NCBI GenBank assembly: GCA_035948415.1
Contig: DASZJD010000102.1
Coordinates: 1 to 52,618 of the forward strand
Direction: 5' to 3'
DNA from: Acidimicrobiia bacterium
Lineage (GTDB): Bacteria; Actinomycetota; Acidimicrobiia; IMCC26256; PALSA-555
DNA length: 52,618 nt
The notes beneath the pieces are model-generated. The model had not been told where the DNA came from. It was given only the letters and a program-made list of their open reading frames with translations, and made no database searches. Shown here in pieces: positions 1 to 52,618 of the stretch; within the stretch, counting starts at the first letter, position 1, and every line of letters begins with the position of its first letter. Made by a program: the position numbers and the translations under genes.

Positions 1-51
1 GGCGCCGACCGGGAGGCGGTGGTGCGGGACTGGCTGGGGCCGACGGGCTGA
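1..51 (+). CDS. 3' end of an unidentified CDS
   Basis: The frame opening at base 1 is read without interruption for 16 codons (ending in DWLGPTG) and stops at TGA 49-51. It lies 3 bp from the stop of the convergent thiolase gene, so it is very probably the tail of a real plus-strand gene entering from the left. Too little remains to name a product. Confidence 0.5.
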   Translation, partial: GADREAVVRDWLGPTG

Positions 52-54
52 GGG

Positions 55-1251
55 TCAGCCGGGCTCGTTGCCGACGATCCCGACGAAGCTCACCATCTCG
101 CCCGGGTAGCCGCCCAGGTTGTGGGTGAGGGCCAGCCCGCGGTCGGCGGTGGTGATCCGCCGCTCCTCGGGCGCGTCGCCGCGCAGCTGCAGCCAGGCCT
201 CGAAGAACATGCGCAGCCCCGAGGCGCCGACGGGGTGGCCGAAGCTCTTGAGGCCGCCGTCGGGGTTCACCGGCAGGTCCCCGGCGAGGTCGAAGGTCCC
301 GGCGAGCACCTCCTTCCACGCCGTGCCCCGCTCGGCGAAGCCGAGGTCCTCGTAGATGAGGAGCTCGGCCGGCGTGAAGCAGTCGTGAACCTCGGCCATC
401 GCGATCTGACCGCGCGGTTCGGTCACCCCGGCCTGGGCGTACGCGTCCCGGCCGGCGGCCTGGATCTCGGGGAAGTACGTGTAGTCGTAGTCCGGGTCGG
501 CGTTGCCCGACGCGTTGCCGGCGACGAACGACAGGGCCTTCACGTACAGCGGCCGGTCGGTGTAGCGGTGGGCGTCCTCGGCGCGGACCAGGATGGCGGC
601 GGCGCTGCCGTCGGCGACGCCGGAGCAGTCGAACACCCGCAGGCCGCCGGCCATCAGCGGCGCCCCGCAGATGGTCTCCATCGTGACTTCCTTGCGGAAC
701 TGCGCCCGCGGGTTCCGAGCGCCGTTGTAGTGGTTCTTCCAGGAGATGCGGGCCAGGACCTCCCGCATCTGGTCGTCGCTCACCCCGTACTTGTGGCCGT
801 AGGCCGGAGCGCACATGGCGAACATGGCCGCGGCGGTGAGGGTGCGGTTGGTGCCGTCGGTCGGCGTCTTGCCCGCGCCCACGAGGCCCTGGTAGCCGCT
901 GTCCTTCACCTTCTCGACGCCGACGGCCAGGGCGGTGTCGTACGCGCCGGACGCCACCGCGTAGGCGGCGTTGCGCAGCGCCTCGGAGCCGGTGGCGCAG
1001 AAGTTCTCGACCCTCGTGACGGGCTTGTTCTCGAGCTGGAGCGGGCGGGACACGGTCATGCCCGACATGCCGGACATGGCGGTGCCGACCCAGTAGGCGT
1101 CGATGTCCTGCTTCGTGACGCCGGCGCTCGTGAGGGCGTCGGTCGTCGATTCGATGAGGAGGTCGTCGGCGGACTTAGTCCAGTGCTCACCGAAGCGCGT
1201 GCACCCCATCCCCACGATGGCCACCCGGTCCTTGATGCCGTGCGAGCCCAT
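55..1251 (-). CDS. SCP2-type thiolase / lipid-transfer thiolase-like protein
   Basis: 398 aa, the usual length for SCP2/SCPx-type thiolases, which cleave 3-oxoacyl-CoA or, in the Ltp2 branch, act as steroid side-chain aldolases in the cytoplasm. The catalytic set is visible: nucleophile C85 in NFCATGSEA, H289 and C291 in the family's HDCF motif, and H339 in the C-terminal GHPVGASG motif. The ATG has a purine-rich Shine-Dalgarno (GAGAGAGGACAGG) just upstream. It follows the HMGCS-like/DUF35 gene by 31 bp on the same strand, so the two are probably co-transcribed. DUF35 proteins are known partners of thiolases in archaea (HMGCS complex) and of Ltp2 in mycobacteria (ChsH2). The natural substrate cannot be read from the sequence. 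Confidence 0.88.
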   Translation of the reverse strand: MGSHGIKDRVAIVGMGCTRFGEHWTKSADDLLIESTTDALTSAGVTKQDIDAYWVGTAMSGMSGMTVSRPLQLENKPVTRVENFCATGSEALRNAAYAVASGAYDTALAVGVEKVKDSGYQGLVGAGKTPTDGTNRTLTAAAMFAMCAPAYGHKYGVSDDQMREVLARISWKNHYNGARNPRAQFRKEVTMETICGAPLMAGGLRVFDCSGVADGSAAAILVRAEDAHRYTDRPLYVKALSFVAGNASGNADPDYDYTYFPEIQAAGRDAYAQAGVTEPRGQIAMAEVHDCFTPAELLIYEDLGFAERGTAWKEVLAGTFDLAGDLPVNPDGGLKSFGHPVGASGLRMFFEAWLQLRGDAPEERRITTADRGLALTHNLGGYPGEMVSFVGIVGNEPG

Positions 1252-1282
1252 GTCCTGTCCTCTCTCGTCGGGGCCCGATCCG

Positions 1283-2692
1283 CTACCCGGCGCGGAGCGG
1301 GCGCGCCTTCCAGAAGTAGTTGTGGATCCCGTCGGCGGTGAAGAGCCGGCGGAATGTCATCTCGACCCGGTCGCCGACCTGCAGCTCGTCGGCGTTGACG
1401 TCGGTGAGCTCGATCGGCAGCCGCCCGCCGCCGTCGAAGTCGACGATCGCGAACGCGATCGGCGGGCTCGGCGAGTAGGCGATGCGGTCGATCGTGATCG
1501 CGGCGACGGTCCCGGCCACGTCGGCCATCGGCGTGGGCTCCATGTCGTCGACGTCCCCCCCGACCCGCGAGACCCGGGCGGGTGGGAGGTGCAAGGCGTC
1601 GCTGGCCCGGTCCTTCGATCCGACGAAGCCGTACTTCCAGCCCTCGGTGCGGCCGGTGACCGCGGCCGAGATCCGGTCGGGCTCGGGTCGCCGCGGCGGC
1701 TCGATGGTGACCATGCCGCGCCAGGCGAGGAACTTGCCGTAGGGCAAGGGGGCGCCGGCCGCCACCTGGGCCGCGACGGGACGGGCCGAGGCCCAGCGGG
1801 CCAGCGCGTCGGTGGCGCGGAGGATCAGGACGTCGGCGCCGTCGGCGAGCGACACGAGGGCGATCGTCTCGCCGGGCGCGGCCGCCTCGAGCGTGGCCGC
1901 CAGGAGCAAGCCGGGATGGGCGGCGCCGGTGAACCCGACGGCGGCGCCGAGGTCGTCGACGACCCGGCTCGGGTCGACGCCGAGTCGGGCCGTGAGGGCG
2001 CGCACGGCGCGTGCGTGCGGCCCGGTGACGATGACCCGGTCGATCTGCTCGGCGCTCAGCTCGGCCGACTTCAGGGCCGCGTTCCACGCCTGCTCGCCGA
2101 GCGGCACGTACTTCGTCTCCCCGAAGCGCTCCTCCCAGACCTTCGAGCGTCGCTCGCCGGGCTGACGCCAGCGGTCGATGAACTCCTCGGTGGTGTGGCC
2201 CTCGCCGAGCACGGTGGCGAGGAGCGGCCCGTCGGCGGCCGACCCGATCAGGACGGCGGCGCCGGCGTCGCCGCCGCCGGCCTCGTCGGCGCTGGTCGGG
2301 AGCCCGTCGCGCAGGTCGGCGGTCACGACCAGGGTCGGGTCCGAGCCGTGCAGGGCCGCGACCATCGCCGCGACCCCGGAGCGGATGGCGCCACCGAAGT
2401 CGGCGGCCAGCACGTCGCCGTCGAGGCGCAAGGCGGCGTGGACGGCGGTGGCGTTGGTCTTGTCGAGGTACGCGGGACCGGTCGTCGAGAACCACAAGGC
2501 CTGCGGGCGCGACTCGGGCGCGGCCCGGAGCGCGAAGCGCGCCGCCTCGACCCCCATCGTGGTGGTGTCCTCGTCGTAGCCGGCCACGGCGCGGGTGCCC
2601 CGCCCACCGCCGGACCCGAAGGTCTGGGCGATCGCGGCGCGGTCGAGCCGCCGGTACGGCACGTAGCCGGCGACGCTCAGGATCCCTTGCAT
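1283..2692 (-). CDS. HMG-CoA-synthase-like (thiolase-fold) protein fused to a DUF35 OB-fold domain, without any cysteine
   Basis: 469 aa from ATG 2692; a longer frame reaches 2764 but runs through the divergent promoter region. The N-terminal ~320 residues look like the archaeal/bacterial HMG-CoA synthase-KAS III fold (start MQGILSVAGYVPYRRLDR, then GYDEDTTTMGVEAARFAL at about 38-55). The C-terminal ~150 residues look like DUF35, a degenerate rubredoxin-like segment followed by an OB-fold (VGDRVEMTFRRLF). I find no cysteine in the whole protein: the position expected for the HMGCS nucleophile reads DFGGAIRSG (98-106), and the DUF35 zinc-ribbon cysteines are missing. It is therefore probably a non-catalytic partner of the adjacent thiolase rather than an HMG-CoA synthase. 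A TACGCT box lies 10 nt before the ATG. Confidence 0.75.
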   Translation of the reverse strand: MQGILSVAGYVPYRRLDRAAIAQTFGSGGGRGTRAVAGYDEDTTTMGVEAARFALRAAPESRPQALWFSTTGPAYLDKTNATAVHAALRLDGDVLAADFGGAIRSGVAAMVAALHGSDPTLVVTADLRDGLPTSADEAGGGDAGAAVLIGSAADGPLLATVLGEGHTTEEFIDRWRQPGERRSKVWEERFGETKYVPLGEQAWNAALKSAELSAEQIDRVIVTGPHARAVRALTARLGVDPSRVVDDLGAAVGFTGAAHPGLLLAATLEAAAPGETIALVSLADGADVLILRATDALARWASARPVAAQVAAGAPLPYGKFLAWRGMVTIEPPRRPEPDRISAAVTGRTEGWKYGFVGSKDRASDALHLPPARVSRVGGDVDDMEPTPMADVAGTVAAITIDRIAYSPSPPIAFAIVDFDGGGRLPIELTDVNADELQVGDRVEMTFRRLFTADGIHNYFWKARPLRAG

Positions 2693-2702
2693 GCGAACGG
2701 TG

Positions 2703-2708
2703 AGCGTA
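2703..2708 (-). promoter_or_regulatory. -10 box for the HMGCS-like/thiolase pair
   Basis: Reads TACGCT on the minus strand and ends 10 nt before ATG 2692, so transcription would start with only a few nt of leader. No convincing -35. It supports the 2692 start over the longer frame. Confidence 0.4.
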
Positions 2709-2731
2709 CCCGGGTCTCGCCCGACCCCACC

Positions 2732-2737
2732 TACGAT
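2732..2737 (+). promoter_or_regulatory. -10 box (TACGAT) for the leader ORF and CoA-transferase
   Basis: TACGAT fits the actinobacterial TANNNT -10 pattern and lies 6 nt before GTG 2744, placing the predicted transcription start on that GTG. No clear -35 hexamer is visible. Confidence 0.45.
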
Positions 2738-2743
2738 GCGCGC

Positions 2744-2785
2744 GTGGACGATGGCCGGCCGCACCGCCTCCGGGGGCGACGGTGA
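2744..2785 (+). CDS. Leaderless 13-codon leader ORF coupled to the CoA-transferase gene
   Basis: GTG 2744 opens a 13-codon frame (MDDGRPHRLRGRR) that ends at TGA 2783-2785. Its stop shares the four bases GTGA with the GTG start (2782-2784) of the CoA-transferase. A TACGAT -10 box ends 6 nt upstream of GTG 2744, so the mRNA probably begins at this start codon. The peptide is rich in Arg (5 of 13). Seen: promoter spacing, short frame and stop/start overlap. Inferred: ribosomes load on the leaderless GTG and reinitiate at 2782. Leaderless short ORFs of this type are well documented in mycobacteria. Confidence 0.45.
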   Translation: MDDGRPHRLRGRR

Positions 2786-4026
2786 AGCTCGGGGACGTCG
2801 GCAACCCCGACGCCGCCCGCTACGGCAAGCCCCTCGACGGGGTGCGGGTGCTGGCCGCCGAGCAGATGCAGGCCCTGCCCTACGGGACCCAGCTCCTCGC
2901 TCGGCTCGGCGCCGACGTCGTGAAGGTCGAGCACCCCGGCGAGGGCGAGTCGGGTCGGGGCGCGCTCCCGGCGATGACGGACCCGACGGGGCGGCGCGCC
3001 GGCGCGACCTTCCTGCGCAACAACCTCAACAAGCGCAGCGTCGGCATCGACCTCAAGACCGCCGAGGGTCGGGAGCTGTTCGTCGCCCTCGCCGCCCACT
3101 ACGACGTGGTGGCCGAGAACTTCAAGCCCGGCACGATGGCCCGGATGGGACTCGGCTACGGGGACCTCGCCGCGCGCTACCCGCGACTCATCTACGCGTC
3201 CGTCTCCGGGTTCGGGAACACGGTGCCGTCGCCGTACGACTCCTGGGCGGCCTACGCGCCGATCGTCGAGGCGATGTCGGGGATCTACGCCTTCAAGCAG
3301 GTGGACGACCAGCCGCCGGTCGTCGGGCCCGTCGGCGCGCTGGGCGACATCTCGAGCGCGCTGTTCGCGGTGGTGGGCATCCTCGCCGCGCTTCGCCACC
3401 GGGACCACACCGGGGAAGGCCAGTACGTCGACGTGGCGATGCTCGACGCCGTCGTCTCCATGACCGACCTCGTCACCAACTTCTGGTCCATGGGCCTGCG
3501 ACCCGGCGGCCTCGGGCCGCTCCTCATCATGGACGGCTTCCGCGTCCAAGACGGCTGGATCGTCGTGCAGGTCGGGCGGGAGCACCAGTTCGAGCGGCTG
3601 GCCAAGATCATCGGTCACCCGGAGTGGCTCGACGACCCGCGCTTCGCGACGCGGGAGGGCTGGCGGGTGCACCTCGAGGACGTCATCCGGCCGGCGATCG
3701 AGGGCTGGGCGGCGTCGAAGACGAAGCTCGACGCCGCCCGCGAGCTGAACGAGGCCGGGATCGCGGCCGGGCCGATGAATACCGCGCCGGACGTGATCGC
3801 CGATCCGCACGTCGCCGCGCGCGACATGCTCGTCGAGGTGCCCCGAACTGACGGCGAGCCGCCGTACCTGATGCCGGGCAACCCGGTGAAGCTGACGAAG
3901 GTCAGCGAGGGCCCGGAGACGCGCGTCCCCTGGGTCGGCGAGCACACCGACGAGGTGCTGCAGGGGGAGCTGGGGCTGGACCCGGCCGAGCTCGAGCGTC
4001 TGCGCGCCGCGGCCGTGATCAGCTGA
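2782..4026 (+). CDS. CaiB/BaiF family (class III) CoA-transferase
   Basis: 414 aa, normal for class III CoA-transferases, which move CoA between acyl-CoA donors and free carboxylic acids through an aspartyl-CoA thioester. Family landmarks are LLARLGADVVKVE (38-50), KRSVGIDLKT (84-93) and GQYVDVAMLDAVV (213-225), with D222 the expected catalytic Asp. The GTG start has no obvious Shine-Dalgarno but overlaps the stop of the 13-codon leader ORF (GTGA), so translation is probably by coupling. Divergent from the HMGCS-like/thiolase pair, which suggests a shared role in acyl-CoA catabolism. The acid substrate is unknown. Confidence 0.87.
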   Translation: MKLGDVGNPDAARYGKPLDGVRVLAAEQMQALPYGTQLLARLGADVVKVEHPGEGESGRGALPAMTDPTGRRAGATFLRNNLNKRSVGIDLKTAEGRELFVALAAHYDVVAENFKPGTMARMGLGYGDLAARYPRLIYASVSGFGNTVPSPYDSWAAYAPIVEAMSGIYAFKQVDDQPPVVGPVGALGDISSALFAVVGILAALRHRDHTGEGQYVDVAMLDAVVSMTDLVTNFWSMGLRPGGLGPLLIMDGFRVQDGWIVVQVGREHQFERLAKIIGHPEWLDDPRFATREGWRVHLEDVIRPAIEGWAASKTKLDAARELNEAGIAAGPMNTAPDVIADPHVAARDMLVEVPRTDGEPPYLMPGNPVKLTKVSEGPETRVPWVGEHTDEVLQGELGLDPAELERLRAAAVIS

Positions 4027-4094
4027 CCCGGGCCGCTGACGGCCTCCGGACGGCGCGGTCGACACCAGCCGCGTCGCCCGCCATCATCCTTGGG

Positions 4095-4517
4095 GTGGGC
4101 GCCGAGGACGACGTTCGCTCGGCGAACGCCGCGTTCTACGCCGCCTTCGAGGCCGGCGACCTCGAGGCCATGGCCGACGTCTGGGAGCAGTCCGAGCGCT
4201 CGCGCGTCACCCACCCCGGGTGGCCCACGCTCGCCGGCTGGCCGAAGGTGGCCGGCTCCTGGCGGGCCATCTTCTCGAGCACGCCGTTCATCCAGTTCGT
4301 GCTGACCGACGAGCGCGTCCTCGTCGTCGGGGACGTCGCCCTCGTGACCCTCGACGAGAACATCCTGCAGGCGGCCGACCCGCCCGAGGGCGGCGACGTC
4401 GGCTCCGACCAGCTGTCCGGCGCGCGGGTGGCGGCGACGAACGTGTTCGTACGCCAGCGCGGGCGGTGGCACATGGTGCACCACCACGGCTCACCGGTGA
4501 GCGGCGACGCGACCTAG
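4095..4517 (+). CDS. NTF2-like / SnoaL-type protein
   Basis: 140 aa from GTG. The opening (DDVRSANAAFYAAFEAGDLEAM), a central HPGWPTLAGW segment and the final strands (FVRQRGRWHMVHHHGSP) are the standard layout of NTF2-like cone-fold proteins of the SnoaL/DUF4440 type. This fold serves as small enzymes or as ligand-binding proteins, and no catalytic residue set is decisive here. It follows the CoA-transferase by 68 bp and ends over the stop of the convergent LLM gene (4514-4517 shared). Function unknown. Confidence 0.75.
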   Translation: MGAEDDVRSANAAFYAAFEAGDLEAMADVWEQSERSRVTHPGWPTLAGWPKVAGSWRAIFSSTPFIQFVLTDERVLVVGDVALVTLDENILQAADPPEGGDVGSDQLSGARVAATNVFVRQRGRWHMVHHHGSPVSGDAT

Positions 4518-5671
4518 CGGCGGGCGGGCGCCGATCGCTCGGCGGCGTGGTCCTCGATGGCGCGGTTGATCGCGTTCGACGCCGCGTCGACGAATCGGCC
4601 CTCGCTGCCGGCGATCCAGTCGTAGGAGGACTGGATCGGGTCGAGCTGGCCTTGGAAGCGCGGCATCACGTACCGGGCGAACAGCTCGTAGCTCTCGAGC
4701 GTGGCCGCGGGATCGGCCCACTCGTGCCCGAAGATCAGGAAGGTGCCGAAGCCGCCCGACTGGCGCTCGAGGCGCTCGATCTGGCGGATGGCGTCGTCGG
4801 GGGTGCCGATCACGGCGAAGCCGGACCGGTCGCAGTGGTCGAGGATCCCCGGGATGTCATCGGCGTCCCCGACCGGGCTCGTCGGCAGCACGTGGCGGAA
4901 GTACCGGGCGAAGGGCAGGATCCCGTACTCGACGTCGCGCCGGGCCTGCTCCCGCGTGGTGGCGAGGTGCATCGGGCCGACGAGCCGCCACCGGGCCCGG
5001 TCGGCGCGACGGCCGAACTCGGCGGCCCGCTGCTCCATCACGTCCCAGTGGGCGGCGAGCACGTCGAAGCCGATCTCGGTGGTGGCGCCGATCGACAGGA
5101 GCCCGAGCCCGTAGCGCCCGGCGGCGCGCGGGCCCGCCGGCGAGAGCGTCGCCGCGACCGCGAGCTCGAGCCCGTCGGCCGAGTAGGGGCGCAGCTGCAG
5201 CCGCGCCTCGTCGAGGGTGAACCAGTCGGTGCGCATCGAGACGACCTCGCCGGCGAGGAGGCGGACGATCGCCTCGAGCGCCTCGTCCATCCGGGGCCGC
5301 TGCGTGTCCGGCGGGATGCCCATCATCAGCGCGTCGGACGTCAGCTGGCCGGGTCCGCAGCCGAGCATGACCCGCCCCCGGGTGAGGTGGTCGAGCAGCA
5401 CGAAGCGGTCGGCGAGCAGCAGGGGGTGGTGGTAGGGGAGCGAGTTGACCCCGGTCCCGAGCCGCAGGTGCCGGGTCCGCTCCGCCGCGGTGGCGAGGAA
5501 CACCTCGGGCGACGCGATGAGCTCGAAGCCCCCCGAGTGGTGCTCGCCCACCCAGGCCTCGTCGAAGCCCAGCCGGTCGAGGTGGACGAGCAGCTCGAGA
5601 TCCCGTTCGAGGGCCACGGTCGGGTTCTGGCCGACGTCGTGGAACGGGGCGAGGAAGATCCCGAAGCGCAC
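4514..5671 (-). CDS. LLM-class (luciferase-like) flavin-dependent oxidoreductase
   Basis: 385 aa TIM-barrel flavoprotein, probably an FMNH2- or F420-using monooxygenase or dehydrogenase. Family features are the N-terminal strand MRFGIFLAPFHDVGQ, DEAWVGEHHSGGFELIASPE near 38-57, LRLGTGVNSLPYHHPLLLA near 70-88 and LTRGRVMLGCGPGQ near 96-109. The EHH plus PYHHP combination resembles alkanal/limonene-type monooxygenases. The GTG start is preceded at 8 nt by TACGAT, suggesting a leaderless mRNA. Its stop overlaps the convergent NTF2-like gene. Substrate not deducible. Confidence 0.85.
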   Translation of the reverse strand: MRFGIFLAPFHDVGQNPTVALERDLELLVHLDRLGFDEAWVGEHHSGGFELIASPEVFLATAAERTRHLRLGTGVNSLPYHHPLLLADRFVLLDHLTRGRVMLGCGPGQLTSDALMMGIPPDTQRPRMDEALEAIVRLLAGEVVSMRTDWFTLDEARLQLRPYSADGLELAVAATLSPAGPRAAGRYGLGLLSIGATTEIGFDVLAAHWDVMEQRAAEFGRRADRARWRLVGPMHLATTREQARRDVEYGILPFARYFRHVLPTSPVGDADDIPGILDHCDRSGFAVIGTPDDAIRQIERLERQSGGFGTFLIFGHEWADPAATLESYELFARYVMPRFQGQLDPIQSSYDWIAGSEGRFVDAASNAINRAIEDHAAERSAPARR

Positions 5672-5679
5672 GGTCGGGG

Positions 5680-5685
5680 ATCGTA
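5680..5685 (-). promoter_or_regulatory. -10 box (TACGAT) of the LLM gene
   Basis: Minus-strand TACGAT ending 8 nt before GTG 5671, consistent with leaderless transcription. No -35 hexamer recognised. Confidence 0.45.
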
Positions 5686-5692
5686 CGCGCCC

Positions 5693-6409
5693 CTAGGCGC
5701 GCTCGGCCGAGATCCAGGCGTCGAGGTTGGGGCTGCTCGTGAAGCTCGAGATCAACGCGTACCGCGTCGACGCTCCCGGATGGCACACCACGTGCCAGAG
5801 CCGTTGCGTGTCCACCACGAACCGGGAGCCCCGGTGCAGCGGAACGTGGGCCTCGGTCGACGGGTCGGGGAGGCCGTCGGGGCCCTGCTCCATGAGGATC
5901 ATGAAGCTGTCGGGGTGGTCGGTGAGCTCGGTCCACATGCGGACCACCCAGCCCTCGTCGTGGGGGTTGAAGCGGTTGTTGTCGTCGCGGTGGATGTGGC
6001 GCAGCGACTCCTCGTAGCGCTGCGGCTCGAGGCGGATCACGCGCACCCGCCCGAAGTCGGCGCCGACGGCCTCGACCTGACGCACGATGCTCGGGCAGCG
6101 CGGCGCGTTCACCGTCCAGCGGCCGCCGCGGTCGGGGCGCTCGTCCCCGGGCTTCCAGAACCCGCGGCAGTCGAGCTCGCCGTCGGCGGTCGCGATCGGC
6201 GCGAAGTTGGTGTCGCCGCCGCTCTTCCAGTCCATGAACTCGAGGCCGAGGTACTCCGGCTCCTCGATCGGCGGGTCGAGGTCGCGCAGCACGACGTAGC
6301 CCCGCTCCGCCAGCGCCGCCGGCCGCGGGTGGGGCGTCTCGAGCGGGATGTCGGTCGACCAGTGCGGGGTCTTCAGCGCCCCGCGGAGCAGGTCGGCGGT
6401 CGGGACCAT
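5693..6409 (-). CDS. Putative 2-oxoglutarate/Fe(II)-dependent oxygenase (Asp/Asn hydroxylase-like cupin)
   Basis: 238 aa from ATG 6409, which has a TACACT box 6 nt upstream; the longer open frame above it is the shadow of the acyl-CoA dehydrogenase gene. In the middle is a SLRHIHRDDNNRFN segment (metal-binding H-x-D type). About 80-100 residues later comes RLWHVVCHPGASTRYALI, giving a distal His and an Arg suited to 2-oxoglutarate binding. The spacing fits double-stranded beta-helix dioxygenases such as aspartyl/asparaginyl hydroxylases. No export signal. It lies downstream of the acyl-CoA dehydrogenase and may act on a small carboxylic substrate, but that is a guess. Confidence 0.6.
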   Translation of the reverse strand: MVPTADLLRGALKTPHWSTDIPLETPHPRPAALAERGYVVLRDLDPPIEEPEYLGLEFMDWKSGGDTNFAPIATADGELDCRGFWKPGDERPDRGGRWTVNAPRCPSIVRQVEAVGADFGRVRVIRLEPQRYEESLRHIHRDDNNRFNPHDEGWVVRMWTELTDHPDSFMILMEQGPDGLPDPSTEAHVPLHRGSRFVVDTQRLWHVVCHPGASTRYALISSFTSSPNLDAWISAERA

Positions 6410-6415
6410 GGCCCG

Positions 6416-6421
6416 AGTGTA
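6416..6421 (-). promoter_or_regulatory. -10 box (TACACT) of the oxygenase gene
   Basis: Minus-strand TACACT ending 6 nt before ATG 6409, placing the expected transcription start at the start codon (leaderless). Supports the chosen start. Confidence 0.45.
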
Positions 6422-6465
6422 GGAACCGGCCCCGCTCGGGGTCGGTCTCCCGGCCGTGGCGCCGC

Positions 6466-7710
<1,245 letters not shown>

Positions 7711-7789
7711 GCCGGCGAGTGTCGTGGCGCCCGCCCCCGCGGTCAAGCCGGGCGGGGCCGACCGCCGACGGAGCCGGCGCGGCCTCGGC

Positions 7790-9004
7790 TCAGCCCGCCG
7801 GCCCGAACGCGCCCGAGGGGGTGAGCAGGCGACGCCGCCAGCGGTCGGGGGTGAAGAGCGCGGCGCGCGGATAGTCCTCGAACATCCAGCGCGCGAAGTG
7901 CCGCCGGGTCCACGGGCTCAGACCGGCGGCTCGGATGGCCGCCGCCGTGACGCGCCGTGAGCTCAGGAGGCGCTGCAGCAGCGCCGCGAACCGCAGGTCG
8001 CGCCCGAGGGCGCGGTGGACGGCGGCGCGATACCGGTCGTCGACCGCGGCGGCGTCGCCGCCGCCGGCGACCGCGACCGCGGCCAGCGCACCGGTCTCGA
8101 TGGCCTGGGCGATGCCCTCGCCGGTCATCGGGTCCACGACCCCGGCGGCGTCGCCGGCGTAGAGCACGCGGCCGTCCGCGAGTCGGGCCGGCGAGTACGC
8201 GCTCGGGATCGGCCAGGCCCGGTGGCGGTCCTCGGGCTCGGCGAGGGGACCGAGCGCGGCGCGCATTGGCGCCCGGTCCAGCAGGTCGGGCCAGAGCCGA
8301 CGGAGCGCGGCGCCGTCGTAGCCGCCGCCCCGCAGCACCCCGAACCCGACGTTCGCGCGCCCGCCCGGCAGCGGGAACACCCACGCGTAGCCGGGGAGCA
8401 GGTCGGGCTCGAAGAGCACCCACAGGCGCGCGTCCCCGACCTGGCGGAAGTACTGGCGGACGGCGTGCCACGTCCCGAGGTCCGGGCCGGCGTGGCGGCG
8501 GGCCCGGCGGACGCTCGAGTAGTGGCCGTCGGCCGCGATCACGAAGCCGGCCTCGAGGTCGTCGCCGTCGTCGGTGCGCAGCCGCACCCGGTCGGGCCGC
8601 TCGACGACGTCGGCGACGGCAACGCCCTCGTGCACGCCGATCCCGAGGGCGCGGGCCCGGTCGACGAGGGCGGCGTCGAGCTGGGCCCGCTCGACGACGG
8701 CGGCGTGCATCCCGCTCCCGGGGAGCGGGAGCTCCACCTGCCAGCGGTCCGGCGCCACGAGCACGACGGCGCGCACGGTCTCGGCCGGCAGGCCCGGCAC
8801 CTCGACGCCGAGGCCCTCCAGGTCGCGGAGCGCGGCCGCGGTGAGGCCGTCGCCGCAGGTCTTGTCGCGGGGGAAGTGGGCCCGGTCCACCACGACGACG
8901 TCGAGGCCGCGGGTCCGGGCCGTGATCGCCGCGGCCGTGCCGGCGGGCCCGGCCCCCACCACGACGACGTCGGCGCTGGCCCGCACCTTGACGACGGTAT
9001 CCAC
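7790..9004 (-). CDS. Geranylgeranyl-reductase-family FAD-dependent oxidoreductase
   Basis: 404 aa if GTG 9004 is used; GTG 8986 (starting RASADVVVVG) is equally possible, and the much longer frame to 9571 lies over etfB and is not real. It has the Rossmann FAD motif VVVVGAGPAGTAAA, a substrate-domain motif KTCGDGLTAAAL and the second FAD motif LYAGDAAGVVDPMTGEGI, all diagnostic of the geranylgeranyl reductase/FixC-like family. Members reduce prenyl chains (e.g. menaquinone side chain or prenyl lipids) or take part in electron transfer. It lies divergent from etfBA, so an ETF-linked redox role is also conceivable. No transmembrane segment. Confidence 0.85.
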   Translation of the reverse strand: MDTVVKVRASADVVVVGAGPAGTAAAITARTRGLDVVVVDRAHFPRDKTCGDGLTAAALRDLEGLGVEVPGLPAETVRAVVLVAPDRWQVELPLPGSGMHAAVVERAQLDAALVDRARALGIGVHEGVAVADVVERPDRVRLRTDDGDDLEAGFVIAADGHYSSVRRARRHAGPDLGTWHAVRQYFRQVGDARLWVLFEPDLLPGYAWVFPLPGGRANVGFGVLRGGGYDGAALRRLWPDLLDRAPMRAALGPLAEPEDRHRAWPIPSAYSPARLADGRVLYAGDAAGVVDPMTGEGIAQAIETGALAAVAVAGGGDAAAVDDRYRAAVHRALGRDLRFAALLQRLLSSRRVTAAAIRAAGLSPWTRRHFARWMFEDYPRAALFTPDRWRRRLLTPSGAFGPAG

Positions 9005-9044
9005 GTCCGGGGCGGGCGTTTCGACGCTGCGGCGCCGCCCGGAG

Positions 9045-9050
9045 CAGAAT
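9045..9050 (+). promoter_or_regulatory. Possible -10 box (CAGAAT) for etfBA
   Basis: CAGAAT lies 60 nt before the etfB ATG, with TCGACG (9021-9026) 18 bp upstream as a weak -35. The match is modest and the assignment tentative. Confidence 0.25.
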
Positions 9051-9110
9051 GCGCCCCGCCGCCGACGGCACGGGCCCGAGGCGGCGCGCCGACACCGGAG
9101 CCGATCACCC

Positions 9111-9893
9111 ATGAACATCGCCGTCTGCGTGAAGCAGATCCCCGACCCGGCCCTGCCCGGCGAGCTCGACCCCGAGACGAAGACCCTCAAGCGGGAGGGC
9201 AAGCTCATCCTCGACGAATCGGACAGCTTCGGCGTGGAGATGGCGCTCCAGCTCGCCGACGGGACCGGGGGCGGCGAGGTCACGCTGCTCTCGATGGCCC
9301 CGAACGACGAGGTCTCGGGCCTGCGCACCGCCCTGGCGATGGGCGCGGCGAAGGCGGTCCTGGTGTCGGACCCGGCCCTGGCCGGCAGCGACGCGCTGGC
9401 CACGGCGAAGGTGCTGGCCAAGGCCGTCGAGCGCGCCGGCGCCGTCGACCTGGTGATCACCGCCACCGAATCCACCGACGGGTACACCGGCACCATCTCG
9501 GCCCAGCTGGCCCAGCAGCTCGACTGGCCGTCGCTCACGTTCGCCAAGCACGTCGAGGTCAGCGGCGACACGGTGACGATCCAGCGGCAGACCGAGGCCG
9601 GCTACGACGTCGTCGAGAGCTCGCTGCCCGCGGTCGTGAGCGTGACCGCCGGCGTGGTGGAGCCTCGCTACCCGTCGTTCAAGGGGATCATGGCGGCGAA
9701 GAACAAGCCGGTCGACGCGTGCACCGTCGCCGACCTGGGCCTCTCGCCCGACGAGGTCGGGTGGGCCGGCGCCCGCCAGGAGATCACGGACGTGGCCGCG
9801 GCGCCGGCGCGAGAGGCGGGCGAGAAGATCGAGGACGACGGCAGCGCCCACGAGCAGATCGTCGCCTTCCTGGAACAGCTCAAGGTCATCTGA
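9111..9893 (+). CDS. etfB: Electron transfer flavoprotein beta subunit
   Basis: 260 aa, the usual size of EtfB. It starts MNIAVCVKQIPDP as in nearly all EtfB proteins. It continues with ESDSFGVEMALQLAD, the AMP-binding region LRTALAMGAAKAVLVSD and the signature VITATESTDGYTGT, and ends with the conserved RYPSFKGIMAAKNK. EtfB carries AMP and forms the EtfAB dimer that takes electrons from acyl-CoA dehydrogenases and delivers them to the quinone pool. The ATG at 9111 is fixed by family alignment. It is followed 8 bp downstream by etfA in an operon. Confidence 0.95.
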   Translation: MNIAVCVKQIPDPALPGELDPETKTLKREGKLILDESDSFGVEMALQLADGTGGGEVTLLSMAPNDEVSGLRTALAMGAAKAVLVSDPALAGSDALATAKVLAKAVERAGAVDLVITATESTDGYTGTISAQLAQQLDWPSLTFAKHVEVSGDTVTIQRQTEAGYDVVESSLPAVVSVTAGVVEPRYPSFKGIMAAKNKPVDACTVADLGLSPDEVGWAGARQEITDVAAAPAREAGEKIEDDGSAHEQIVAFLEQLKVI

Positions 9894-9901
9894 GGTCGAC
9901 G

Positions 9902-10870
9902 ATGGGCATCACGAAGGTCTGGGTCTACGCCGAGGCGGACGGCCCGAAGCCGCACGCCAGCACCCTCGAGCTCCTGACGAAGGCCCGCGAGCTCGGCGAC
10001 ACGGTCGAGGCCGTGTACGTGGGCGCCGACGCCGACGCCTTCGCGGGGCCGCTCGGGGAGCACGGGGCGACGACGCTCTACGCCGCCGACCCGGGCGAGG
10101 CGCTGAGCGGCGTGGTCGGCGCCGCCGTGCTCACGGCGCTCGTCGCCGCCCACCAGCCCGACCTCATCCTCTTCGCCCAGACCTACGACGGGCGGGACGC
10201 GATCGGCCGCCTGTCCTCGGCGCTCGACCGGCCGCTGGTGACGAACGGCACCGCGCTCACGGTCGACGGGGACCGCGTGACGGTCGGCACCGCCATCTTC
10301 GGCGGCAACACCCTCGTCGACACCGCGTTCACGGGGCCGGCCCCGTACCTCGCCGCCATCAGGCCGAAGTCCTTCCCCGCCGAGCCGTCCGGCGGGGGTC
10401 CCGCCACCGTGGAGCGGGTCGACGCCGTCGACGCCGGCCGGGCCGGCGAGGCCCGCGTCCTCGAGCGCCACGTCGAGGAGCGCGAGGGCCCGAAGCTCGA
10501 GGAGGCCGCGGTCGTGGTCTCCGGGGGGCGGGGGCTCGGCAGCGCCGAGGCGTACGAGCCGCTCGTCGAGGAGCTGGCCAAGCTGCTCCACGGCGCCTCG
10601 GGGGCGTCCCGGGCCATCGTCGACGCGGGCTGGGTCCCGTACGCGAAGCAGGTGGGCCAGACCGGCAAGGTCGTGAAGCCGAAGCTCTACGTCGCGCTGG
10701 GAATCTCGGGCGCGACGCAGCACCTCGTGGGCATGAAGGGCTCCGACAACATCCTGGCGATCAACAAGGACGGCGAGGCGCCGATCTTCTCGATCGCCGA
10801 CCTCGGCGTCGTCGGCGACGTGCACAAGGTCGTGCCGAAGCTCATCGAGGCGATCAAGGCCAAGCAGTAG
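9902..10870 (+). CDS. etfA: Electron transfer flavoprotein alpha subunit
   Basis: 322 aa, typical for EtfA. The N-terminal half ([12 protein letters not shown]) is the ETF alpha/beta domain. The C-terminal half is the FAD domain, with [21 protein letters not shown], the [20 protein letters not shown] segment, [18 protein letters not shown] and [19 protein letters not shown], all classic EtfA signatures. Partner of EtfB encoded immediately upstream. The likely electron donor in this window is the acyl-CoA dehydrogenase at 6466-7710. ATG at 9902 lies 8 bp after etfB. Confidence 0.95.
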
Positions 10871-10882
10871 GCCGTCGCGCCC

Positions 10883-11470
10883 GTGCAGTTCGAGGTGCGG
10901 GCCCTCACCGACGACGAGGTGCGCGCCGCGGGCGGGGTCGCGGCGCGGGCGCTGCGCGACAACCCCATGATGGTGTTCAGCGTCCCCGACGACCCCTTGG
11001 GCCGGCTGCGCGCCGGCTACGACACCTTCGGGGACCGCATCGCGCCCGGCTCGGTCGGCGCGCTGGTCGGCCGCCACGTGATCGGCGTGGCCGCCGCGGC
11101 GCGGCCCGGCGGGTGCGTCGCCGTGACCGCCACCCCCGAGCTGCGCCGGGCGCCGGACCTCCGGCCCGTCGACGCCGTCGGCTACGAGCGGGCCCGCTTC
11201 GTCATCTCGACGATGTGCGACCACGACCCGGCCGAGCGCCACGTCCACGTCGGCCCGGTCGGCGTCGAGCCGGGCGGGCAGGGCCTCGGCGTCGGCGCCG
11301 CGATGCTGCGTGTGGTCTGCGAGCGGCTGGACGCCGAGGGCGAGGTGGGCTGGCTGGAGACGGACCGACCCGAGAACGTCGTCTTCTACCGTCGCCACGG
11401 CTTCGACGTCGACGCCGAGGATCGCCGGCTCGGCTTCCCGATCTGGTTCATGCGCCGACCGCCTGGCTGA
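10883..11470 (+). CDS. GNAT family N-acetyltransferase
   Basis: 195 aa from GTG. The acetyl-CoA-binding motif A is clear at about 114-134 ([20 protein letters not shown]) and motif B follows with [14 protein letters not shown]. It transfers an acetyl group from acetyl-CoA to an amine of unknown identity. It follows etfA by 12 bp and is probably read through from the same transcript, although no functional link to ETF is evident. Confidence 0.85.
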
Positions 11471-11540
11471 GCCGGGGACGGCCGGGCCGCGGCCCCGTCC
11501 CGATCGGGAGCCCGGCGCGCCGCCGCGCGAGGCTCGAGCC

Positions 11541-12020
11541 GTGGACCTCGCCGAGCTGCCGCCGGCGCTGGCGCCGCTCGCGTTCCTGCTCGGCACCTGG
11601 ACCGGCGAGGGCGAGGGCGACTACCCGACGATCGAGCGCTTCGCGTACGCGGAGGAGACGACGTTCGCGTACCCCGGCCGCCCGGTCGTGGCCTACTCGC
11701 AGCGGACGTGGGTCCCGCCCGACGGCGCGCCGTCCCACGCCGAGGTCGGGTACCTGCGGCCGACCGGCGACGGCGCCGAGCTCGTCCTCGCCCACCCGAG
11801 CGGCGTCCTCGAGCTGAGCCTCGGCACGGTGCGGGGCGACCGCCTCGAGCTGACGTCGCGCACGGTCGCGACGACCCCGACGGCGAAGGCGGTGACCGAG
11901 GTGCGCCGCACGTACGAGCGGCGCGGCGACGTGCTCTGGTACCGGCTCGACCTGGCCGCGGTCGGCCTGCCCCTCGGCTTCCACTGCGAGGCGGTGCTGC
12001 GGGCCACGGAGGCGGCCTGA
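11541..12020 (+). CDS. Nitrobindin-like (FABP-fold, DUF1794) heme-binding protein
   Basis: 159 aa from GTG. It shows the nitrobindin/THAP4 signature: LLGTWTGEGEGDYPTIE near residues 15-31, the F(A)Y..ET strand, and a C-terminal segment WYRLDLAAVGLPLGFHCEAV containing the expected proximal His (near 150). These ten-stranded barrels bind ferric heme and can isomerise peroxynitrite to nitrate. It follows the GNAT gene by 70 bp and is separated by about 36 bp from the convergent exonuclease III gene, with a small GC-rich inverted repeat (CCGCC/GGCGG) between. Family assignment is good; the physiological role is inferred. Confidence 0.75.
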   Translation: MDLAELPPALAPLAFLLGTWTGEGEGDYPTIERFAYAEETTFAYPGRPVVAYSQRTWVPPDGAPSHAEVGYLRPTGDGAELVLAHPSGVLELSLGTVRGDRLELTSRTVATTPTAKAVTEVRRTYERRGDVLWYRLDLAAVGLPLGFHCEAVLRATEAA

Positions 12021-12056
12021 GGCGCGAGGCTCGGCGTGGCGCCGCCGCACCGGCGG

Positions 12057-12839
12057 TCAGTCGGCGAGGTCGACGACGAGCGGCGCGTGGTCCGACGGCA
12101 GCTTGCCCTTCCGGGCGTTGCGGTCGACGAGCGCCCAGCGCACCCGGCGCGCCAGCGGCTCGGTGACGAGGACGAGGTCGATCCGCATGCCGCGGTGCTC
12201 GTGGAAGTCGCCCCGGCGGTAGTCCCAGTAGGTGTAGAGCCGGTCCTGGCCGTACACGGCGCGGAAGGCGTCGACGAGGCCCCACGCCTCGAGGTCCCGC
12301 ACCGCCGCCCGCTCGGGCTCGGTGACGTGGGTCGCGCCCTCGAACGCGGCCGGCGACCAGACGTCGCGGTCCTCGGGCGCGACGTTGAAGTCGCCGAGCA
12401 CCGCGAGCGGGTCGTCGGGGGAGGCGGTGGCGTCGAGCCACTCGCGCAGGCGCCGGAGCCAGTCGAGCTTCCGGGCGTAGTAGTCCGAGCCCACCTCGCG
12501 GCCGTTCGGCACGTACACGGTGACGACGCGCACGCCGCCGCACGTCGCCGCCAGCAGCCGCGCGTCGCCTTCGTAGGGGTCGGCGAGCTTGGCGTCGTCG
12601 AACCCGGTGCTCACCTCGTCGATCCCGACGCGGGACAGGATCGCCACGCCGTTCCACTGCCCCTGGCCGTGGTGGACGGCGTCGTAGCCGAGGGCGCCGA
12701 ACGCCAGCTGCGGGAACGCGTCGTCGCTGACCTTCGTCTCCTGGAGGCACACGACGTCGGCGTCGGCGTACGCGAGCCACTCCTCGACGCGGTCCTGGCG
12801 CGCCTTCAACGAGTTGACGTTCCAGGTCGCCAGCCTCAT
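12057..12839 (-). CDS. xth: Exodeoxyribonuclease III
   Basis: 260 aa EEP-fold nuclease. It begins MRLATWNVNSLKAR, then DVVCLQETKV (metal-binding Glu), YVPNGREVGSDYY, VLGDFNVAPEDRDVW (catalytic D and N) and the C-terminal RIDLVLVTE and LPSDHAPLVVDL, with the catalytic Asp-His. This is the complete ExoIII/AP endonuclease set used in base excision repair. The ATG overlaps the stop of the upstream membrane-protein gene by 4 bp (ATGA), showing translational coupling in a three-gene minus-strand operon. Confidence 0.93.
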   Translation of the reverse strand: MRLATWNVNSLKARQDRVEEWLAYADADVVCLQETKVSDDAFPQLAFGALGYDAVHHGQGQWNGVAILSRVGIDEVSTGFDDAKLADPYEGDARLLAATCGGVRVVTVYVPNGREVGSDYYARKLDWLRRLREWLDATASPDDPLAVLGDFNVAPEDRDVWSPAAFEGATHVTEPERAAVRDLEAWGLVDAFRAVYGQDRLYTYWDYRRGDFHEHRGMRIDLVLVTEPLARRVRWALVDRNARKGKLPSDHAPLVVDLAD

Positions 12840-13159
12840 GAGGGCCGCCGGGGCCGGGCCGCGGCCGGGCTCGGCCGGGTGGCGTCGACGGCGATCCGCC
12901 GCCGGACCAGCGCCAGCGCCGCCCCCGCCACGCCGAGGCCGACCACGACCGAGACGACGATCGTGAGCACGCCGCCGCCCCCGCCGGCGTGGTGGGTGAC
13001 CGGCCCGGTGCAGGCCACGTGCGGCCCCGCGGGCCGGCCGTTCGGGCACGGGACGGCGGCGCCGGCGGGTGGCGGCGCAGCGACGGTGCCCGCGGCGGTG
13101 GGACCGAGGAGCACGGTGACGCCGAGCCCGACGGCGGCGACGGCCGCCCGTCCCGTCAT
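12836..13159 (-). CDS. Small secreted/membrane protein of unknown function
   Basis: 107 aa. It has an N-terminal hydrophobic stretch (AAVAAVGLGVTVLLGPTAAGTVAA) typical of a signal peptide. Next is a short extracytoplasmic segment with two cysteines (about 38 and 50) that could pair, and Gly repeats. A C-terminal transmembrane helix (VLTIVVSVVVGLGVAGAALAL, about 65-85) ends in a basic tail. Both ends overlap neighbours by 4 bp: with the phosphotransferase gene upstream and the exonuclease III gene downstream. I do not recognise a family. The tight overlaps argue that it is a real gene. Confidence 0.65.
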   Translation of the reverse strand: MTGRAAVAAVGLGVTVLLGPTAAGTVAAPPPAGAAVPCPNGRPAGPHVACTGPVTHHAGGGGGVLTIVVSVVVGLGVAGAALALVRRRIAVDATRPSPAAARPRRPS

Positions 13160-14544
13160 CGTCGGGCCGGGGCGACGTAGCGCGGGTTCGAGACCTCGAT
13201 CTTGGCCCGCACGGTCGCGCGCGTGACCGCGAGCGCCTCCGGGTCGTCGTCGAGGCCGCCCTCCCGGATCCGGCGGGCCAGTTCGGCGACGAGCGTCGAC
13301 ACGTCGCCGTCGTGGCCGAGGAAGGTCGCGAGGCGCGCTCGGGCCGCGGCGTCGAGCGCGGCGCCGAGCGCGAGCTCGCGCTCGACCATGCCGAGGGCGT
13401 TGACGGCGACGCGGGTGTGGAACCCGACGCGCCCGTTGACGGCGCCCTGCACGTCACGCTCGAGGAACTCGCGGACGGCGGCCACGAGCTCGGCCGCGCT
13501 CGGGCGGTCCTGCAGCGACGGGACGCGATCGGCGCGGGCGGCGCCCGCGCCCGGCGCCGGGTCGGGCGGCCGGTCCTCGTCGTCGAGGAGCTCGAGCAGG
13601 TCCCACTCCATCTCGGCGATCCGGCGTCCCAGCGTCGCCAGCTCGACCGACCGGACGAGCCCCTGGAGGTGGGTCTGGGCCTGGATCTCGCAGATCACCC
13701 CCCACTTCAGGGTCCCGAACGCCTCCCACCAGGCCAGCCGGGCCGGGTCCACGGGGCCGCCGCCGGCGGCGGCGTACGCGGCACCGAGCTCCTCGACGTC
13801 GCCGAAGCCGCCGACGCGGTGCTCGGTCACGCCGAAGCGCCACGACTTCACGCAGAGCCAGCCGAGGTCCTCGAGCGGGTCGCCGAGGTGGGCGAGCTCC
13901 CAGTCGAGGACGGCCCGGAGGCCCTCGGGCCCGACGACCAGGTTCCCGGCGCGGAAGTCGCCGTGCACGAGCGTCAGCTCGTCGACCGAGGGTGCGTCGC
14001 GGGCGAGCCGGCGCAGCCCGAGCTCGAAGGCCGGGTGCGGCTCGCCGAAGCCGTCGAGCACGGCGCGGTACTGGTCGAGCTGCTCTCGGGGGCCGAGCGC
14101 GGCGAGCGGCGGCAGCGCGCCGGTGGGCACGGCGTGGATCCGGGCCGCCTGCGTGCCGCACTGGGCCGCGAGCCGCGGCCGGGCGGCGGCGTACGCGTCG
14201 TCGCGGAGGATCCGACGGGCCACCGTCTCGCCCTCGACCCGGTCCATCACGAAGCCGGTGCCGAGCCCGTCCTCGGGGGTGAGGACGAACCGCACCCGCG
14301 GCGCCAGCACGCCGGCGGCGTGGGCGGCGGCGAGCACGTCGGCCTCGGCGGAGCGCGCGAGCGGGCCGGCGACGTCCGGCGCCGGGTCGCGGCGCAGCAC
14401 GAGGGCGAGCTGGTCCCCGCCGACCCGGGCGTCGAAGGCCCAGGTCTCTCGGGACGCGCCGCCGGAGAGGCGCCGGACGCCGGCGACGGTCGCCTCGCCC
14501 GCCAGGTGGCGCGTCACCGCTGCCGCCAGGGCCGCCGCGTCCAA
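13156..14544 (-). CDS. APH-family phosphotransferase with C-terminal DUF6285-like domain
   Basis: 462 aa from TTG 14544, which is preceded at 8 nt by TAGGCT; the frame extends to 14616 over the neighbour's stop but that part looks non-coding. Residues ~1-330 form an aminoglycoside-phosphotransferase-like kinase: SGGASRETW, the Brenner motif TLVHGDFRAGN and the Mg-binding VLDWELAHLGDP. The last ~110 residues (PSAAELVAAVREFLERDVQ onward) match the DUF6285 tail found on many actinobacterial APH proteins. Relatives near acyl-CoA genes (ACAD10/11 kinase domain, LvaA) phosphorylate hydroxyacyl-CoAs, a better guess here than drug resistance. Confidence 0.85.
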   Translation of the reverse strand: MDAAALAAAVTRHLAGEATVAGVRRLSGGASRETWAFDARVGGDQLALVLRRDPAPDVAGPLARSAEADVLAAAHAAGVLAPRVRFVLTPEDGLGTGFVMDRVEGETVARRILRDDAYAAARPRLAAQCGTQAARIHAVPTGALPPLAALGPREQLDQYRAVLDGFGEPHPAFELGLRRLARDAPSVDELTLVHGDFRAGNLVVGPEGLRAVLDWELAHLGDPLEDLGWLCVKSWRFGVTEHRVGGFGDVEELGAAYAAAGGGPVDPARLAWWEAFGTLKWGVICEIQAQTHLQGLVRSVELATLGRRIAEMEWDLLELLDDEDRPPDPAPGAGAARADRVPSLQDRPSAAELVAAVREFLERDVQGAVNGRVGFHTRVAVNALGMVERELALGAALDAAARARLATFLGHDGDVSTLVAELARRIREGGLDDDPEALAVTRATVRAKIEVSNPRYVAPARR

Positions 14545-14552
14545 GGCGCAGC

Positions 14553-14558
14553 AGCCTA
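14553..14558 (-). promoter_or_regulatory. Possible -10 box (TAGGCT) of the APH-family gene
   Basis: Minus-strand TAGGCT ending 8 nt before the proposed TTG start 14544. It fits the leaderless pattern seen elsewhere in the window, although leaderless TTG starts are unusual. Confidence 0.3.
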
Positions 14559-14602
14559 CGAGCCGGCGTCGGCCGGGCCCGCAGCCGACCGCGCCACTCG
14601 GG

Positions 14603-15616
14603 TCAGGCGGCGACACCCACCGGGCGGCCGTCGACGATCTGGTCCAGGTACTCCGAGAGCCCGAAGCCGACCCGCCCGTCGCTGCGCCACTCCGTCATGC
14701 CCTCCGAGATCCGGGTCACGAGCGGCTCGCCCTCCGGGCTGGTGCGACGGTTGCGGAGGGGGATGAGCGACAGCACGGTGCCGTCGATCACGTGCTCGCC
14801 GTCGGCGGTGGCGGCGACGGCGCGGATGTGCTCGTGGTAGTGGTCGTCGCTGCGCCACGTCGTGTCGAGGGTCACGCGCTCGAGCGGCTGGTACTTCCCG
14901 TCCTCGAGCCACACCCCGCCCACCTGCTGCTCGCCCGTCCGTCGGGTGACGATCGAGACCACGAACCCGGCGTCCTCGCCGAAGTTGCCCGTGAGCCACC
15001 GGTACCACCAGGGCGACTGCCAGAAGCGAGGGCCCCACGAGTGGTCGCGCAGGCCGTAGCCGTCGACGGCCCACTCCTCGTCGCCGACGCGGACGACGCC
15101 GCGGGCGCCGACGTGCTGCTCGTAGTGCCCGCGGGCGAACGCCTCGGCCGCGTCCTCGACGATCGAGGTCCCGTCGTCGTTCACGCGCTCGCCCCCGAGC
15201 ATCGGGGACAGGCCCCGGTACTCGAGGTCGACGGCGCAGCTCGTCCACGGGTTCTCGGTGAACGCCCGGCGGGGGTCGGCCATCTCGAGGGGCCGCTCGA
15301 GGAGGCAGATCTTGCCCTCGTAGCTGACGCGCTGGGCCTCGAACGGCGTCACCACCTCGAAGCGCATGCCGCCGGCGTCGAAGGCGTCGTTCGTCGCGAT
15401 CTCGGGGCGGTGGTAGGTGAACGCGACCCGCCCGTCGGGCAGGTAGAGGCAGGTCGTGAGCTCGGCGTACCCCTCGTTGGCGCGGTTCCCGAGCCGGAGG
15501 AAGCCGCCGAGGCGCTCGCGGGGGTCGAAGTAGTTGAAGTACATGCTCTCGTTGAAGTTCGAGGCCTCCTCGAGCGGGTGCATGTACTCGTCGGCGGGGT
15601 CGAGGCGCAGTCGCAT
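14603..15616 (-). CDS. AttH/Svf1-like (CrtC-type, DUF7064/DUF7065) protein
   Basis: 337 aa from ATG 15616. The diagnostic segment is VDGYGLRDHSWGPRFW near residues 182-197, matching the G-Y-G-x-x-DHxWGxR motif of hydroxyneurosporene synthase/AttH/Svf1 double-lipocalin folds. The start (DPADEYMHPLEEASNFNESMYFNYFD) and the second half (VSIVTRRTGEQQVGGVWLEDG) fit actinobacterial DUF7064/7065 proteins that commonly sit beside APH-DUF6285 kinases. No signal peptide. A role in handling a hydrophobic isoprenoid- or steroid-like ligand is likely but not shown. It is followed by the APH gene on the same strand. Confidence 0.65.
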   Translation of the reverse strand: MRLRLDPADEYMHPLEEASNFNESMYFNYFDPRERLGGFLRLGNRANEGYAELTTCLYLPDGRVAFTYHRPEIATNDAFDAGGMRFEVVTPFEAQRVSYEGKICLLERPLEMADPRRAFTENPWTSCAVDLEYRGLSPMLGGERVNDDGTSIVEDAAEAFARGHYEQHVGARGVVRVGDEEWAVDGYGLRDHSWGPRFWQSPWWYRWLTGNFGEDAGFVVSIVTRRTGEQQVGGVWLEDGKYQPLERVTLDTTWRSDDHYHEHIRAVAATADGEHVIDGTVLSLIPLRNRRTSPEGEPLVTRISEGMTEWRSDGRVGFGLSEYLDQIVDGRPVGVAA

Positions 15617-15706
15617 GCGGCCATCGAACCCGGGCCTCGGCGTCCGGTCAAGCAGGCCGGCTCGGTCGCACCGAACGCGGGCGTGCCGGCCCGCGACCGG
15701 CACCTC

Positions 15707-15712
15707 TAGTCT
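15707..15712 (+). promoter_or_regulatory. Possible -10 box (TAGTCT) of the racemase gene
   Basis: TAGTCT lies 25 nt before GTG 15738, leaving a short leader that includes the GGGGAGGAG Shine-Dalgarno. No clear -35. Confidence 0.3.
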
Positions 15713-15737
15713 CGGACACCGACGTCGGGGAGGAGCC

Positions 15738-16883
15738 GTGGCCGGGCCGCTCGAATCGCTGAAGGTCGTCGAGCTCGTCGGGATCGGGCCCGGCCCGTTC
15801 GCGGCGATGCTGCTCGCCGACATGGGCGCCGACGTGCTGCGCGTCCACCGCGTCGAGTCGGTCGAGCGCGGCTACGACCCCGGCGGCGTCCCCGTCCTCG
15901 ACCGGAACCGCCGCTCCGTCGGCGTCGACCTGAAGCGTCCCGAGGGCGTCGAGACGCTGCTGCGCCTTGTCGAGCAGGCCGACGCCCTCCTCGAGGGGTT
16001 CCGGCCCGGGGTCACCGAGCGGCTCGGGGTCGGGCCGGACGCCTGCCGGGCCCGCAACCCGCGCCTCGTCTACGGGCGGATGACCGGCTGGGGCCAGGAC
16101 GGCCCGATGGCGCACGCCGCCGGCCACGACATCGACTACATCGCCCTGGCGGGGGCGCTCGCCCACTTCGGCCGGGCCGGGGAGAAGCCGACGCCGCCCC
16201 TGAACATGGTCGGGGACTTCGGCGGCGGCGGCATGTTCCTCGCCTTCGGCGTGGTGTGCGGCGTGCTCGAGGCGCGCACCTCGGGGCAGGGCCAGGTCGT
16301 CGACGCCGCGATGGTCGACGGCACCGCCGTCCTCATGTCGATGTTCTGGGGCCTGCGCCACCTCGGCGCCTTCGACGAGGCCCATCGCGGCACGAACGTG
16401 CTCGACACGGGCGCGCCCTTCTACGACACCTACGAGTGCGCCGACGGCGCCTTCGTGGCCGTCGGCGCACTCGAGCCCCAGTTCTACGCCGAGCTGCTGG
16501 CCAAGACGGGCCTCGGCGACGAGGACCTCGGGGAGCAGATGGACCGCAGTGGCTGGTCCCGCCTGCGGGAACGGCTGACCGAGCTGTTCCGGACCAAGAC
16601 CCGCGACGAGTGGCGCGCCGTCCTCGAGGGCAGCGACGCCTGCTTCGCGCCCGTGCTCACCCTCAGCGAGGCCGCCGAGCACCCGCACGTCACCGCGCGC
16701 GGGACCGTCGTGGAGCACGACGGCGTGCTGCAGCCGGCGCCGGCGCCCCGCTTCTCGCGCACGAGGCCCGAGCTGCGCCGGCCGGCCCCGAAACCCGGCG
16801 AGCACACCGACACCGCGCTGCGCGACTGGGGCTTCAGCCCGGGCGAGCTGGCGTCGCTGCGCGACGCCGGCGCCATCCGCTGA
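15738..16883 (+). CDS. Alpha-methylacyl-CoA racemase (CaiB/BaiF family)
   Basis: 381 aa from GTG with a strong Shine-Dalgarno (GGGGAGGAG) directly upstream. It belongs to the class III CoA-transferase fold, but the racemase set is present: AGHDIDYIALAG (H130), NMVGDFGGGGM (D160) and GALEPQFY (E246). These correspond to H126, D156 and E241 of the mycobacterial enzyme MCR, with identical His-Asp spacing. It also keeps GQGQVVDAAMVDG. Such enzymes epimerise 2-methylacyl-CoA so that branched-chain or sterol side chains can enter beta-oxidation. Divergent from the AttH-like/APH genes, which strengthens a branched-lipid or steroid theme. Confidence 0.9.
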   Translation: MAGPLESLKVVELVGIGPGPFAAMLLADMGADVLRVHRVESVERGYDPGGVPVLDRNRRSVGVDLKRPEGVETLLRLVEQADALLEGFRPGVTERLGVGPDACRARNPRLVYGRMTGWGQDGPMAHAAGHDIDYIALAGALAHFGRAGEKPTPPLNMVGDFGGGGMFLAFGVVCGVLEARTSGQGQVVDAAMVDGTAVLMSMFWGLRHLGAFDEAHRGTNVLDTGAPFYDTYECADGAFVAVGALEPQFYAELLAKTGLGDEDLGEQMDRSGWSRLRERLTELFRTKTRDEWRAVLEGSDACFAPVLTLSEAAEHPHVTARGTVVEHDGVLQPAPAPRFSRTRPELRRPAPKPGEHTDTALRDWGFSPGELASLRDAGAIR

Positions 16884-16890
16884 CGCCCGC

Positions 16891-18000
16891 TCAGCGCCCG
16901 TCGACGACGGCGCGGATCGCGGCCAGCCCCTGGTCACGCGCGGTGGTGGTATCGGCCGTCACCGTGACGTGGCCGACCTTCCGGCCGGGGTGGGGGCCCT
17001 TCCCGTAGTCGTGGAGGTGCGCGCCGGTGACGGCGAGCACGCGCTCCCGGTCGGGGAGCGTCCCGAGCGCGTTGACCATGCCGCTGTGACCGCGGGCCTC
17101 CACGGAGCCGAGCGGCCACCCGAGGATGGCGCGCAGGTGGTTCTCGAACTGGCTCGTCACCGCGCCCTCGATCGTCCAGTGACCCGAGTTGTGGACGCGC
17201 GGGGCGAGCTCGTTCACGAGCAGGCGACCGTCTCGCTCGAAGAGCTCCACCGCGAGCGTGCCGACGTGGTCGAGCTCGTCGGCCACGCGGCGCGCGATCG
17301 CGTCCGCGGCGGCCTGGCCCCCCTGCGCGGGACCCGGGGCCGGGGCGCGGGTCGCGCGCAGGATGCCGCCGCCGTGCTCGGTCTCGACGAGCGGGTAGCA
17401 CGCGGTGGTGCCGTCGAGGCCGCGGACGGCGATGATCGACAGCTCGCGGTCGAACGCGACGTGCTCCTCGAGGATCAGCGGCACGTCGCCGAGCGCGGCC
17501 CAGGCCTCGTCGAGGTCGCCGGCCGTCCGCAGCACCCGCTGGCCCTTGCCGTCGTAGCCGCCGCGCCGCGTCTTCAGCACCGCCGGCAGCCCGAGCCGCC
17601 CGACCGCCTCGTCGAGGCCGCCGCGGCCGTCGACGGGCGCGAACGCCGGCACCGGCAGCCCGAGCCGGGCCAGCATCGTCTTCTCGGCCAGCCGGTCCTG
17701 GGCCACCTCGAGCGCCCGGGCGTTCGGGCGCAGCGGCGCGCGCGCGCCGGCCGCCCGCGCCGTCGGGCCCGGCACGCCCTCCCACTCGTAGGTGACGACG
17801 ACGGCGCCCTCGGCCAGGGCGGCGGCGGCGTCGGCGTCGTGGAGCGACGACACCCGCAGCGCCCCGACCGCGGCCGCGGCGGCGTCGGGGGAGGGGTCGA
17901 GGAACCGGAACCGGAGGCCGAGCGGGATGCCGGCCAGGCCGAGCATGCGGCCGAGCTGTCCGCCGCCGAGCACCGCGACGACCGGTCCCGCGCCCTCCAC
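16891..18000 (-). CDS. purK: N5-carboxyaminoimidazole ribonucleotide synthase
   Basis: 369 aa ATP-grasp enzyme of purine biosynthesis (AIR + bicarbonate + ATP to N5-CAIR). It has VAVLGGGQLGRMLGLA at the N terminus, the ATP-grasp lysine region VLKTRRGGYDGKGQRVL, LILEEHVAFDRELS and the PurK signature NELAPRVHNSGHWTIE. The usual TYEFENVP motif is TYEWEGVP here. The ATG is preceded by TAGAAC at 6 nt, a possible degenerate leaderless -10. purE, the normal partner, is not adjacent: the gene is followed by the convergent racemase gene. Confidence 0.93.
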   Translation of the reverse strand: MEGAGPVVAVLGGGQLGRMLGLAGIPLGLRFRFLDPSPDAAAAAVGALRVSSLHDADAAAALAEGAVVVTYEWEGVPGPTARAAGARAPLRPNARALEVAQDRLAEKTMLARLGLPVPAFAPVDGRGGLDEAVGRLGLPAVLKTRRGGYDGKGQRVLRTAGDLDEAWAALGDVPLILEEHVAFDRELSIIAVRGLDGTTACYPLVETEHGGGILRATRAPAPGPAQGGQAAADAIARRVADELDHVGTLAVELFERDGRLLVNELAPRVHNSGHWTIEGAVTSQFENHLRAILGWPLGSVEARGHSGMVNALGTLPDRERVLAVTGAHLHDYGKGPHPGRKVGHVTVTADTTTARDQGLAAIRAVVDGR

Positions 18001-18078
18001 GGTCGCGTTCTACCCCACCGGACGGCCGGTCGCCGGCGGGGCGGGGCCGAAATGGCTCGGACGTTGCGTGGGGTCCGG

Positions 18079-18189
18079 TACGATCCGGGGCGCGACACCG
18101 GCGTCGCCCCAGCTCTCGGACCCGGATGGGGTGCGGCGCCCGTCGTGACGCCGCGGCTCCCCGGACCATTCCCCGACCGCGAGGAGACC
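18079..18189 (+). promoter_or_regulatory. gltB promoter region and leader
   Basis: TACGAT at 18079-18084 is a good -10 hexamer without a recognisable -35. It would give an mRNA leader of about 100 nt before the gltB start, ending in the Shine-Dalgarno GAGGAG (18181-18186). I see no known riboswitch motif in the leader. Confidence 0.35.
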
Positions 18190-21100
18190 GTGTCCACGCA
18201 CGTGCAGCGTCTGCGCATGCCCGAGCTCGACGGGTGCGGCATCGGCTTCGTCGCCGACGCCGCCGGCGGGGCCTCGCGCGGCGTCGTCGAGCTGGCCCTC
18301 ACCGGGCTGGGCTGCGTCCGGCATCGGGCCGCCGTGGCCGCCGACGGCGTCTCGGGGGACGGGGCGGGGATCCTGGCGCCGATCCCGCGGTCGTTCTTCG
18401 GCCGGGTCGGCGCGGCGGCGTGCGGCCGGCCGCTCGACGAGGCCCGCCTCGGGGTCGTGTTCGCCTTCTTGGACCTCGACGACGACGTGGCCCGCAAGAC
18501 CGCCGAGGCCGCGGTGGCGGACGCGTGCGCCGCCGAGGGCCTCGAGCTCGTCGGCTGGCGCGGGGTGCCGATCGACGAGGCCCACCTCGGCGCCCACGCG
18601 CGCGCCGACCTGCCGAGCCTCGTCCAGGCGCTGCTCCTGCGGCCCGAGGGCGTCGACGACGACGAGGCCGAGCGACGGGCGTTCCGAGCCCGGCGCCGCG
18701 CCGAGGCCCGGTGCCGAGAGGAGGGGGTGCGCCACTACTTCGCCAGCTGGTCGTTCGCCACCGTCACCTACAAGGCGCTCGTCATCAGCGACCGGCTGCC
18801 GCTCTTCTACCCCGACCTGGCCGACGAGGACTTCGTCGCCCCGCACGTCGTCTTCCACAGCCGCTTCTCGACCAACACCCTCCCGGCCTGGGAGCGGGCC
18901 CAGCCGTTCCGGCTCCTCTGCCACAACGGCGAGATCAACACCCTGCAGGGCAACGAGCACCGCATGCTCGCCCGCGGGAGGCTCGGCTCCGACACGGTCG
19001 GGCTCGGCCCCGAGGAGCTGCTCCGGCCGGTGCTCGAGCCGTCCGGCTCCGACTCGGCGAAGCTCGACCAGACGCTCGAGCTGCTCGTGCGCGGCGGGCG
19101 CGACGTCCGCGCCGCGGTGTCGATGCTCGTCCCCGAGGCGTGGGAGGGCGACCGGGAGCTGGCCCCCGAGGTCCGGGACTACTTCCGGTACCACGCCTGC
19201 CTCACCGAGCCGTGGGACGGGCCCGCCGGGCTCATCATCAGCGACGGCCGGCGGGTCGGCGCCGCCCTCGACCGCAACGGGCTGCGCCCGCTCCGGTGGC
19301 AGCGCGCCGACGACGGGATCGTCGTGTGCTGCTCGGAGGCGGGCGCGGTGCCGCTGACCGGGCACGGCCAGATCCAGCGGGGCCGGCTCGGCCCGGGCGA
19401 GATGCTCTGCGTCGACCCGGACGCGGCGACCCCCTGGCAGGACGACGCCACCGTGAAGCGGGGGCTCGCCTCGCGGGCGCCGTACGGCGAGTGGGCCCGC
19501 GACGGCCTCGTGCCCGCGTCGGGCGGCACCGCGCTCCTCATGCCACCGGGGCGGGGCGAGCTCACCCGTCAGCAGGTCGCGCACGGCTGCAGCGGCGAAG
19601 AGGTGACGATGGTGCTGCAGCCGATGGCGACCGACGCCAAGGAGCCCACCTTCTCGATGGGTGACGACACGCCGTTCGCCAGCGTGGCGACGCGGCCGCG
19701 CCCGTTCTTCAACTTCCTGAAGCAGCGCTTCGCCCAGGTGAGCAACCCCCCGATCGACCACCTCCGCGAGCGCCTCGTCATGTCGCTGCGGACCTGCCTC
19801 GGCCCGCGCCGGGCGCTGCTGACCGAGGTGCCCGAGGCGGCCCGCCTCCTCGAGCTCCAGAGCTTCTTCCTGTACCCGGACGCGCTCGAGTCGCTCGAGG
19901 ACGCGGCCCGGTCCCCGTTCCGGGCCCGACGCCTCGACGCCACCTTCGCCGCCGCCGACGGGCCGGACGGCCTGCGCGCCGGCCTCGACGAGCTCGTCGA
20001 CGTCGGCGTCGCGGCAGTGCGCGCCGGCGCCGCGGTGCTGATCGTGTCGGACGCCGCCGTCGACGCCGCCCGGGCGCCGATCCCGTCGCTGCTCGCGCTC
20101 GGCGCCCTCGACCAGCAGCTCGTCGCCGAGCGGATCCGCCAGGAGTGCTCGATCGTCGTCGACACCGGCGACGCCCGCGACACCCACGCCATCGCCTGCC
20201 TGCTCAGCTACGGCGCCGACGCGGTGTGCCCGCGCGTGGCCCTCCAGACGGTGGCGGCGATGGCCGACGACGGCCGCCTCGGCGAGCTCGACTCGCCCGC
20301 GGCGCAGTCCCGGTACCAGGCCGCGGCCGAGGACGGCGTCCTGAAGATCATGTCGAAGATGGGCATCTCGACCGTCGACGGGTACCGCGGCGCGCAGATC
20401 TTCGAGGCCGTCGGGCTGGGCCGCGAGGTGATGGAGCGGTGCCTGACCCACACCACCTCGACGGCCGGCGGGGTCGGGTTCGCGACGCTCGGCGCCGACG
20501 TCCTCGCGCGGCACCGGGACGCCTACGAGGCGGAGCGACCCGCCCTCGACCAGCCCGGGTTCATCCGGTTCCGCAAGCGCGGCGGCGAGTACCACGCCAA
20601 CAACCCGGACCCCGTCATCAAGCAGCTCCACGCGTCGATCGGCCTCGTCGTCGAGGACCCGGACGACGAGGACGCGCCGCGGCGGCGCCCGGCGAAGGCC
20701 GACGCCGACAGCAAGTTCGCCGACGTCCCGTCGGCGCCGGTGGAGGACCAGGGGCGGGTGATCGTGCTCGACCCCGAGATGCGCGACGACAGCGGCCAGC
20801 TCCCCCTCCCCGACCTCGTCCCCGAGGCGCCGCCGGTTGAGCGGCAGGCCGCGCACCTCCTGACCCGGGCCGTCCGAGAGGGACGGGCCGAGCTCTACGA
20901 CCGGTTCCGCGACCTGGTCGAGAGCCGCCCGGTCACCGAGCTGCACGACCTGCTCGAGCTGGTGCCGGCGGCGCCCGCGGTGCCCGTCGACGAGGTGGAG
21001 CCGGTGGAGGCGATCACCCGGCGCTTCTCGACCGGCGCCATGTCGCACGGGGCGCTCTCGGCCGAGGCGCACGAGACGCTGGCGATCGCCATGAACATGC

Positions 21101-22893
21101 TCGGCGGCCGGAGCAACTGCGGCGAGGGCGGCGAGGACCCGGCGCGGTACCGCACCCGCGGCACGGCCCGGGACCGGAACTCGCGCATCAAGCAGATCGC
21201 GTCGGGGCGGTTCGGGGTGACGCCTGAGTACTGCGCGTTCGCGGACGAGCTGAACATCAAGATCGCCCAGGGCTCGAAGCCGGGGGAGGGCGGCCAGCTG
21301 CCCGGCCACAAGGTGAGCCCCGAGATCGCGCGGCTGCGGTTCACCCAGCCCGGGGTCGGCCTCATCTCGCCGCCCCCGCACCACGACATCTACTCGATCG
21401 AGGACCTGGCGCAGCTGATCTACGACCTGAAGCAGGTGAACCCCAACGCCGACGTGTCGGTGAAGCTCGTCGCCGAGCAGAACGTCGGGACGATCGCCGC
21501 CGGGGTCGTGAAGGCGCTGGCCGAGGTCGTGCACATCTCCGGCTGCAACGGCGGCACCGGCGCGTCGCCGCTGTCGTCGATCAAGAACGCCGGGCTGCCC
21601 TGGGAGCTGGGCCTGGCCGAGACCCGGGCGCGGCTCATCGAGAACCGGCTGCGGGACCGGGTCCGCGTCCGGGTGGACGGCGGGTTCAAGACCGGCCGCG
21701 ACGTGGTGGTCGCGGCGCTGCTCGGCGCCGACGAGTACTCGTTCGGCACCGCGGCCATGCTCGCCGAGGGCTGCATCATGGTGCGGGCCTGCCACCGCGA
21801 CACGTGCCCCACCGGCATCGCGACGCAGCGGCCGGGGCTGCGGGCCAAGTTCGCCGGCACCCCCGAAGGCGTCGCGACGTACATGCTCTACGTGGCCGAG
21901 GAGGTCCGTCGCCTCCTCGCGTCGCTCGGCCTCCGCAGCCTCGACGAGGCCGTCGGGCGGGTGGAGTGCCTGCGGCAGCGTCGGACCGGCGACGCGCGAG
22001 CCGACTCGCTCGACCTGGCGCCCCTGCTCGTCCCGCCGCCCGACCCGCGGGCCCCGCGGCGGTTCGTGGCCCACAACCCGGTGCAGCGGCCCCGCTCCGA
22101 GCTCGACGCCCAGCTCCTCCAGGACGCCTTCGCGGCGGTGTGGGGCGGCGGCGAGGCGACGCTCGAGTACCCGATCACCAACGGCGACCGCACCGTCGGC
22201 GCGTCGCTCGGCGGCGCCATCGGCCTCGAGTTCGGCCAGCGGCTCCCGCCCGGCTCGGTCCACGCCCGGTTCACGGGCACGGCGGGCCAGAGCTTCGGGG
22301 CCTTTCTCTCCGCTGGGGTCACCCTCGAGCTGGTGGGCGAGGCCCAGGACTACGTCGCCAAGGGGATGGGCGGCGGGCGGATCGTGCTCCGGCCCCCCGA
22401 CGACGACGCCGGCGACCCGGTCCTGGCCGGCAACACCGTCCTGTACGGCGCCACCGGCGGCCAGCTCTTCGCCGCGGGCCGGGTGGGGGAGCGGTTCTGC
22501 GTGCGGAACAGCGGCGCCACCGCGGTCGTGGAGGGCGTCGGTGACCACGCCTGCGAGTACATGACCGGCGGCACCGTCGTGATCCTCGGCTCCTTCGGGT
22601 ACAACATCGGCGCCGGGATGACCGGCGGCGACGCGTACGTGTTCGACCCCGCGCGCCTGCTGGCCAGCCGGCTGAACCCGCAGCTCGTCGACGCGGCGCG
22701 CCTCGACGACGAGCAGGCGGCCGGGCTCCGCTACCTCGTCGAGCGCCACGTCGAGCTCACCGGCTCGCCCGTCGCGGCCGCCCTGCTCGAGGACTGGGAC
22801 GCCACCCTTCGCCGCTGCCGCCGCGTCGCCCCCGTCAGCGAGGTGGCGCGCATCGAGCGCGCGAACGAGGGCGTGATCGGCGCCGCGCGCTGA
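18190..22893 (+). CDS. gltB: Glutamate synthase large subunit
   Basis: 1567 aa from GTG 18190, set by the Shine-Dalgarno GAGGAG and by the class II glutaminase nucleophile C16 (LDGCGIGFVAD) after a 15-residue propeptide; the much longer frame upstream is the purK shadow. Domains in order: glutaminase (HSRFSTNTLP, HNGEINTLQGN), central domain, FMN barrel (GAMSHGALSAEAHETLAIAMN, GEGGQLPGHKV) and C-terminal beta-helix (GGTVVILGSFGYNIGAGMTGG). The 3Fe-4S cysteines are C1195, C1201 and C1206 in CIMVRACHRDTCPTG, with standard spacing. It makes two glutamates from glutamine and 2-oxoglutarate. An acidic linker of about 65 residues (~820-885) precedes the FMN domain. No gltD is adjacent. Confidence 0.95.
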   Translation: MSTHVQRLRMPELDGCGIGFVADAAGGASRGVVELALTGLGCVRHRAAVAADGVSGDGAGILAPIPRSFFGRVGAAACGRPLDEARLGVVFAFLDLDDDVARKTAEAAVADACAAEGLELVGWRGVPIDEAHLGAHARADLPSLVQALLLRPEGVDDDEAERRAFRARRRAEARCREEGVRHYFASWSFATVTYKALVISDRLPLFYPDLADEDFVAPHVVFHSRFSTNTLPAWERAQPFRLLCHNGEINTLQGNEHRMLARGRLGSDTVGLGPEELLRPVLEPSGSDSAKLDQTLELLVRGGRDVRAAVSMLVPEAWEGDRELAPEVRDYFRYHACLTEPWDGPAGLIISDGRRVGAALDRNGLRPLRWQRADDGIVVCCSEAGAVPLTGHGQIQRGRLGPGEMLCVDPDAATPWQDDATVKRGLASRAPYGEWARDGLVPASGGTALLMPPGRGELTRQQVAHGCSGEEVTMVLQPMATDAKEPTFSMGDDTPFASVATRPRPFFNFLKQRFAQVSNPPIDHLRERLVMSLRTCLGPRRALLTEVPEAARLLELQSFFLYPDALESLEDAARSPFRARRLDATFAAADGPDGLRAGLDELVDVGVAAVRAGAAVLIVSDAAVDAARAPIPSLLALGALDQQLVAERIRQECSIVVDTGDARDTHAIACLLSYGADAVCPRVALQTVAAMADDGRLGELDSPAAQSRYQAAAEDGVLKIMSKMGISTVDGYRGAQIFEAVGLGREVMERCLTHTTSTAGGVGFATLGADVLARHRDAYEAERPALDQPGFIRFRKRGGEYHANNPDPVIKQLHASIGLVVEDPDDEDAPRRRPAKADADSKFADVPSAPVEDQGRVIVLDPEMRDDSGQLPLPDLVPEAPPVERQAAHLLTRAVREGRAELYDRFRDLVESRPVTELHDLLELVPAAPAVPVDEVEPVEAITRRFSTGAMSHGALSAEAHETLAIAMNMLGGRSNCGEGGEDPARYRTRGTARDRNSRIKQIASGRFGVTPEYCAFADELNIKIAQGSKPGEGGQLPGHKVSPEIARLRFTQPGVGLISPPPHHDIYSIEDLAQLIYDLKQVNPNADVSVKLVAEQNVGTIAAGVVKALAEVVHISGCNGGTGASPLSSIKNAGLPWELGLAETRARLIENRLRDRVRVRVDGGFKTGRDVVVAALLGADEYSFGTAAMLAEGCIMVRACHRDTCPTGIATQRPGLRAKFAGTPEGVATYMLYVAEEVRRLLASLGLRSLDEAVGRVECLRQRRTGDARADSLDLAPLLVPPPDPRAPRRFVAHNPVQRPRSELDAQLLQDAFAAVWGGGEATLEYPITNGDRTVGASLGGAIGLEFGQRLPPGSVHARFTGTAGQSFGAFLSAGVTLELVGEAQDYVAKGMGGGRIVLRPPDDDAGDPVLAGNTVLYGATGGQLFAAGRVGERFCVRNSGATAVVEGVGDHACEYMTGGTVVILGSFGYNIGAGMTGGDAYVFDPARLLASRLNPQLVDAARLDDEQAAGLRYLVERHVELTGSPVAAALLEDWDATLRRCRRVAPVSEVARIERANEGVIGAAR

Positions 22894-23439
22894 TCAGCCC
22901 GCCAGCACCAGCTGCGGGCGAGCGTCGTAGCCGAGGAGGTCGGCGACGAGGCGACGGATCGTCCCCGTCCGCGCGTGCTGGTACGCGCGCACGGCGCGGT
23001 TGTACGCCTCGACCGTTGGTGGGCTCACCACCACCCGGTCGAACACGCTCAGCGAGGCCTTGATCGCGGCGTCGGCGTTCAGGCGGTCGGAGGCGGCGAC
23101 GTTCGCCTTCACCCGGGCCCCGAGCGCCTCGAGGTCGTTGGCGAGGGGCGCCTGGCTCCCCGGGTCGTCGACGCGCGCCAGCCGCTGCCACCGAGCCAAC
23201 GCCGCCGCGAGGTCCGCGGTCACGGTCCGGCCGCGGGCGCCGGCGCGGTCGAGCGCCTGGGCGACCCCGCCGAGCGCCTGGTAGCGGGCGACGAGCGGGG
23301 CCCGCAGCGGCGTCCACGCCCGGTCGACCCGGTCCCGGGCGTCGCTCTGGTCCGGTCGGATCGTGACCATGGCGACGACCGCCGCCACCAGCACGACGGC
23401 CACGACGGCCAGCGCCACCCACAGCAGCCGTCGACGCAC
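22894..23439 (-). CDS. Membrane-anchored LemA-like protein
   Basis: 181 aa from GTG 23439. One N-terminal transmembrane helix (LLWVALAVVAVVLVAAVVAMV) is followed by an all-helical domain. DRVDRAWTPLRAPLVARYQALGG resembles the LemA opening (AW..id.ql.rR..lipnlv), and the ending YNRAVRAYQHARTGTIRRLV resembles LemA's YN.av..yn. The match is distant. The stop TGA directly abuts the gltB stop (convergent, zero gap). A TAGCGT box lies 7 nt before the GTG. Function unknown; LemA proteins are inner-membrane proteins exposed outside the cytoplasm. Confidence 0.5.
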   Translation of the reverse strand: MRRRLLWVALAVVAVVLVAAVVAMVTIRPDQSDARDRVDRAWTPLRAPLVARYQALGGVAQALDRAGARGRTVTADLAAALARWQRLARVDDPGSQAPLANDLEALGARVKANVAASDRLNADAAIKASLSVFDRVVVSPPTVEAYNRAVRAYQHARTGTIRRLVADLLGYDARPQLVLAG

Positions 23440-23446
23440 CGAGTCG

Positions 23447-23452
23447 ACGCTA
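23447..23452 (-). promoter_or_regulatory. -10 box (TAGCGT) of the LemA-like gene
   Basis: Minus-strand TAGCGT ending 7 nt before GTG 23439, as expected for a leaderless transcript. Confidence 0.4.
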
Positions 23453-23517
23453 CCGGCGCCGTCGCGCGCAGCGACGTACCGTCGGGAGCGGGCGCCCGGG
23501 GCCGCGCTCGGTGTCGG

Positions 23518-25503
23518 TCATCCGTGGGCGCGGACCAGCTCGAGCACGGTCTGCCCGTGCCGCTCGAGCTTCACCGGCCCGACCCCGGGGAGGGCGAGGA
23601 GCGCGTCGCGCGTCGCCGGGCGGGTCGCCGCGACCGCGTGCAGCGTGGCGTCGGGGAAGATCACGTAGGCGGGGACGCCGGCCGCGCGCGCCAGGCGTCG
23701 CCGCCAGTCCTGCAGCGCTGCGAGGAGGCCGTCGCCGGACCCGCGACGCGAGGCGGGGAGCCGACGCCGCGCCTCGTCGAGCCCGGTGAGCGGCGACGCC
23801 GGGGCCGTCGGCGGCGGGCGGCGGGCGGCGGCCGCCACGGCCGCGAGCCACGGGCTCGGCGCTCGTGGCACCGCCCGGCCCCCCAGGGTCCGGGTCCGGG
23901 CCCAGGAGCAGTGGAGCCCGTGCTCGGCGCGCGTCAGCGCGACGTAGAGCAGGCGCCGCTCCTCGGCCCGCGCCGCCGGGTCGGACGCGTACGCGATGGG
24001 GACCATGCCCCGCTCCAGGCCGGTGACGCACACGGTGTGGAACTCGAGGCCCTTGGCCCGGTGGAAGCTCAGGAGCTCGACCGCGTCGGCGTCGGCCGCC
24101 GGCAGGTCGTCGCGCAGCGCCGCCGCGAGGTAGGCCCGGAAGCCGTCGAGCGAGCCCGGGCCGGGCTCGGCGTCGAGGTACTCGCGGCCGAGCTGGACCA
24201 GCGCGGCGACGTGCTCGGCCCGCTCCGAGCCGGCCTCGGCGGTGTCGTCGGCCATGGCCGCGAGGTCGACGAGGTGCTCGGCGAAGCGCCGGCCCGGCGC
24301 GGCCCGGGCGGCGTCGGCGAGGGCGTCGAGCGCGGCCCGGACCTCGGGCCGGGCCAGGAACGCGCCCGGGCCGCGCACCCGGTACGGGATGTCGGCGGCG
24401 GTGAGCGCGGCCTCGAACCCGGCCGACTGCGCGTTCGTGCGGTACAGGACCGCCAGCGCCGACCAGGGCGTCCCGGCGCCGCGCGCGGCGCGCAGCCGCG
24501 CCGCGACCTGGCGGGCCTCGTCCTCGCCGGTGTCGTAGGCGTCGACGGTCGGGCGCGGGCCGGCGGGTCGGGCCGCGACGCGCCGCGGTCGGCCGCGTTG
24601 CCCGTCGCGCAGGACGGCCTCGGCGACGTCCACGATCTGGGGCGTCGACCGGTAGTTGCGCCCCAGCCGCACCGCCCGGCCGCCGGGGCAGTGGGTGGCG
24701 AACCCGGTCAGGTACGAGGGGTCGGCGCCGCCGAAGCCGTAGATGGCCTGGTCGGCGTCGCCCACCACGCAGAGGTCCGGGCGCCCCCCGACCCAGCCGC
24801 GCACGACCCGCCACTGCGCGGGGCTGACGTCCTGGAACTCGTCGACGAAGACGTGCCGGAAGCGCCAACGCTGCGCCGCCGCGAACGCGGCGTCGGTCTC
24901 GAGCGCGTCGGCGCACCGCCAGAGGAGGTCGTCGAAGTCGACGAGGCCGCGGCGGCGCTTCTCGAGCTCGTACCGCCGGTAGATCGCCGCCACCTCGGCC
25001 GCCGGCCGGGGCGGGGTCCGGCCGGCCGCGGCGACGGCCGCCTCGTACCGCTCGGGGTCGACGAGCCGGGCCTTCGCCCACTCGATCTCGCCCGCGAGCT
25101 CCGAGGCCGCGACGCGGGCGTCGGCGCCCCGCCGCGCCGTGAGGGGGACGAGCAGCCGGGCCTTCCGGTCCAGCAGCGCCGGGAAGGCCCGCCGACGCTC
25201 GGCGGCCCGGCCCCGCAGCTGGGCCAGGCACAGGGCGTGGATGGTCCCCGCGGTCACGAGGGGACGCACCTCGAGCGTCGCCAGCCGGTCCCGCAGCTCG
25301 GCCGCGGCCCGCCGGGTGAACGTCAGGGCGAGGACCCGCTCGGCGTCGAGGCGGCCGGTCGCGGCCCGCCAGGCGATGCGCCGGGTGAGGACCCGGGTCT
25401 TGCCGGCGCCGGCGCCGGCCAGCACCGCGAGCGGCGCGGCGTCGGTGACGACCGCCGCCCGCTGGTCGGGGTCGAGGCCGACCAGCAGCGCGTCGGCGTC
25501 CAC
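23518..25503 (-). CDS. UvrD2-like ATP-dependent DNA helicase (SF1A) with HRDC domain
   Basis: 661 aa from GTG 25503 (DADALLVGLDPDQRAAVV); the frame opens at 25584 but the extra 27 residues are unlike helicase sequence and overlap an RNA hairpin. Motifs in order: LDPDQRAAV (Q motif), AGAGAGKTRVLTRR (I), ALTFTRRAAAELRDR (Ia), HVFVDEFQDVSPAQW (II), VVGDADQAIYGFGGAD (III), RLGRNYRSTPQIV (IV), SFHRAKGLEFHTVCV (V) and LLYVALTRAEHGL (VI). The C-terminal ~75 residues form an HRDC domain (LLALPGVGPVKLERHG). It lacks the tetracysteine tail known from mycobacterial UvrD2. Probable role: repair helicase. Confidence 0.9.
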   Translation of the reverse strand: MDADALLVGLDPDQRAAVVTDAAPLAVLAGAGAGKTRVLTRRIAWRAATGRLDAERVLALTFTRRAAAELRDRLATLEVRPLVTAGTIHALCLAQLRGRAAERRRAFPALLDRKARLLVPLTARRGADARVAASELAGEIEWAKARLVDPERYEAAVAAAGRTPPRPAAEVAAIYRRYELEKRRRGLVDFDDLLWRCADALETDAAFAAAQRWRFRHVFVDEFQDVSPAQWRVVRGWVGGRPDLCVVGDADQAIYGFGGADPSYLTGFATHCPGGRAVRLGRNYRSTPQIVDVAEAVLRDGQRGRPRRVAARPAGPRPTVDAYDTGEDEARQVAARLRAARGAGTPWSALAVLYRTNAQSAGFEAALTAADIPYRVRGPGAFLARPEVRAALDALADAARAAPGRRFAEHLVDLAAMADDTAEAGSERAEHVAALVQLGREYLDAEPGPGSLDGFRAYLAAALRDDLPAADADAVELLSFHRAKGLEFHTVCVTGLERGMVPIAYASDPAARAEERRLLYVALTRAEHGLHCSWARTRTLGGRAVPRAPSPWLAAVAAAARRPPPTAPASPLTGLDEARRRLPASRRGSGDGLLAALQDWRRRLARAAGVPAYVIFPDATLHAVAATRPATRDALLALPGVGPVKLERHGQTVLELVRAHG

Positions 25504-25563
25504 GGCTCGGACCGTACCGAGGGCGTGTGACGGCCCCGCGGATGGTTCGAGGGGGGACGCGAG

Positions 25564-25614
25564 GGGGCCCCGAGTAGCCATCACGCCGAAGCGATCCGGG
25601 CTCCTCGGGGCCCC
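25564..25614 (-). terminator. Strong hairpin at the 3' part of the leader RNA
   Basis: Arms 25564-25579 and 25599-25614 pair over 16 bp with a single mismatch. The 19-nt loop contains a second small stem closed by a C(UUCG)G tetraloop on the minus-strand RNA. There is no U tract after it, so it may be a non-canonical terminator/attenuator or simply the 3' domain of a structured RNA. It ends about 60 nt before the helicase start. Confidence 0.5.
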
Positions 25615-25846
25615 GGTTCCTTCGGGTCATGTCTCTCGCTCGCCGCACCCTCTCGCGAGGGACAGACTCGCAGCCCCAGACCGGCTGGAACACCACCGGT
25701 CCACGGTCTCGACCTTGACCCCGGCTTCCGGACACCCGAGGCGGGCCCGGGCTCCTTCGCCGACCGTCGCCCCGTCGACCCGTCTTCCGCACCGTCCCCC
25801 GGATCGCTCCGAGAACCGTTCGGGTCCGTGCCGTCGTGGCGTCGGC
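25564..25846 (-). ncRNA. Candidate structured RNA (or long structured leader of the helicase gene), family unknown
   Basis: The only gap over 300 bp (25504-25941). A minus-strand promoter predicts a start near 25846. The RNA then shows a GACCGG/CCGGTC stem (25696-25701 with 25679-25684). Next is a CCCTC-GCGA-GAGGG hairpin with a GNRA loop (25648-25661), enclosed by GTCT/AGAC (25631-25634 with 25664-25667). It ends in the long 16-bp hairpin at 25564-25614. I looked for and did not find hallmarks of RNase P RNA (GAGGAAAGUCC), tmRNA, SRP RNA (GGAAGGAAGCAGC) or cobalamin/c-di-AMP riboswitches. Frames here (e.g. 84 codons, 25627-25881) look non-coding. It may be a stand-alone sRNA or an attenuating leader. 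Confidence 0.45.
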
Positions 25847-25852
25847 TTGGGC

Positions 25853-25881
25853 AAGGTACGCCGACGCGGTGCCGCGGTCAA
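25853..25881 (-). promoter_or_regulatory. Sigma-70-type promoter TTGACC-17-TACCTT
   Basis: On the minus strand, TTGACC (25881-25876) and TACCTT (25858-25853) are separated by exactly 17 bp, the best promoter match seen in the window. It drives the structured RNA and probably the UvrD2-like helicase gene. Its upstream side faces the divergent metallopeptidase gene. Confidence 0.65.
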
Positions 25882-25941
25882 GAGACTTTTGTGTCGAACG
25901 CGTTACGGTTCCGGCGGCGCGGTGTCACCGCGTGTTTGGCC

Positions 25942-26307
25942 ATGGTGCAGGTCACGCCGGAACGCTTCGAGGAGCTGGTCGCCGACGCGCTCGACGCCGT
26001 GCCGGCCGAGCTGGCGTCGGCGATCGAGAACGTGGCCGTCATCGTCGCCGACTGGCCCCCGCGCGAGGACCGGGGCGGTGGCGGCGTGCTCCTCGGCCGG
26101 TACGAGGGGGTGCCCCTGACCCGACGCGACCCGACCCGCTACGCCGGCGTCGCCCCCGACCGCATCACGATCTTCCAGGGGCCGCTCTGCGCCCGCGCCA
26201 CCGACGAGGCCGACCTCGCGGCGCAGGTGCGCACGACCGTCCTGCACGAGATCGGCCACTACTTCGGGCTGTCCGACGCGCGGCTGCGCGACCTGGGCTG
26301 GGCCTGA
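25942..26307 (+). CDS. Zincin-like metallopeptidase family protein (PF06262 type)
   Basis: 121 aa from ATG 25942. The opening MVQVTPERFEELVADALDAVP and the C-terminal motif TVLHEIGHYFGLSDARLRDLG are hallmarks of the small HExxHxxGxxD metallopeptidase family: the two His and the final Asp bind zinc and the Glu is the base. Preceding segments VAVIVADWPP and DRITIFQGPLCARA are also family-typical. Cytoplasmic, physiological substrate unknown. It is divergent from the helicase/structured RNA and is followed by the lactone oxidase gene 34 bp on. TACGGT at 25904-25909 is a weak -10. Confidence 0.85.
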   Translation: MVQVTPERFEELVADALDAVPAELASAIENVAVIVADWPPREDRGGGGVLLGRYEGVPLTRRDPTRYAGVAPDRITIFQGPLCARATDEADLAAQVRTTVLHEIGHYFGLSDARLRDLGWA

Positions 26308-26327
26308 CGGCGCCCGGGCCGCGCCCG

Positions 26328-26333
26328 TAGCAT
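26328..26333 (+). promoter_or_regulatory. -10 box (TAGCAT) of the lactone oxidase operon
   Basis: TAGCAT ends 8 nt before ATG 26342 (and 2 nt before an in-frame GTG at 26336), so a leaderless ATG at 26342 fits best. Confidence 0.4.
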
Positions 26334-26341
26334 CGGTGGCG

Positions 26342-27649
26342 ATGCGCGACCGGCACGGATGGCGCAACTGGGGTCGGACCCAGCAGTGCGACCCGGCCGC
26401 GGTCGAGCTGCCGGGCAGCGAACTCGAGGTCGCGGAGGCGATTCGCCGCGCCGACGCCGCCGGGCAGCGGGTCAAGGTGGTCGGCAGCGGGCACTCGTTC
26501 ACCGACATCGCCTGCACCGACGGCCGCATGCTGTCGCTCGATCGGCTGAACCGGGTGCTGGCCGTCGACGAGCGGGCCCGCCTCGTCACCGTGGAGGCGG
26601 GCATCACGATCGCGCGCCTCAACGAGGAGCTGGCCGCGCGCGGGCTGGCGCTGCCGAACCTCGGTGACATCGATCGTCAGAGCATCGCCGGCGCCGTCGC
26701 CACCGCCACCCACGGGACCGGCGCGCGGTTCGGCGGCCTCGCCACGTTCCTGCGGGGCCTGCACCTCATCACCGCCGACGGGGAGACGCTGCGGTGCTCA
26801 CCGGACGAGGAGCCGGAGGTGTTCCACGTCGCGCGCGTCGGCCTCGGCGCCCTCGGGGTCGTGACCCGGGTGACGCTGCAGTGCGTGCCCGCGTTCACCC
26901 TCCGCCACGTCGAGCGGCGACACCGCCTCGCCGACGTCCTCGCCGACCTGGACCGCTACGTGGACGCGAACGAGCACTTCGAGTTCTACTGGCTGCCCCA
27001 CACTGACTCGTGCGCCACGATCGAGAACAACCGCACCGACGAGCCGGCCCAGGTGAAGAGCGCCTACAAGCGGTGGCGGGCCGAGGTCTTCTACCCCAAC
27101 TACTTCTTCGGCGCGGTGGTCGCGGCCGGCCGGGCCGCGCCGAGCCTCGTGCCGCGCCTGAACGCGATCGTGGCCGGCGCGCTCGGCACGACCGAGCTGA
27201 TCCAGCGCAGCGACCGCGTCCTCATCAGCACCCGCCTCGTCCGGTTCGCCGAGATGGAGTACGCGGTGCCCCGGGCCCGGGCCCGGGAGGCGGTCGACGG
27301 GGTCCGGGAGGTCGTCGAGCGGCGAGGGCTCCGGGTCAGCTTCCCGATCGAGGTCCGCTTCGTCGCGCCGGACGACATCCCGCTCAGCACCGCGTCCGGC
27401 CGCGACACCTGCTACGTGGCGGTGCACATGGCGCGCGGCGTTCCGTACGAGGAGTACTTCCGGGGCGTTGAGGCGGTCATGGACGGGCTCGACGGCCGAC
27501 CTCACTGGGGGAAGCTGCACTTCCAGACCGCGGCGACGCTGGCGCCCCGCTACCCGGAGTGGGAGCGGTTCCAGGCCGTGCGGCGCAAGCTCGACCCCGA
27601 GGGCCGCTTCTCGAACGCGTACCTCGACCGGGTCCTGGGCCCCAACTAG
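26342..27649 (+). CDS. FAD-linked sugar-lactone oxidase (D-arabinono-1,4-lactone oxidase type)
   Basis: 435 aa VAO-family flavoprotein. The N-terminal FAD-binding PCMH domain shows VKVVGSGHSFTDIACTDG (~44-61) with the His that often carries FAD covalently, then GLALPNLGDIDRQSIAGAVATATHGTG. The C-terminal ALO domain ends with HWGKLHFQ and RKLDPEGRFSNAYLDRVLG, characteristic of arabinono-/gulono-lactone oxidases. It oxidises an aldonolactone or alditol, and the exact sugar is not deducible. First gene of a tight cluster with the PH/SHOCT protein (6 bp gap) and the metal-receptor protein. Confidence 0.88.
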   Translation: MRDRHGWRNWGRTQQCDPAAVELPGSELEVAEAIRRADAAGQRVKVVGSGHSFTDIACTDGRMLSLDRLNRVLAVDERARLVTVEAGITIARLNEELAARGLALPNLGDIDRQSIAGAVATATHGTGARFGGLATFLRGLHLITADGETLRCSPDEEPEVFHVARVGLGALGVVTRVTLQCVPAFTLRHVERRHRLADVLADLDRYVDANEHFEFYWLPHTDSCATIENNRTDEPAQVKSAYKRWRAEVFYPNYFFGAVVAAGRAAPSLVPRLNAIVAGALGTTELIQRSDRVLISTRLVRFAEMEYAVPRARAREAVDGVREVVERRGLRVSFPIEVRFVAPDDIPLSTASGRDTCYVAVHMARGVPYEEYFRGVEAVMDGLDGRPHWGKLHFQTAATLAPRYPEWERFQAVRRKLDPEGRFSNAYLDRVLGPN

Positions 27650-27655
27650 CCGAGG

Positions 27656-28327
27656 ATGCCGTTCCCGAGACGCCTCGTCTACGACGACGAGACGGTGGCG
27701 CTGGACCTCCGCCCGCACTGGTGGTTCTTCTCGCGGCACATCCTCACCGGGGTTCCGCTGCTCGCCCTCGTCGTGGCCACGGCCAGCATCCAGAGCGACG
27801 ACCTCCGCAACGTCGTGCGGTGGCCGGTGGCGCTCCTCGTGCTGGTGTGGGCGGCGTGGCTCGGCCGGCAGTACCTGGCCTGGCTCCGCACCTGGTTCGT
27901 GGTCACCGACCAGCGGGTCCTGTACCGCACCGGCCTCGTCAGCCGCCGCGGCGTCGAGATCCCGCTCGACCGGATCACCGACATCCGCTACCACCAGGGC
28001 ATCTGGGCGCGGCTCATCGGCGTCGGCGACCTGGACATCGAGTCCGCCGGGGAGGAGGGCGACACCCACTTCGAGGACGTGCGCCACCCCGACGACGTGC
28101 AGAACGAGATCTACGACCAGATGGAGGGGGCGGCCGAGCGTCGCACCCGCGCCGGCGCCGACGCCATCGGCCAGGCCGTCGTCCGCGCCATGGGCGACCA
28201 GGGGCCGCCCGCCGCCGGCACCGACCTCGCGGCCCGGATCGAGCAGCTGGCCCGGCTGCGCGACCAGGGCCTCATCACCGTCGACGAGTTCGAGCGCCGC
28301 AAGAACCACCTGCTCGACCAGCTCTAG
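27656..28327 (+). CDS. Membrane PH-domain (bPH2) protein with C-terminal SHOCT domain
   Basis: 223 aa. Two transmembrane helices (ILTGVPLLALVVATASI and RWPVALLVLVWAAWLG) are followed by a bacterial PH-like domain: WFVVTDQRVLYRTGLVSRRG, VEIPLDRITDIRYHQGIWARLIGVGDLDIES. The C-terminal ~30 residues, IEQLARLRDQGLITVDEFERRK, are a SHOCT motif. Proteins of this type (YdbS/YdbT-like) sit in the cytoplasmic membrane and their biochemical role is unclear. It starts 6 bp after the lactone oxidase and ends 5 bp before the next gene, so an operon is likely. Confidence 0.85.
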   Translation: MPFPRRLVYDDETVALDLRPHWWFFSRHILTGVPLLALVVATASIQSDDLRNVVRWPVALLVLVWAAWLGRQYLAWLRTWFVVTDQRVLYRTGLVSRRGVEIPLDRITDIRYHQGIWARLIGVGDLDIESAGEEGDTHFEDVRHPDDVQNEIYDQMEGAAERRTRAGADAIGQAVVRAMGDQGPPAAGTDLAARIEQLARLRDQGLITVDEFERRKNHLLDQL

Positions 28328-28332
28328 TCGCC

Positions 28333-29043
28333 GTGCGGGTCGTCTCGCTCGTCCCGTCGGCCACCGAGACGCTGCTGGCGCTCGGGGTGCCGCCGATCGC
28401 CGGCACCCGGTTCTGCGACCAGCCCGGCCTGCCGACCGTCGGCGGCACGAAGAACCCCGACGTGCCCGGCGTCGTCGCCCTTCGCCCGGACCTCGTCGTC
28501 GTCAACAACGAGGAGAACCGCCGCGCCGACGCCGACGCGCTCCTCGCCGCCGGCCTGGCGCTCCACGACTGCTCGCCGCGCTCGGTCGCCGACGTCGGGC
28601 CCGCCGTCGTGGCCCTGGCCGAGGCCGTCGGCGCCGACGTGCCCCCACCCTTCGAGCCGTCGCGCTGGCGGGCGTGGCTCGCCGACGCCGCGCCGGCGCC
28701 CCTGGCGCGCCCGGCGGTGACGTTCGTCTGGCGGCGCCCGTGGATGACCCTCGGCCCGGACACCTACGGGGCGTCGGTCCTCGAGCGCGTCGGGCTCTCG
28801 CTCGCCGAGACCGGCGACGCCGCCGACCGGTACCCGACGGTGACGCTCGAGGCCGTGCGCGCCCGCCGGCCCGACCTGGCGCTCCTGCCGTCGGAGCCGT
28901 ACCCGTTCGGTCGCCGGCACCTCGCCGAGGTCGAGGACGCGCTGCCCGGGACCGCGGTGACGCTCGTCGACGGGCGCGACCTGTTCTGGTGGGGCGCCCG
29001 CACCCCGGCGGCGGTGGCGCGCCTCGCCGCCGCGCTCAGCTGA
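28333..29043 (+). CDS. Helical-backbone metal receptor / BtuF-like protein without signal peptide
   Basis: 236 aa from GTG. The start VRVVSLVPSATETLLALG, then CDQPGLPTVGGTKNPDVPGVVALRPDLVVVNNEEN, is typical of the periplasmic-binding (class III) fold of BtuF-like vitamin B12/metal receptors. The second lobe ends LVDGRDLFWWGARTP. There is no signal peptide or lipobox, unlike true transport receptors, so it is probably cytoplasmic with an unknown ligand. It overlaps the 3' end of the convergent galactokinase gene by 8 bp. Confidence 0.8.
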   Translation: MRVVSLVPSATETLLALGVPPIAGTRFCDQPGLPTVGGTKNPDVPGVVALRPDLVVVNNEENRRADADALLAAGLALHDCSPRSVADVGPAVVALAEAVGADVPPPFEPSRWRAWLADAAPAPLARPAVTFVWRRPWMTLGPDTYGASVLERVGLSLAETGDAADRYPTVTLEAVRARRPDLALLPSEPYPFGRRHLAEVEDALPGTAVTLVDGRDLFWWGARTPAAVARLAAALS

Positions 29044-30148
29044 CGGGCACCGGGCCGGCGCCGTCGACGCCGCGGACCAGGAACGCCCGCGGCCGCAAGC
29101 GCGTCGCCGCCGCGTACCGCTCCGCGGCCCGGTCCAGCGCCGCCGCGTCCGCCGCGGTGGTCAGCGCGACGACGCACCCACCGAACCCGGCGCCGGTCAG
29201 CCGCGCACCGAGCGCGCCCTCCTCGAGGAGCAGGTCCACGAGGCGGTCGAGCTCCGGGGTCGACACCGCGAAGTCGTCGCGGAGGCTCGCGTGGCTGGCG
29301 ACCAGCAGCCGGCCCACCCGCTCGACGTCGCCGGCGCGGAGCGCCGCCGCGGCCTCGAGGACACGGCCGTTCTCGGACACCACGTGACGCGCCAGCGGGT
29401 CGTCGGTGACCTGGTCGGCCCGCGCGTCGCGCAAGGAGGCCACACCGAGCCGCCGCGCCGCCGCCTCGCACGCGGCCCGGCGCGCCGCGTACTCGCTCGT
29501 GGCGAGCGTCCGGGGCAGGCCGCTGTGCACGACGCCGACCCGCACCGTGGCCGGCAGCGGCACGACCTCGACCGCGAGGGTGCGGCAGTCGAGCCGCAGC
29601 GCCGCGCCGGCGCGCCCGAGCGTCGACGCCAGCTGGTCCATGAGGCCGACCGGCACCCCGCTGGCCTCGACCTCGACCTGGCGGGCCGCGCCGGCGACCG
29701 ACCGCGGGTCGCGATCGGGGCCCAGCGCCAGGACCAGGGCGACGCTGAGGGCCGCGCTCGACGACAGCCCCGACCCCAGCGGGACGGTCGACGAGACCGC
29801 GAGCTCGACGCCGGTGACGCCGGCGCGCCGGGCCGCGGCGGCGACGAACCGGCCCCACGCGGGCTCGACCGTCGCCGGCGGCCCGCGCTCCCACTCGACG
29901 ACCCCGTCGACGTCGAGGGACCGGGCCCGAACCCGGCCGTCGCCGGTGGGGCGGACCCCGACCAGGCAGTCGCGGTCGATCGCCATCGGGAGGCAGAAGC
30001 CGTCGTTGTAGTCGGTGTGGTCGCCGACGAGGTTGACCCGGCCCGGCGCCCGCACGACGCGCGCCGACGCGTCGCCACCGAGGGCGTCGAGCACGGCCCG
30101 CACGCGCGACTGCACGGCGTCACGGTAGGCACGCGGCGGGCTGCGCAC
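29036..30148 (-). CDS. galK: Galactokinase (GHMP kinase)
   Basis: 370 aa from GTG 30148 (an inner GTG is possible). It has the galactokinase signature APGRVNLVGDHTDYNDGFCLP near 34-54, the GHMP ATP loop VPLGSGLSSSAALSVAL near 122-138, GLMDQLASTLG with the catalytic Asp, and the C-terminal motif LTGAGFGGCVVAL. It phosphorylates galactose (or a related sugar) at C1. Galactokinases usually have GEHTDYN, and the Glu-to-Asp change (GDHTDYN) occurs in some family members. No other Leloir gene lies nearby. It overlaps the metal-receptor gene end to end by 8 bp. Confidence 0.88.
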   Translation of the reverse strand: MRSPPRAYRDAVQSRVRAVLDALGGDASARVVRAPGRVNLVGDHTDYNDGFCLPMAIDRDCLVGVRPTGDGRVRARSLDVDGVVEWERGPPATVEPAWGRFVAAAARRAGVTGVELAVSSTVPLGSGLSSSAALSVALVLALGPDRDPRSVAGAARQVEVEASGVPVGLMDQLASTLGRAGAALRLDCRTLAVEVVPLPATVRVGVVHSGLPRTLATSEYAARRAACEAAARRLGVASLRDARADQVTDDPLARHVVSENGRVLEAAAALRAGDVERVGRLLVASHASLRDDFAVSTPELDRLVDLLLEEGALGARLTGAGFGGCVVALTTAADAAALDRAAERYAAATRLRPRAFLVRGVDGAGPVPVS

Positions 30149-30189
30149 CGCGCCGACCGCGGCGCGCCGCCGCGGCGCGGTGGCCGCCC

Positions 30190-30195
30190 TAGGAT
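30190..30195 (+). promoter_or_regulatory. -10 box (TAGGAT) of the DUF6159 gene
   Basis: TAGGAT ends 6 nt before GTG 30202, predicting a leaderless transcript. Confidence 0.45.
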
Positions 30196-30201
30196 CCGAG
30201 C

Positions 30202-31053
30202 GTGCAGCGCATCCGGAACTCGTGGGAGCTGGCCAAGGTCTCGTGGTCGGTGCTGCGGTCGGACAAGAGCCTGGCCGTGTTCCCGTTGCTCTCCGCCCTC
30301 GCCGGCCTCGCCGTCGTGGGCGTCGTCGCCGGCCTCATCGCCGCGACCGGCGTGAACAGCGCCAACGGCGGCAGCCTGAAGGGCATCGGCTACGTGTTCA
30401 TCGCCGCCGGCTACATCGCGTCCGCGTTCGTGACCACCTACTTCCTCGGCGCGCTCGTGCACGGCGCCAACGAGGCGCTCGAGGGCCGCCACGCCGAGCT
30501 CGGCGAGTGCTTCGGCGCCGCGAACAGCCGGCTGCACCGCATCCTGCCCTGGGCCCTCGTGCAGGCGACGGTGTCGATCGTCATCCAGGCCCTCGAGAGC
30601 CAGCGGCTCATCGGCCAGATCGTCGCCAGCCTCATCGGCACCGCGTGGGCGGTGCTGACCTTCCTCACCGTCCCGATCATCATGCTCGAGGACCTCGGGC
30701 CGATCGTCGCCGTCAAGCGGTCCGGCCAGCTGCTCCGCCGGTCGTGGGGCGAGAACCTCACCGCCCAGGTGGGCTTCGGGATCTTCGGCTTCGTCGCCCT
30801 GCTCCCCGCCGCGCTCCTCGTCGCGATCGGCGCCGCCACCGGGAGCCTGGTGGTCGTCATCGCCCTCGCGACCGTCGCGGTGGCGTGGGCGCTCGTGACC
30901 ATCCTCGCCGTCTCGGCGCTGAGCGGCATCTACCGGACCGCCCTCTACCGGTTCGCGGTCGACGGTGTCGCCCCGCCCGCCTTCGCCGGCGCCGACCTGC
31001 AGCACGCGCTCGGCCCCCGCCAGAACCGCCCCGGCCTCGGCTTCGGCGGCTGA
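30202..31053 (+). CDS. DUF6159-type integral membrane protein
   Basis: 283 aa from GTG 30202. The opening MQRIRNSWELAKVSWSVLRSDKSLAVFPLLS matches the DUF6159 family start. About five to six transmembrane helices follow (e.g. ALAGLAVVGVVAGLIAAT, GIGYVFIAAGYIASAFVTTYFLGALV, IGTAWAVLTFLTVPIIML, GFGIFGFVALLPAALLVAIGAA, IALATVAVAWALVTILAV). There is also a soluble loop LLRRSWGENL, a repeat of the N-terminal K/R-S-W motif. Function unknown. It is monocistronic with a probable leaderless start. Confidence 0.8.
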   Translation: MQRIRNSWELAKVSWSVLRSDKSLAVFPLLSALAGLAVVGVVAGLIAATGVNSANGGSLKGIGYVFIAAGYIASAFVTTYFLGALVHGANEALEGRHAELGECFGAANSRLHRILPWALVQATVSIVIQALESQRLIGQIVASLIGTAWAVLTFLTVPIIMLEDLGPIVAVKRSGQLLRRSWGENLTAQVGFGIFGFVALLPAALLVAIGAATGSLVVVIALATVAVAWALVTILAVSALSGIYRTALYRFAVDGVAPPAFAGADLQHALGPRQNRPGLGFGG

Positions 31054-31058
31054 CCCGG

Positions 31059-31082
31059 GCCGCGGCCGCGGCCGCGGTCGCG
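31059..31082. repeat. Short GCCGCG tandem repeat between convergent genes
   Basis: About 3.5-4 copies of a 6-bp unit (GCCGCG GCCGCG GCCGCG GTCGCG), self-complementary. It lies in the 37-bp space between the stops of the convergent DUF6159 and LLM genes. It could fold as a GC hairpin and act as a bidirectional terminator, although no T tract follows. Confidence 0.4.
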
Positions 31083-31090
31083 GCTCCGGC

Positions 31091-32011
31091 TCAGCGGAAG
31101 GCGGGCAGCACCTCGGCGGCGAACCGGTCGATCGATCGGGGGTCGAACGGCGCCCGCAGGGCCACGTTCACCCAGTCGGCGCCGGCGTCCCCGTAGGCGG
31201 CGACGCGCTCGACGATCTCGGCCGGGCTGCCGGTGAGCGCGCTCGGGCGGATCCACTCGGTCAGGCCGCCGAAGCGGGCCTGCAGCTCCTCGTCGGTCCA
31301 GGCCAGCGTCAGGTTCACGCTCTTCTCGATCGTGGCCGGGTCGCGCCCCTCCCGCGCGCAGTGCTCGGCCAGGACCCCGACCTTGTGGCGGTAGACGTCG
31401 GGGGTGATGAACGGGATGTTCCAGCCGTCGGCGTGGCGCGCCGCGATGCGCAGCGTTACCCGCTCGCCACCGCCGCCGATCCAGAGGGGCAGGCGCGCCT
31501 GCACCGGCTTCGGCTCGCAGCGAGCCTCCTCGAGCGTGAAGAACTCGCCGTCGAAGTCGGCGACGTCCTCGGTCAGGAGCAGTCGCACGCAGCGGATGGC
31601 CTCGTCGAGCATGCGGAGGCGCACCGGCGCGGGCGGGAACGGGATCCCGTAGGCGGCGAACTCGCCCTGGTGCCACCCGGCGCCGAGGCCGAGCGTGACC
31701 CGGCCCGCGGCGAGGTGGTCGATCGTCGCCATGGCGTTGGCGAGCACCGCCGGGTGCCGGTAGGCGACGCAGTACACGAGGCTGCCGCACCGCACCCGCT
31801 CGGTCTCGAGCGCCAAGGCCGTGTGCGCGGCGACGGCCTCGTGGCACCGGGCGCCCGAGGTGGTGCCCTCGGCCGTCACCGTCGCGTCGGCGGCGTAGAA
31901 GTGGTCCCAGATCGAGATCCACCCGAACCCGGCGTCCTCGACGCGGCGCCACAGCGAGCGCAGCTCGTCGGTGGTGGTGTTCTGGAGCCCCGTGTGGACG
32001 CCGAACCGCAC
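31091..32011 (-). CDS. LLM-class flavin-dependent oxidoreductase (F420-type likely)
   Basis: 306 aa from GTG 32011, which begins VRFGVHTGLQN, the normal first strand; the longer frame overlaps PAC2. It has the TIM-barrel luciferase-like fold: GFGWISIWDHFYAADA (~31-46), RVRCGSLVYCVAYRHPAVLANAMATIDHLAAGRVTLGLGAGWH, and LPLWIGGGGERVTLRIAARHADGWN. The IWDHF and GAGWH motifs are typical of F420-dependent members in actinobacteria. A TATCGT box lies 5 nt before the GTG. Substrate unknown. Divergent from the PAC2 gene across only 34 bp. Confidence 0.87.
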   Translation of the reverse strand: MRFGVHTGLQNTTTDELRSLWRRVEDAGFGWISIWDHFYAADATVTAEGTTSGARCHEAVAAHTALALETERVRCGSLVYCVAYRHPAVLANAMATIDHLAAGRVTLGLGAGWHQGEFAAYGIPFPPAPVRLRMLDEAIRCVRLLLTEDVADFDGEFFTLEEARCEPKPVQARLPLWIGGGGERVTLRIAARHADGWNIPFITPDVYRHKVGVLAEHCAREGRDPATIEKSVNLTLAWTDEELQARFGGLTEWIRPSALTGSPAEIVERVAAYGDAGADWVNVALRAPFDPRSIDRFAAEVLPAFR

Positions 32012-32045
32012 GGGGCACGATACCCAGGCCCGGTACCGTGATGCC
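32012..32045. promoter_or_regulatory. 34-bp divergent intergenic with two facing -10 boxes
   Basis: Minus-strand TATCGT (32022-32017) ends 5 nt before GTG 32011. Plus-strand TACCGT (32034-32039) ends 6 nt before GTG 32046. The two boxes are 11 bp apart. Both genes would be leaderless, and each promoter's upstream region would lie inside the other gene. Confidence 0.5.
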
Positions 32046-32864
32046 GTGCTCCAGCTCGACACGGTCCCGCGCCTCCGCAAGCCCGTCCTCGTGCTCGCGA
32101 TCGTGGGCTGGGTCGACGCCGGCGAGGCGGGCGCGCGCGCGGCGGCGTTGCTCTGCAACCAGCTCGAGGGCCGCCGCGTCTTCGCGCGGTACGCGCTCGA
32201 CGACCTCGTCGACCTGCAGCAGACCCGCCCGACCGTCTCCCTCGTCGACGGCACCACCCGCCGGATCGTCTGGCCGACGATCGAGTTCGTCGCCGGCCGG
32301 GCCGGGCGCGACGTGGTGTGCTGCATCGGCCCCGAGCCGTCGCTGCGGTGGCCGACGGTCACCCACCAGCTCGTCGAGCTGGCCCAGCAGCTCGGGGTCG
32401 AGCTGGCGGTCGGGCTCGGCGGCATGCCGGCGGTGGTGTCGCACCGCCGCCCGGTGCCGGTGCTCGCCACCGCGACCGGGCCCGACCTGGCCCGCGAGGC
32501 CGGCGCCATCCGCACCGACTACCACGGCGCCACCGGCATGCAGACGGTGCTGCAGTGCGCGCTCGGCGACGCCGGCATCCCCGCCCTCGGGCTCTGGGCC
32601 CAGGTGCCGCACTACGTGTCCGCGACCCCGTCCCCGCCCGCGGTGCGGGCGCTCCTCTCGAGGCTCGGCGACCTCGCCAGCGTCGCCGTCGACCTCGGAC
32701 CCCTCGAGGGCCAGGCCGACGAGTACACCTCGCGGGTCGAGGAGGGCGTGGCCGAGCGGCCCGACGTGGCCGAGCTGGTGACCGCCATCGAGGCCCAGGC
32801 CGAGGGCGAGGTCAGCGGCGACGAGCTCGCCGACGAGATCGAGCGGTTCCTGCGCGACCACTGA
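32046..32864 (+). CDS. PAC2 family protein (proteasome assembly chaperone-like)
   Basis: 272 aa from GTG 32046. The pattern KPVLVLAIVGWVDAGEAGARAAALL, then IVWPTIEFVAGRAGRDVVCCIGPEPSLRW, VELAVGLGGMPAVVSHRRPVPV and the final GLWAQVPHYVSATPSPPAVRALL is characteristic of the actinobacterial PAC2 family. The family is related to eukaryotic proteasome assembly chaperone 2, but the bacterial role is not settled. The last 30 residues are acidic. No proteasome gene is in the window. Confidence 0.88.
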   Translation: MLQLDTVPRLRKPVLVLAIVGWVDAGEAGARAAALLCNQLEGRRVFARYALDDLVDLQQTRPTVSLVDGTTRRIVWPTIEFVAGRAGRDVVCCIGPEPSLRWPTVTHQLVELAQQLGVELAVGLGGMPAVVSHRRPVPVLATATGPDLAREAGAIRTDYHGATGMQTVLQCALGDAGIPALGLWAQVPHYVSATPSPPAVRALLSRLGDLASVAVDLGPLEGQADEYTSRVEEGVAERPDVAELVTAIEAQAEGEVSGDELADEIERFLRDH

Positions 32865-32935
32865 CCCGCGGGCCCCGGGGCCGGGCCCGGCCTCCCGGCG
32901 AGCGTCCCGGCGGGGCCGCCGATTAGAACAGCCGC

Positions 32936-33247
32936 ATGAGCGTCGTTCGCATCAACGCCATCACCGTGCCGAAGGAGCGGGCCGAGGAGCTCGAGCGCCG
33001 GTTCGCGGCGCGGGCCGGCCAGGTGGCCTCGTCGCCCGGGTTCGAGGCCTTCGAGCTGCTCCGGCCCACCGACGGCCGCGACGTGTACCTCGTGTACACG
33101 CGCTGGCGCTCGCAGGCCGACTTCGAGCGCTGGGCCCAGAGCCCCGCGTTCCAGCACGGCCACCGCGCCCACGCCCGCGAGGGGCCGGTCGGCACCGACA
33201 GCGCGCTGTGGTCCTTCGACGTCGTGCAGCACGAAGAGGCGGGCTAG
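32936..33247 (+). CDS. MhuD-like heme-degrading monooxygenase (ABM domain)
   Basis: 103 aa. It resembles mycobacterial MhuD closely by eye: it starts MSVVRINAITVP with the key Asn at position 7, then ELERRFAARAGQVASSPGFEAFELLRP. W66 sits in FERWAQSP, and His residues at 74/76 lie about where MhuD's heme ligand H75 lies. MhuD-type dimers bind heme and open the ring to release iron. It is followed at 17 bp by a four-helix membrane protein and then ddl. TAGAAC lies 6 nt before the ATG, a possible degenerate leaderless -10. Confidence 0.75.
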   Translation: MSVVRINAITVPKERAEELERRFAARAGQVASSPGFEAFELLRPTDGRDVYLVYTRWRSQADFERWAQSPAFQHGHRAHAREGPVGTDSALWSFDVVQHEEAG

Positions 33248-33264
33248 GGCGCGGCGACGACGTC

Positions 33265-33633
33265 GTGCCCACCCTCCTCAGCTTCCACCACGTCTGGGCC
33301 TACGTCGCCATCTCCGCCAACGGGCTCGTCGGCGTGGCGGCGCTCGCGGCCTGGCGCGTCGAGCGGTGGCGGGGCCGGTGGGTGTGGATCGCCACGATCG
33401 TCGCCCAGGCCGCGATGATGCTGCAGGTGGTCGTCGGCGTCACCCTCCAGGCCAGCAAGCAGTACAAGGCGCCGACCTTCCACATCTTCTACGGCTTCCT
33501 GGCCTTCCTGACCGTCGGCCTCGCCTACCAGTACCGGCGCCAGATCCGCGGCCGACGCGAGCTGTACCTGGGGCTCGTCGGGCTGTTCATCATGGGCCTC
33601 GGCATCCGCGCCGTCCTCCAGGTCCACGGGTGA
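33265..33633 (+). CDS. Four-helix membrane protein with conserved-looking histidines
   Basis: 122 aa from GTG. It has four predicted transmembrane helices (AYVAISANGLVGVAALAAW, WIATIVAQAAMMLQVVVGVTL, HIFYGFLAFLTVGLAYQY, LYLGLVGLFIMGLGIRAVL). Histidines at the membrane boundary (SFHHVW near 8-9, TFHIFYGF near 72) could ligate heme, loosely recalling half of a CtaA/cytochrome b561-type bundle. I do not recognise a named family. Its stop overlaps the ddl GTG start (GTGA), and it begins 17 bp after the MhuD-like gene, so all three are likely one operon. Confidence 0.6.
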   Translation: MPTLLSFHHVWAYVAISANGLVGVAALAAWRVERWRGRWVWIATIVAQAAMMLQVVVGVTLQASKQYKAPTFHIFYGFLAFLTVGLAYQYRRQIRGRRELYLGLVGLFIMGLGIRAVLQVHG

Positions 33634-34757
33634 CGCGCCGGATCCGAGTGCTGCTGCTGTTCGGCGGCCGGTCGGCGGAGCACGACGTGTCGCGCGTCAG
33701 CGCCGCCGCCGTCGCCGGCGCCCTCGACCCCGACCGCTACGAGGTCGTCCCCGTCGCGATCACCACCGCGGGCCGGTGGCTGCTGGCGGGCGAGGCCCGG
33801 GCCGCGCTGGCCGCCGGGCCCGCCGAGCTGCCGAGCGCGTTCCGGGTCGAGGGCGTCCCGGTGACCGAGCCGCCGGACCCGGCCGAGCCGGCGCTGGTGT
33901 CGCTCGAGGCCGACGCCCCCGACGCGCCCGGCCCCACCGACGTCGACGTGGTGCTGCCGCTCCTGCACGGCCCGTACGGGGAGGACGGCACCGTGCAGGG
34001 CCTCTTCGAGCTCGCCGACCTCCCCTACGTCGGCGCCGGGGTCGTCGGCTCGGCCCTGGGTATGGACAAGATCGCCATGAAGTCCGCGTTCGCCGCCGCC
34101 GGGCTCGACACCCCGCGCTGGCTGCCGCTCCGAGACGGCCACGACCGGGCCGCGTTCGCCGACCGGGTCGAGGCCCGGCTCGGGCTCCCGTGCTTCGTGA
34201 AGCCGGCGAACATGGGCTCGTCGGTCGGCGTGTCGAAGGCCCACGACCGCGGCGAGCTCGACGCCGCCATCGGCGTGGCGCTCGCCTTCGACGAGTGGGT
34301 GCTCGCTGAGGAGGCGATCGTGGGACGCGAGATCGAGGTCGGCATCCTCGGCGACGACCCGCCGGCGGCGTCCGTCCCGGGGGAGGTGGTCCCCGGCGAC
34401 GAGTTCTACACCTACGCCGACAAGTACGAGGAGGACGCGGTCCAGCTGCTCACGCCGGCGCCGCTCGGCGCCGACCAGGCCGACGAGGTGCGCGCCCTGG
34501 CGGTGCGGGCCTTCGAGGCGTGCCGCGGCGAGGCGATGGCCCGCGTCGACTTCTTCCTGAGCGAGGAGCGGGGCTTCCTTGTGAACGAGCTGAACACCAT
34601 CCCGGGGTTCACCCCCGTCTCGCAGTACCCGCGGATGTGGGCGGCCAGCGGCGTGCCGTACCCGGAGCTCCTCGACCGGCTCGTCGAGCTCGCCCTCGCC
34701 CGCCACGAGCGCCGCGCCCGTCGGGCCGGGCGGCAGCGGGGCGACCCCGGTGCCTAG
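33630..34757 (+). CDS. ddl: D-alanine--D-alanine ligase
   Basis: 375 aa ATP-grasp enzyme making D-Ala-D-Ala for peptidoglycan. Motifs: VLLLFGGRSAEHDVSRVSA at the N terminus, LLHGPYGEDGTVQGLFEL, PYVGAGVVGSALGMDK, CFVKPANMGSSVGVSK, EAIVGREIEVGIL and the C-terminal ARVDFFLS with NELNTIPGFTPVSQYP. All catalytic regions are present. The GTG start shares GTGA with the stop of the preceding membrane-protein gene. The stop shares CTAG with that of the convergent RAM-domain gene. Confidence 0.95.
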   Translation: MTRRIRVLLLFGGRSAEHDVSRVSAAAVAGALDPDRYEVVPVAITTAGRWLLAGEARAALAAGPAELPSAFRVEGVPVTEPPDPAEPALVSLEADAPDAPGPTDVDVVLPLLHGPYGEDGTVQGLFELADLPYVGAGVVGSALGMDKIAMKSAFAAAGLDTPRWLPLRDGHDRAAFADRVEARLGLPCFVKPANMGSSVGVSKAHDRGELDAAIGVALAFDEWVLAEEAIVGREIEVGILGDDPPAASVPGEVVPGDEFYTYADKYEEDAVQLLTPAPLGADQADEVRALAVRAFEACRGEAMARVDFFLSEERGFLVNELNTIPGFTPVSQYPRMWAASGVPYPELLDRLVELALARHERRARRAGRQRGDPGA

Positions 34758-34990
34758 AGGTTCACGACGGGGCAGGTGAAGGTGCGCGTGATGCCGTCCA
34801 CGGCCTGGATCTGGGAGACCACCAGCTTGCCGAGGTCGTCGAGGCTCGGGGCCTCGGTGCGGACGATCACGTCGTACGGCCCCGTCACGTCGTCGGCCGC
34901 GACCACCCCGCCGATGCCCCGGACCGCGTCGGCGACGCGGGCGGCCTTCCCGACCTCGGTCTGGATGAGCACGTAGGCGGTGATGGCCAT
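34754..34990 (-). CDS. Stand-alone Lrp/AsnC ligand-binding (RAM) domain protein
   Basis: 78 aa from ATG 34990 with a strong Shine-Dalgarno (AAGGGGGA). It consists only of the alpha/beta RAM domain (MAITAYVLIQTEVGKAARVADAV, GPYDVIVRTEA, VDGITRTFTCPVV) and lacks the DNA-binding helix-turn-helix of full Lrp proteins. Such proteins form decamer-like rings that bind small molecules such as amino acids. A TACGAT box on the minus strand (35023-35018) gives a leader of about 20 nt. It ends over the ddl stop. Confidence 0.85.
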   Translation of the reverse strand: MAITAYVLIQTEVGKAARVADAVRGIGGVVAADDVTGPYDVIVRTEAPSLDDLGKLVVSQIQAVDGITRTFTCPVVNL

Positions 34991-35017
34991 GCGGGTCCCC
35001 CTTGGCGTGGTGCCGGG

Positions 35018-35023
35018 ATCGTA
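35018..35023 (-). promoter_or_regulatory. -10 box (TACGAT) of the RAM-domain gene
   Basis: Minus-strand TACGAT giving a predicted start near 35011 and a ~20-nt leader carrying the Shine-Dalgarno. It abuts the start of the divergent phosphoribosyltransferase gene (GTG 35024/35027). Confidence 0.4.
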
Positions 35024-35026
35024 GTG

Positions 35027-35662
35027 GTGGACCGCGGATCCGTCTTCGCCGACCGCGTCGACGCCGGGCGTCGGCTCGCCGACGCGCTCCGCGACCGCGA
35101 GCTCGGCGACCGGGTCGTGGCCGGCATCCCGCGCGGCGGCGTCGTGGTGGCGGCCGAGGTGGCCCGGGCGCTCGGGGCGCCGCTGCGGGCGGTGGTGGCC
35201 CGCAAGGTCGGTGCGCCCGGCCACGCCGAGCTGGCCGTCGGCGCCGTCGGCCCCGACGGGGTGGCCGTGATCGACGAGCAGCTCGTGCGCCGGGTCGGCG
35301 CCACCGCGGACTTCATGGAGCGGGCCGTGGCCGCGGCCCGGGCCGAGGTCGACGCGCGTGTCGCCGCCCTGCCCGGCGTGCTCCGCCGCGCCGACGCCGC
35401 CGGGCGCACCGTCGTGGTGGTCGACGACGGGGTGGCGACCGGCGCCACCGCCGCCGCCGTGGGCCGGTGGCTGGCGACCACCGACGCGGCGCGGCGGCTG
35501 CTGGCCCTGCCGGTCGGGCCGCCCGAGACCCTCGCCGCGCTGCGCCGCGACTACGACGAGGTCGTGGCCGTCCAGACGCCGTCGTTCTTCGTCGCCGTCG
35601 GCCAGTGGTACCGCGACTTCGCCCAGGTGACCGACGAGGAGGTGGCGCGGCTCCTCGGGTGA
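35027..35662 (+). CDS. Type I phosphoribosyltransferase family protein
   Basis: 211 aa from GTG 35027 (GTG 35024 is one codon earlier). The PRPP-binding loop is VVVVDDGVATGATAAAV near 126-142. Other family features are VVAGIPRGGVVVAAEVARALGAPLRAVVARKVGAPGH and the ending VQTPSFFVAVGQWYRDFAQVTDEEV. This is the stand-alone family often annotated simply as phosphoribosyltransferase; substrate unknown and not a clear purine or pyrimidine salvage enzyme. It is divergent from the RAM-domain gene and its 3' end nearly meets pckG (4 bp). Confidence 0.87.
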   Translation: MDRGSVFADRVDAGRRLADALRDRELGDRVVAGIPRGGVVVAAEVARALGAPLRAVVARKVGAPGHAELAVGAVGPDGVAVIDEQLVRRVGATADFMERAVAAARAEVDARVAALPGVLRRADAAGRTVVVVDDGVATGATAAAVGRWLATTDAARRLLALPVGPPETLAALRRDYDEVVAVQTPSFFVAVGQWYRDFAQVTDEEVARLLG

Positions 35663-35666
35663 GCGG

Positions 35667-37481
35667 CTACTCGGCGCCGAGGCGACGCTCGAGCGCGGCC
35701 AGCTCGTCCCACAGCGCCGCCGGCAGCCGGTCGCCGAAGCGCTCGAAGTGGGCGCGGATGGTCGGCAGCTCGCGCCGCCACGCCTCGGCGTCGACCGCGA
35801 GCGCCTCGCCGGCTCGGGCCCGGGCGGCGGCGTCGAGGCCCTCGAGGTTCAGGTCCTCGGGCCGGGGCACGGCCCCGATCGGCGTCTCGGCGGCGCCGGC
35901 CTCGCCCTCGAGCCGGCGGCAGATCCAGTCGAGCACCCGGGCGTTGTCGCCGAAGCCGGGCCACAGGAAGCTCCCGTCGGCGTCCTTGCGGAACCAGTTC
36001 ACCGCGTAGATGCGGGGCAGCCGGCTCTCGTCGGTGCGCTCCGGCATCGACAGCCAGTGGGCGAAGTAGTCGCCCATGTGGTAGCCGCAGAAGGGCAGCA
36101 TCGCGAACGGGTCGCGTCGCAGCTCGCCGAGGCCGCCGACGGCGGCGGCGGTCTTCTCGGAGCCCATGGTGCTGGCGACGAAGACGCCGTGCTGCCAGCC
36201 CCGGGACTCGGCGACGAGCGGGACCGTGCCCGCCCGCCGGCCGCCGAACAGGAAGGCCGAGATCGGCACGCCGGCGACGTCGTCGTACTCGGGGGCCAGG
36301 ACCGGGCACTCGTCGAGCGGGACGCAGAAGCGGGCGTTCGGGTGGGCGGCGGTCCGGTCGGCCGCCGGCGTCCAGTCCTGGCGGCGCCAGTCGGTGGCGT
36401 GCTCGGGCGGCTCGCCGTCCATGCCCTCCCACCACACGTCGCCGTCGTCGGTGAGGGCGGTGTTGGTGAAGATGGTGTTGCGGGCCACCGTGCGCACCCC
36501 GTTCGGGTTCGTGCGCCGGTTCGTGCCCGGCGCGACGCCGAAGAAGCCGTACTCGGGGTTGATGGCGTAGAGCCGGCCGTCGGCGCCGAACTTCATCCAG
36601 GCGATGTCGTCGCCGACGCACTCGGCCCGCCAGCCGGGGAGGCTCGGGACCATGAGGGCCAGGTTCGTCTTGCCGCACGCGGACGGGAACGCCCCCGCGA
36701 TGTAGTAGACGGCGCCGCTCGGGGCGGTGAGCTTGAGGATGAGCATGTGCTCGGCGAGCCAGCCCTCGTCGCGGGCGATGACCGAGGCGATGCGCAGCGC
36801 GAAGCACTTCTTCCCGAGCAGCGCGTTGCCGCCGTACCCGGAGCCGTACGACCAGATCTCGCGGGTCTCCGGGAAGTGCACGATCCACTTCTCGTCCGGG
36901 TTGCACGGCCAGACGTCGTCGGCCTGGCCCGGGGCGAGGGGGGCGCCGAGGGAGTGCATGCAGGGCACGAAGGCCCCGTCGTCGCCGAGGACGTCGAGGG
37001 CGCCCTTGCCGGCCCGCGTCATCACGACCATCGAGGCGGCGACGTAGGCCGAGTCGGTGATCTCCACGCCGATGTAGGAGAGGGGCGAGCCGAGCGGCCC
37101 CATGCTGAACGGCACCACGTACATGGTCCGGCCCCGCATGCAGCCTTTGAACAGCCGCTCGAGCCGGCCCCGCATCTCGGCCGGGTCCGTCCAGTGGTTC
37201 GTGGGGCCGGCGTCGGCCTCCCGCTCCGAGCAGATGAAGGTGCGGTCCTCGACCCGGGCCACGTCGCTCGGGTCGGTGCTGGCCCAGAAGGAGCCGGGCC
37301 GGCGGGCGGCGTCGAGCTCGACGAAGGTGCCGGCGTCGACGAGGGTCCGGCACAGCTGCTCGTACTCGGCCCGGGACCCGTCGCACCAGTGGACGGCGTC
37401 CGGCTCGCAGCGCTCCGCCATGGCCTCGACCCAGCGCAGCAGACCCACGTGCCGGGTCGGTGCGTCCACCACGGCTGACAC
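35667..37481 (-). CDS. pckG: Phosphoenolpyruvate carboxykinase (GTP)
   Basis: 604 aa from GTG 37481, chosen because CGAGGAG lies 9 nt upstream and the length matches GTP-PEPCKs (about 605); the frame opens earlier at 37565. It converts oxaloacetate to PEP with GTP, linking the TCA cycle to gluconeogenesis. Landmarks: [25 protein letters not shown], the kinase-1a loop [15 protein letters not shown] with the reactive cysteine C269, [25 protein letters not shown] and [21 protein letters not shown] -10 (37521-37516, minus) gives a leader of ~28 nt. Divergent from the GlsB-like gene. Confidence 0.95.
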
Positions 37482-37515
37482 GACGACGGGCTCCTCGGAT
37501 GGGAACGGGGGATCG

Positions 37516-37521
37516 AGTCTA
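37516..37521 (-). promoter_or_regulatory. -10 box (TAGACT) of pckG
   Basis: Minus-strand TAGACT about 34 nt before GTG 37481, compatible with a Shine-Dalgarno-led transcript. No -35 recognised. Confidence 0.35.
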
Positions 37522-37555
37522 CAAGTGGGCCCGCCGGGCCGCCCGAAGCGGGGCG

Positions 37556-37561
37556 TACGCT
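37556..37561 (+). promoter_or_regulatory. -10 box (TACGCT) of the GlsB/YeaQ gene
   Basis: TACGCT ends 9 nt before GTG 37571, a near-leaderless arrangement. Confidence 0.35.
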
Positions 37562-37570
37562 CCACGATTC

Positions 37571-37831
37571 GTGAGCTGGCTGTCGTGGATCGTCGTGGGC
37601 TTCGTCGCCGGGCTCCTCGCCAGGGTGGCGACCGGGCGGCGCCTCGGCTGCCTCGGCACCGTTGCGCTCGGGGTGGTGGGCGGGATCGTCGGCGGCGCGC
37701 TCTTCAAGGCCGCCGGCGGCGAGAGCATCAACCGGTTCTCGCTGTACTCGATCCTCGTCGCGTTCGTCGGCGCCACCGTCCTGCTGTTCCTGTGGGGCCT
37801 CGTCCGCGGGCCGCGGGCCCGCGACCGGTAG
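37571..37831 (+). CDS. GlsB/YeaQ/YmgE family membrane protein
   Basis: 86 aa from GTG. Three transmembrane helices: [38 protein letters not shown] and [19 protein letters not shown]. The opening [13 protein letters not shown] and the Gly-rich G.VGGIVGG helix are the family signature ('transglycosylase-associated', a stress-linked small membrane protein family of unknown biochemical function). Divergent from pckG, monocistronic. Confidence 0.85.
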
Positions 37832-37864
37832 CGACGCGACCGCGCGCGGGTCGCCGCCGGGCGG

Positions 37865-38092
37865 TCAGACCTCGGCGGTGGGGAGCCCCAGGTCGGGCTC
37901 GGCGCCGATCCGCACCCGGGTCACCCGGCCCTCGCCGTCGAGCTCGAAGTTCACGCGCTGGCCCTGGCGCAGCATCCGGAACAGCGAGCCGGCCAGCGCG
38001 TCGGGGGCGAGGACCAGCTCGGCCCGGTCGCTGTCCCGGACGACGAGCCCCTCGCCGGTCTGCGGGTCGTAGATCCGGACCACGCCCTGCAT
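37865..38092 (-). CDS. Atypical cold-shock-domain-like small protein
   Basis: 75 aa. The pattern GVVRIYDPQTGEGLVVRDSD...AELVLAPDALAG..FRMLRQGQRVNFELDGEGRVTRVRIG follows the five-strand cold-shock/OB layout (G-x-V, D-x-x-x-G-x-G, GQ-V-F). The aromatic residues of the RNP1 and RNP2 motifs (FGFI, VFVHF) are replaced (EGLVV, ELVLAP), so canonical single-strand nucleic-acid stacking is probably lost. The ATG overlaps the rpmB stop by one base (TGATG), showing tight translational coupling to ribosomal protein L28. Function unknown. Confidence 0.7.
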   Translation of the reverse strand: MQGVVRIYDPQTGEGLVVRDSDRAELVLAPDALAGSLFRMLRQGQRVNFELDGEGRVTRVRIGAEPDLGLPTAEV

Positions 38093-38280
38093 CAGGGCTT
38101 CTGGACCTTGCCCGCCTTCAGGCACGAGGTGCAGACGTGGATGCGCTTCGGCGTGCCGTTCACGATCGCGCGCACCCGCTGCACGTTCGGGTTCCAGCGC
38201 CGCTTCGTGCGCCGGTGCGAGTGGCTGAGGCGCATGCCGAACCGCGGCGCCTTGCCGCAGACGTCGCACACCGATGCCAT
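38092..38280 (-). CDS. rpmB: 50S ribosomal protein L28 (zinc-binding form)
   Basis: 62 aa. It starts [22 protein letters not shown] and continues [19 protein letters not shown], with a final [12 protein letters not shown]. Two CxxC pairs (CDVC, CTSC) make this the zinc-containing (C+) form. The ATG is preceded by GGAG at a short distance. An 18-bp near-palindrome (38294-38311) spans the predicted start of transcription. It is the first gene of a two-gene minus-strand unit with the cold-shock-like gene, divergent from fakA. Confidence 0.95.
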
Positions 38281-38293
38281 CACGCGCTCCAGG

Positions 38294-38311
38294 GTCGAGG
38301 GGGCCCTCGAC
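38294..38311. promoter_or_regulatory. 18-bp near-palindrome at the rpmB promoter
   Basis: GTCGAGGG-GG-CCCTCGAC has 8-bp perfect arms around 2 bp. It overlaps the downstream edge of a minus-strand TATCGT -10 box (38315-38310) and the predicted rpmB start (~38303). It could be an operator or, in RNA, a short 5' hairpin. Confidence 0.45.
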
Positions 38312-38351
38312 GATAGCCGCGTCCGTCGGCGAACCGCGAAGCATGCGCCGC

Positions 38352-38357
38352 TACCAT
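38352..38357 (+). promoter_or_regulatory. -10 box (TACCAT) of fakA
   Basis: TACCAT ends 8 nt before GTG 38366. It is a likely leaderless start for the long plus-strand gene run. Confidence 0.45.
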
Positions 38358-38365
38358 CCGCCGGA

Positions 38366-40003
38366 GTGCAGCCCTCCACGGTGCTCGACGACCTCGACGG
38401 GGCCGCCTGGGCCCGCGTCGTCACCACCTACCGCGACGCGCTGCGCGCCCACCAGGAGGAGCTGAACCGGCTCAACGTCTACCCGGTGCCCGACGGCGAC
38501 ACGGGCACGAACATGACCCTGACGGTCGAGTCGGTGGTGGCCGAGCTCGGCGACGCGCGCCGCATGGACGACGTCTGCCAGGCCGTCGCCCACGGGTCGC
38601 TGATGGGCGCCCGCGGCAACTCGGGCGTGATCCTCTCCCAGATCCTGCGCGGCCTCGCCGACGGGTTCCGGGACCGCAAGGTCGTGACCGTCGACGACCT
38701 CGTGGCCGCGCTCCGGCGGGCGTCCGACGCCGCCTACCAGGCCGTGGTGCGCCCGGTCGAGGGCACGATCCTCACCGTGAGCCGAGCCGCCGCCGAGGCC
38801 GCCGAGGCCGCGCGCGCCAACGGGGCCGCGACGCTCGACGCCGTGCTCGAGGCGGTGGAGGCCGCCGCCCGCGACGCCGTCGACCGCACCCCCGAGCTGC
38901 TGCCGGTGCTGAAGGACGCCGGCGTCGTCGACGCCGGCGGCCGCGGCTTCGCCCTGCTCGTCGAGGCCTTCCTCCACGTCGTCGACGGGCGGCCGGTGCC
39001 CGAGCCGGAGCCGGTCGCGACCCCCGCCGCGGTCGCGGCCCACCAGCGCGGCGAGGACGTGCACCCGCTCCGCTACGAGGTCATGTACCTGCTCACCGCG
39101 GAGGACCGGACCATCCCGGGGTTCAAGGACGCCTGGGACGCGATCGGCGACTCGATCGTCGTCGTCGGTGGCGACGGCACCTGGAACTGCCACGTGCACA
39201 CGAACGACGTCGGCGCCGCCATCGAGGCCGGCATCGAGGCCGGGCGGCCGTGGAAGATCCGCGTGACCGACCTCGCCGAGCAGGTCGAGGAGGAGCACTG
39301 GGTCCGTCAGGCCGCCGAGGCGGCCGAGCGGGCCCTCGCCCGGTCGGTGCCGACGGCGGTGGTGGCGGTGGCGGTCGGGGAGGGGATCGGTCGGCTGCTG
39401 CGCAGCGTCGGCGTGCAGGCCGTCGTCGCCGGCGGGCAGTCGATGAACCCGTCGACGGCCCAGATCCTCAGCGCCGTCGACAGCGTCGACGCCGAAGGCG
39501 TCGTGGTCCTGCCGAACAACAAGAACATCGTCGCCGTCGCCCAGCAGGTCGACGCCCTGTCGAAGCACCGGGTCGAGGTGGTGGAGACCCGCTCGGTCGT
39601 GGAGGCGCTGGCCGCGCTCGTGTCCTACGACCCGGACGCGGACCTCGACACGAACGCGCGGGCGATGACCGAGGCGGCCGGCCGGGTCCGGGCCGGCGAG
39701 GTCACCCGGGCCGTGCGCGACAGCGTGGGCCCGAACGGGCCGATCGCGCGCGGCGACTGGATCGCGCTCGCGGACGGGGGCATCTGCGCCGTCGCCCCGT
39801 CGGCGGTGGAGGCCGCGGTCGCGCTCGTCGAGCACCTCGTCGACGCCGACAGCGAGCTCGTCACCGTGCTCGTCGGCGCCGACGCCCGACCCGGTGACAC
39901 CGACCGCCTCCGGGACTGCGTGGGGCTGGCCTGCCCCCACGTCGAGCTCGAGGTGCACGAGGGCGACCAGCCGCTCTACCCGTACCTCATCGGCGTCGAG
40001 TAG
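38366..40003 (+). CDS. fakA: DAK2/DegV-linked fatty acid kinase subunit (FakA/YloV-like)
   Basis: 545 aa from GTG 38366. The N-terminal DhaL-type nucleotide-binding domain has [15 protein letters not shown] (Mg-binding aspartates, 37-50), [17 protein letters not shown] (~76-92) and [12 protein letters not shown]. The middle and C-terminal parts ([57 protein letters not shown]) are the conserved YloV/FakA domains. FakA phosphorylates FakB-bound fatty acids to acyl-phosphates, which enter phospholipid synthesis beside PlsX (encoded 4.5 kb downstream). FakB is not in the window. It is followed 3 bp on by recG. Confidence 0.9.
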
Positions 40004-40006
40004 CGC

Positions 40007-42145
40007 GTGCCCGAGCAGTCGGGCCTGACCCTGCGCGAGCTGCGCGACAAGCCGGTGGGCGCGCTGCGGGCGGTCGGCGCCCGGCTCGAGGCCCAGCTGG
40101 CCGAGCTCGGGATCACGACCGTCCTCGACCTCCTCGAGCACTACCCGCGCCGGTACCACGACCGCACCACGGTGGCCGACATCGCCAACCTGGCCCTCGG
40201 CCAGGAGGCGACGGTGACCGGCGAGCTGAAGCGGGTCACGGTGCGGCGGCCCCGAAAGGGTCGGCCCATCGTCGAGCTCGAGCTCTTCGACGGCACCTCG
40301 TACCTGCGGCTCACGTTCTTCAACCAGGAGTACCGGGCCCGTCTCGAGGCCGGCACCGAGGTGTCGGTGTTCGGCCGGGTCGAGCTCTACCGGGGCCGGC
40401 GTCAGATGGTGAACCCGGCCCTCGACGTGCTCGGCCGCCACGGGGAGGCGACGACCGGGGTGCTGCTGCCGGTGTACCCGCAGTCGGGGAAGGCCGGGAT
40501 CCACAGCTGGCAGCTGCGGCGGCTCGTCGCCCAGGCCCTCGAGCGCACCCGGCCCCGCGGGTTCGCCGACCCGCTCGACGACGAGCTCCGGCGAGCCCGG
40601 GGCCTCCTCGACCGGACCGCCGCCTACTGGGGCATCCACCAGCCCGCCACCCTCGACGAGGCGCGGACGGCCCGGGAGCGGCTGGCCTTCGACGAGTTCC
40701 TGCGCATCCAGGTCCGCCTCGTCGTCCACCGCCGCGCCATCGAGGGCGAGCGCACCGGCATCGAGCACCAGGTGGACGGGCCGCTCCTCGACGCCTTCCT
40801 CGCCCACCTCCCGTTCGCGCTCACCGGGTCGCAGCGGCGGGCCGTCGCCGACATCGGCGACGACCTGGCCGCACCGGCGCCGATGCACCGGCTCCTCCAG
40901 GGCGAGGTCGGCTCGGGCAAGACCGTGGTCGCCCTCGCCGCCCTGCTCGTCGCGGTGCAGGGCGGCTACCAGGGGGCGTTCCTCGCCCCGACCGAGGTGC
41001 TCGCCGAGCAACACGAGCTCACGCTGCGGTCGCTCGTCGACGGGCTGACGGTGCCGGCGCCCGGGAGCCTGCTCGGCGACCGGCCGGTGCGCGTCGCGCT
41101 CCTCACCGGCCGCACCCCCGGTGCCGACCGTCGTCGCCTCGACGAGGGGCTCCAGCGCGGGGAGGTCGACATCGTCGTCGGCACCCACGCGCTGCTCGAG
41201 GAGGGGGTGTCGTTCCCGCGTCTCGGGGTGGCGGTCATCGACGAGCAGCACCGCTTCGGCGTCGAGCAGCGCGACGTGCTGCGCGGCAAGGGCGACGACC
41301 CGGACGTGCTCGTCATGACGGCGACGCCGATCCCGCGCACCGCCGCCATGCTCCTCTACGGCGACCTCGACAAGTCGGAGCTGCGCGAGCTGCCGGCGGG
41401 CCGGGCGCCGGTGGACACCGAGCTCGTCGGGCCGAGCCCGCTCGAGCGGACCGGGGTCTACGACCGGCTCCGGCGCGAGGTCGCCGCGGGCCGCCAGGCC
41501 TACGTGGTGTGCCCGCTCGTCGAGGGCTCGGACCGGGTCGTCGCTACCGCCGCCACCGCCGAGTACGAGCGCCTGGGGCGCGAGGAGCTCGCCGGGCTGC
41601 GGCTCGGGCTCCTGCACGGCCAGCTCCCGGCGGGCGACAAGGAGGAGGTCATGCGCCGCTTCCGGGCCCGGGACCTCGACGTGCTCGTCGCCACGACCGT
41701 CATCGAGGTCGGCGTCGACGTGCCGAACGCCACCGTCATGGTCGTCGAGGACGCCGACCGGTTCGGGCTCCTCCAGCTGCACCAGCTCCGGGGCCGCATC
41801 GGGCGGGGCGCCCACCGCTCCTGCTGCTTCCTGCTCGCCGACCCGAGCACCCCCGAGGGCCAGGCCCGGCTCGAGGCCATGCGCGGCACGACCGACGGCT
41901 TCGAGCTGGCCGAGCGCGACCTCGAGATCCGCGGCGCCGGCGCCGTGTTCGGCGAGCGGCAGTCCGGGTTCAGCGACCTGAAGCTCGGTCGGCTGCCCCG
42001 GGACGAGCCCGTCGTCGTCGAGGCCCGCGCCGCCGCCGAGCGGATCCTCGACCTCGACCCGAGCCTGGCCGGCCACGACGCCCTGCGCGACGAGTTCGAG
42101 GACCTCTACCCCGAGGACGCCGCCGAGTTCCTCTTCAAGAGCTGA
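40007..42145 (+). CDS. recG: ATP-dependent DNA helicase RecG
   Basis: 712 aa from GTG. The N-terminal wedge/OB domain has LEHYPRRYHDRT and VELELFDGTSYLRLTFFNQ. Then come the SF2 motifs: FALTGSQRRAV, Walker A GEVGSGKT (299-306), LAPTEVLAEQH, VGTHALLEEG, DEQH (412-415, DEQHRFGVEQR), VMTATPIPRT, TTVIEVGVDVPNATVMVVE and LHQLRGRIGRG. The TRG-type C terminus follows. It remodels stalled replication forks and Holliday junctions. The stop overlaps rsmD (TGATG). Confidence 0.96.
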   Translation: MPEQSGLTLRELRDKPVGALRAVGARLEAQLAELGITTVLDLLEHYPRRYHDRTTVADIANLALGQEATVTGELKRVTVRRPRKGRPIVELELFDGTSYLRLTFFNQEYRARLEAGTEVSVFGRVELYRGRRQMVNPALDVLGRHGEATTGVLLPVYPQSGKAGIHSWQLRRLVAQALERTRPRGFADPLDDELRRARGLLDRTAAYWGIHQPATLDEARTARERLAFDEFLRIQVRLVVHRRAIEGERTGIEHQVDGPLLDAFLAHLPFALTGSQRRAVADIGDDLAAPAPMHRLLQGEVGSGKTVVALAALLVAVQGGYQGAFLAPTEVLAEQHELTLRSLVDGLTVPAPGSLLGDRPVRVALLTGRTPGADRRRLDEGLQRGEVDIVVGTHALLEEGVSFPRLGVAVIDEQHRFGVEQRDVLRGKGDDPDVLVMTATPIPRTAAMLLYGDLDKSELRELPAGRAPVDTELVGPSPLERTGVYDRLRREVAAGRQAYVVCPLVEGSDRVVATAATAEYERLGREELAGLRLGLLHGQLPAGDKEEVMRRFRARDLDVLVATTVIEVGVDVPNATVMVVEDADRFGLLQLHQLRGRIGRGAHRSCCFLLADPSTPEGQARLEAMRGTTDGFELAERDLEIRGAGAVFGERQSGFSDLKLGRLPRDEPVVVEARAAAERILDLDPSLAGHDALRDEFEDLYPEDAAEFLFKS

Positions 42146-42714
42146 TGGCCCGGCCGCGGCTCCGCGTCGTCGCCGGCGAGGCGCGCGGTCGCCGGCTCGT
42201 GGCGCCGCCCGACGCCCGGCCCACCGCGGCGCGCGTCCGCGAGGCGCTCTTCGGCGCCCTCGGCGACGCCGTCGTCGACGCGCACGTCCTCGACCTCTAC
42301 GCCGGCAGCGGCGCCCTCACGGTCGAGGCGCTCTCGCGCGGCGCCGCGGTCGCGGTGCTCGTCGACCGGGACCGGGCCGCGGTCGACGCCTGCCGACGGA
42401 ACCTGGAGACGACGGGCTACACGGACCGGGCCCGCGTCGAGGCGGCCGACGTCGAGCGCGTCGTGGCCGCGCCGCCGCCGCCCGAGGCGCCCTTCGACCT
42501 CGTGCTCTGCGACCCGCCGTACGGCCGCGCCGAGGCGCTCGGGTCGGTGCTCGCGGCCCTCGGCCGCCCGGGCTGGCTGACCGCCGGCGCCCGGCTCGTG
42601 CTCGAGACCGCGACCGGCGTCGACCCAGCGGTCCCGCCCGGCTTCGACGTCCGGTCACGGCGCACCTACGGGGATACGCTCCTCACGACCGTCGGTCCCG
42701 TCCGCAGTCCCTGA
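42145..42714 (+). CDS. rsmD: 16S rRNA (guanine966-N2)-methyltransferase
   Basis: 189 aa. Starts RLRVVAGEARGRRLVAPP, then RPTAARVREALFGAL, SAM motif I VLDLYAGSGALTVEALSRGA and the catalytic CDPPYG (a DPPY-type motif). This is the complete RsmD signature for methylating G966 of 16S rRNA. The ATG overlaps the recG stop by one base. It is followed by coaD 12 bp later, the usual bacterial pair. Confidence 0.93.
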   Translation: MARPRLRVVAGEARGRRLVAPPDARPTAARVREALFGALGDAVVDAHVLDLYAGSGALTVEALSRGAAVAVLVDRDRAAVDACRRNLETTGYTDRARVEAADVERVVAAPPPPEAPFDLVLCDPPYGRAEALGSVLAALGRPGWLTAGARLVLETATGVDPAVPPGFDVRSRRTYGDTLLTTVGPVRSP

Positions 42715-42726
42715 GGAGCCGTCCGC

Positions 42727-43215
42727 GTGGCCACCGCGCTCTGCCCGGGTTCCTTCGACCCGGTCACCAACGGACACCTCGACATCATCGAGCGCACCGC
42801 GCGCCACTTCGACGACGTCATCGTGGCCGTGATCCGCAACCCCCAGAAGTCCCAGTCCCTGTTCACGCTGGCGGAGCGCCAGGAGATGCTCCACGAGGTC
42901 ACCGCGCACCTCTCGAACATCCGGATCGAGTTCTTCAAGGGCCTGCTCGTCGACTTCGCCAAGGACCACGGCGGCGAAGCCATCGTGAAGGGGCTGCGCG
43001 CGGTGTCGGACTTCGACTACGAGCTGCAGATGGCGCAGATGAACCAGTCGCTCTCGGGCATCGACACCTTCTTCATCTCGACCAGCCCCCAGTACTCGTT
43101 CCTGTCCTCGAGCCTCGTGCGGGAGGTGGCGCGCTACGGCGGCGACGTCTCGAGCATGGTCCCGCCGATCGTCGCCAAGCGCCTGGCCGAGCGCTTCGGC
43201 GGCGGGACGGGATGA
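42727..43215 (+). CDS. coaD: Phosphopantetheine adenylyltransferase
   Basis: 162 aa from GTG with AGGAG 8 nt upstream. It starts ATALCPGSFDPVTNGHLDIIERTARHFDDVIVAV, including the nucleotidyltransferase TxGH motif (TNGH). KGLRAVSDFDYELQMAQMN and STSPQYSFLSSSLVREVARYGGDV follow. It converts 4'-phosphopantetheine to dephospho-CoA in CoA biosynthesis. The stop overlaps the next gene by 4 bp (ATGA). Confidence 0.96.
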   Translation: MATALCPGSFDPVTNGHLDIIERTARHFDDVIVAVIRNPQKSQSLFTLAERQEMLHEVTAHLSNIRIEFFKGLLVDFAKDHGGEAIVKGLRAVSDFDYELQMAQMNQSLSGIDTFFISTSPQYSFLSSSLVREVARYGGDVSSMVPPIVAKRLAERFGGGTG

Positions 43216-43766
43216 GCGAGGCCGAGGCCCGCCACCTCGAGGGGGCGCTCCAGCACCTCCGCGACATGATCGAGACCGCTCGGACCATGCCGATGTCGGC
43301 CTCGGTGCTCGTGAACCGCGACGAGGCCATGGAGCTCGTCGACCGGGCGCTCCAGAACCTGCCCGCCGAGCTCCGCCACGCCCGCTGGCTCCTGAAGGAG
43401 CGCCAGGAGTACCTGGAGCAGGCCAAGCGCGAGGCCGAGGGGCTCCTCGACTCGGCCCGGGTCCAGGCCGAGCGGATGGTGGAGCGCAGCGACATCGTGC
43501 GGGAGGCCCGCAACCGGGCCCAGCAGATCATCGTCGACGCCGAGGCCGAGGGGCGTCGCCTCCAGCACGCGGCCGAGGACTACGTCGACCAGCGGCTCGC
43601 GACCCTCGAGGGCCTCCTCGACCGGACCGCGGCCGGGGTCCGGAAGGGGCGGGAGCGCCTGGCCGTCGACCTGCCCGAGGAGGACGAGGGCGAGGAGGCC
43701 GAGGAGGAGGTCCCGGTGTTCGACCAGGACCAGACCGGCCCCGCCACCGCCCCACCCCCCGGCTGA
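43212..43766 (+). CDS. SepIVA-like coiled-coil (DivIVA-type) protein
   Basis: 184 aa. Short N-terminal segment (ALQHLRDMIETARTMPMSASVLVNRDEAMELVDRAL), then a long coiled coil rich in Glu/Arg/Ala (about 60-145: RQEYLEQAKREAEGLLDSA, NRAQQIIVDAEAEGRRL), then a strongly acidic tail (EEDEGEEAEEE). Proteins of this layout at this locus (between coaD and yceD-rpmF-rnc) include mycobacterial SepIVA (Rv2927c), a divisome/elongation organiser, and are often misannotated as ATP synthase F0 subunit B. Assignment rests on architecture and context. Confidence 0.7.
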   Translation: MSEAEARHLEGALQHLRDMIETARTMPMSASVLVNRDEAMELVDRALQNLPAELRHARWLLKERQEYLEQAKREAEGLLDSARVQAERMVERSDIVREARNRAQQIIVDAEAEGRRLQHAAEDYVDQRLATLEGLLDRTAAGVRKGRERLAVDLPEEDEGEEAEEEVPVFDQDQTGPATAPPPG

Positions 43767-43838
43767 CCCCGCCCTGAACGCTCCCTGAACCCCCCAAAGG
43801 GCGCGATTCGCCCATCGGAGGCGCGACGGCGCCGCTGG

Positions 43839-43844
43839 TATCCT
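43839..43844 (+). promoter_or_regulatory. Possible internal -10 (TATCCT) upstream of yceD
   Basis: TATCCT lies 32 nt before ATG 43877, within the 110-bp gap after the SepIVA-like gene, the widest gap in the run. No -35. A small hairpin (GGGCG/CGCCC, near 43800-43814) lies upstream. Confidence 0.25.
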
Positions 43845-43876
43845 GGACCACCGCTCCCGCCGCCGAGGCCGACCCC

Positions 43877-44341
43877 ATGTCCCGCTTTCGTCTTGACGTC
43901 GCCGACCTGCTGGCCCAGCCCGGCGCCCGGCGCACCGTCCGGCTGGCCGAGCCGCTGGACGACCTGGCCGGCTCCGCCGCCGTCGTCGAGGGCCCGGTGG
44001 CGGTGGCCCTCGACCTCGAGCGGGTCTCGGAGGGGATCGTGGTCCGGGGCTCGGTCTCGGCCACCTGGCGGGCCGACTGCAGCCGCTGCCTCTCGGAGGT
44101 GCGCCGCCCCCTCGAGGTCCACGTCGACGAGCTCTTCGAGCCCCACCCCGTGCCCGGCGAGACCTACCCCCTCGAGGGCCACGAGCTGGACCTCGACCCG
44201 CTGGTGCGCGACGCGGTGCTCCTCGAGCTGCCGCTGGCCCCCCACTGCGAGCCGCCGTGCGCGCCCCCCGGCGCCGACGACGCCGCCGCCGACGACGAGG
44301 TCGACCCCCGGTGGGCCGCCCTCTCCGAGCTCGAGCTCTGA
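43877..44341 (+). CDS. DUF177 / YceD family protein
   Basis: 154 aa. The core motif ATWRADCSRCLSEVRRPLEVHVDELFEP (about 56-83), with the CxxC pair, and the C-terminal LDLDPLVRDAVLLELPLAPHCEPPC, with another Cys pair, define the YceD/DUF177 family, which nearly always precedes rpmF. Members are linked to 23S rRNA/large-subunit maturation; the exact role is open. It ends 18 bp before rpmF. Confidence 0.9.
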   Translation: MSRFRLDVADLLAQPGARRTVRLAEPLDDLAGSAAVVEGPVAVALDLERVSEGIVVRGSVSATWRADCSRCLSEVRRPLEVHVDELFEPHPVPGETYPLEGHELDLDPLVRDAVLLELPLAPHCEPPCAPPGADDAAADDEVDPRWAALSELEL

Positions 44342-44359
44342 ACCCCAGAGGAGACCCCG

Positions 44360-44539
44360 ATGGCCGTCCCCAAGCGCAAGACCCCGCGGGCCCGCACCCA
44401 CAGCCGCCGGTCGGCGAACCGCCGCCTCGACCCGCCGCCGCGGTCGCTGTGCCCGAACTGCGGCGCCGTGAAGCTGCCCCACCGGGTGTGCGCCAACTGC
44501 GGGCACTACCGGGGCCGGCAGCGCATCGAGGTGGACTGA
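44360..44539 (+). CDS. rpmF: 50S ribosomal protein L32 (zinc-ribbon form)
   Basis: 59 aa: begins MAVPKRKTPRARTHSRRSAN and continues to a zinc ribbon, CPNCGAVKLPHRVCANC, ending HYRGRQRIEVD. All four zinc cysteines are present. The ATG has the Shine-Dalgarno AGAGGAGA. It sits in the canonical order yceD-rpmF-plsX, with plsX starting 4 bp after its stop. Confidence 0.95.
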   Translation: MAVPKRKTPRARTHSRRSANRRLDPPPRSLCPNCGAVKLPHRVCANCGHYRGRQRIEVD

Positions 44540-44543
44540 GCCC

Positions 44544-45548
44544 GTGCGCCGGCCGCCCTGCACGGTCGCGGTCGACGCCATGGGCGGCGACCGGGCGCCG
44601 GGCGAGATCGTCGCCGGGGCCCTCGACGCCGCCGCCGCCCTCGACGTCCGGATCCTCCTTTTCGGGCGCGCCGAGGAGCTGACCCCCCTCCTGCCGGACC
44701 CGCCGCCGGGCGGCGTGGAGCTCGTCGACGCCCGCGACGTGATCGCCATGGACGACGAGCCCGTCAGCGCGGTCCGGAAGCAGAAGGACGCCTCGATCGT
44801 GCGCTGCGCCCGGGCGGTGCGCGTCGGCGACGCCGACGCCATGGTCAGCGCCGGCAACACCGGCGCCGTCACCACCGCGGCGGTGCTGCGCCTCGGCCGC
44901 TTCAAGGGGGTGCCGAACCCCGCCATCGCGGTCCCGATCCCGGTGCCCGGCGGGCACCCCCAGGTCCTCGTGGACGCCGGCGCCGTCGTCGGCGCCTCGG
45001 CCGAGCGGCTGGTCCAGTACGCGCGGATGGGCGGCGCCTACGCCCGCGCCCGCTACGGCCTCGACGCCCCGACCATCGGCCTGCTCTCGAACGGCGAGGA
45101 GCCCGGCAAGGGCGACGACCTCCGGAAGGAGGCCCACGAGCGGCTCGGCTCGGTCCCCGGGTTCATCGGCAACGTCGAGGGCAGCGACTTCATGCACGCC
45201 GGGCGGGCCGACGTGGTCGTCGCCGACGGGTTCACCGGCAACGTGGCCCTGAAGAGCATGGAGGCGGCGCTGCGCTCGCTCGCCGGCGTCGTGTTCCGGG
45301 CCCTCGACGCCAGCCCCGAGGCCCGCGAGGCGGCGAAGGTCGTGCTGCCCCTCCTGCTGGCGGCGGCCGAGGTCTACGACCCCGACCTCACCGGCGGGGC
45401 CGTCCTTCTCGGCGTCGACGGGGTCTGCGTCATCTCGCACGGCGCCTCGTCGGCGCGGGCCGTCGTGAGCGCGGTGCGGGTCGCGGCGGAGTGCGTCCGG
45501 TCGGGGGTCATCGGCCGGATGCAGGAGGCGGTCGCCGATGCCGGCTGA
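44544..45548 (+). CDS. plsX: Phosphate acyltransferase
   Basis: 334 aa from GTG. Starts CTVAVDAMGGDRAPGEIVAGAL, the PlsX signature, then MDDEPVSAVRKQKDASIVRCARAVRVGDADAMVSAGNTGAV, GLLSNGEEPGKG and DVVVADGFTGNVALK. It interconverts acyl-ACP and acyl-phosphate at the membrane surface for phosphatidic acid synthesis. It overlaps acpP by 11 bp. The upstream fakA product would feed the same acyl-phosphate pool. Confidence 0.95.
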   Translation: MRRPPCTVAVDAMGGDRAPGEIVAGALDAAAALDVRILLFGRAEELTPLLPDPPPGGVELVDARDVIAMDDEPVSAVRKQKDASIVRCARAVRVGDADAMVSAGNTGAVTTAAVLRLGRFKGVPNPAIAVPIPVPGGHPQVLVDAGAVVGASAERLVQYARMGGAYARARYGLDAPTIGLLSNGEEPGKGDDLRKEAHERLGSVPGFIGNVEGSDFMHAGRADVVVADGFTGNVALKSMEAALRSLAGVVFRALDASPEAREAAKVVLPLLLAAAEVYDPDLTGGAVLLGVDGVCVISHGASSARAVVSAVRVAAECVRSGVIGRMQEAVADAG

Positions 45549-45849
45549 GACCCACGTGGAGCGCGCCCCGCTCGGGCCCGACGGCGTCTACGCGCTGCTG
45601 CGGGAGCGGCTGGCCGCGATCCTCGAGATCGACGAGGCCCGGATCACCCTCGACGCCTCGTTCGCCGACGACCTCGACGCCGACTCGCTCGCGCTCATCG
45701 AGCTGGTCGAGGAGCTCGAGGAGGAGCTGGGGGAGCGCACGGTCGGGTTCCGGGTCGACGACGAGGACCTCGCCGACCTGCGCACCGTGCGCGAGGCGGT
45801 GGACTACATCGTCGCCCGGCTCGACGAGGGGGGCGACGGCACGTCATGA
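45538..45849 (+). CDS. acpP: Acyl carrier protein
   Basis: 103 aa, slightly longer than the usual ~80 because of a ~15-residue N-terminal extension and a Gly/Asp tail. The phosphopantetheine serine is in DLDADSLALIELVEELEEEL (near 48-50). Acidic four-helix ACP pattern. The start lies inside plsX (11-bp overlap) and the stop overlaps rnc by 4 bp (ATGA), so translation is coupled on both sides. Confidence 0.92.
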   Translation: MPAETHVERAPLGPDGVYALLRERLAAILEIDEARITLDASFADDLDADSLALIELVEELEEELGERTVGFRVDDEDLADLRTVREAVDYIVARLDEGGDGTS

Positions 45850-46562
45850 GCGCCGACGAGCGGGCCCGCCTCGAGGGGGCGCTCGGCCACCAGTTCCGCG
45901 ACCCGCGCCGGCTCGACGCCGCGCTGGTGCACCGCTCCTACTGCGCCGAGCACGCCGACTCCTCGTCGAACGAGCGCCTCGAGTTCCTCGGCGACGCCGT
46001 CCTCGGCCTCGTCGTGACGACCCACATCTACGACGAGTACCCCGAGCTGCCCGAGGGCGCGCTGGCGAAGGTGCGAGCCGCGGTGGTGAACGCCGAGGTG
46101 CTCGCCGACCTCGCCACCCGGGTCGGCCTCGGCCCGGCGCTGCTGCTCGGCAAGGGCGAGGCGGCGTCGGGCGGGCGCACGAAGCCGTCGATCCTCGCCG
46201 ACGCCATGGAGGCGGTGATCGCCGCCGTGTACCTCGACGGCGGCTGGACCGCGGCGTGGGACCTCGTCGTCGGCCTCCTCGGCGACCAGATCGCCGAGGC
46301 CGCCGCCGGGCCCGGCGGCCAGGACTACAAGACGCGCCTGCAGGAGCTGGCGGCCCGGCGCTTCGACCAGCTCCCGCGCTACCAGGTCCGGGCCGAGGGC
46401 CCCGACCACTCGAAGCGCTTCTACGCCACCGTGCGCCTCGACGGCCAGGCCCGCGGCGAGGGCGAGGGCCGCTCGAAGAAGCAGGCCGAGCAGGCCGCGG
46501 CGCACGCGGCCTGGCAGACCCTGCACGACACCGAGGACCAGGCGGATGCCGGAGCTTCCTGA
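45846..46562 (+). CDS. rnc: Ribonuclease III
   Basis: 238 aa. The endonuclease domain has the signature NERLEFLGDAVLGLVVT (~39-55) and the second acidic motif LADAMEAVIAAVYLDGG. A C-terminal double-stranded RNA-binding domain starts at DYKTRLQELAARRF and contains GRSKKQAEQAAAHAAW. It processes rRNA precursors and other structured RNAs. It overlaps acpP by 4 bp and mutM by 17 bp. Confidence 0.95.
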   Translation: MSADERARLEGALGHQFRDPRRLDAALVHRSYCAEHADSSSNERLEFLGDAVLGLVVTTHIYDEYPELPEGALAKVRAAVVNAEVLADLATRVGLGPALLLGKGEAASGGRTKPSILADAMEAVIAAVYLDGGWTAAWDLVVGLLGDQIAEAAAGPGGQDYKTRLQELAARRFDQLPRYQVRAEGPDHSKRFYATVRLDGQARGEGEGRSKKQAEQAAAHAAWQTLHDTEDQADAGAS

Positions 46563-47382
46563 GGTCGAGGTGGTGCGCCGCGACCTCGAGCGCGAGGTCG
46601 TCGGGAAGCGCGTGAAGGCGGTCGAGGTCGACGGCATGCGGTCGGTGCGCCGGCACCACAACCGCAAGCAGTTCGCGCACCGCCTCGAGGGCAAGCGGAT
46701 CACCGGCGTCGAGCGACGCGGCAAGTACATCCTCGTGCGCCTCGAGGGCGGCGACGTGCTCGTCATCCACCTCGGCATGTCGGGGCAGCTGCTGCGGGCC
46801 AAGACCTCCCGCGAGGCTCGGAGCAAGCACACCCACGTCGTCATCACCTTCACCCAGGGCGGCCAGCTGCGCTTCGTGGACCCGCGCACCTTCGGCGAGA
46901 TGTTCGTGACCGAGGCCGACGCGCTGAACAAGGTCACCGAGCTCAACCACCTCGGCCTCGACCCGCTCGAGACCGCCATGTCGTGGGAGCACTTCGGCCA
47001 GCTCATCTCGCAGCGTCACGCCAAGCTGAAGCCGCTGCTCATGGACCAGCGCTTCCTGGCCGGGATCGGGAACATCTACAGCGACGAGATCCTCTGGGGC
47101 GCGGGGCTGCGCTGGGACCGCATGAGCGACTCGCTGTCCTCGCAGGAGGTCCGGCGGCTCTACCGGGCCATGGTCGAGACCCTCCAGGACGCGGTGAAGT
47201 ACCGCGGCTCGTCGCTCGCCGACGAGCAGTACGTGGACCTGTTCGGGCGCCCGGGCGACTTCCAGCTCCACCACAACGTCTACGCCCGCGACGGCGAGTT
47301 CTGCCGCCGGTGCCGGCACGTCATCCGCCGCGAGCGCTACGGCGGTCGCTCCACCTTCTACTGCGAGGCGTGCCAGGTCTGA
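46546..47382 (+). CDS. mutM: Formamidopyrimidine-DNA glycosylase
   Basis: 278 aa. The N terminus PELPEVEVVRRDLE carries the catalytic Pro2 and Glu3. The helix-two-turn-helix region is around LKPLLMDQRFLAGIGNIYSDEILW. The C-terminal zinc finger (CRRC...CEAC) includes the catalytic-loop Arg region. It removes 8-oxoguanine and formamidopyrimidines. The start lies 17 bp inside rnc. It is followed 5 bp on by acyP. Confidence 0.94.
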   Translation: MPELPEVEVVRRDLEREVVGKRVKAVEVDGMRSVRRHHNRKQFAHRLEGKRITGVERRGKYILVRLEGGDVLVIHLGMSGQLLRAKTSREARSKHTHVVITFTQGGQLRFVDPRTFGEMFVTEADALNKVTELNHLGLDPLETAMSWEHFGQLISQRHAKLKPLLMDQRFLAGIGNIYSDEILWGAGLRWDRMSDSLSSQEVRRLYRAMVETLQDAVKYRGSSLADEQYVDLFGRPGDFQLHHNVYARDGEFCRRCRHVIRRERYGGRSTFYCEACQV

Positions 47383-47387
47383 GCGCC

Positions 47388-47663
47388 GTGACCGAGCGCG
47401 TGCGCCGACACCTGTGGATCTCGGGTCGGGTCCAGGGGGTCTTCTACCGGGACCGGTGCCGGGCCGAGGCGCTCGCCCACGGCCTGGCCGGCTTCGTCCG
47501 CAACCTGCCCGACGGCCGCGTCGAGGTCGCGCTCGAGGGCCCGCCCGCCGCCGTCGCCGCCGTCGAGGCGTGGTGCCGGTCGGGGCCCCGCGGGGCCGCG
47601 GTCCACCACGTCGAGGCGCGCGACGAGGCCGCCACCGGGGCCACCGGCTTCGCGGTGCGCTGA
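47388..47663 (+). CDS. acyP: Acylphosphatase
   Basis: 91 aa from GTG. Motif 1, ISGRVQGVFYR, contains the catalytic R21. Motif 2, LAGFVRNLPDGRVEV, contains the catalytic N39. It hydrolyses acyl-phosphates; notably, FakA and PlsX in the same run make such compounds, although a metabolic link is only a suggestion. It is followed by the smc promoter. Confidence 0.92.
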   Translation: MTERVRRHLWISGRVQGVFYRDRCRAEALAHGLAGFVRNLPDGRVEVALEGPPAAVAAVEAWCRSGPRGAAVHHVEARDEAATGATGFAVR

Positions 47664-47684
47664 GCCGCGGCGCCCGGCACTCCC

Positions 47685-47712
47685 TTGGCAGCCGCGAGGC
47701 CGTCGCTACGAT
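47685..47712 (+). promoter_or_regulatory. smc promoter TTGGCA-16-TACGAT
   Basis: TTGGCA (47685-47690) and TACGAT (47707-47712) are separated by 16 bp. The predicted start (~47719) leaves a ~20-nt leader with a GGAGAAGGG Shine-Dalgarno before GTG 47739. It allows smc-mscS-ftsY to be expressed separately from the upstream run. Confidence 0.55.
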
Positions 47713-47738
47713 CCGACGAGGAGAAGGGACGGCCGCTC

Positions 47739-50624
47739 GTGTTCCTGAAGTCGCTCACCCTGAAGGGCTTCAAGTCCTTCGCCGACACGACGTCGCTCGA
47801 CTTCGAGCCGGGCGTGACCGTCGTCGTCGGCCCGAACGGCTCCGGGAAGTCGAACCTCGTCGACGCCGTGGCCTGGGTCCTCGGCGCCCAGGGCCCGCGC
47901 ACGCTGCGCGGGGCGCGCATGGAGGACGTCATCTTCGCCGGCACCCCGAGCCGGCCCCCGCTCGGGCGGGCCGAGGTGTCGCTCACCATCGACAACACGG
48001 CCCGCCTGCTGCCGATCGAGTTCAGCGAGGTCACGATCACCCGCAGCCTGTTCCGCACCGGCGAGTCCGAGTACGAGCTGAACGGCGTCCCCTGCCGGCT
48101 GCTCGACCTCCAGGAGCTGCTGTCCGACACCGGGATCGGGCGCCAGCAGCACGTGATCGTCGGGCAGGGCCAGCTCGACACCATCCTGTCCGCCACCCCC
48201 GAGGACCGGCGCGCCATCGTCGAGGAGGCGGCCGGGATCCTGAAGTTCCGCCGCCGCAAGGAGCGCGCGGAGCGCCGCCTCGCCGCCACCGAGGGCAACC
48301 TGGTGCGGCTCCAGGACCTGCTGCGCGAGGTGCGCCGCCAGCTCGCCCCCCTCCAGCGGCAGGCCGAGGCGGCCCAGCGCCACGGCGACGTGGTCGCCGA
48401 GCTGCGCGCCATCCGCCTCTACCTCGTCGGCCACCAGCTGGCCGGCTTCCAGACCCGGCTGGCGCGCCTCCACGACGAGCGAGAGGGCCTCGCGGCCCGG
48501 GACCGCGAGCTCCACGACCGGCTCGCCGCCCTCGACGAGGACGTCATCGACGCCGAGCACTCGCTCACCGCCCTCGGGGTCGAGGGCCTCGCCGAGTGGG
48601 TGGCGCGCGCCGAGGCGCTGCGCGAGCGGGGCCGAGGCCTCGGCGCCCTCCTCGCCGAGAAGCGACGCGGCCTCGAGCGCGAGCTCGCGGCGGCCGCCGA
48701 CGCCGGCGTCGTCGAGACCCTCGTGGCCGACGCCGTCGCGCTCCGCGGCGAGCTGGCCGCCCTCGACGCCGGCGAGCTGGTGCTGCCCGACACCGACGCC
48801 CTCGTGGCGGTCGAGACCGCCGACGACACCCTCCGCGCCGCCGAGGAGCGGTGGCGAGCCGCCGAGGTGGAGGCCGCGCGCGCCCGCGCCGGCGCCGAGT
48901 CGCTCGAGCGGCAGCGGCGCGTCGCGCGCGCCGAGGCCGCCGCCGGCGAGCTCGAGCCGCTCGACGGCGTGCTCGGACCGCTCGTCGACCACCTCGAGAT
49001 CGACGACGGCGCCGAGGCGGCGGTCGGCTCCGCCCTCGGCGACGCCATGCGCGCCGTCGTGGTGCGCGGCGCCGCGGCGCGCCCGGCGATGGCTCGGCTG
49101 CACGCGGGGGAGACCGGCGCCCTGCTCGTCGTGCTCGGCGACCGGGCCGACCCGCCGTCCCTCGACCTGCCGACCGGCGCCCGACCGCTCGGCGACGCCG
49201 TCCGCGCCCGCGACGACGAGCTGCAGCGGGCGCTCACGCGCCTCCTCGCCGGTCACGTCCTCGTCGACGACTGGCGGGCCGCCCTCGACGTCGTCGCCGA
49301 GCGGCCCGAGCTGGTGGCGGTCACCGCCGACGGCGACCGCATCGGCGGCCAGGGGACGTGGAGCGTCGGCGGCGGCCACGCGCCCGCGATCACCCCGCGG
49401 GCGCTCCACGAGGCCCAGGAGCGGGCCACGACGGCCGAGGTCGCCCGGGCCGAGGCCGAGCGCACGGTGGAGGCCGCCCGCGCCACGCTCGGCGCCGCGC
49501 GGGCCGCCGAGCTGCGACGCGCCGCCGCCGAGGAGCGTCGGGCCGTGCTCGGCGCCCGGCTCGCCGACGTCGAGGGCCGCCTCGCCGCCCGCGACCCCGA
49601 GGCGCAGGCCACGGCCGAGCGGCAGCGGCGGGCGCTCCTCGACCGCGACGAGTCGCTCGGCGGCGTGGCCCGGCGGCTGGCGGAGCACCGGGCCCGCGCC
49701 GACGCCCTCGCCGAGCGCCTCCGGGACCGGCGCCGTCGCGAGACCGAGGCGGCCCGGGTGTCGGCCGAGCAGCTCGACCGGCTCCGCGGCGAGCGCCGAG
49801 CGCTCGAGCAGGAGCTCACCGGGGTGCGGGAGCGGCTCGGGCGCGTCGACGTCGACGACGCCGAGGCGCGGCTCCGCCTCGACGCCACCGTCGAGTCGCT
49901 GCGCAGCCAGTTCGACGTCGAGCCCCACGTGGCGCTCGACGCGCCAGCCCCCACCGTCCCCGAGGGCACCACGCTCGCCGGTCGGGCCCGCGAGCTCGAG
50001 CGCGACCTCCGCCTCATGGGACCGATCAACCCGCTCGCCCTCGAGGAGCACCGGTCGCTCCAGGCCCGCCACGAGTTCCTCGAGTCCCAGCTCGAGGACG
50101 TCCGGGCCAGCCGCCGAGAGCTGAACCGGGTGCTGCGGGCGGTCGACCGGGAGATCGTGCGCGTCTTCGAGCAGGCCTTCGCCGACGTGAGCACCCACTT
50201 CACGAACCTGTTCGCGACGCTCTTCCCGGGCGGGGCGGGGCGGCTCACCCTCATCGACCCCGACGACCTGCTGAACACCGGCATCGAGGTCGACGCCCGC
50301 CCGTCGGGGAAGACCGTGCGGCGCCTGTCGCTGCTCTCCGGCGGCGAGCGCTCGCTCACCGCCCTCGCCTACCTGTTCGCGGTGTTCCGGGCCCGGCCGT
50401 CGCCCTTCTACCTGCTCGACGAGGTGGAGGCCGCCCTCGACGACGTGAACCTGCACCGCTTCCTCGACCTCGTCCACGAGTTCCGCAACGAGGCCCAGCT
50501 CGTCATCGTCACCCACCAGAAGCGCACGATGGAGGCCGCCGACATCCTCTACGGGGTCACGATGCCGCCCGGCGGCTCGACGCGAGTCGTCAGCGAGCGG
50601 GTCGCCGACCCCGTCGGCGCCTGA
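47739..50624 (+). CDS. smc: Chromosome segregation protein SMC (short-armed)
   Basis: 961 aa from GTG 47739 (bacterial SMCs are usually ~1150-1200 aa). N-terminal head: FLKSLTLKGFKSFADTT, Walker A GPNGSGKS (31-38) and the Q-loop region. First coiled coil ~170-400. Hinge ~405-545, with conserved glycines (VLGPLVDHLEIDDGAE...GTWSVGGGH). Second coiled coil ~545-760. C-terminal head: MGPINPLALEEH, signature LSGGERSLTALAYLFA (LSGGE at 866-870) and Walker B FYLLDEVEAALDD. All ATPase elements are intact. Each arm is roughly 100 residues shorter than in B. subtilis Smc. It has its own promoter. scpA/scpB are not in the window. Confidence 0.95.
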   Translation: MFLKSLTLKGFKSFADTTSLDFEPGVTVVVGPNGSGKSNLVDAVAWVLGAQGPRTLRGARMEDVIFAGTPSRPPLGRAEVSLTIDNTARLLPIEFSEVTITRSLFRTGESEYELNGVPCRLLDLQELLSDTGIGRQQHVIVGQGQLDTILSATPEDRRAIVEEAAGILKFRRRKERAERRLAATEGNLVRLQDLLREVRRQLAPLQRQAEAAQRHGDVVAELRAIRLYLVGHQLAGFQTRLARLHDEREGLAARDRELHDRLAALDEDVIDAEHSLTALGVEGLAEWVARAEALRERGRGLGALLAEKRRGLERELAAAADAGVVETLVADAVALRGELAALDAGELVLPDTDALVAVETADDTLRAAEERWRAAEVEAARARAGAESLERQRRVARAEAAAGELEPLDGVLGPLVDHLEIDDGAEAAVGSALGDAMRAVVVRGAAARPAMARLHAGETGALLVVLGDRADPPSLDLPTGARPLGDAVRARDDELQRALTRLLAGHVLVDDWRAALDVVAERPELVAVTADGDRIGGQGTWSVGGGHAPAITPRALHEAQERATTAEVARAEAERTVEAARATLGAARAAELRRAAAEERRAVLGARLADVEGRLAARDPEAQATAERQRRALLDRDESLGGVARRLAEHRARADALAERLRDRRRRETEAARVSAEQLDRLRGERRALEQELTGVRERLGRVDVDDAEARLRLDATVESLRSQFDVEPHVALDAPAPTVPEGTTLAGRARELERDLRLMGPINPLALEEHRSLQARHEFLESQLEDVRASRRELNRVLRAVDREIVRVFEQAFADVSTHFTNLFATLFPGGAGRLTLIDPDDLLNTGIEVDARPSGKTVRRLSLLSGGERSLTALAYLFAVFRARPSPFYLLDEVEAALDDVNLHRFLDLVHEFRNEAQLVIVTHQKRTMEAADILYGVTMPPGGSTRVVSERVADPVGA

Positions 50625-50632
50625 CCCGACCG

Positions 50633-51664
50633 ATGGCGGGCATCGCGATCGGGGTCCTGCCGGCGCGGCTGCTCGCCGCGGGCGGCAACGCCGCCGACCT
50701 CCAGCGCGCCTGCGGGTCGCCCGGCACCCGCTCGTGGCTCTGCGAGACCGTCTTCCGGATCACGGGCAGCAACGGGGCCGCCGACGTCGCCGACGCGGTC
50801 TCCCGGCCGGCCGGCATCGCGCTCGTGGTCGTCCTCGCCTTCGTCGCCACCCGCGTCAGCCGCCGGCTCGTGCGGCGCCTCGCCGACCGGCTGAAGGCCG
50901 GCACCGTCCCGGGCACGACCACGTCGCTGCGTCGCACCCAGCGCGCCGACACCACCGCCGCGGTGCTCGGCAGCACCGTCGCCGTCGTCATCTGGACGGT
51001 GGCGGTCATCACCGTGCTCGGCGACCTCGGCGTGGAGCTGGCCCCGCTGCTGGCCGGCGCCGGCGTCGCCGGGGTCGCGCTCGGCTTCGGGGCCCAGGCC
51101 GTGGTGCGCGACTTCCTCGCCGGCACGTTCATGCTCCTCGAGGACCAGTTCGGCGTCGGCGACGTGATCGAGGTGGGCACCAGCGGCACCGCGGTGTCCG
51201 GCTCCGTCGAGTCGCTCACGCTGCGCGTCACCCGCATCCGCGACGTCGAGGGGACCCTGTGGTCGGTGCCGAACGGCGAGATCCGGCGCGTCGGCAACAA
51301 GGCCCAGCAGTGGGCCCGCGCCGTGCTGGACCTGGCGCTCGCGCCCGACACCGTCGTCGCCGACGCCACCACCGTCATCGCCCGGGTCGCCAGCGAGCTG
51401 CGCGCCGACCCGGCGTGGCACGGTCGGATCCCCACCGAGCCCGAGGTGTGGGGCGTCGAGCACCTCGAAGGCGACCGCGTCGTGATCCGGCTCGTCGTGC
51501 GCACGATGCCCCTGGCGCAGTGGGACGTCGCGCGCGCCCTGCGCGCCCGACTGAAGGTCGCGTTCGAGGACGCCGGCATCGACCTCGCGGTCGCGCAGCT
51601 CATCACCACCGGCGCCGAGCGAGCGCCGCGCCGCGGCGGCGATGGTCAGGAGGACGCCGGATAG
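50633..51664 (+). CDS. MscS-family mechanosensitive ion channel
   Basis: 343 aa. An N-terminal segment holds two close cysteines (QRACGSPGTRSWLCETVF, about 26 and 37), possibly a disulphide outside the membrane. Helices follow at about 62-78 (AGIALVVVLAFVATRVS) and 102-120 (TTAAVLGSTVAVVIWTVAVITVL), then the pore helix APLLAGAGVAGVALGFGAQAVVRDFLAG, which matches the MscS TM3 Gly/Ala pattern. The cytoplasmic beta domain begins GTFMLLEDQFGVGDVIEVG and has LWSVPNGEIRRVGN. It releases solutes on hypo-osmotic shock. It lies between smc and ftsY, which are adjacent in many genomes. Confidence 0.9.
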   Translation: MAGIAIGVLPARLLAAGGNAADLQRACGSPGTRSWLCETVFRITGSNGAADVADAVSRPAGIALVVVLAFVATRVSRRLVRRLADRLKAGTVPGTTTSLRRTQRADTTAAVLGSTVAVVIWTVAVITVLGDLGVELAPLLAGAGVAGVALGFGAQAVVRDFLAGTFMLLEDQFGVGDVIEVGTSGTAVSGSVESLTLRVTRIRDVEGTLWSVPNGEIRRVGNKAQQWARAVLDLALAPDTVVADATTVIARVASELRADPAWHGRIPTEPEVWGVEHLEGDRVVIRLVVRTMPLAQWDVARALRARLKVAFEDAGIDLAVAQLITTGAERAPRRGGDGQEDAG

Positions 51665-51667
51665 CAT
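51662..51667 (+). promoter_or_regulatory. Possible -10 box (TAGCAT) of ftsY
   Basis: TAGCAT overlaps the mscS stop codon and ends 10 nt before ATG 51678. It would give a very short or no leader. Confidence 0.3.
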
Positions 51668-51677
51668 CGACGCGCTG

Positions 51678-52618
51678 ATGCTCACGACCACTGGTGTCGT
51701 CATCCTCGTGCTCATCCTGGCGTTCGCAGCCTTCCTCCTCGCGCTCCCCGGCGTGCTCGGCCGGCGGGAGCGACGCCGGCGCGCCGAAGCCGAAGCCGAC
51801 GCCGACGTCGCCGAGCCGGCCATCGACGCGCCGGACGCCGCGACCGGTGAGCGCCTCGAGAGCGGGCTGGCGAGCAGCCGGAAGCCGTTCCGGACCCTGC
51901 GCGACCGCTGGCGCGCCCGTCGCCTCGACGACGAGGCGTGGGAGGACCTCGAGGAGACGCTGCTGCTCGCCGACGTCGGCGTCCCCATGACGGCGCGGCT
52001 CCTCGAGTCCCTGCGGGCCCGGGCCCGGCGCGACGGCGTCCGCGACGCCGACGGGCTCACCCCGCTCCTCGAGGCCGAGATCACGGCCGCCTTCGACCAC
52101 CCCGACCGGGCCCTGCACCTCGAGCCGGGACGACCGAGCGTGTGGCTGCTGGTCGGGGTCAACGGCGTCGGCAAGACGACGACGGCGGCGAAGCTGGCCC
52201 GACGCGAGCGCGAGGCCGGGCGCCGCGTCCTGCTCGTCGCCGCCGACACCTTCCGCGCCGCGGCCGCGGACCAGCTCGCGGCGTGGGGCGCCAGCCTCGG
52301 CGTCGACGTCCTGCGCGGCCAGGAGGGGGGCGACCCGGCCAGCGTCGTGTTCGACGCCGTCCAGGCCGCCCAGGCGCGCGGCGTCGACGTCGTCCTCGTC
52401 GACACCGCCGGGCGGCTCCACACCAAGCGCAACCTCATGGAGGAGCTGGCGAAGATCCGCCGGATCGTCGACCGGTTCCCGGACGCGCTCGCCGAGGTGC
52501 TGCTCGTCCTCGACGCGACCACGGGCCAGAACGGGCTCGTCCAGGCCCGCGAGTTCGCGGGGACGGTCGGGGTGACCGGCGTCGTCCTCGCCAAGCTGGA
52601 CGGCACCGCCCGCGGCGG
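51678..52618 (+). CDS. ftsY: Signal recognition particle receptor FtsY (3' end outside window)
   Basis: 313 codons are visible; the gene runs off the right edge. An N-terminal transmembrane anchor (VVILVLILAFAAFLLALPGVL) is followed by a short charged linker. Then come the N domain (DDEAWEDLEETLLLADVGV) and the GTPase G domain: LLVGVNGVGKTTTAAKLAR (G1), AADTFRAAAADQL (G2/insertion) and VDTAGRLHTKRNLMEEL (G3), with LAKLDGTARGG starting the G4 region. It docks SRP-ribosome complexes at the membrane. Unlike E. coli FtsY, which has a long acidic A domain, it uses a true membrane helix, as is common in actinobacteria. Confidence 0.96.
   Translation, partial: MLTTTGVVILVLILAFAAFLLALPGVLGRRERRRRAEAEADADVAEPAIDAPDAATGERLESGLASSRKPFRTLRDRWRARRLDDEAWEDLEETLLLADVGVPMTARLLESLRARARRDGVRDADGLTPLLEAEITAAFDHPDRALHLEPGRPSVWLLVGVNGVGKTTTAAKLARREREAGRRVLLVAADTFRAAAADQLAAWGASLGVDVLRGQEGGDPASVVFDAVQAAQARGVDVVLVDTAGRLHTKRNLMEELAKIRRIVDRFPDALAEVLLVLDATTGQNGLVQAREFAGTVGVTGVVLAKLDGTARG

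Follow-up and report, generated by a model that had tools for sequence, protein, structure and literature searches.

The protein encoded at positions 1283..2692 on the minus strand of the window, by which we mean the whole 52,618-nucleotide stretch of DNA analyzed here, probably has no catalytic role of its own and serves the SCP2-type thiolase encoded next to it as scaffold and specificity subunit, uniting PhlA- and PhlB-like functions in one chain. This fusion of a ketosynthase (KAS) domain of the HMG-CoA synthase (HMGCS) type with an OB-fold (DUF35) domain is most likely a structural partner of a fat- or ring-degrading enzyme and not itself an enzyme. Both genes lie on the minus strand at the start of the window (75% G+C; contig C102 of a 3.4-Mb draft genome; genes called with a trained codon model), with a gap of 31 bases between them. 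An earlier note on this DNA had described a cysteine-free, 469-aa HMGCS-like/DUF35 fusion and, consistent with that description, the protein read from its ATG contains no cysteine and matched the Pfam models ACP_syn_III_C (34.7 bits, cut-off 26.6) and OB_ChsH2_C (40.2 bits, cut-off 27.1). The former match, together with alignment to PhlA and 6ESQ and a Foldseek search, delimits an inactive N-terminal ketosynthase/HMGCS-like domain (approximately residues 1-330; 1703..2692, minus strand), and the latter identifies a DUF35 domain at residues 393-448 (1349..1516, minus strand). The partner, a 398-aa protein encoded at 55..1251 on the minus strand, scored 585.9 bits against the NCBIfam model PRK06157 (cut-off 403) and is thus an SCP2-type thiolase. 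As also noted earlier, its catalytic set is complete: Cys85, HDCF (residues 289-292) and GHP (residues 338-340) were invariant across 23 aligned sequences, and HDCF was present in 12 of 12 named distant pairs.

We then compared the fusion with the archaeal HMGCS of structure 6ESQ, whose nucleophile segment, ADLEFACKAG, has ADFGGAIRSG as its counterpart in the fusion. The nucleophile site therefore does read DFGGAIRSG, as first reported, and the column of the catalytic Cys is occupied by Ile103 (codon 2384..2386, minus strand). The Glu and His columns are occupied by Thr71 and Gly224, respectively, so that none of the three residues that define an HMG-CoA synthase (Cys nucleophile, Glu, and His) is present. 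The loss of the DUF35 zinc cysteines was likewise confirmed: in the zinc-ribbon remnant (1541..1624, minus strand) the ligands of the C-x2-C ... C-x2-C pattern are replaced by Asp361, Ser364, Ser375 and Gly378, and the zinc-ribbon Pfam models gave no match in the fusion. Among 136 relatives (some organisms are counted twice because two collections were used; 70 sequences were left after those more than 75% identical were dropped), none carries the HMGCS residue at any of the three sites: Glu and His are absent from their columns, and the place of the nucleophile is taken by Val, Leu, Ala, Ile, Thr or another non-Cys residue. A search for a conserved nucleophile elsewhere in the KAS domain found no Cys, Ser, Thr or Lys conserved in at least 90% of the family except Thr294, which is common to HMGCS. 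All four zinc columns are Cys in 18 of the 136 relatives and mostly D-S/T-S-G in the others; of the 118 relatives lacking the ligands, 43 have no cysteine at all and the rest have one to four. The absence of cysteine was rejected as a sign in itself: proteins of the window average 0.9% Cys, so that about four would be expected in 469 residues, and six window proteins longer than 200 aa are Cys-free, namely the fusion and five others including the neighboring CoA-transferase, which makes it weak evidence. The real signal is the loss of specific ligand positions across the family, which is beyond chance.

A view of the fusion as a one-off did not hold: proteins of this fused, nucleophile-less build are encoded in hundreds of genomes, among them those of proteobacteria and haloarchaea. 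The related genomes recovered in our contig scan are mostly those of Acidimicrobiia, the class in which we would also place the window. A thiolase gene on the same strand lies directly downstream of the fusion gene, usually within 60 bp, in 133 of 136 loci. Of the three exceptions, two are contig ends and one has a thiolase ∼0.9 kb away. Some relatives have both genes in one reading frame, interrupted by a single stop codon. The fusion itself was modeled with AlphaFold2 from 70 sequences with high confidence (pLDDT 92.5, pTM 0.92), and the ribbon remnant was mostly confident as well (block means ∼80-96), with no metal ligands. We also modeled a tandem by reading one relative (L067) through its stop codon, which yielded an 897-residue chain in which a natural, flexible linker of ∼30 residues joins the KAS-OB part to the thiolase. 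This model reached a pLDDT of 88.7 and a pTM of 0.85, with the linker disordered. Because the pTM expected for two independently placed halves is ∼0.5-0.6 (our own estimate from the TM-score formula), the model predicts a defined contact, implying that the fusion and the thiolase would form a defined complex, although the contact could also be an AlphaFold2 pseudo-dimer of two related folds. Foldseek matched the tandem model to single chains, which says nothing about the interface.

To place the fusion among known systems, we combined Foldseek with profile searches. The best structural matches of the fusion model were archaeal HMGCS (6ET9/6ESQ; TM-score 0.86 normalized by target), PhlA and MucA. 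A profile built from 27 relatives ranked PhlA first (E=1.4e-50), archaeal HMGCS 6ESQ next (1.3e-47) and then MucA, and its C-terminal end matched the DUF35 chain E of 6ESQ (2.4e-17) and PhlB (3e-10); it is from these two sets of matches that we read the fusion as a PhlA-like and a PhlB-like part in one chain. By profile, its closest KAS relative is thus the Friedel-Crafts acylase PhlABC (PpATase/CsATase; PDB 5M3K, 9SKH), which likewise combines an HMGCS-fold subunit without the catalytic Cys and Glu with a DUF35 part and an active thiolase-fold subunit encoded adjacently. In that system, PhlA lacks the catalytic Cys and Glu, only residues of PhlC act in acyl transfer, and co-expression of the three subunits is required for activity (PMC6392133). 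However, PhlABC consists of three chains, whereas the window pair consists of two, with KAS and OB in a single 469-aa frame; its DUF35 protein has a Cys4 zinc site, whereas the window fusion lacks the zinc ligands and only deep-branching relatives keep Cys4; and PhlABC carries out a biosynthetic, CoA-independent acyl transfer, whereas the window pair lies in a catabolic context. PhlABC assembles as (A2C2)2B4, and for the window pair the tandem model supports contact, not a particular stoichiometry or interface.

The archaeal thiolase/DUF35/HMGCS complex (6ESQ/6ET9) contains the same three folds as the window pair. Its HMGCS has a catalytic Cys114 and Glu82 (PMC6392133), in contrast to the fusion, in which both catalytic residues are gone and the KAS and DUF35 domains are fused. 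In the MucABC acyltransferase (PDB 9VBO, 9VBT), which also matched structurally, the nucleophile column of the KAS-like subunit is likewise not Cys (CDIRASENSG), but this streptococcal complex is built of separate chains, whereas the window pair is presumably catabolic. The steroid aldolases Ltp2-ChsH2 and Sal-Shy resemble the window pair in that a DUF35 domain backs a thiolase-fold enzyme; they differ in that this domain sits on a hydratase chain, no KAS domain is present, the motifs are YDHF and YDCY, and zinc is bound. We know of no KAS domain in the benzoylsuccinyl-CoA thiolase BbsA-BbsB. That enzyme (PDB 7PXP) pairs a catabolic thiolase, which the window thiolase matched with E=9.9e-38, with a DUF35 partner, BbsA, that is among the zinc-finger DUF35 domains of a published alignment.

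Together, these comparisons suggest a mechanism in which the dead KAS and OB domains would pack on the thiolase and complete or shape its acyl-CoA pocket. By analogy with PhlB and PhlA in PhlABC, the OB domain may serve as a bridge and the dead KAS domain may line or close the acyl-CoA cavity, and the fusion would be an obligate or activity-shaping partner of the thiolase. All covalent chemistry would take place on the thiolase, with acyl transfer to Cys85 and with HDCF and GHP contributing the acid-base residues. The reaction would most likely be a catabolic one, in which a 3-oxoacyl-CoA is cleaved by thiolysis. In the clade of the window, the zinc ribbon would have been turned into a metal-free loop (D-x2-S ... 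S-x2-G) with the partnership kept. Our computations show the residue losses and how they are conserved, the gene pairing, the confidence of the models and the catabolic gene contexts, whereas the complex in the cell, what the KAS pocket does, the thiolytic direction and the substrate are inferred.

The genes around the fusion are consistent with catabolism. The commonest conserved neighbor on its other side is a divergent class III CoA-transferase (in the window at 2782..4026, plus strand; Pfam), which occurs close by in 28 of 80 contexts; beyond it, the window has genes for a SnoaL-like protein, a luciferase-like oxidoreductase, an acyl-CoA dehydrogenase and electron-transfer flavoprotein. 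Approximately one fifth of zinc-free members also have a block nearby in which a pair of acyl-CoA dehydrogenases and a pair of hot-dog hydratases are joined by another CoA-transferase. However, 38 of 81 contexts contain none of the conserved catabolic neighbors, which makes any assignment of pathway or substrate tentative. In more distant members, those of Rhodococcus, Mycobacterium avium and Variovorax lie beside ring-hydroxylating dioxygenases, CoA ligases and enoyl-CoA hydratases, and that of Haloferax lies beside paaK. A Novosphingobium ES2-1 cluster containing a family member, which unlike the window fusion keeps its zinc cysteines, shares its gene order with the estrogen operon (edc cluster) of N. 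tardaugens. The authors of a study of estrogen degradation in N. tardaugens were unable to place its "HMG-CoA synthase", EGO55_13555, in the pathway; they found that such a function made no sense there and suggested another activity (PMC7793797). On the basis of synteny, EGO55_13555 is probably an ortholog belonging to the fusion family. The ibuprofen genes ipfD/ipfE were also considered as a characterized member, but were set aside as the source text carries no domain information.

We weighed several other explanations against a scaffold role. That the fusion is an active HMG-CoA synthase or KAS III relative with an unusual nucleophile is highly improbable. Its well folded KAS domain, its weak matches to HMGCS models and the annotation of the probable N. 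tardaugens counterpart, for which another activity was suggested, could be taken that way, but the scores against the curated models fall far short of the equivalog cut-offs (NF003274, 116.8 bits against 244; TIGR00748, 77.2 against 353). Further, such an enzyme would have to work with nucleophile, Glu and His columns that are never Cys, Glu or His in 136 members and with Thr294 as the only Cys, Ser, Thr or Lys of its KAS domain to reach 90% conservation. There is a slim chance that the two proteins form a retro-aldolase of the Ltp2-ChsH2 or Sal-Shy kind, in which the fusion would be the DUF35 donor: the thiolase-like aldolases Ltp2 and Sal do have DUF35 support, SDR-type dehydrogenases are seldom nearby, and part of the family has two acyl-CoA dehydrogenases and two MaoC/FAS1-like hydratases for neighbors, which resembles the layout of the cholesterol C3 side-chain operon. 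What speaks against it is the partner, in which HDCF and the N-terminal nucleophile (Cys85) are invariant. The corresponding motifs are YDHF in Ltp2 and YDCY in Sal, and Sal has Gly at the nucleophile site of SCP2 thiolase (PMC12329534). The earlier note had proposed a single-chain dead-KAS/DUF35 protein as a partner of either a thiolase or an aldolase; on these motifs we rejected the aldolase, whereas the thiolase partnership is supported by the adjacency of the genes, the tandem model, the PhlA/PhlB and HMGCS/DUF35 relatives and purifying selection.

A closer call, though still unlikely, is a pair that forms bonds, by Claisen condensation or by CoA-independent C-acyl transfer as in PhlABC and MucABC. 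PhlA is the nearest KAS relative, and Arg128, Gly141, Gly256 and Ala258, which are conserved KAS positions of the fusion family, are shared with PhlA and absent from active HMGCS; on the other hand, most annotated relatives lie in catabolic neighborhoods, and the thiolase is nearest to acetyl-CoA acetyltransferase families and not to PhlC. The dead KAS domain could also be a regulatory or carrier protein instead. The least credible reading, with next to no probability, is that of a decaying pseudo-enzyme without function. Although two functional sites are lost and the fusion evolves faster than its partner (mean column identity 57% compared with 77% for the thiolase, in a fusion set that includes more distant members too), open frames are kept in hundreds of genomes, pairing is constant, and the YFWK motif, an RP-rich linker and the positions of Arg448 and Lys462 are conserved in the family. 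In close comparisons, dN/dS (NG86) was ∼0.18-0.37 in the fusion gene and ∼0.06-0.22 in the thiolase gene; the fusion is under purifying selection, and a pseudogene was rejected on conservation and dN/dS.

We also asked in which order the two sites, which the earlier note had presented together, were lost. Because the nucleophile, Glu and His are missing in all 136 relatives, inactivity of the KAS domain is ancestral to the whole fusion family, and so the domain died first and the zinc ribbon was lost later; the zinc ligands are lost in one clade only. In the tree, members with zinc ligands occupy deeper branches, and nearly all zinc-free members fall within one large, mostly acidimicrobial clade. 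The zinc label requires two changes on this tree, which has weak to modest support and some long branches, and a single origin of the loss within the clade is likely. Consistent with this order, the nucleophile is absent from each of the distant members in Rhodococcus, Mycobacterium avium, Azoarcus, Sphingobium, Novosphingobium and Haloferax, most of which keep the four zinc cysteines. Further, the PhlA-like residues at positions 128, 141, 256 and 258, which differ from those of active HMGCS, suggest that the fusion family and PhlA descend from a common inactive ancestor.

A complex of a dead KAS protein, DUF35 and a thiolase is already known in PhlABC, and both DUF35 fused to thiolase-superfamily members and inactive and active thiolase-superfamily genes accompanied by DUF35 were noted in 2010 (PMC2954200). 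In the open-license literature, we found no description of a fused dead-KAS-DUF35 family as partner of catabolic thiolases or of its zinc-free clade, and the family is widespread and apparently uncharacterized. We tentatively raise the broader possibility that, in bacteria and haloarchaea, many catabolic thiolases of bulky or ring-derived acyl-CoAs might have a second subunit that has been missed, namely a one-chain, nucleophile-less KAS-DUF35 protein of this broad family whose dead KAS pocket might be reused as a substrate-holding chamber; the metal-free clade of the window might show zinc to be dispensable for DUF35 scaffolding. Databases and papers label family genes as HMG-CoA synthase, 3-oxoacyl-ACP synthase III or OB-fold protein, and these names lead pathway reconstruction astray. 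Reading them as thiolase subunits gives EGO55_13555 a testable role in the estrogen pathway of N. tardaugens and predicts that such thiolases, if assayed alone, may look inactive. According to a structure paper of 2019, every DUF35 protein structurally characterized by then binds zinc (PMC6996347), and the conserved zinc-free clade therefore offers a natural test of the role of zinc. The idea that zinc loss is unique to the fusion was rejected: a KAS-OB protein of Variovorax SRS16 has independently lost three of the four zinc cysteines, and two of the 17 DUF35 domains of the genome studied here (C41:8581 and C116:4116) also lack all four ribbon cysteines. A further DUF35 domain of the same genome, C19:10030, keeps three of them.

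As in the window, a thiolase gene follows the second KAS-OB fusion of the same genome (L002, G000:C80:9209-10579), which shares ~30% identity with the window fusion. This second protein has retained its zinc cysteines, and its nucleophile column reads SGSSHAG, without a cysteine. Elsewhere in this genome, a DUF35 OB domain without ribbon cysteines is encoded at G000:C41:8581-8766 (L147), and two neighboring DUF35 genes (L153/L154, G000:C116:3634-4310), one with Cys4 and the other with no ribbon cysteines, possibly represent a metal/metal-free DUF35 pair. Further, the zinc-ribbon cysteines are partly lost in the KAS-OB protein encoded on plasmid 3 of Variovorax sp. SRS16 (L165, positions 11974-13464), where the ribbon segment reads RCEVTG...RLSYDQG; this partial loss is an independent one, in a protein outside the acidimicrobial clade.

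The fusion/thiolase pair on plasmid p3 of Novosphingobium sp. ES2-1 (L166, positions 7992-10549) belongs to a cluster whose genes are arranged as in the estrogen operons edc OpA/OpB of N. tardaugens. This arrangement suggests a role for EGO55_13555, the unassigned "HMG-CoA synthase" of that species. Plasmid p3 itself was typed as conjugative. On Haloferax plasmids (L167/L172), the thiolase gene is found upstream, not downstream, of the KAS-OB fusion, and the pair is part of a paaK/MaoC/3-hydroxyacyl-CoA dehydrogenase cluster; this thiolase is a candidate for the one acting in haloarchaeal phenylacetate degradation.

Within the window, a Pfam search with the 238-aa protein encoded next to a luciferase-like gene (5693-6409, minus strand) returned no matches. 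Finally, a pair of the acidimicrobial type is present in a record titled Bifidobacterium breve MAG (L066), which is probably a mislabeled bin.
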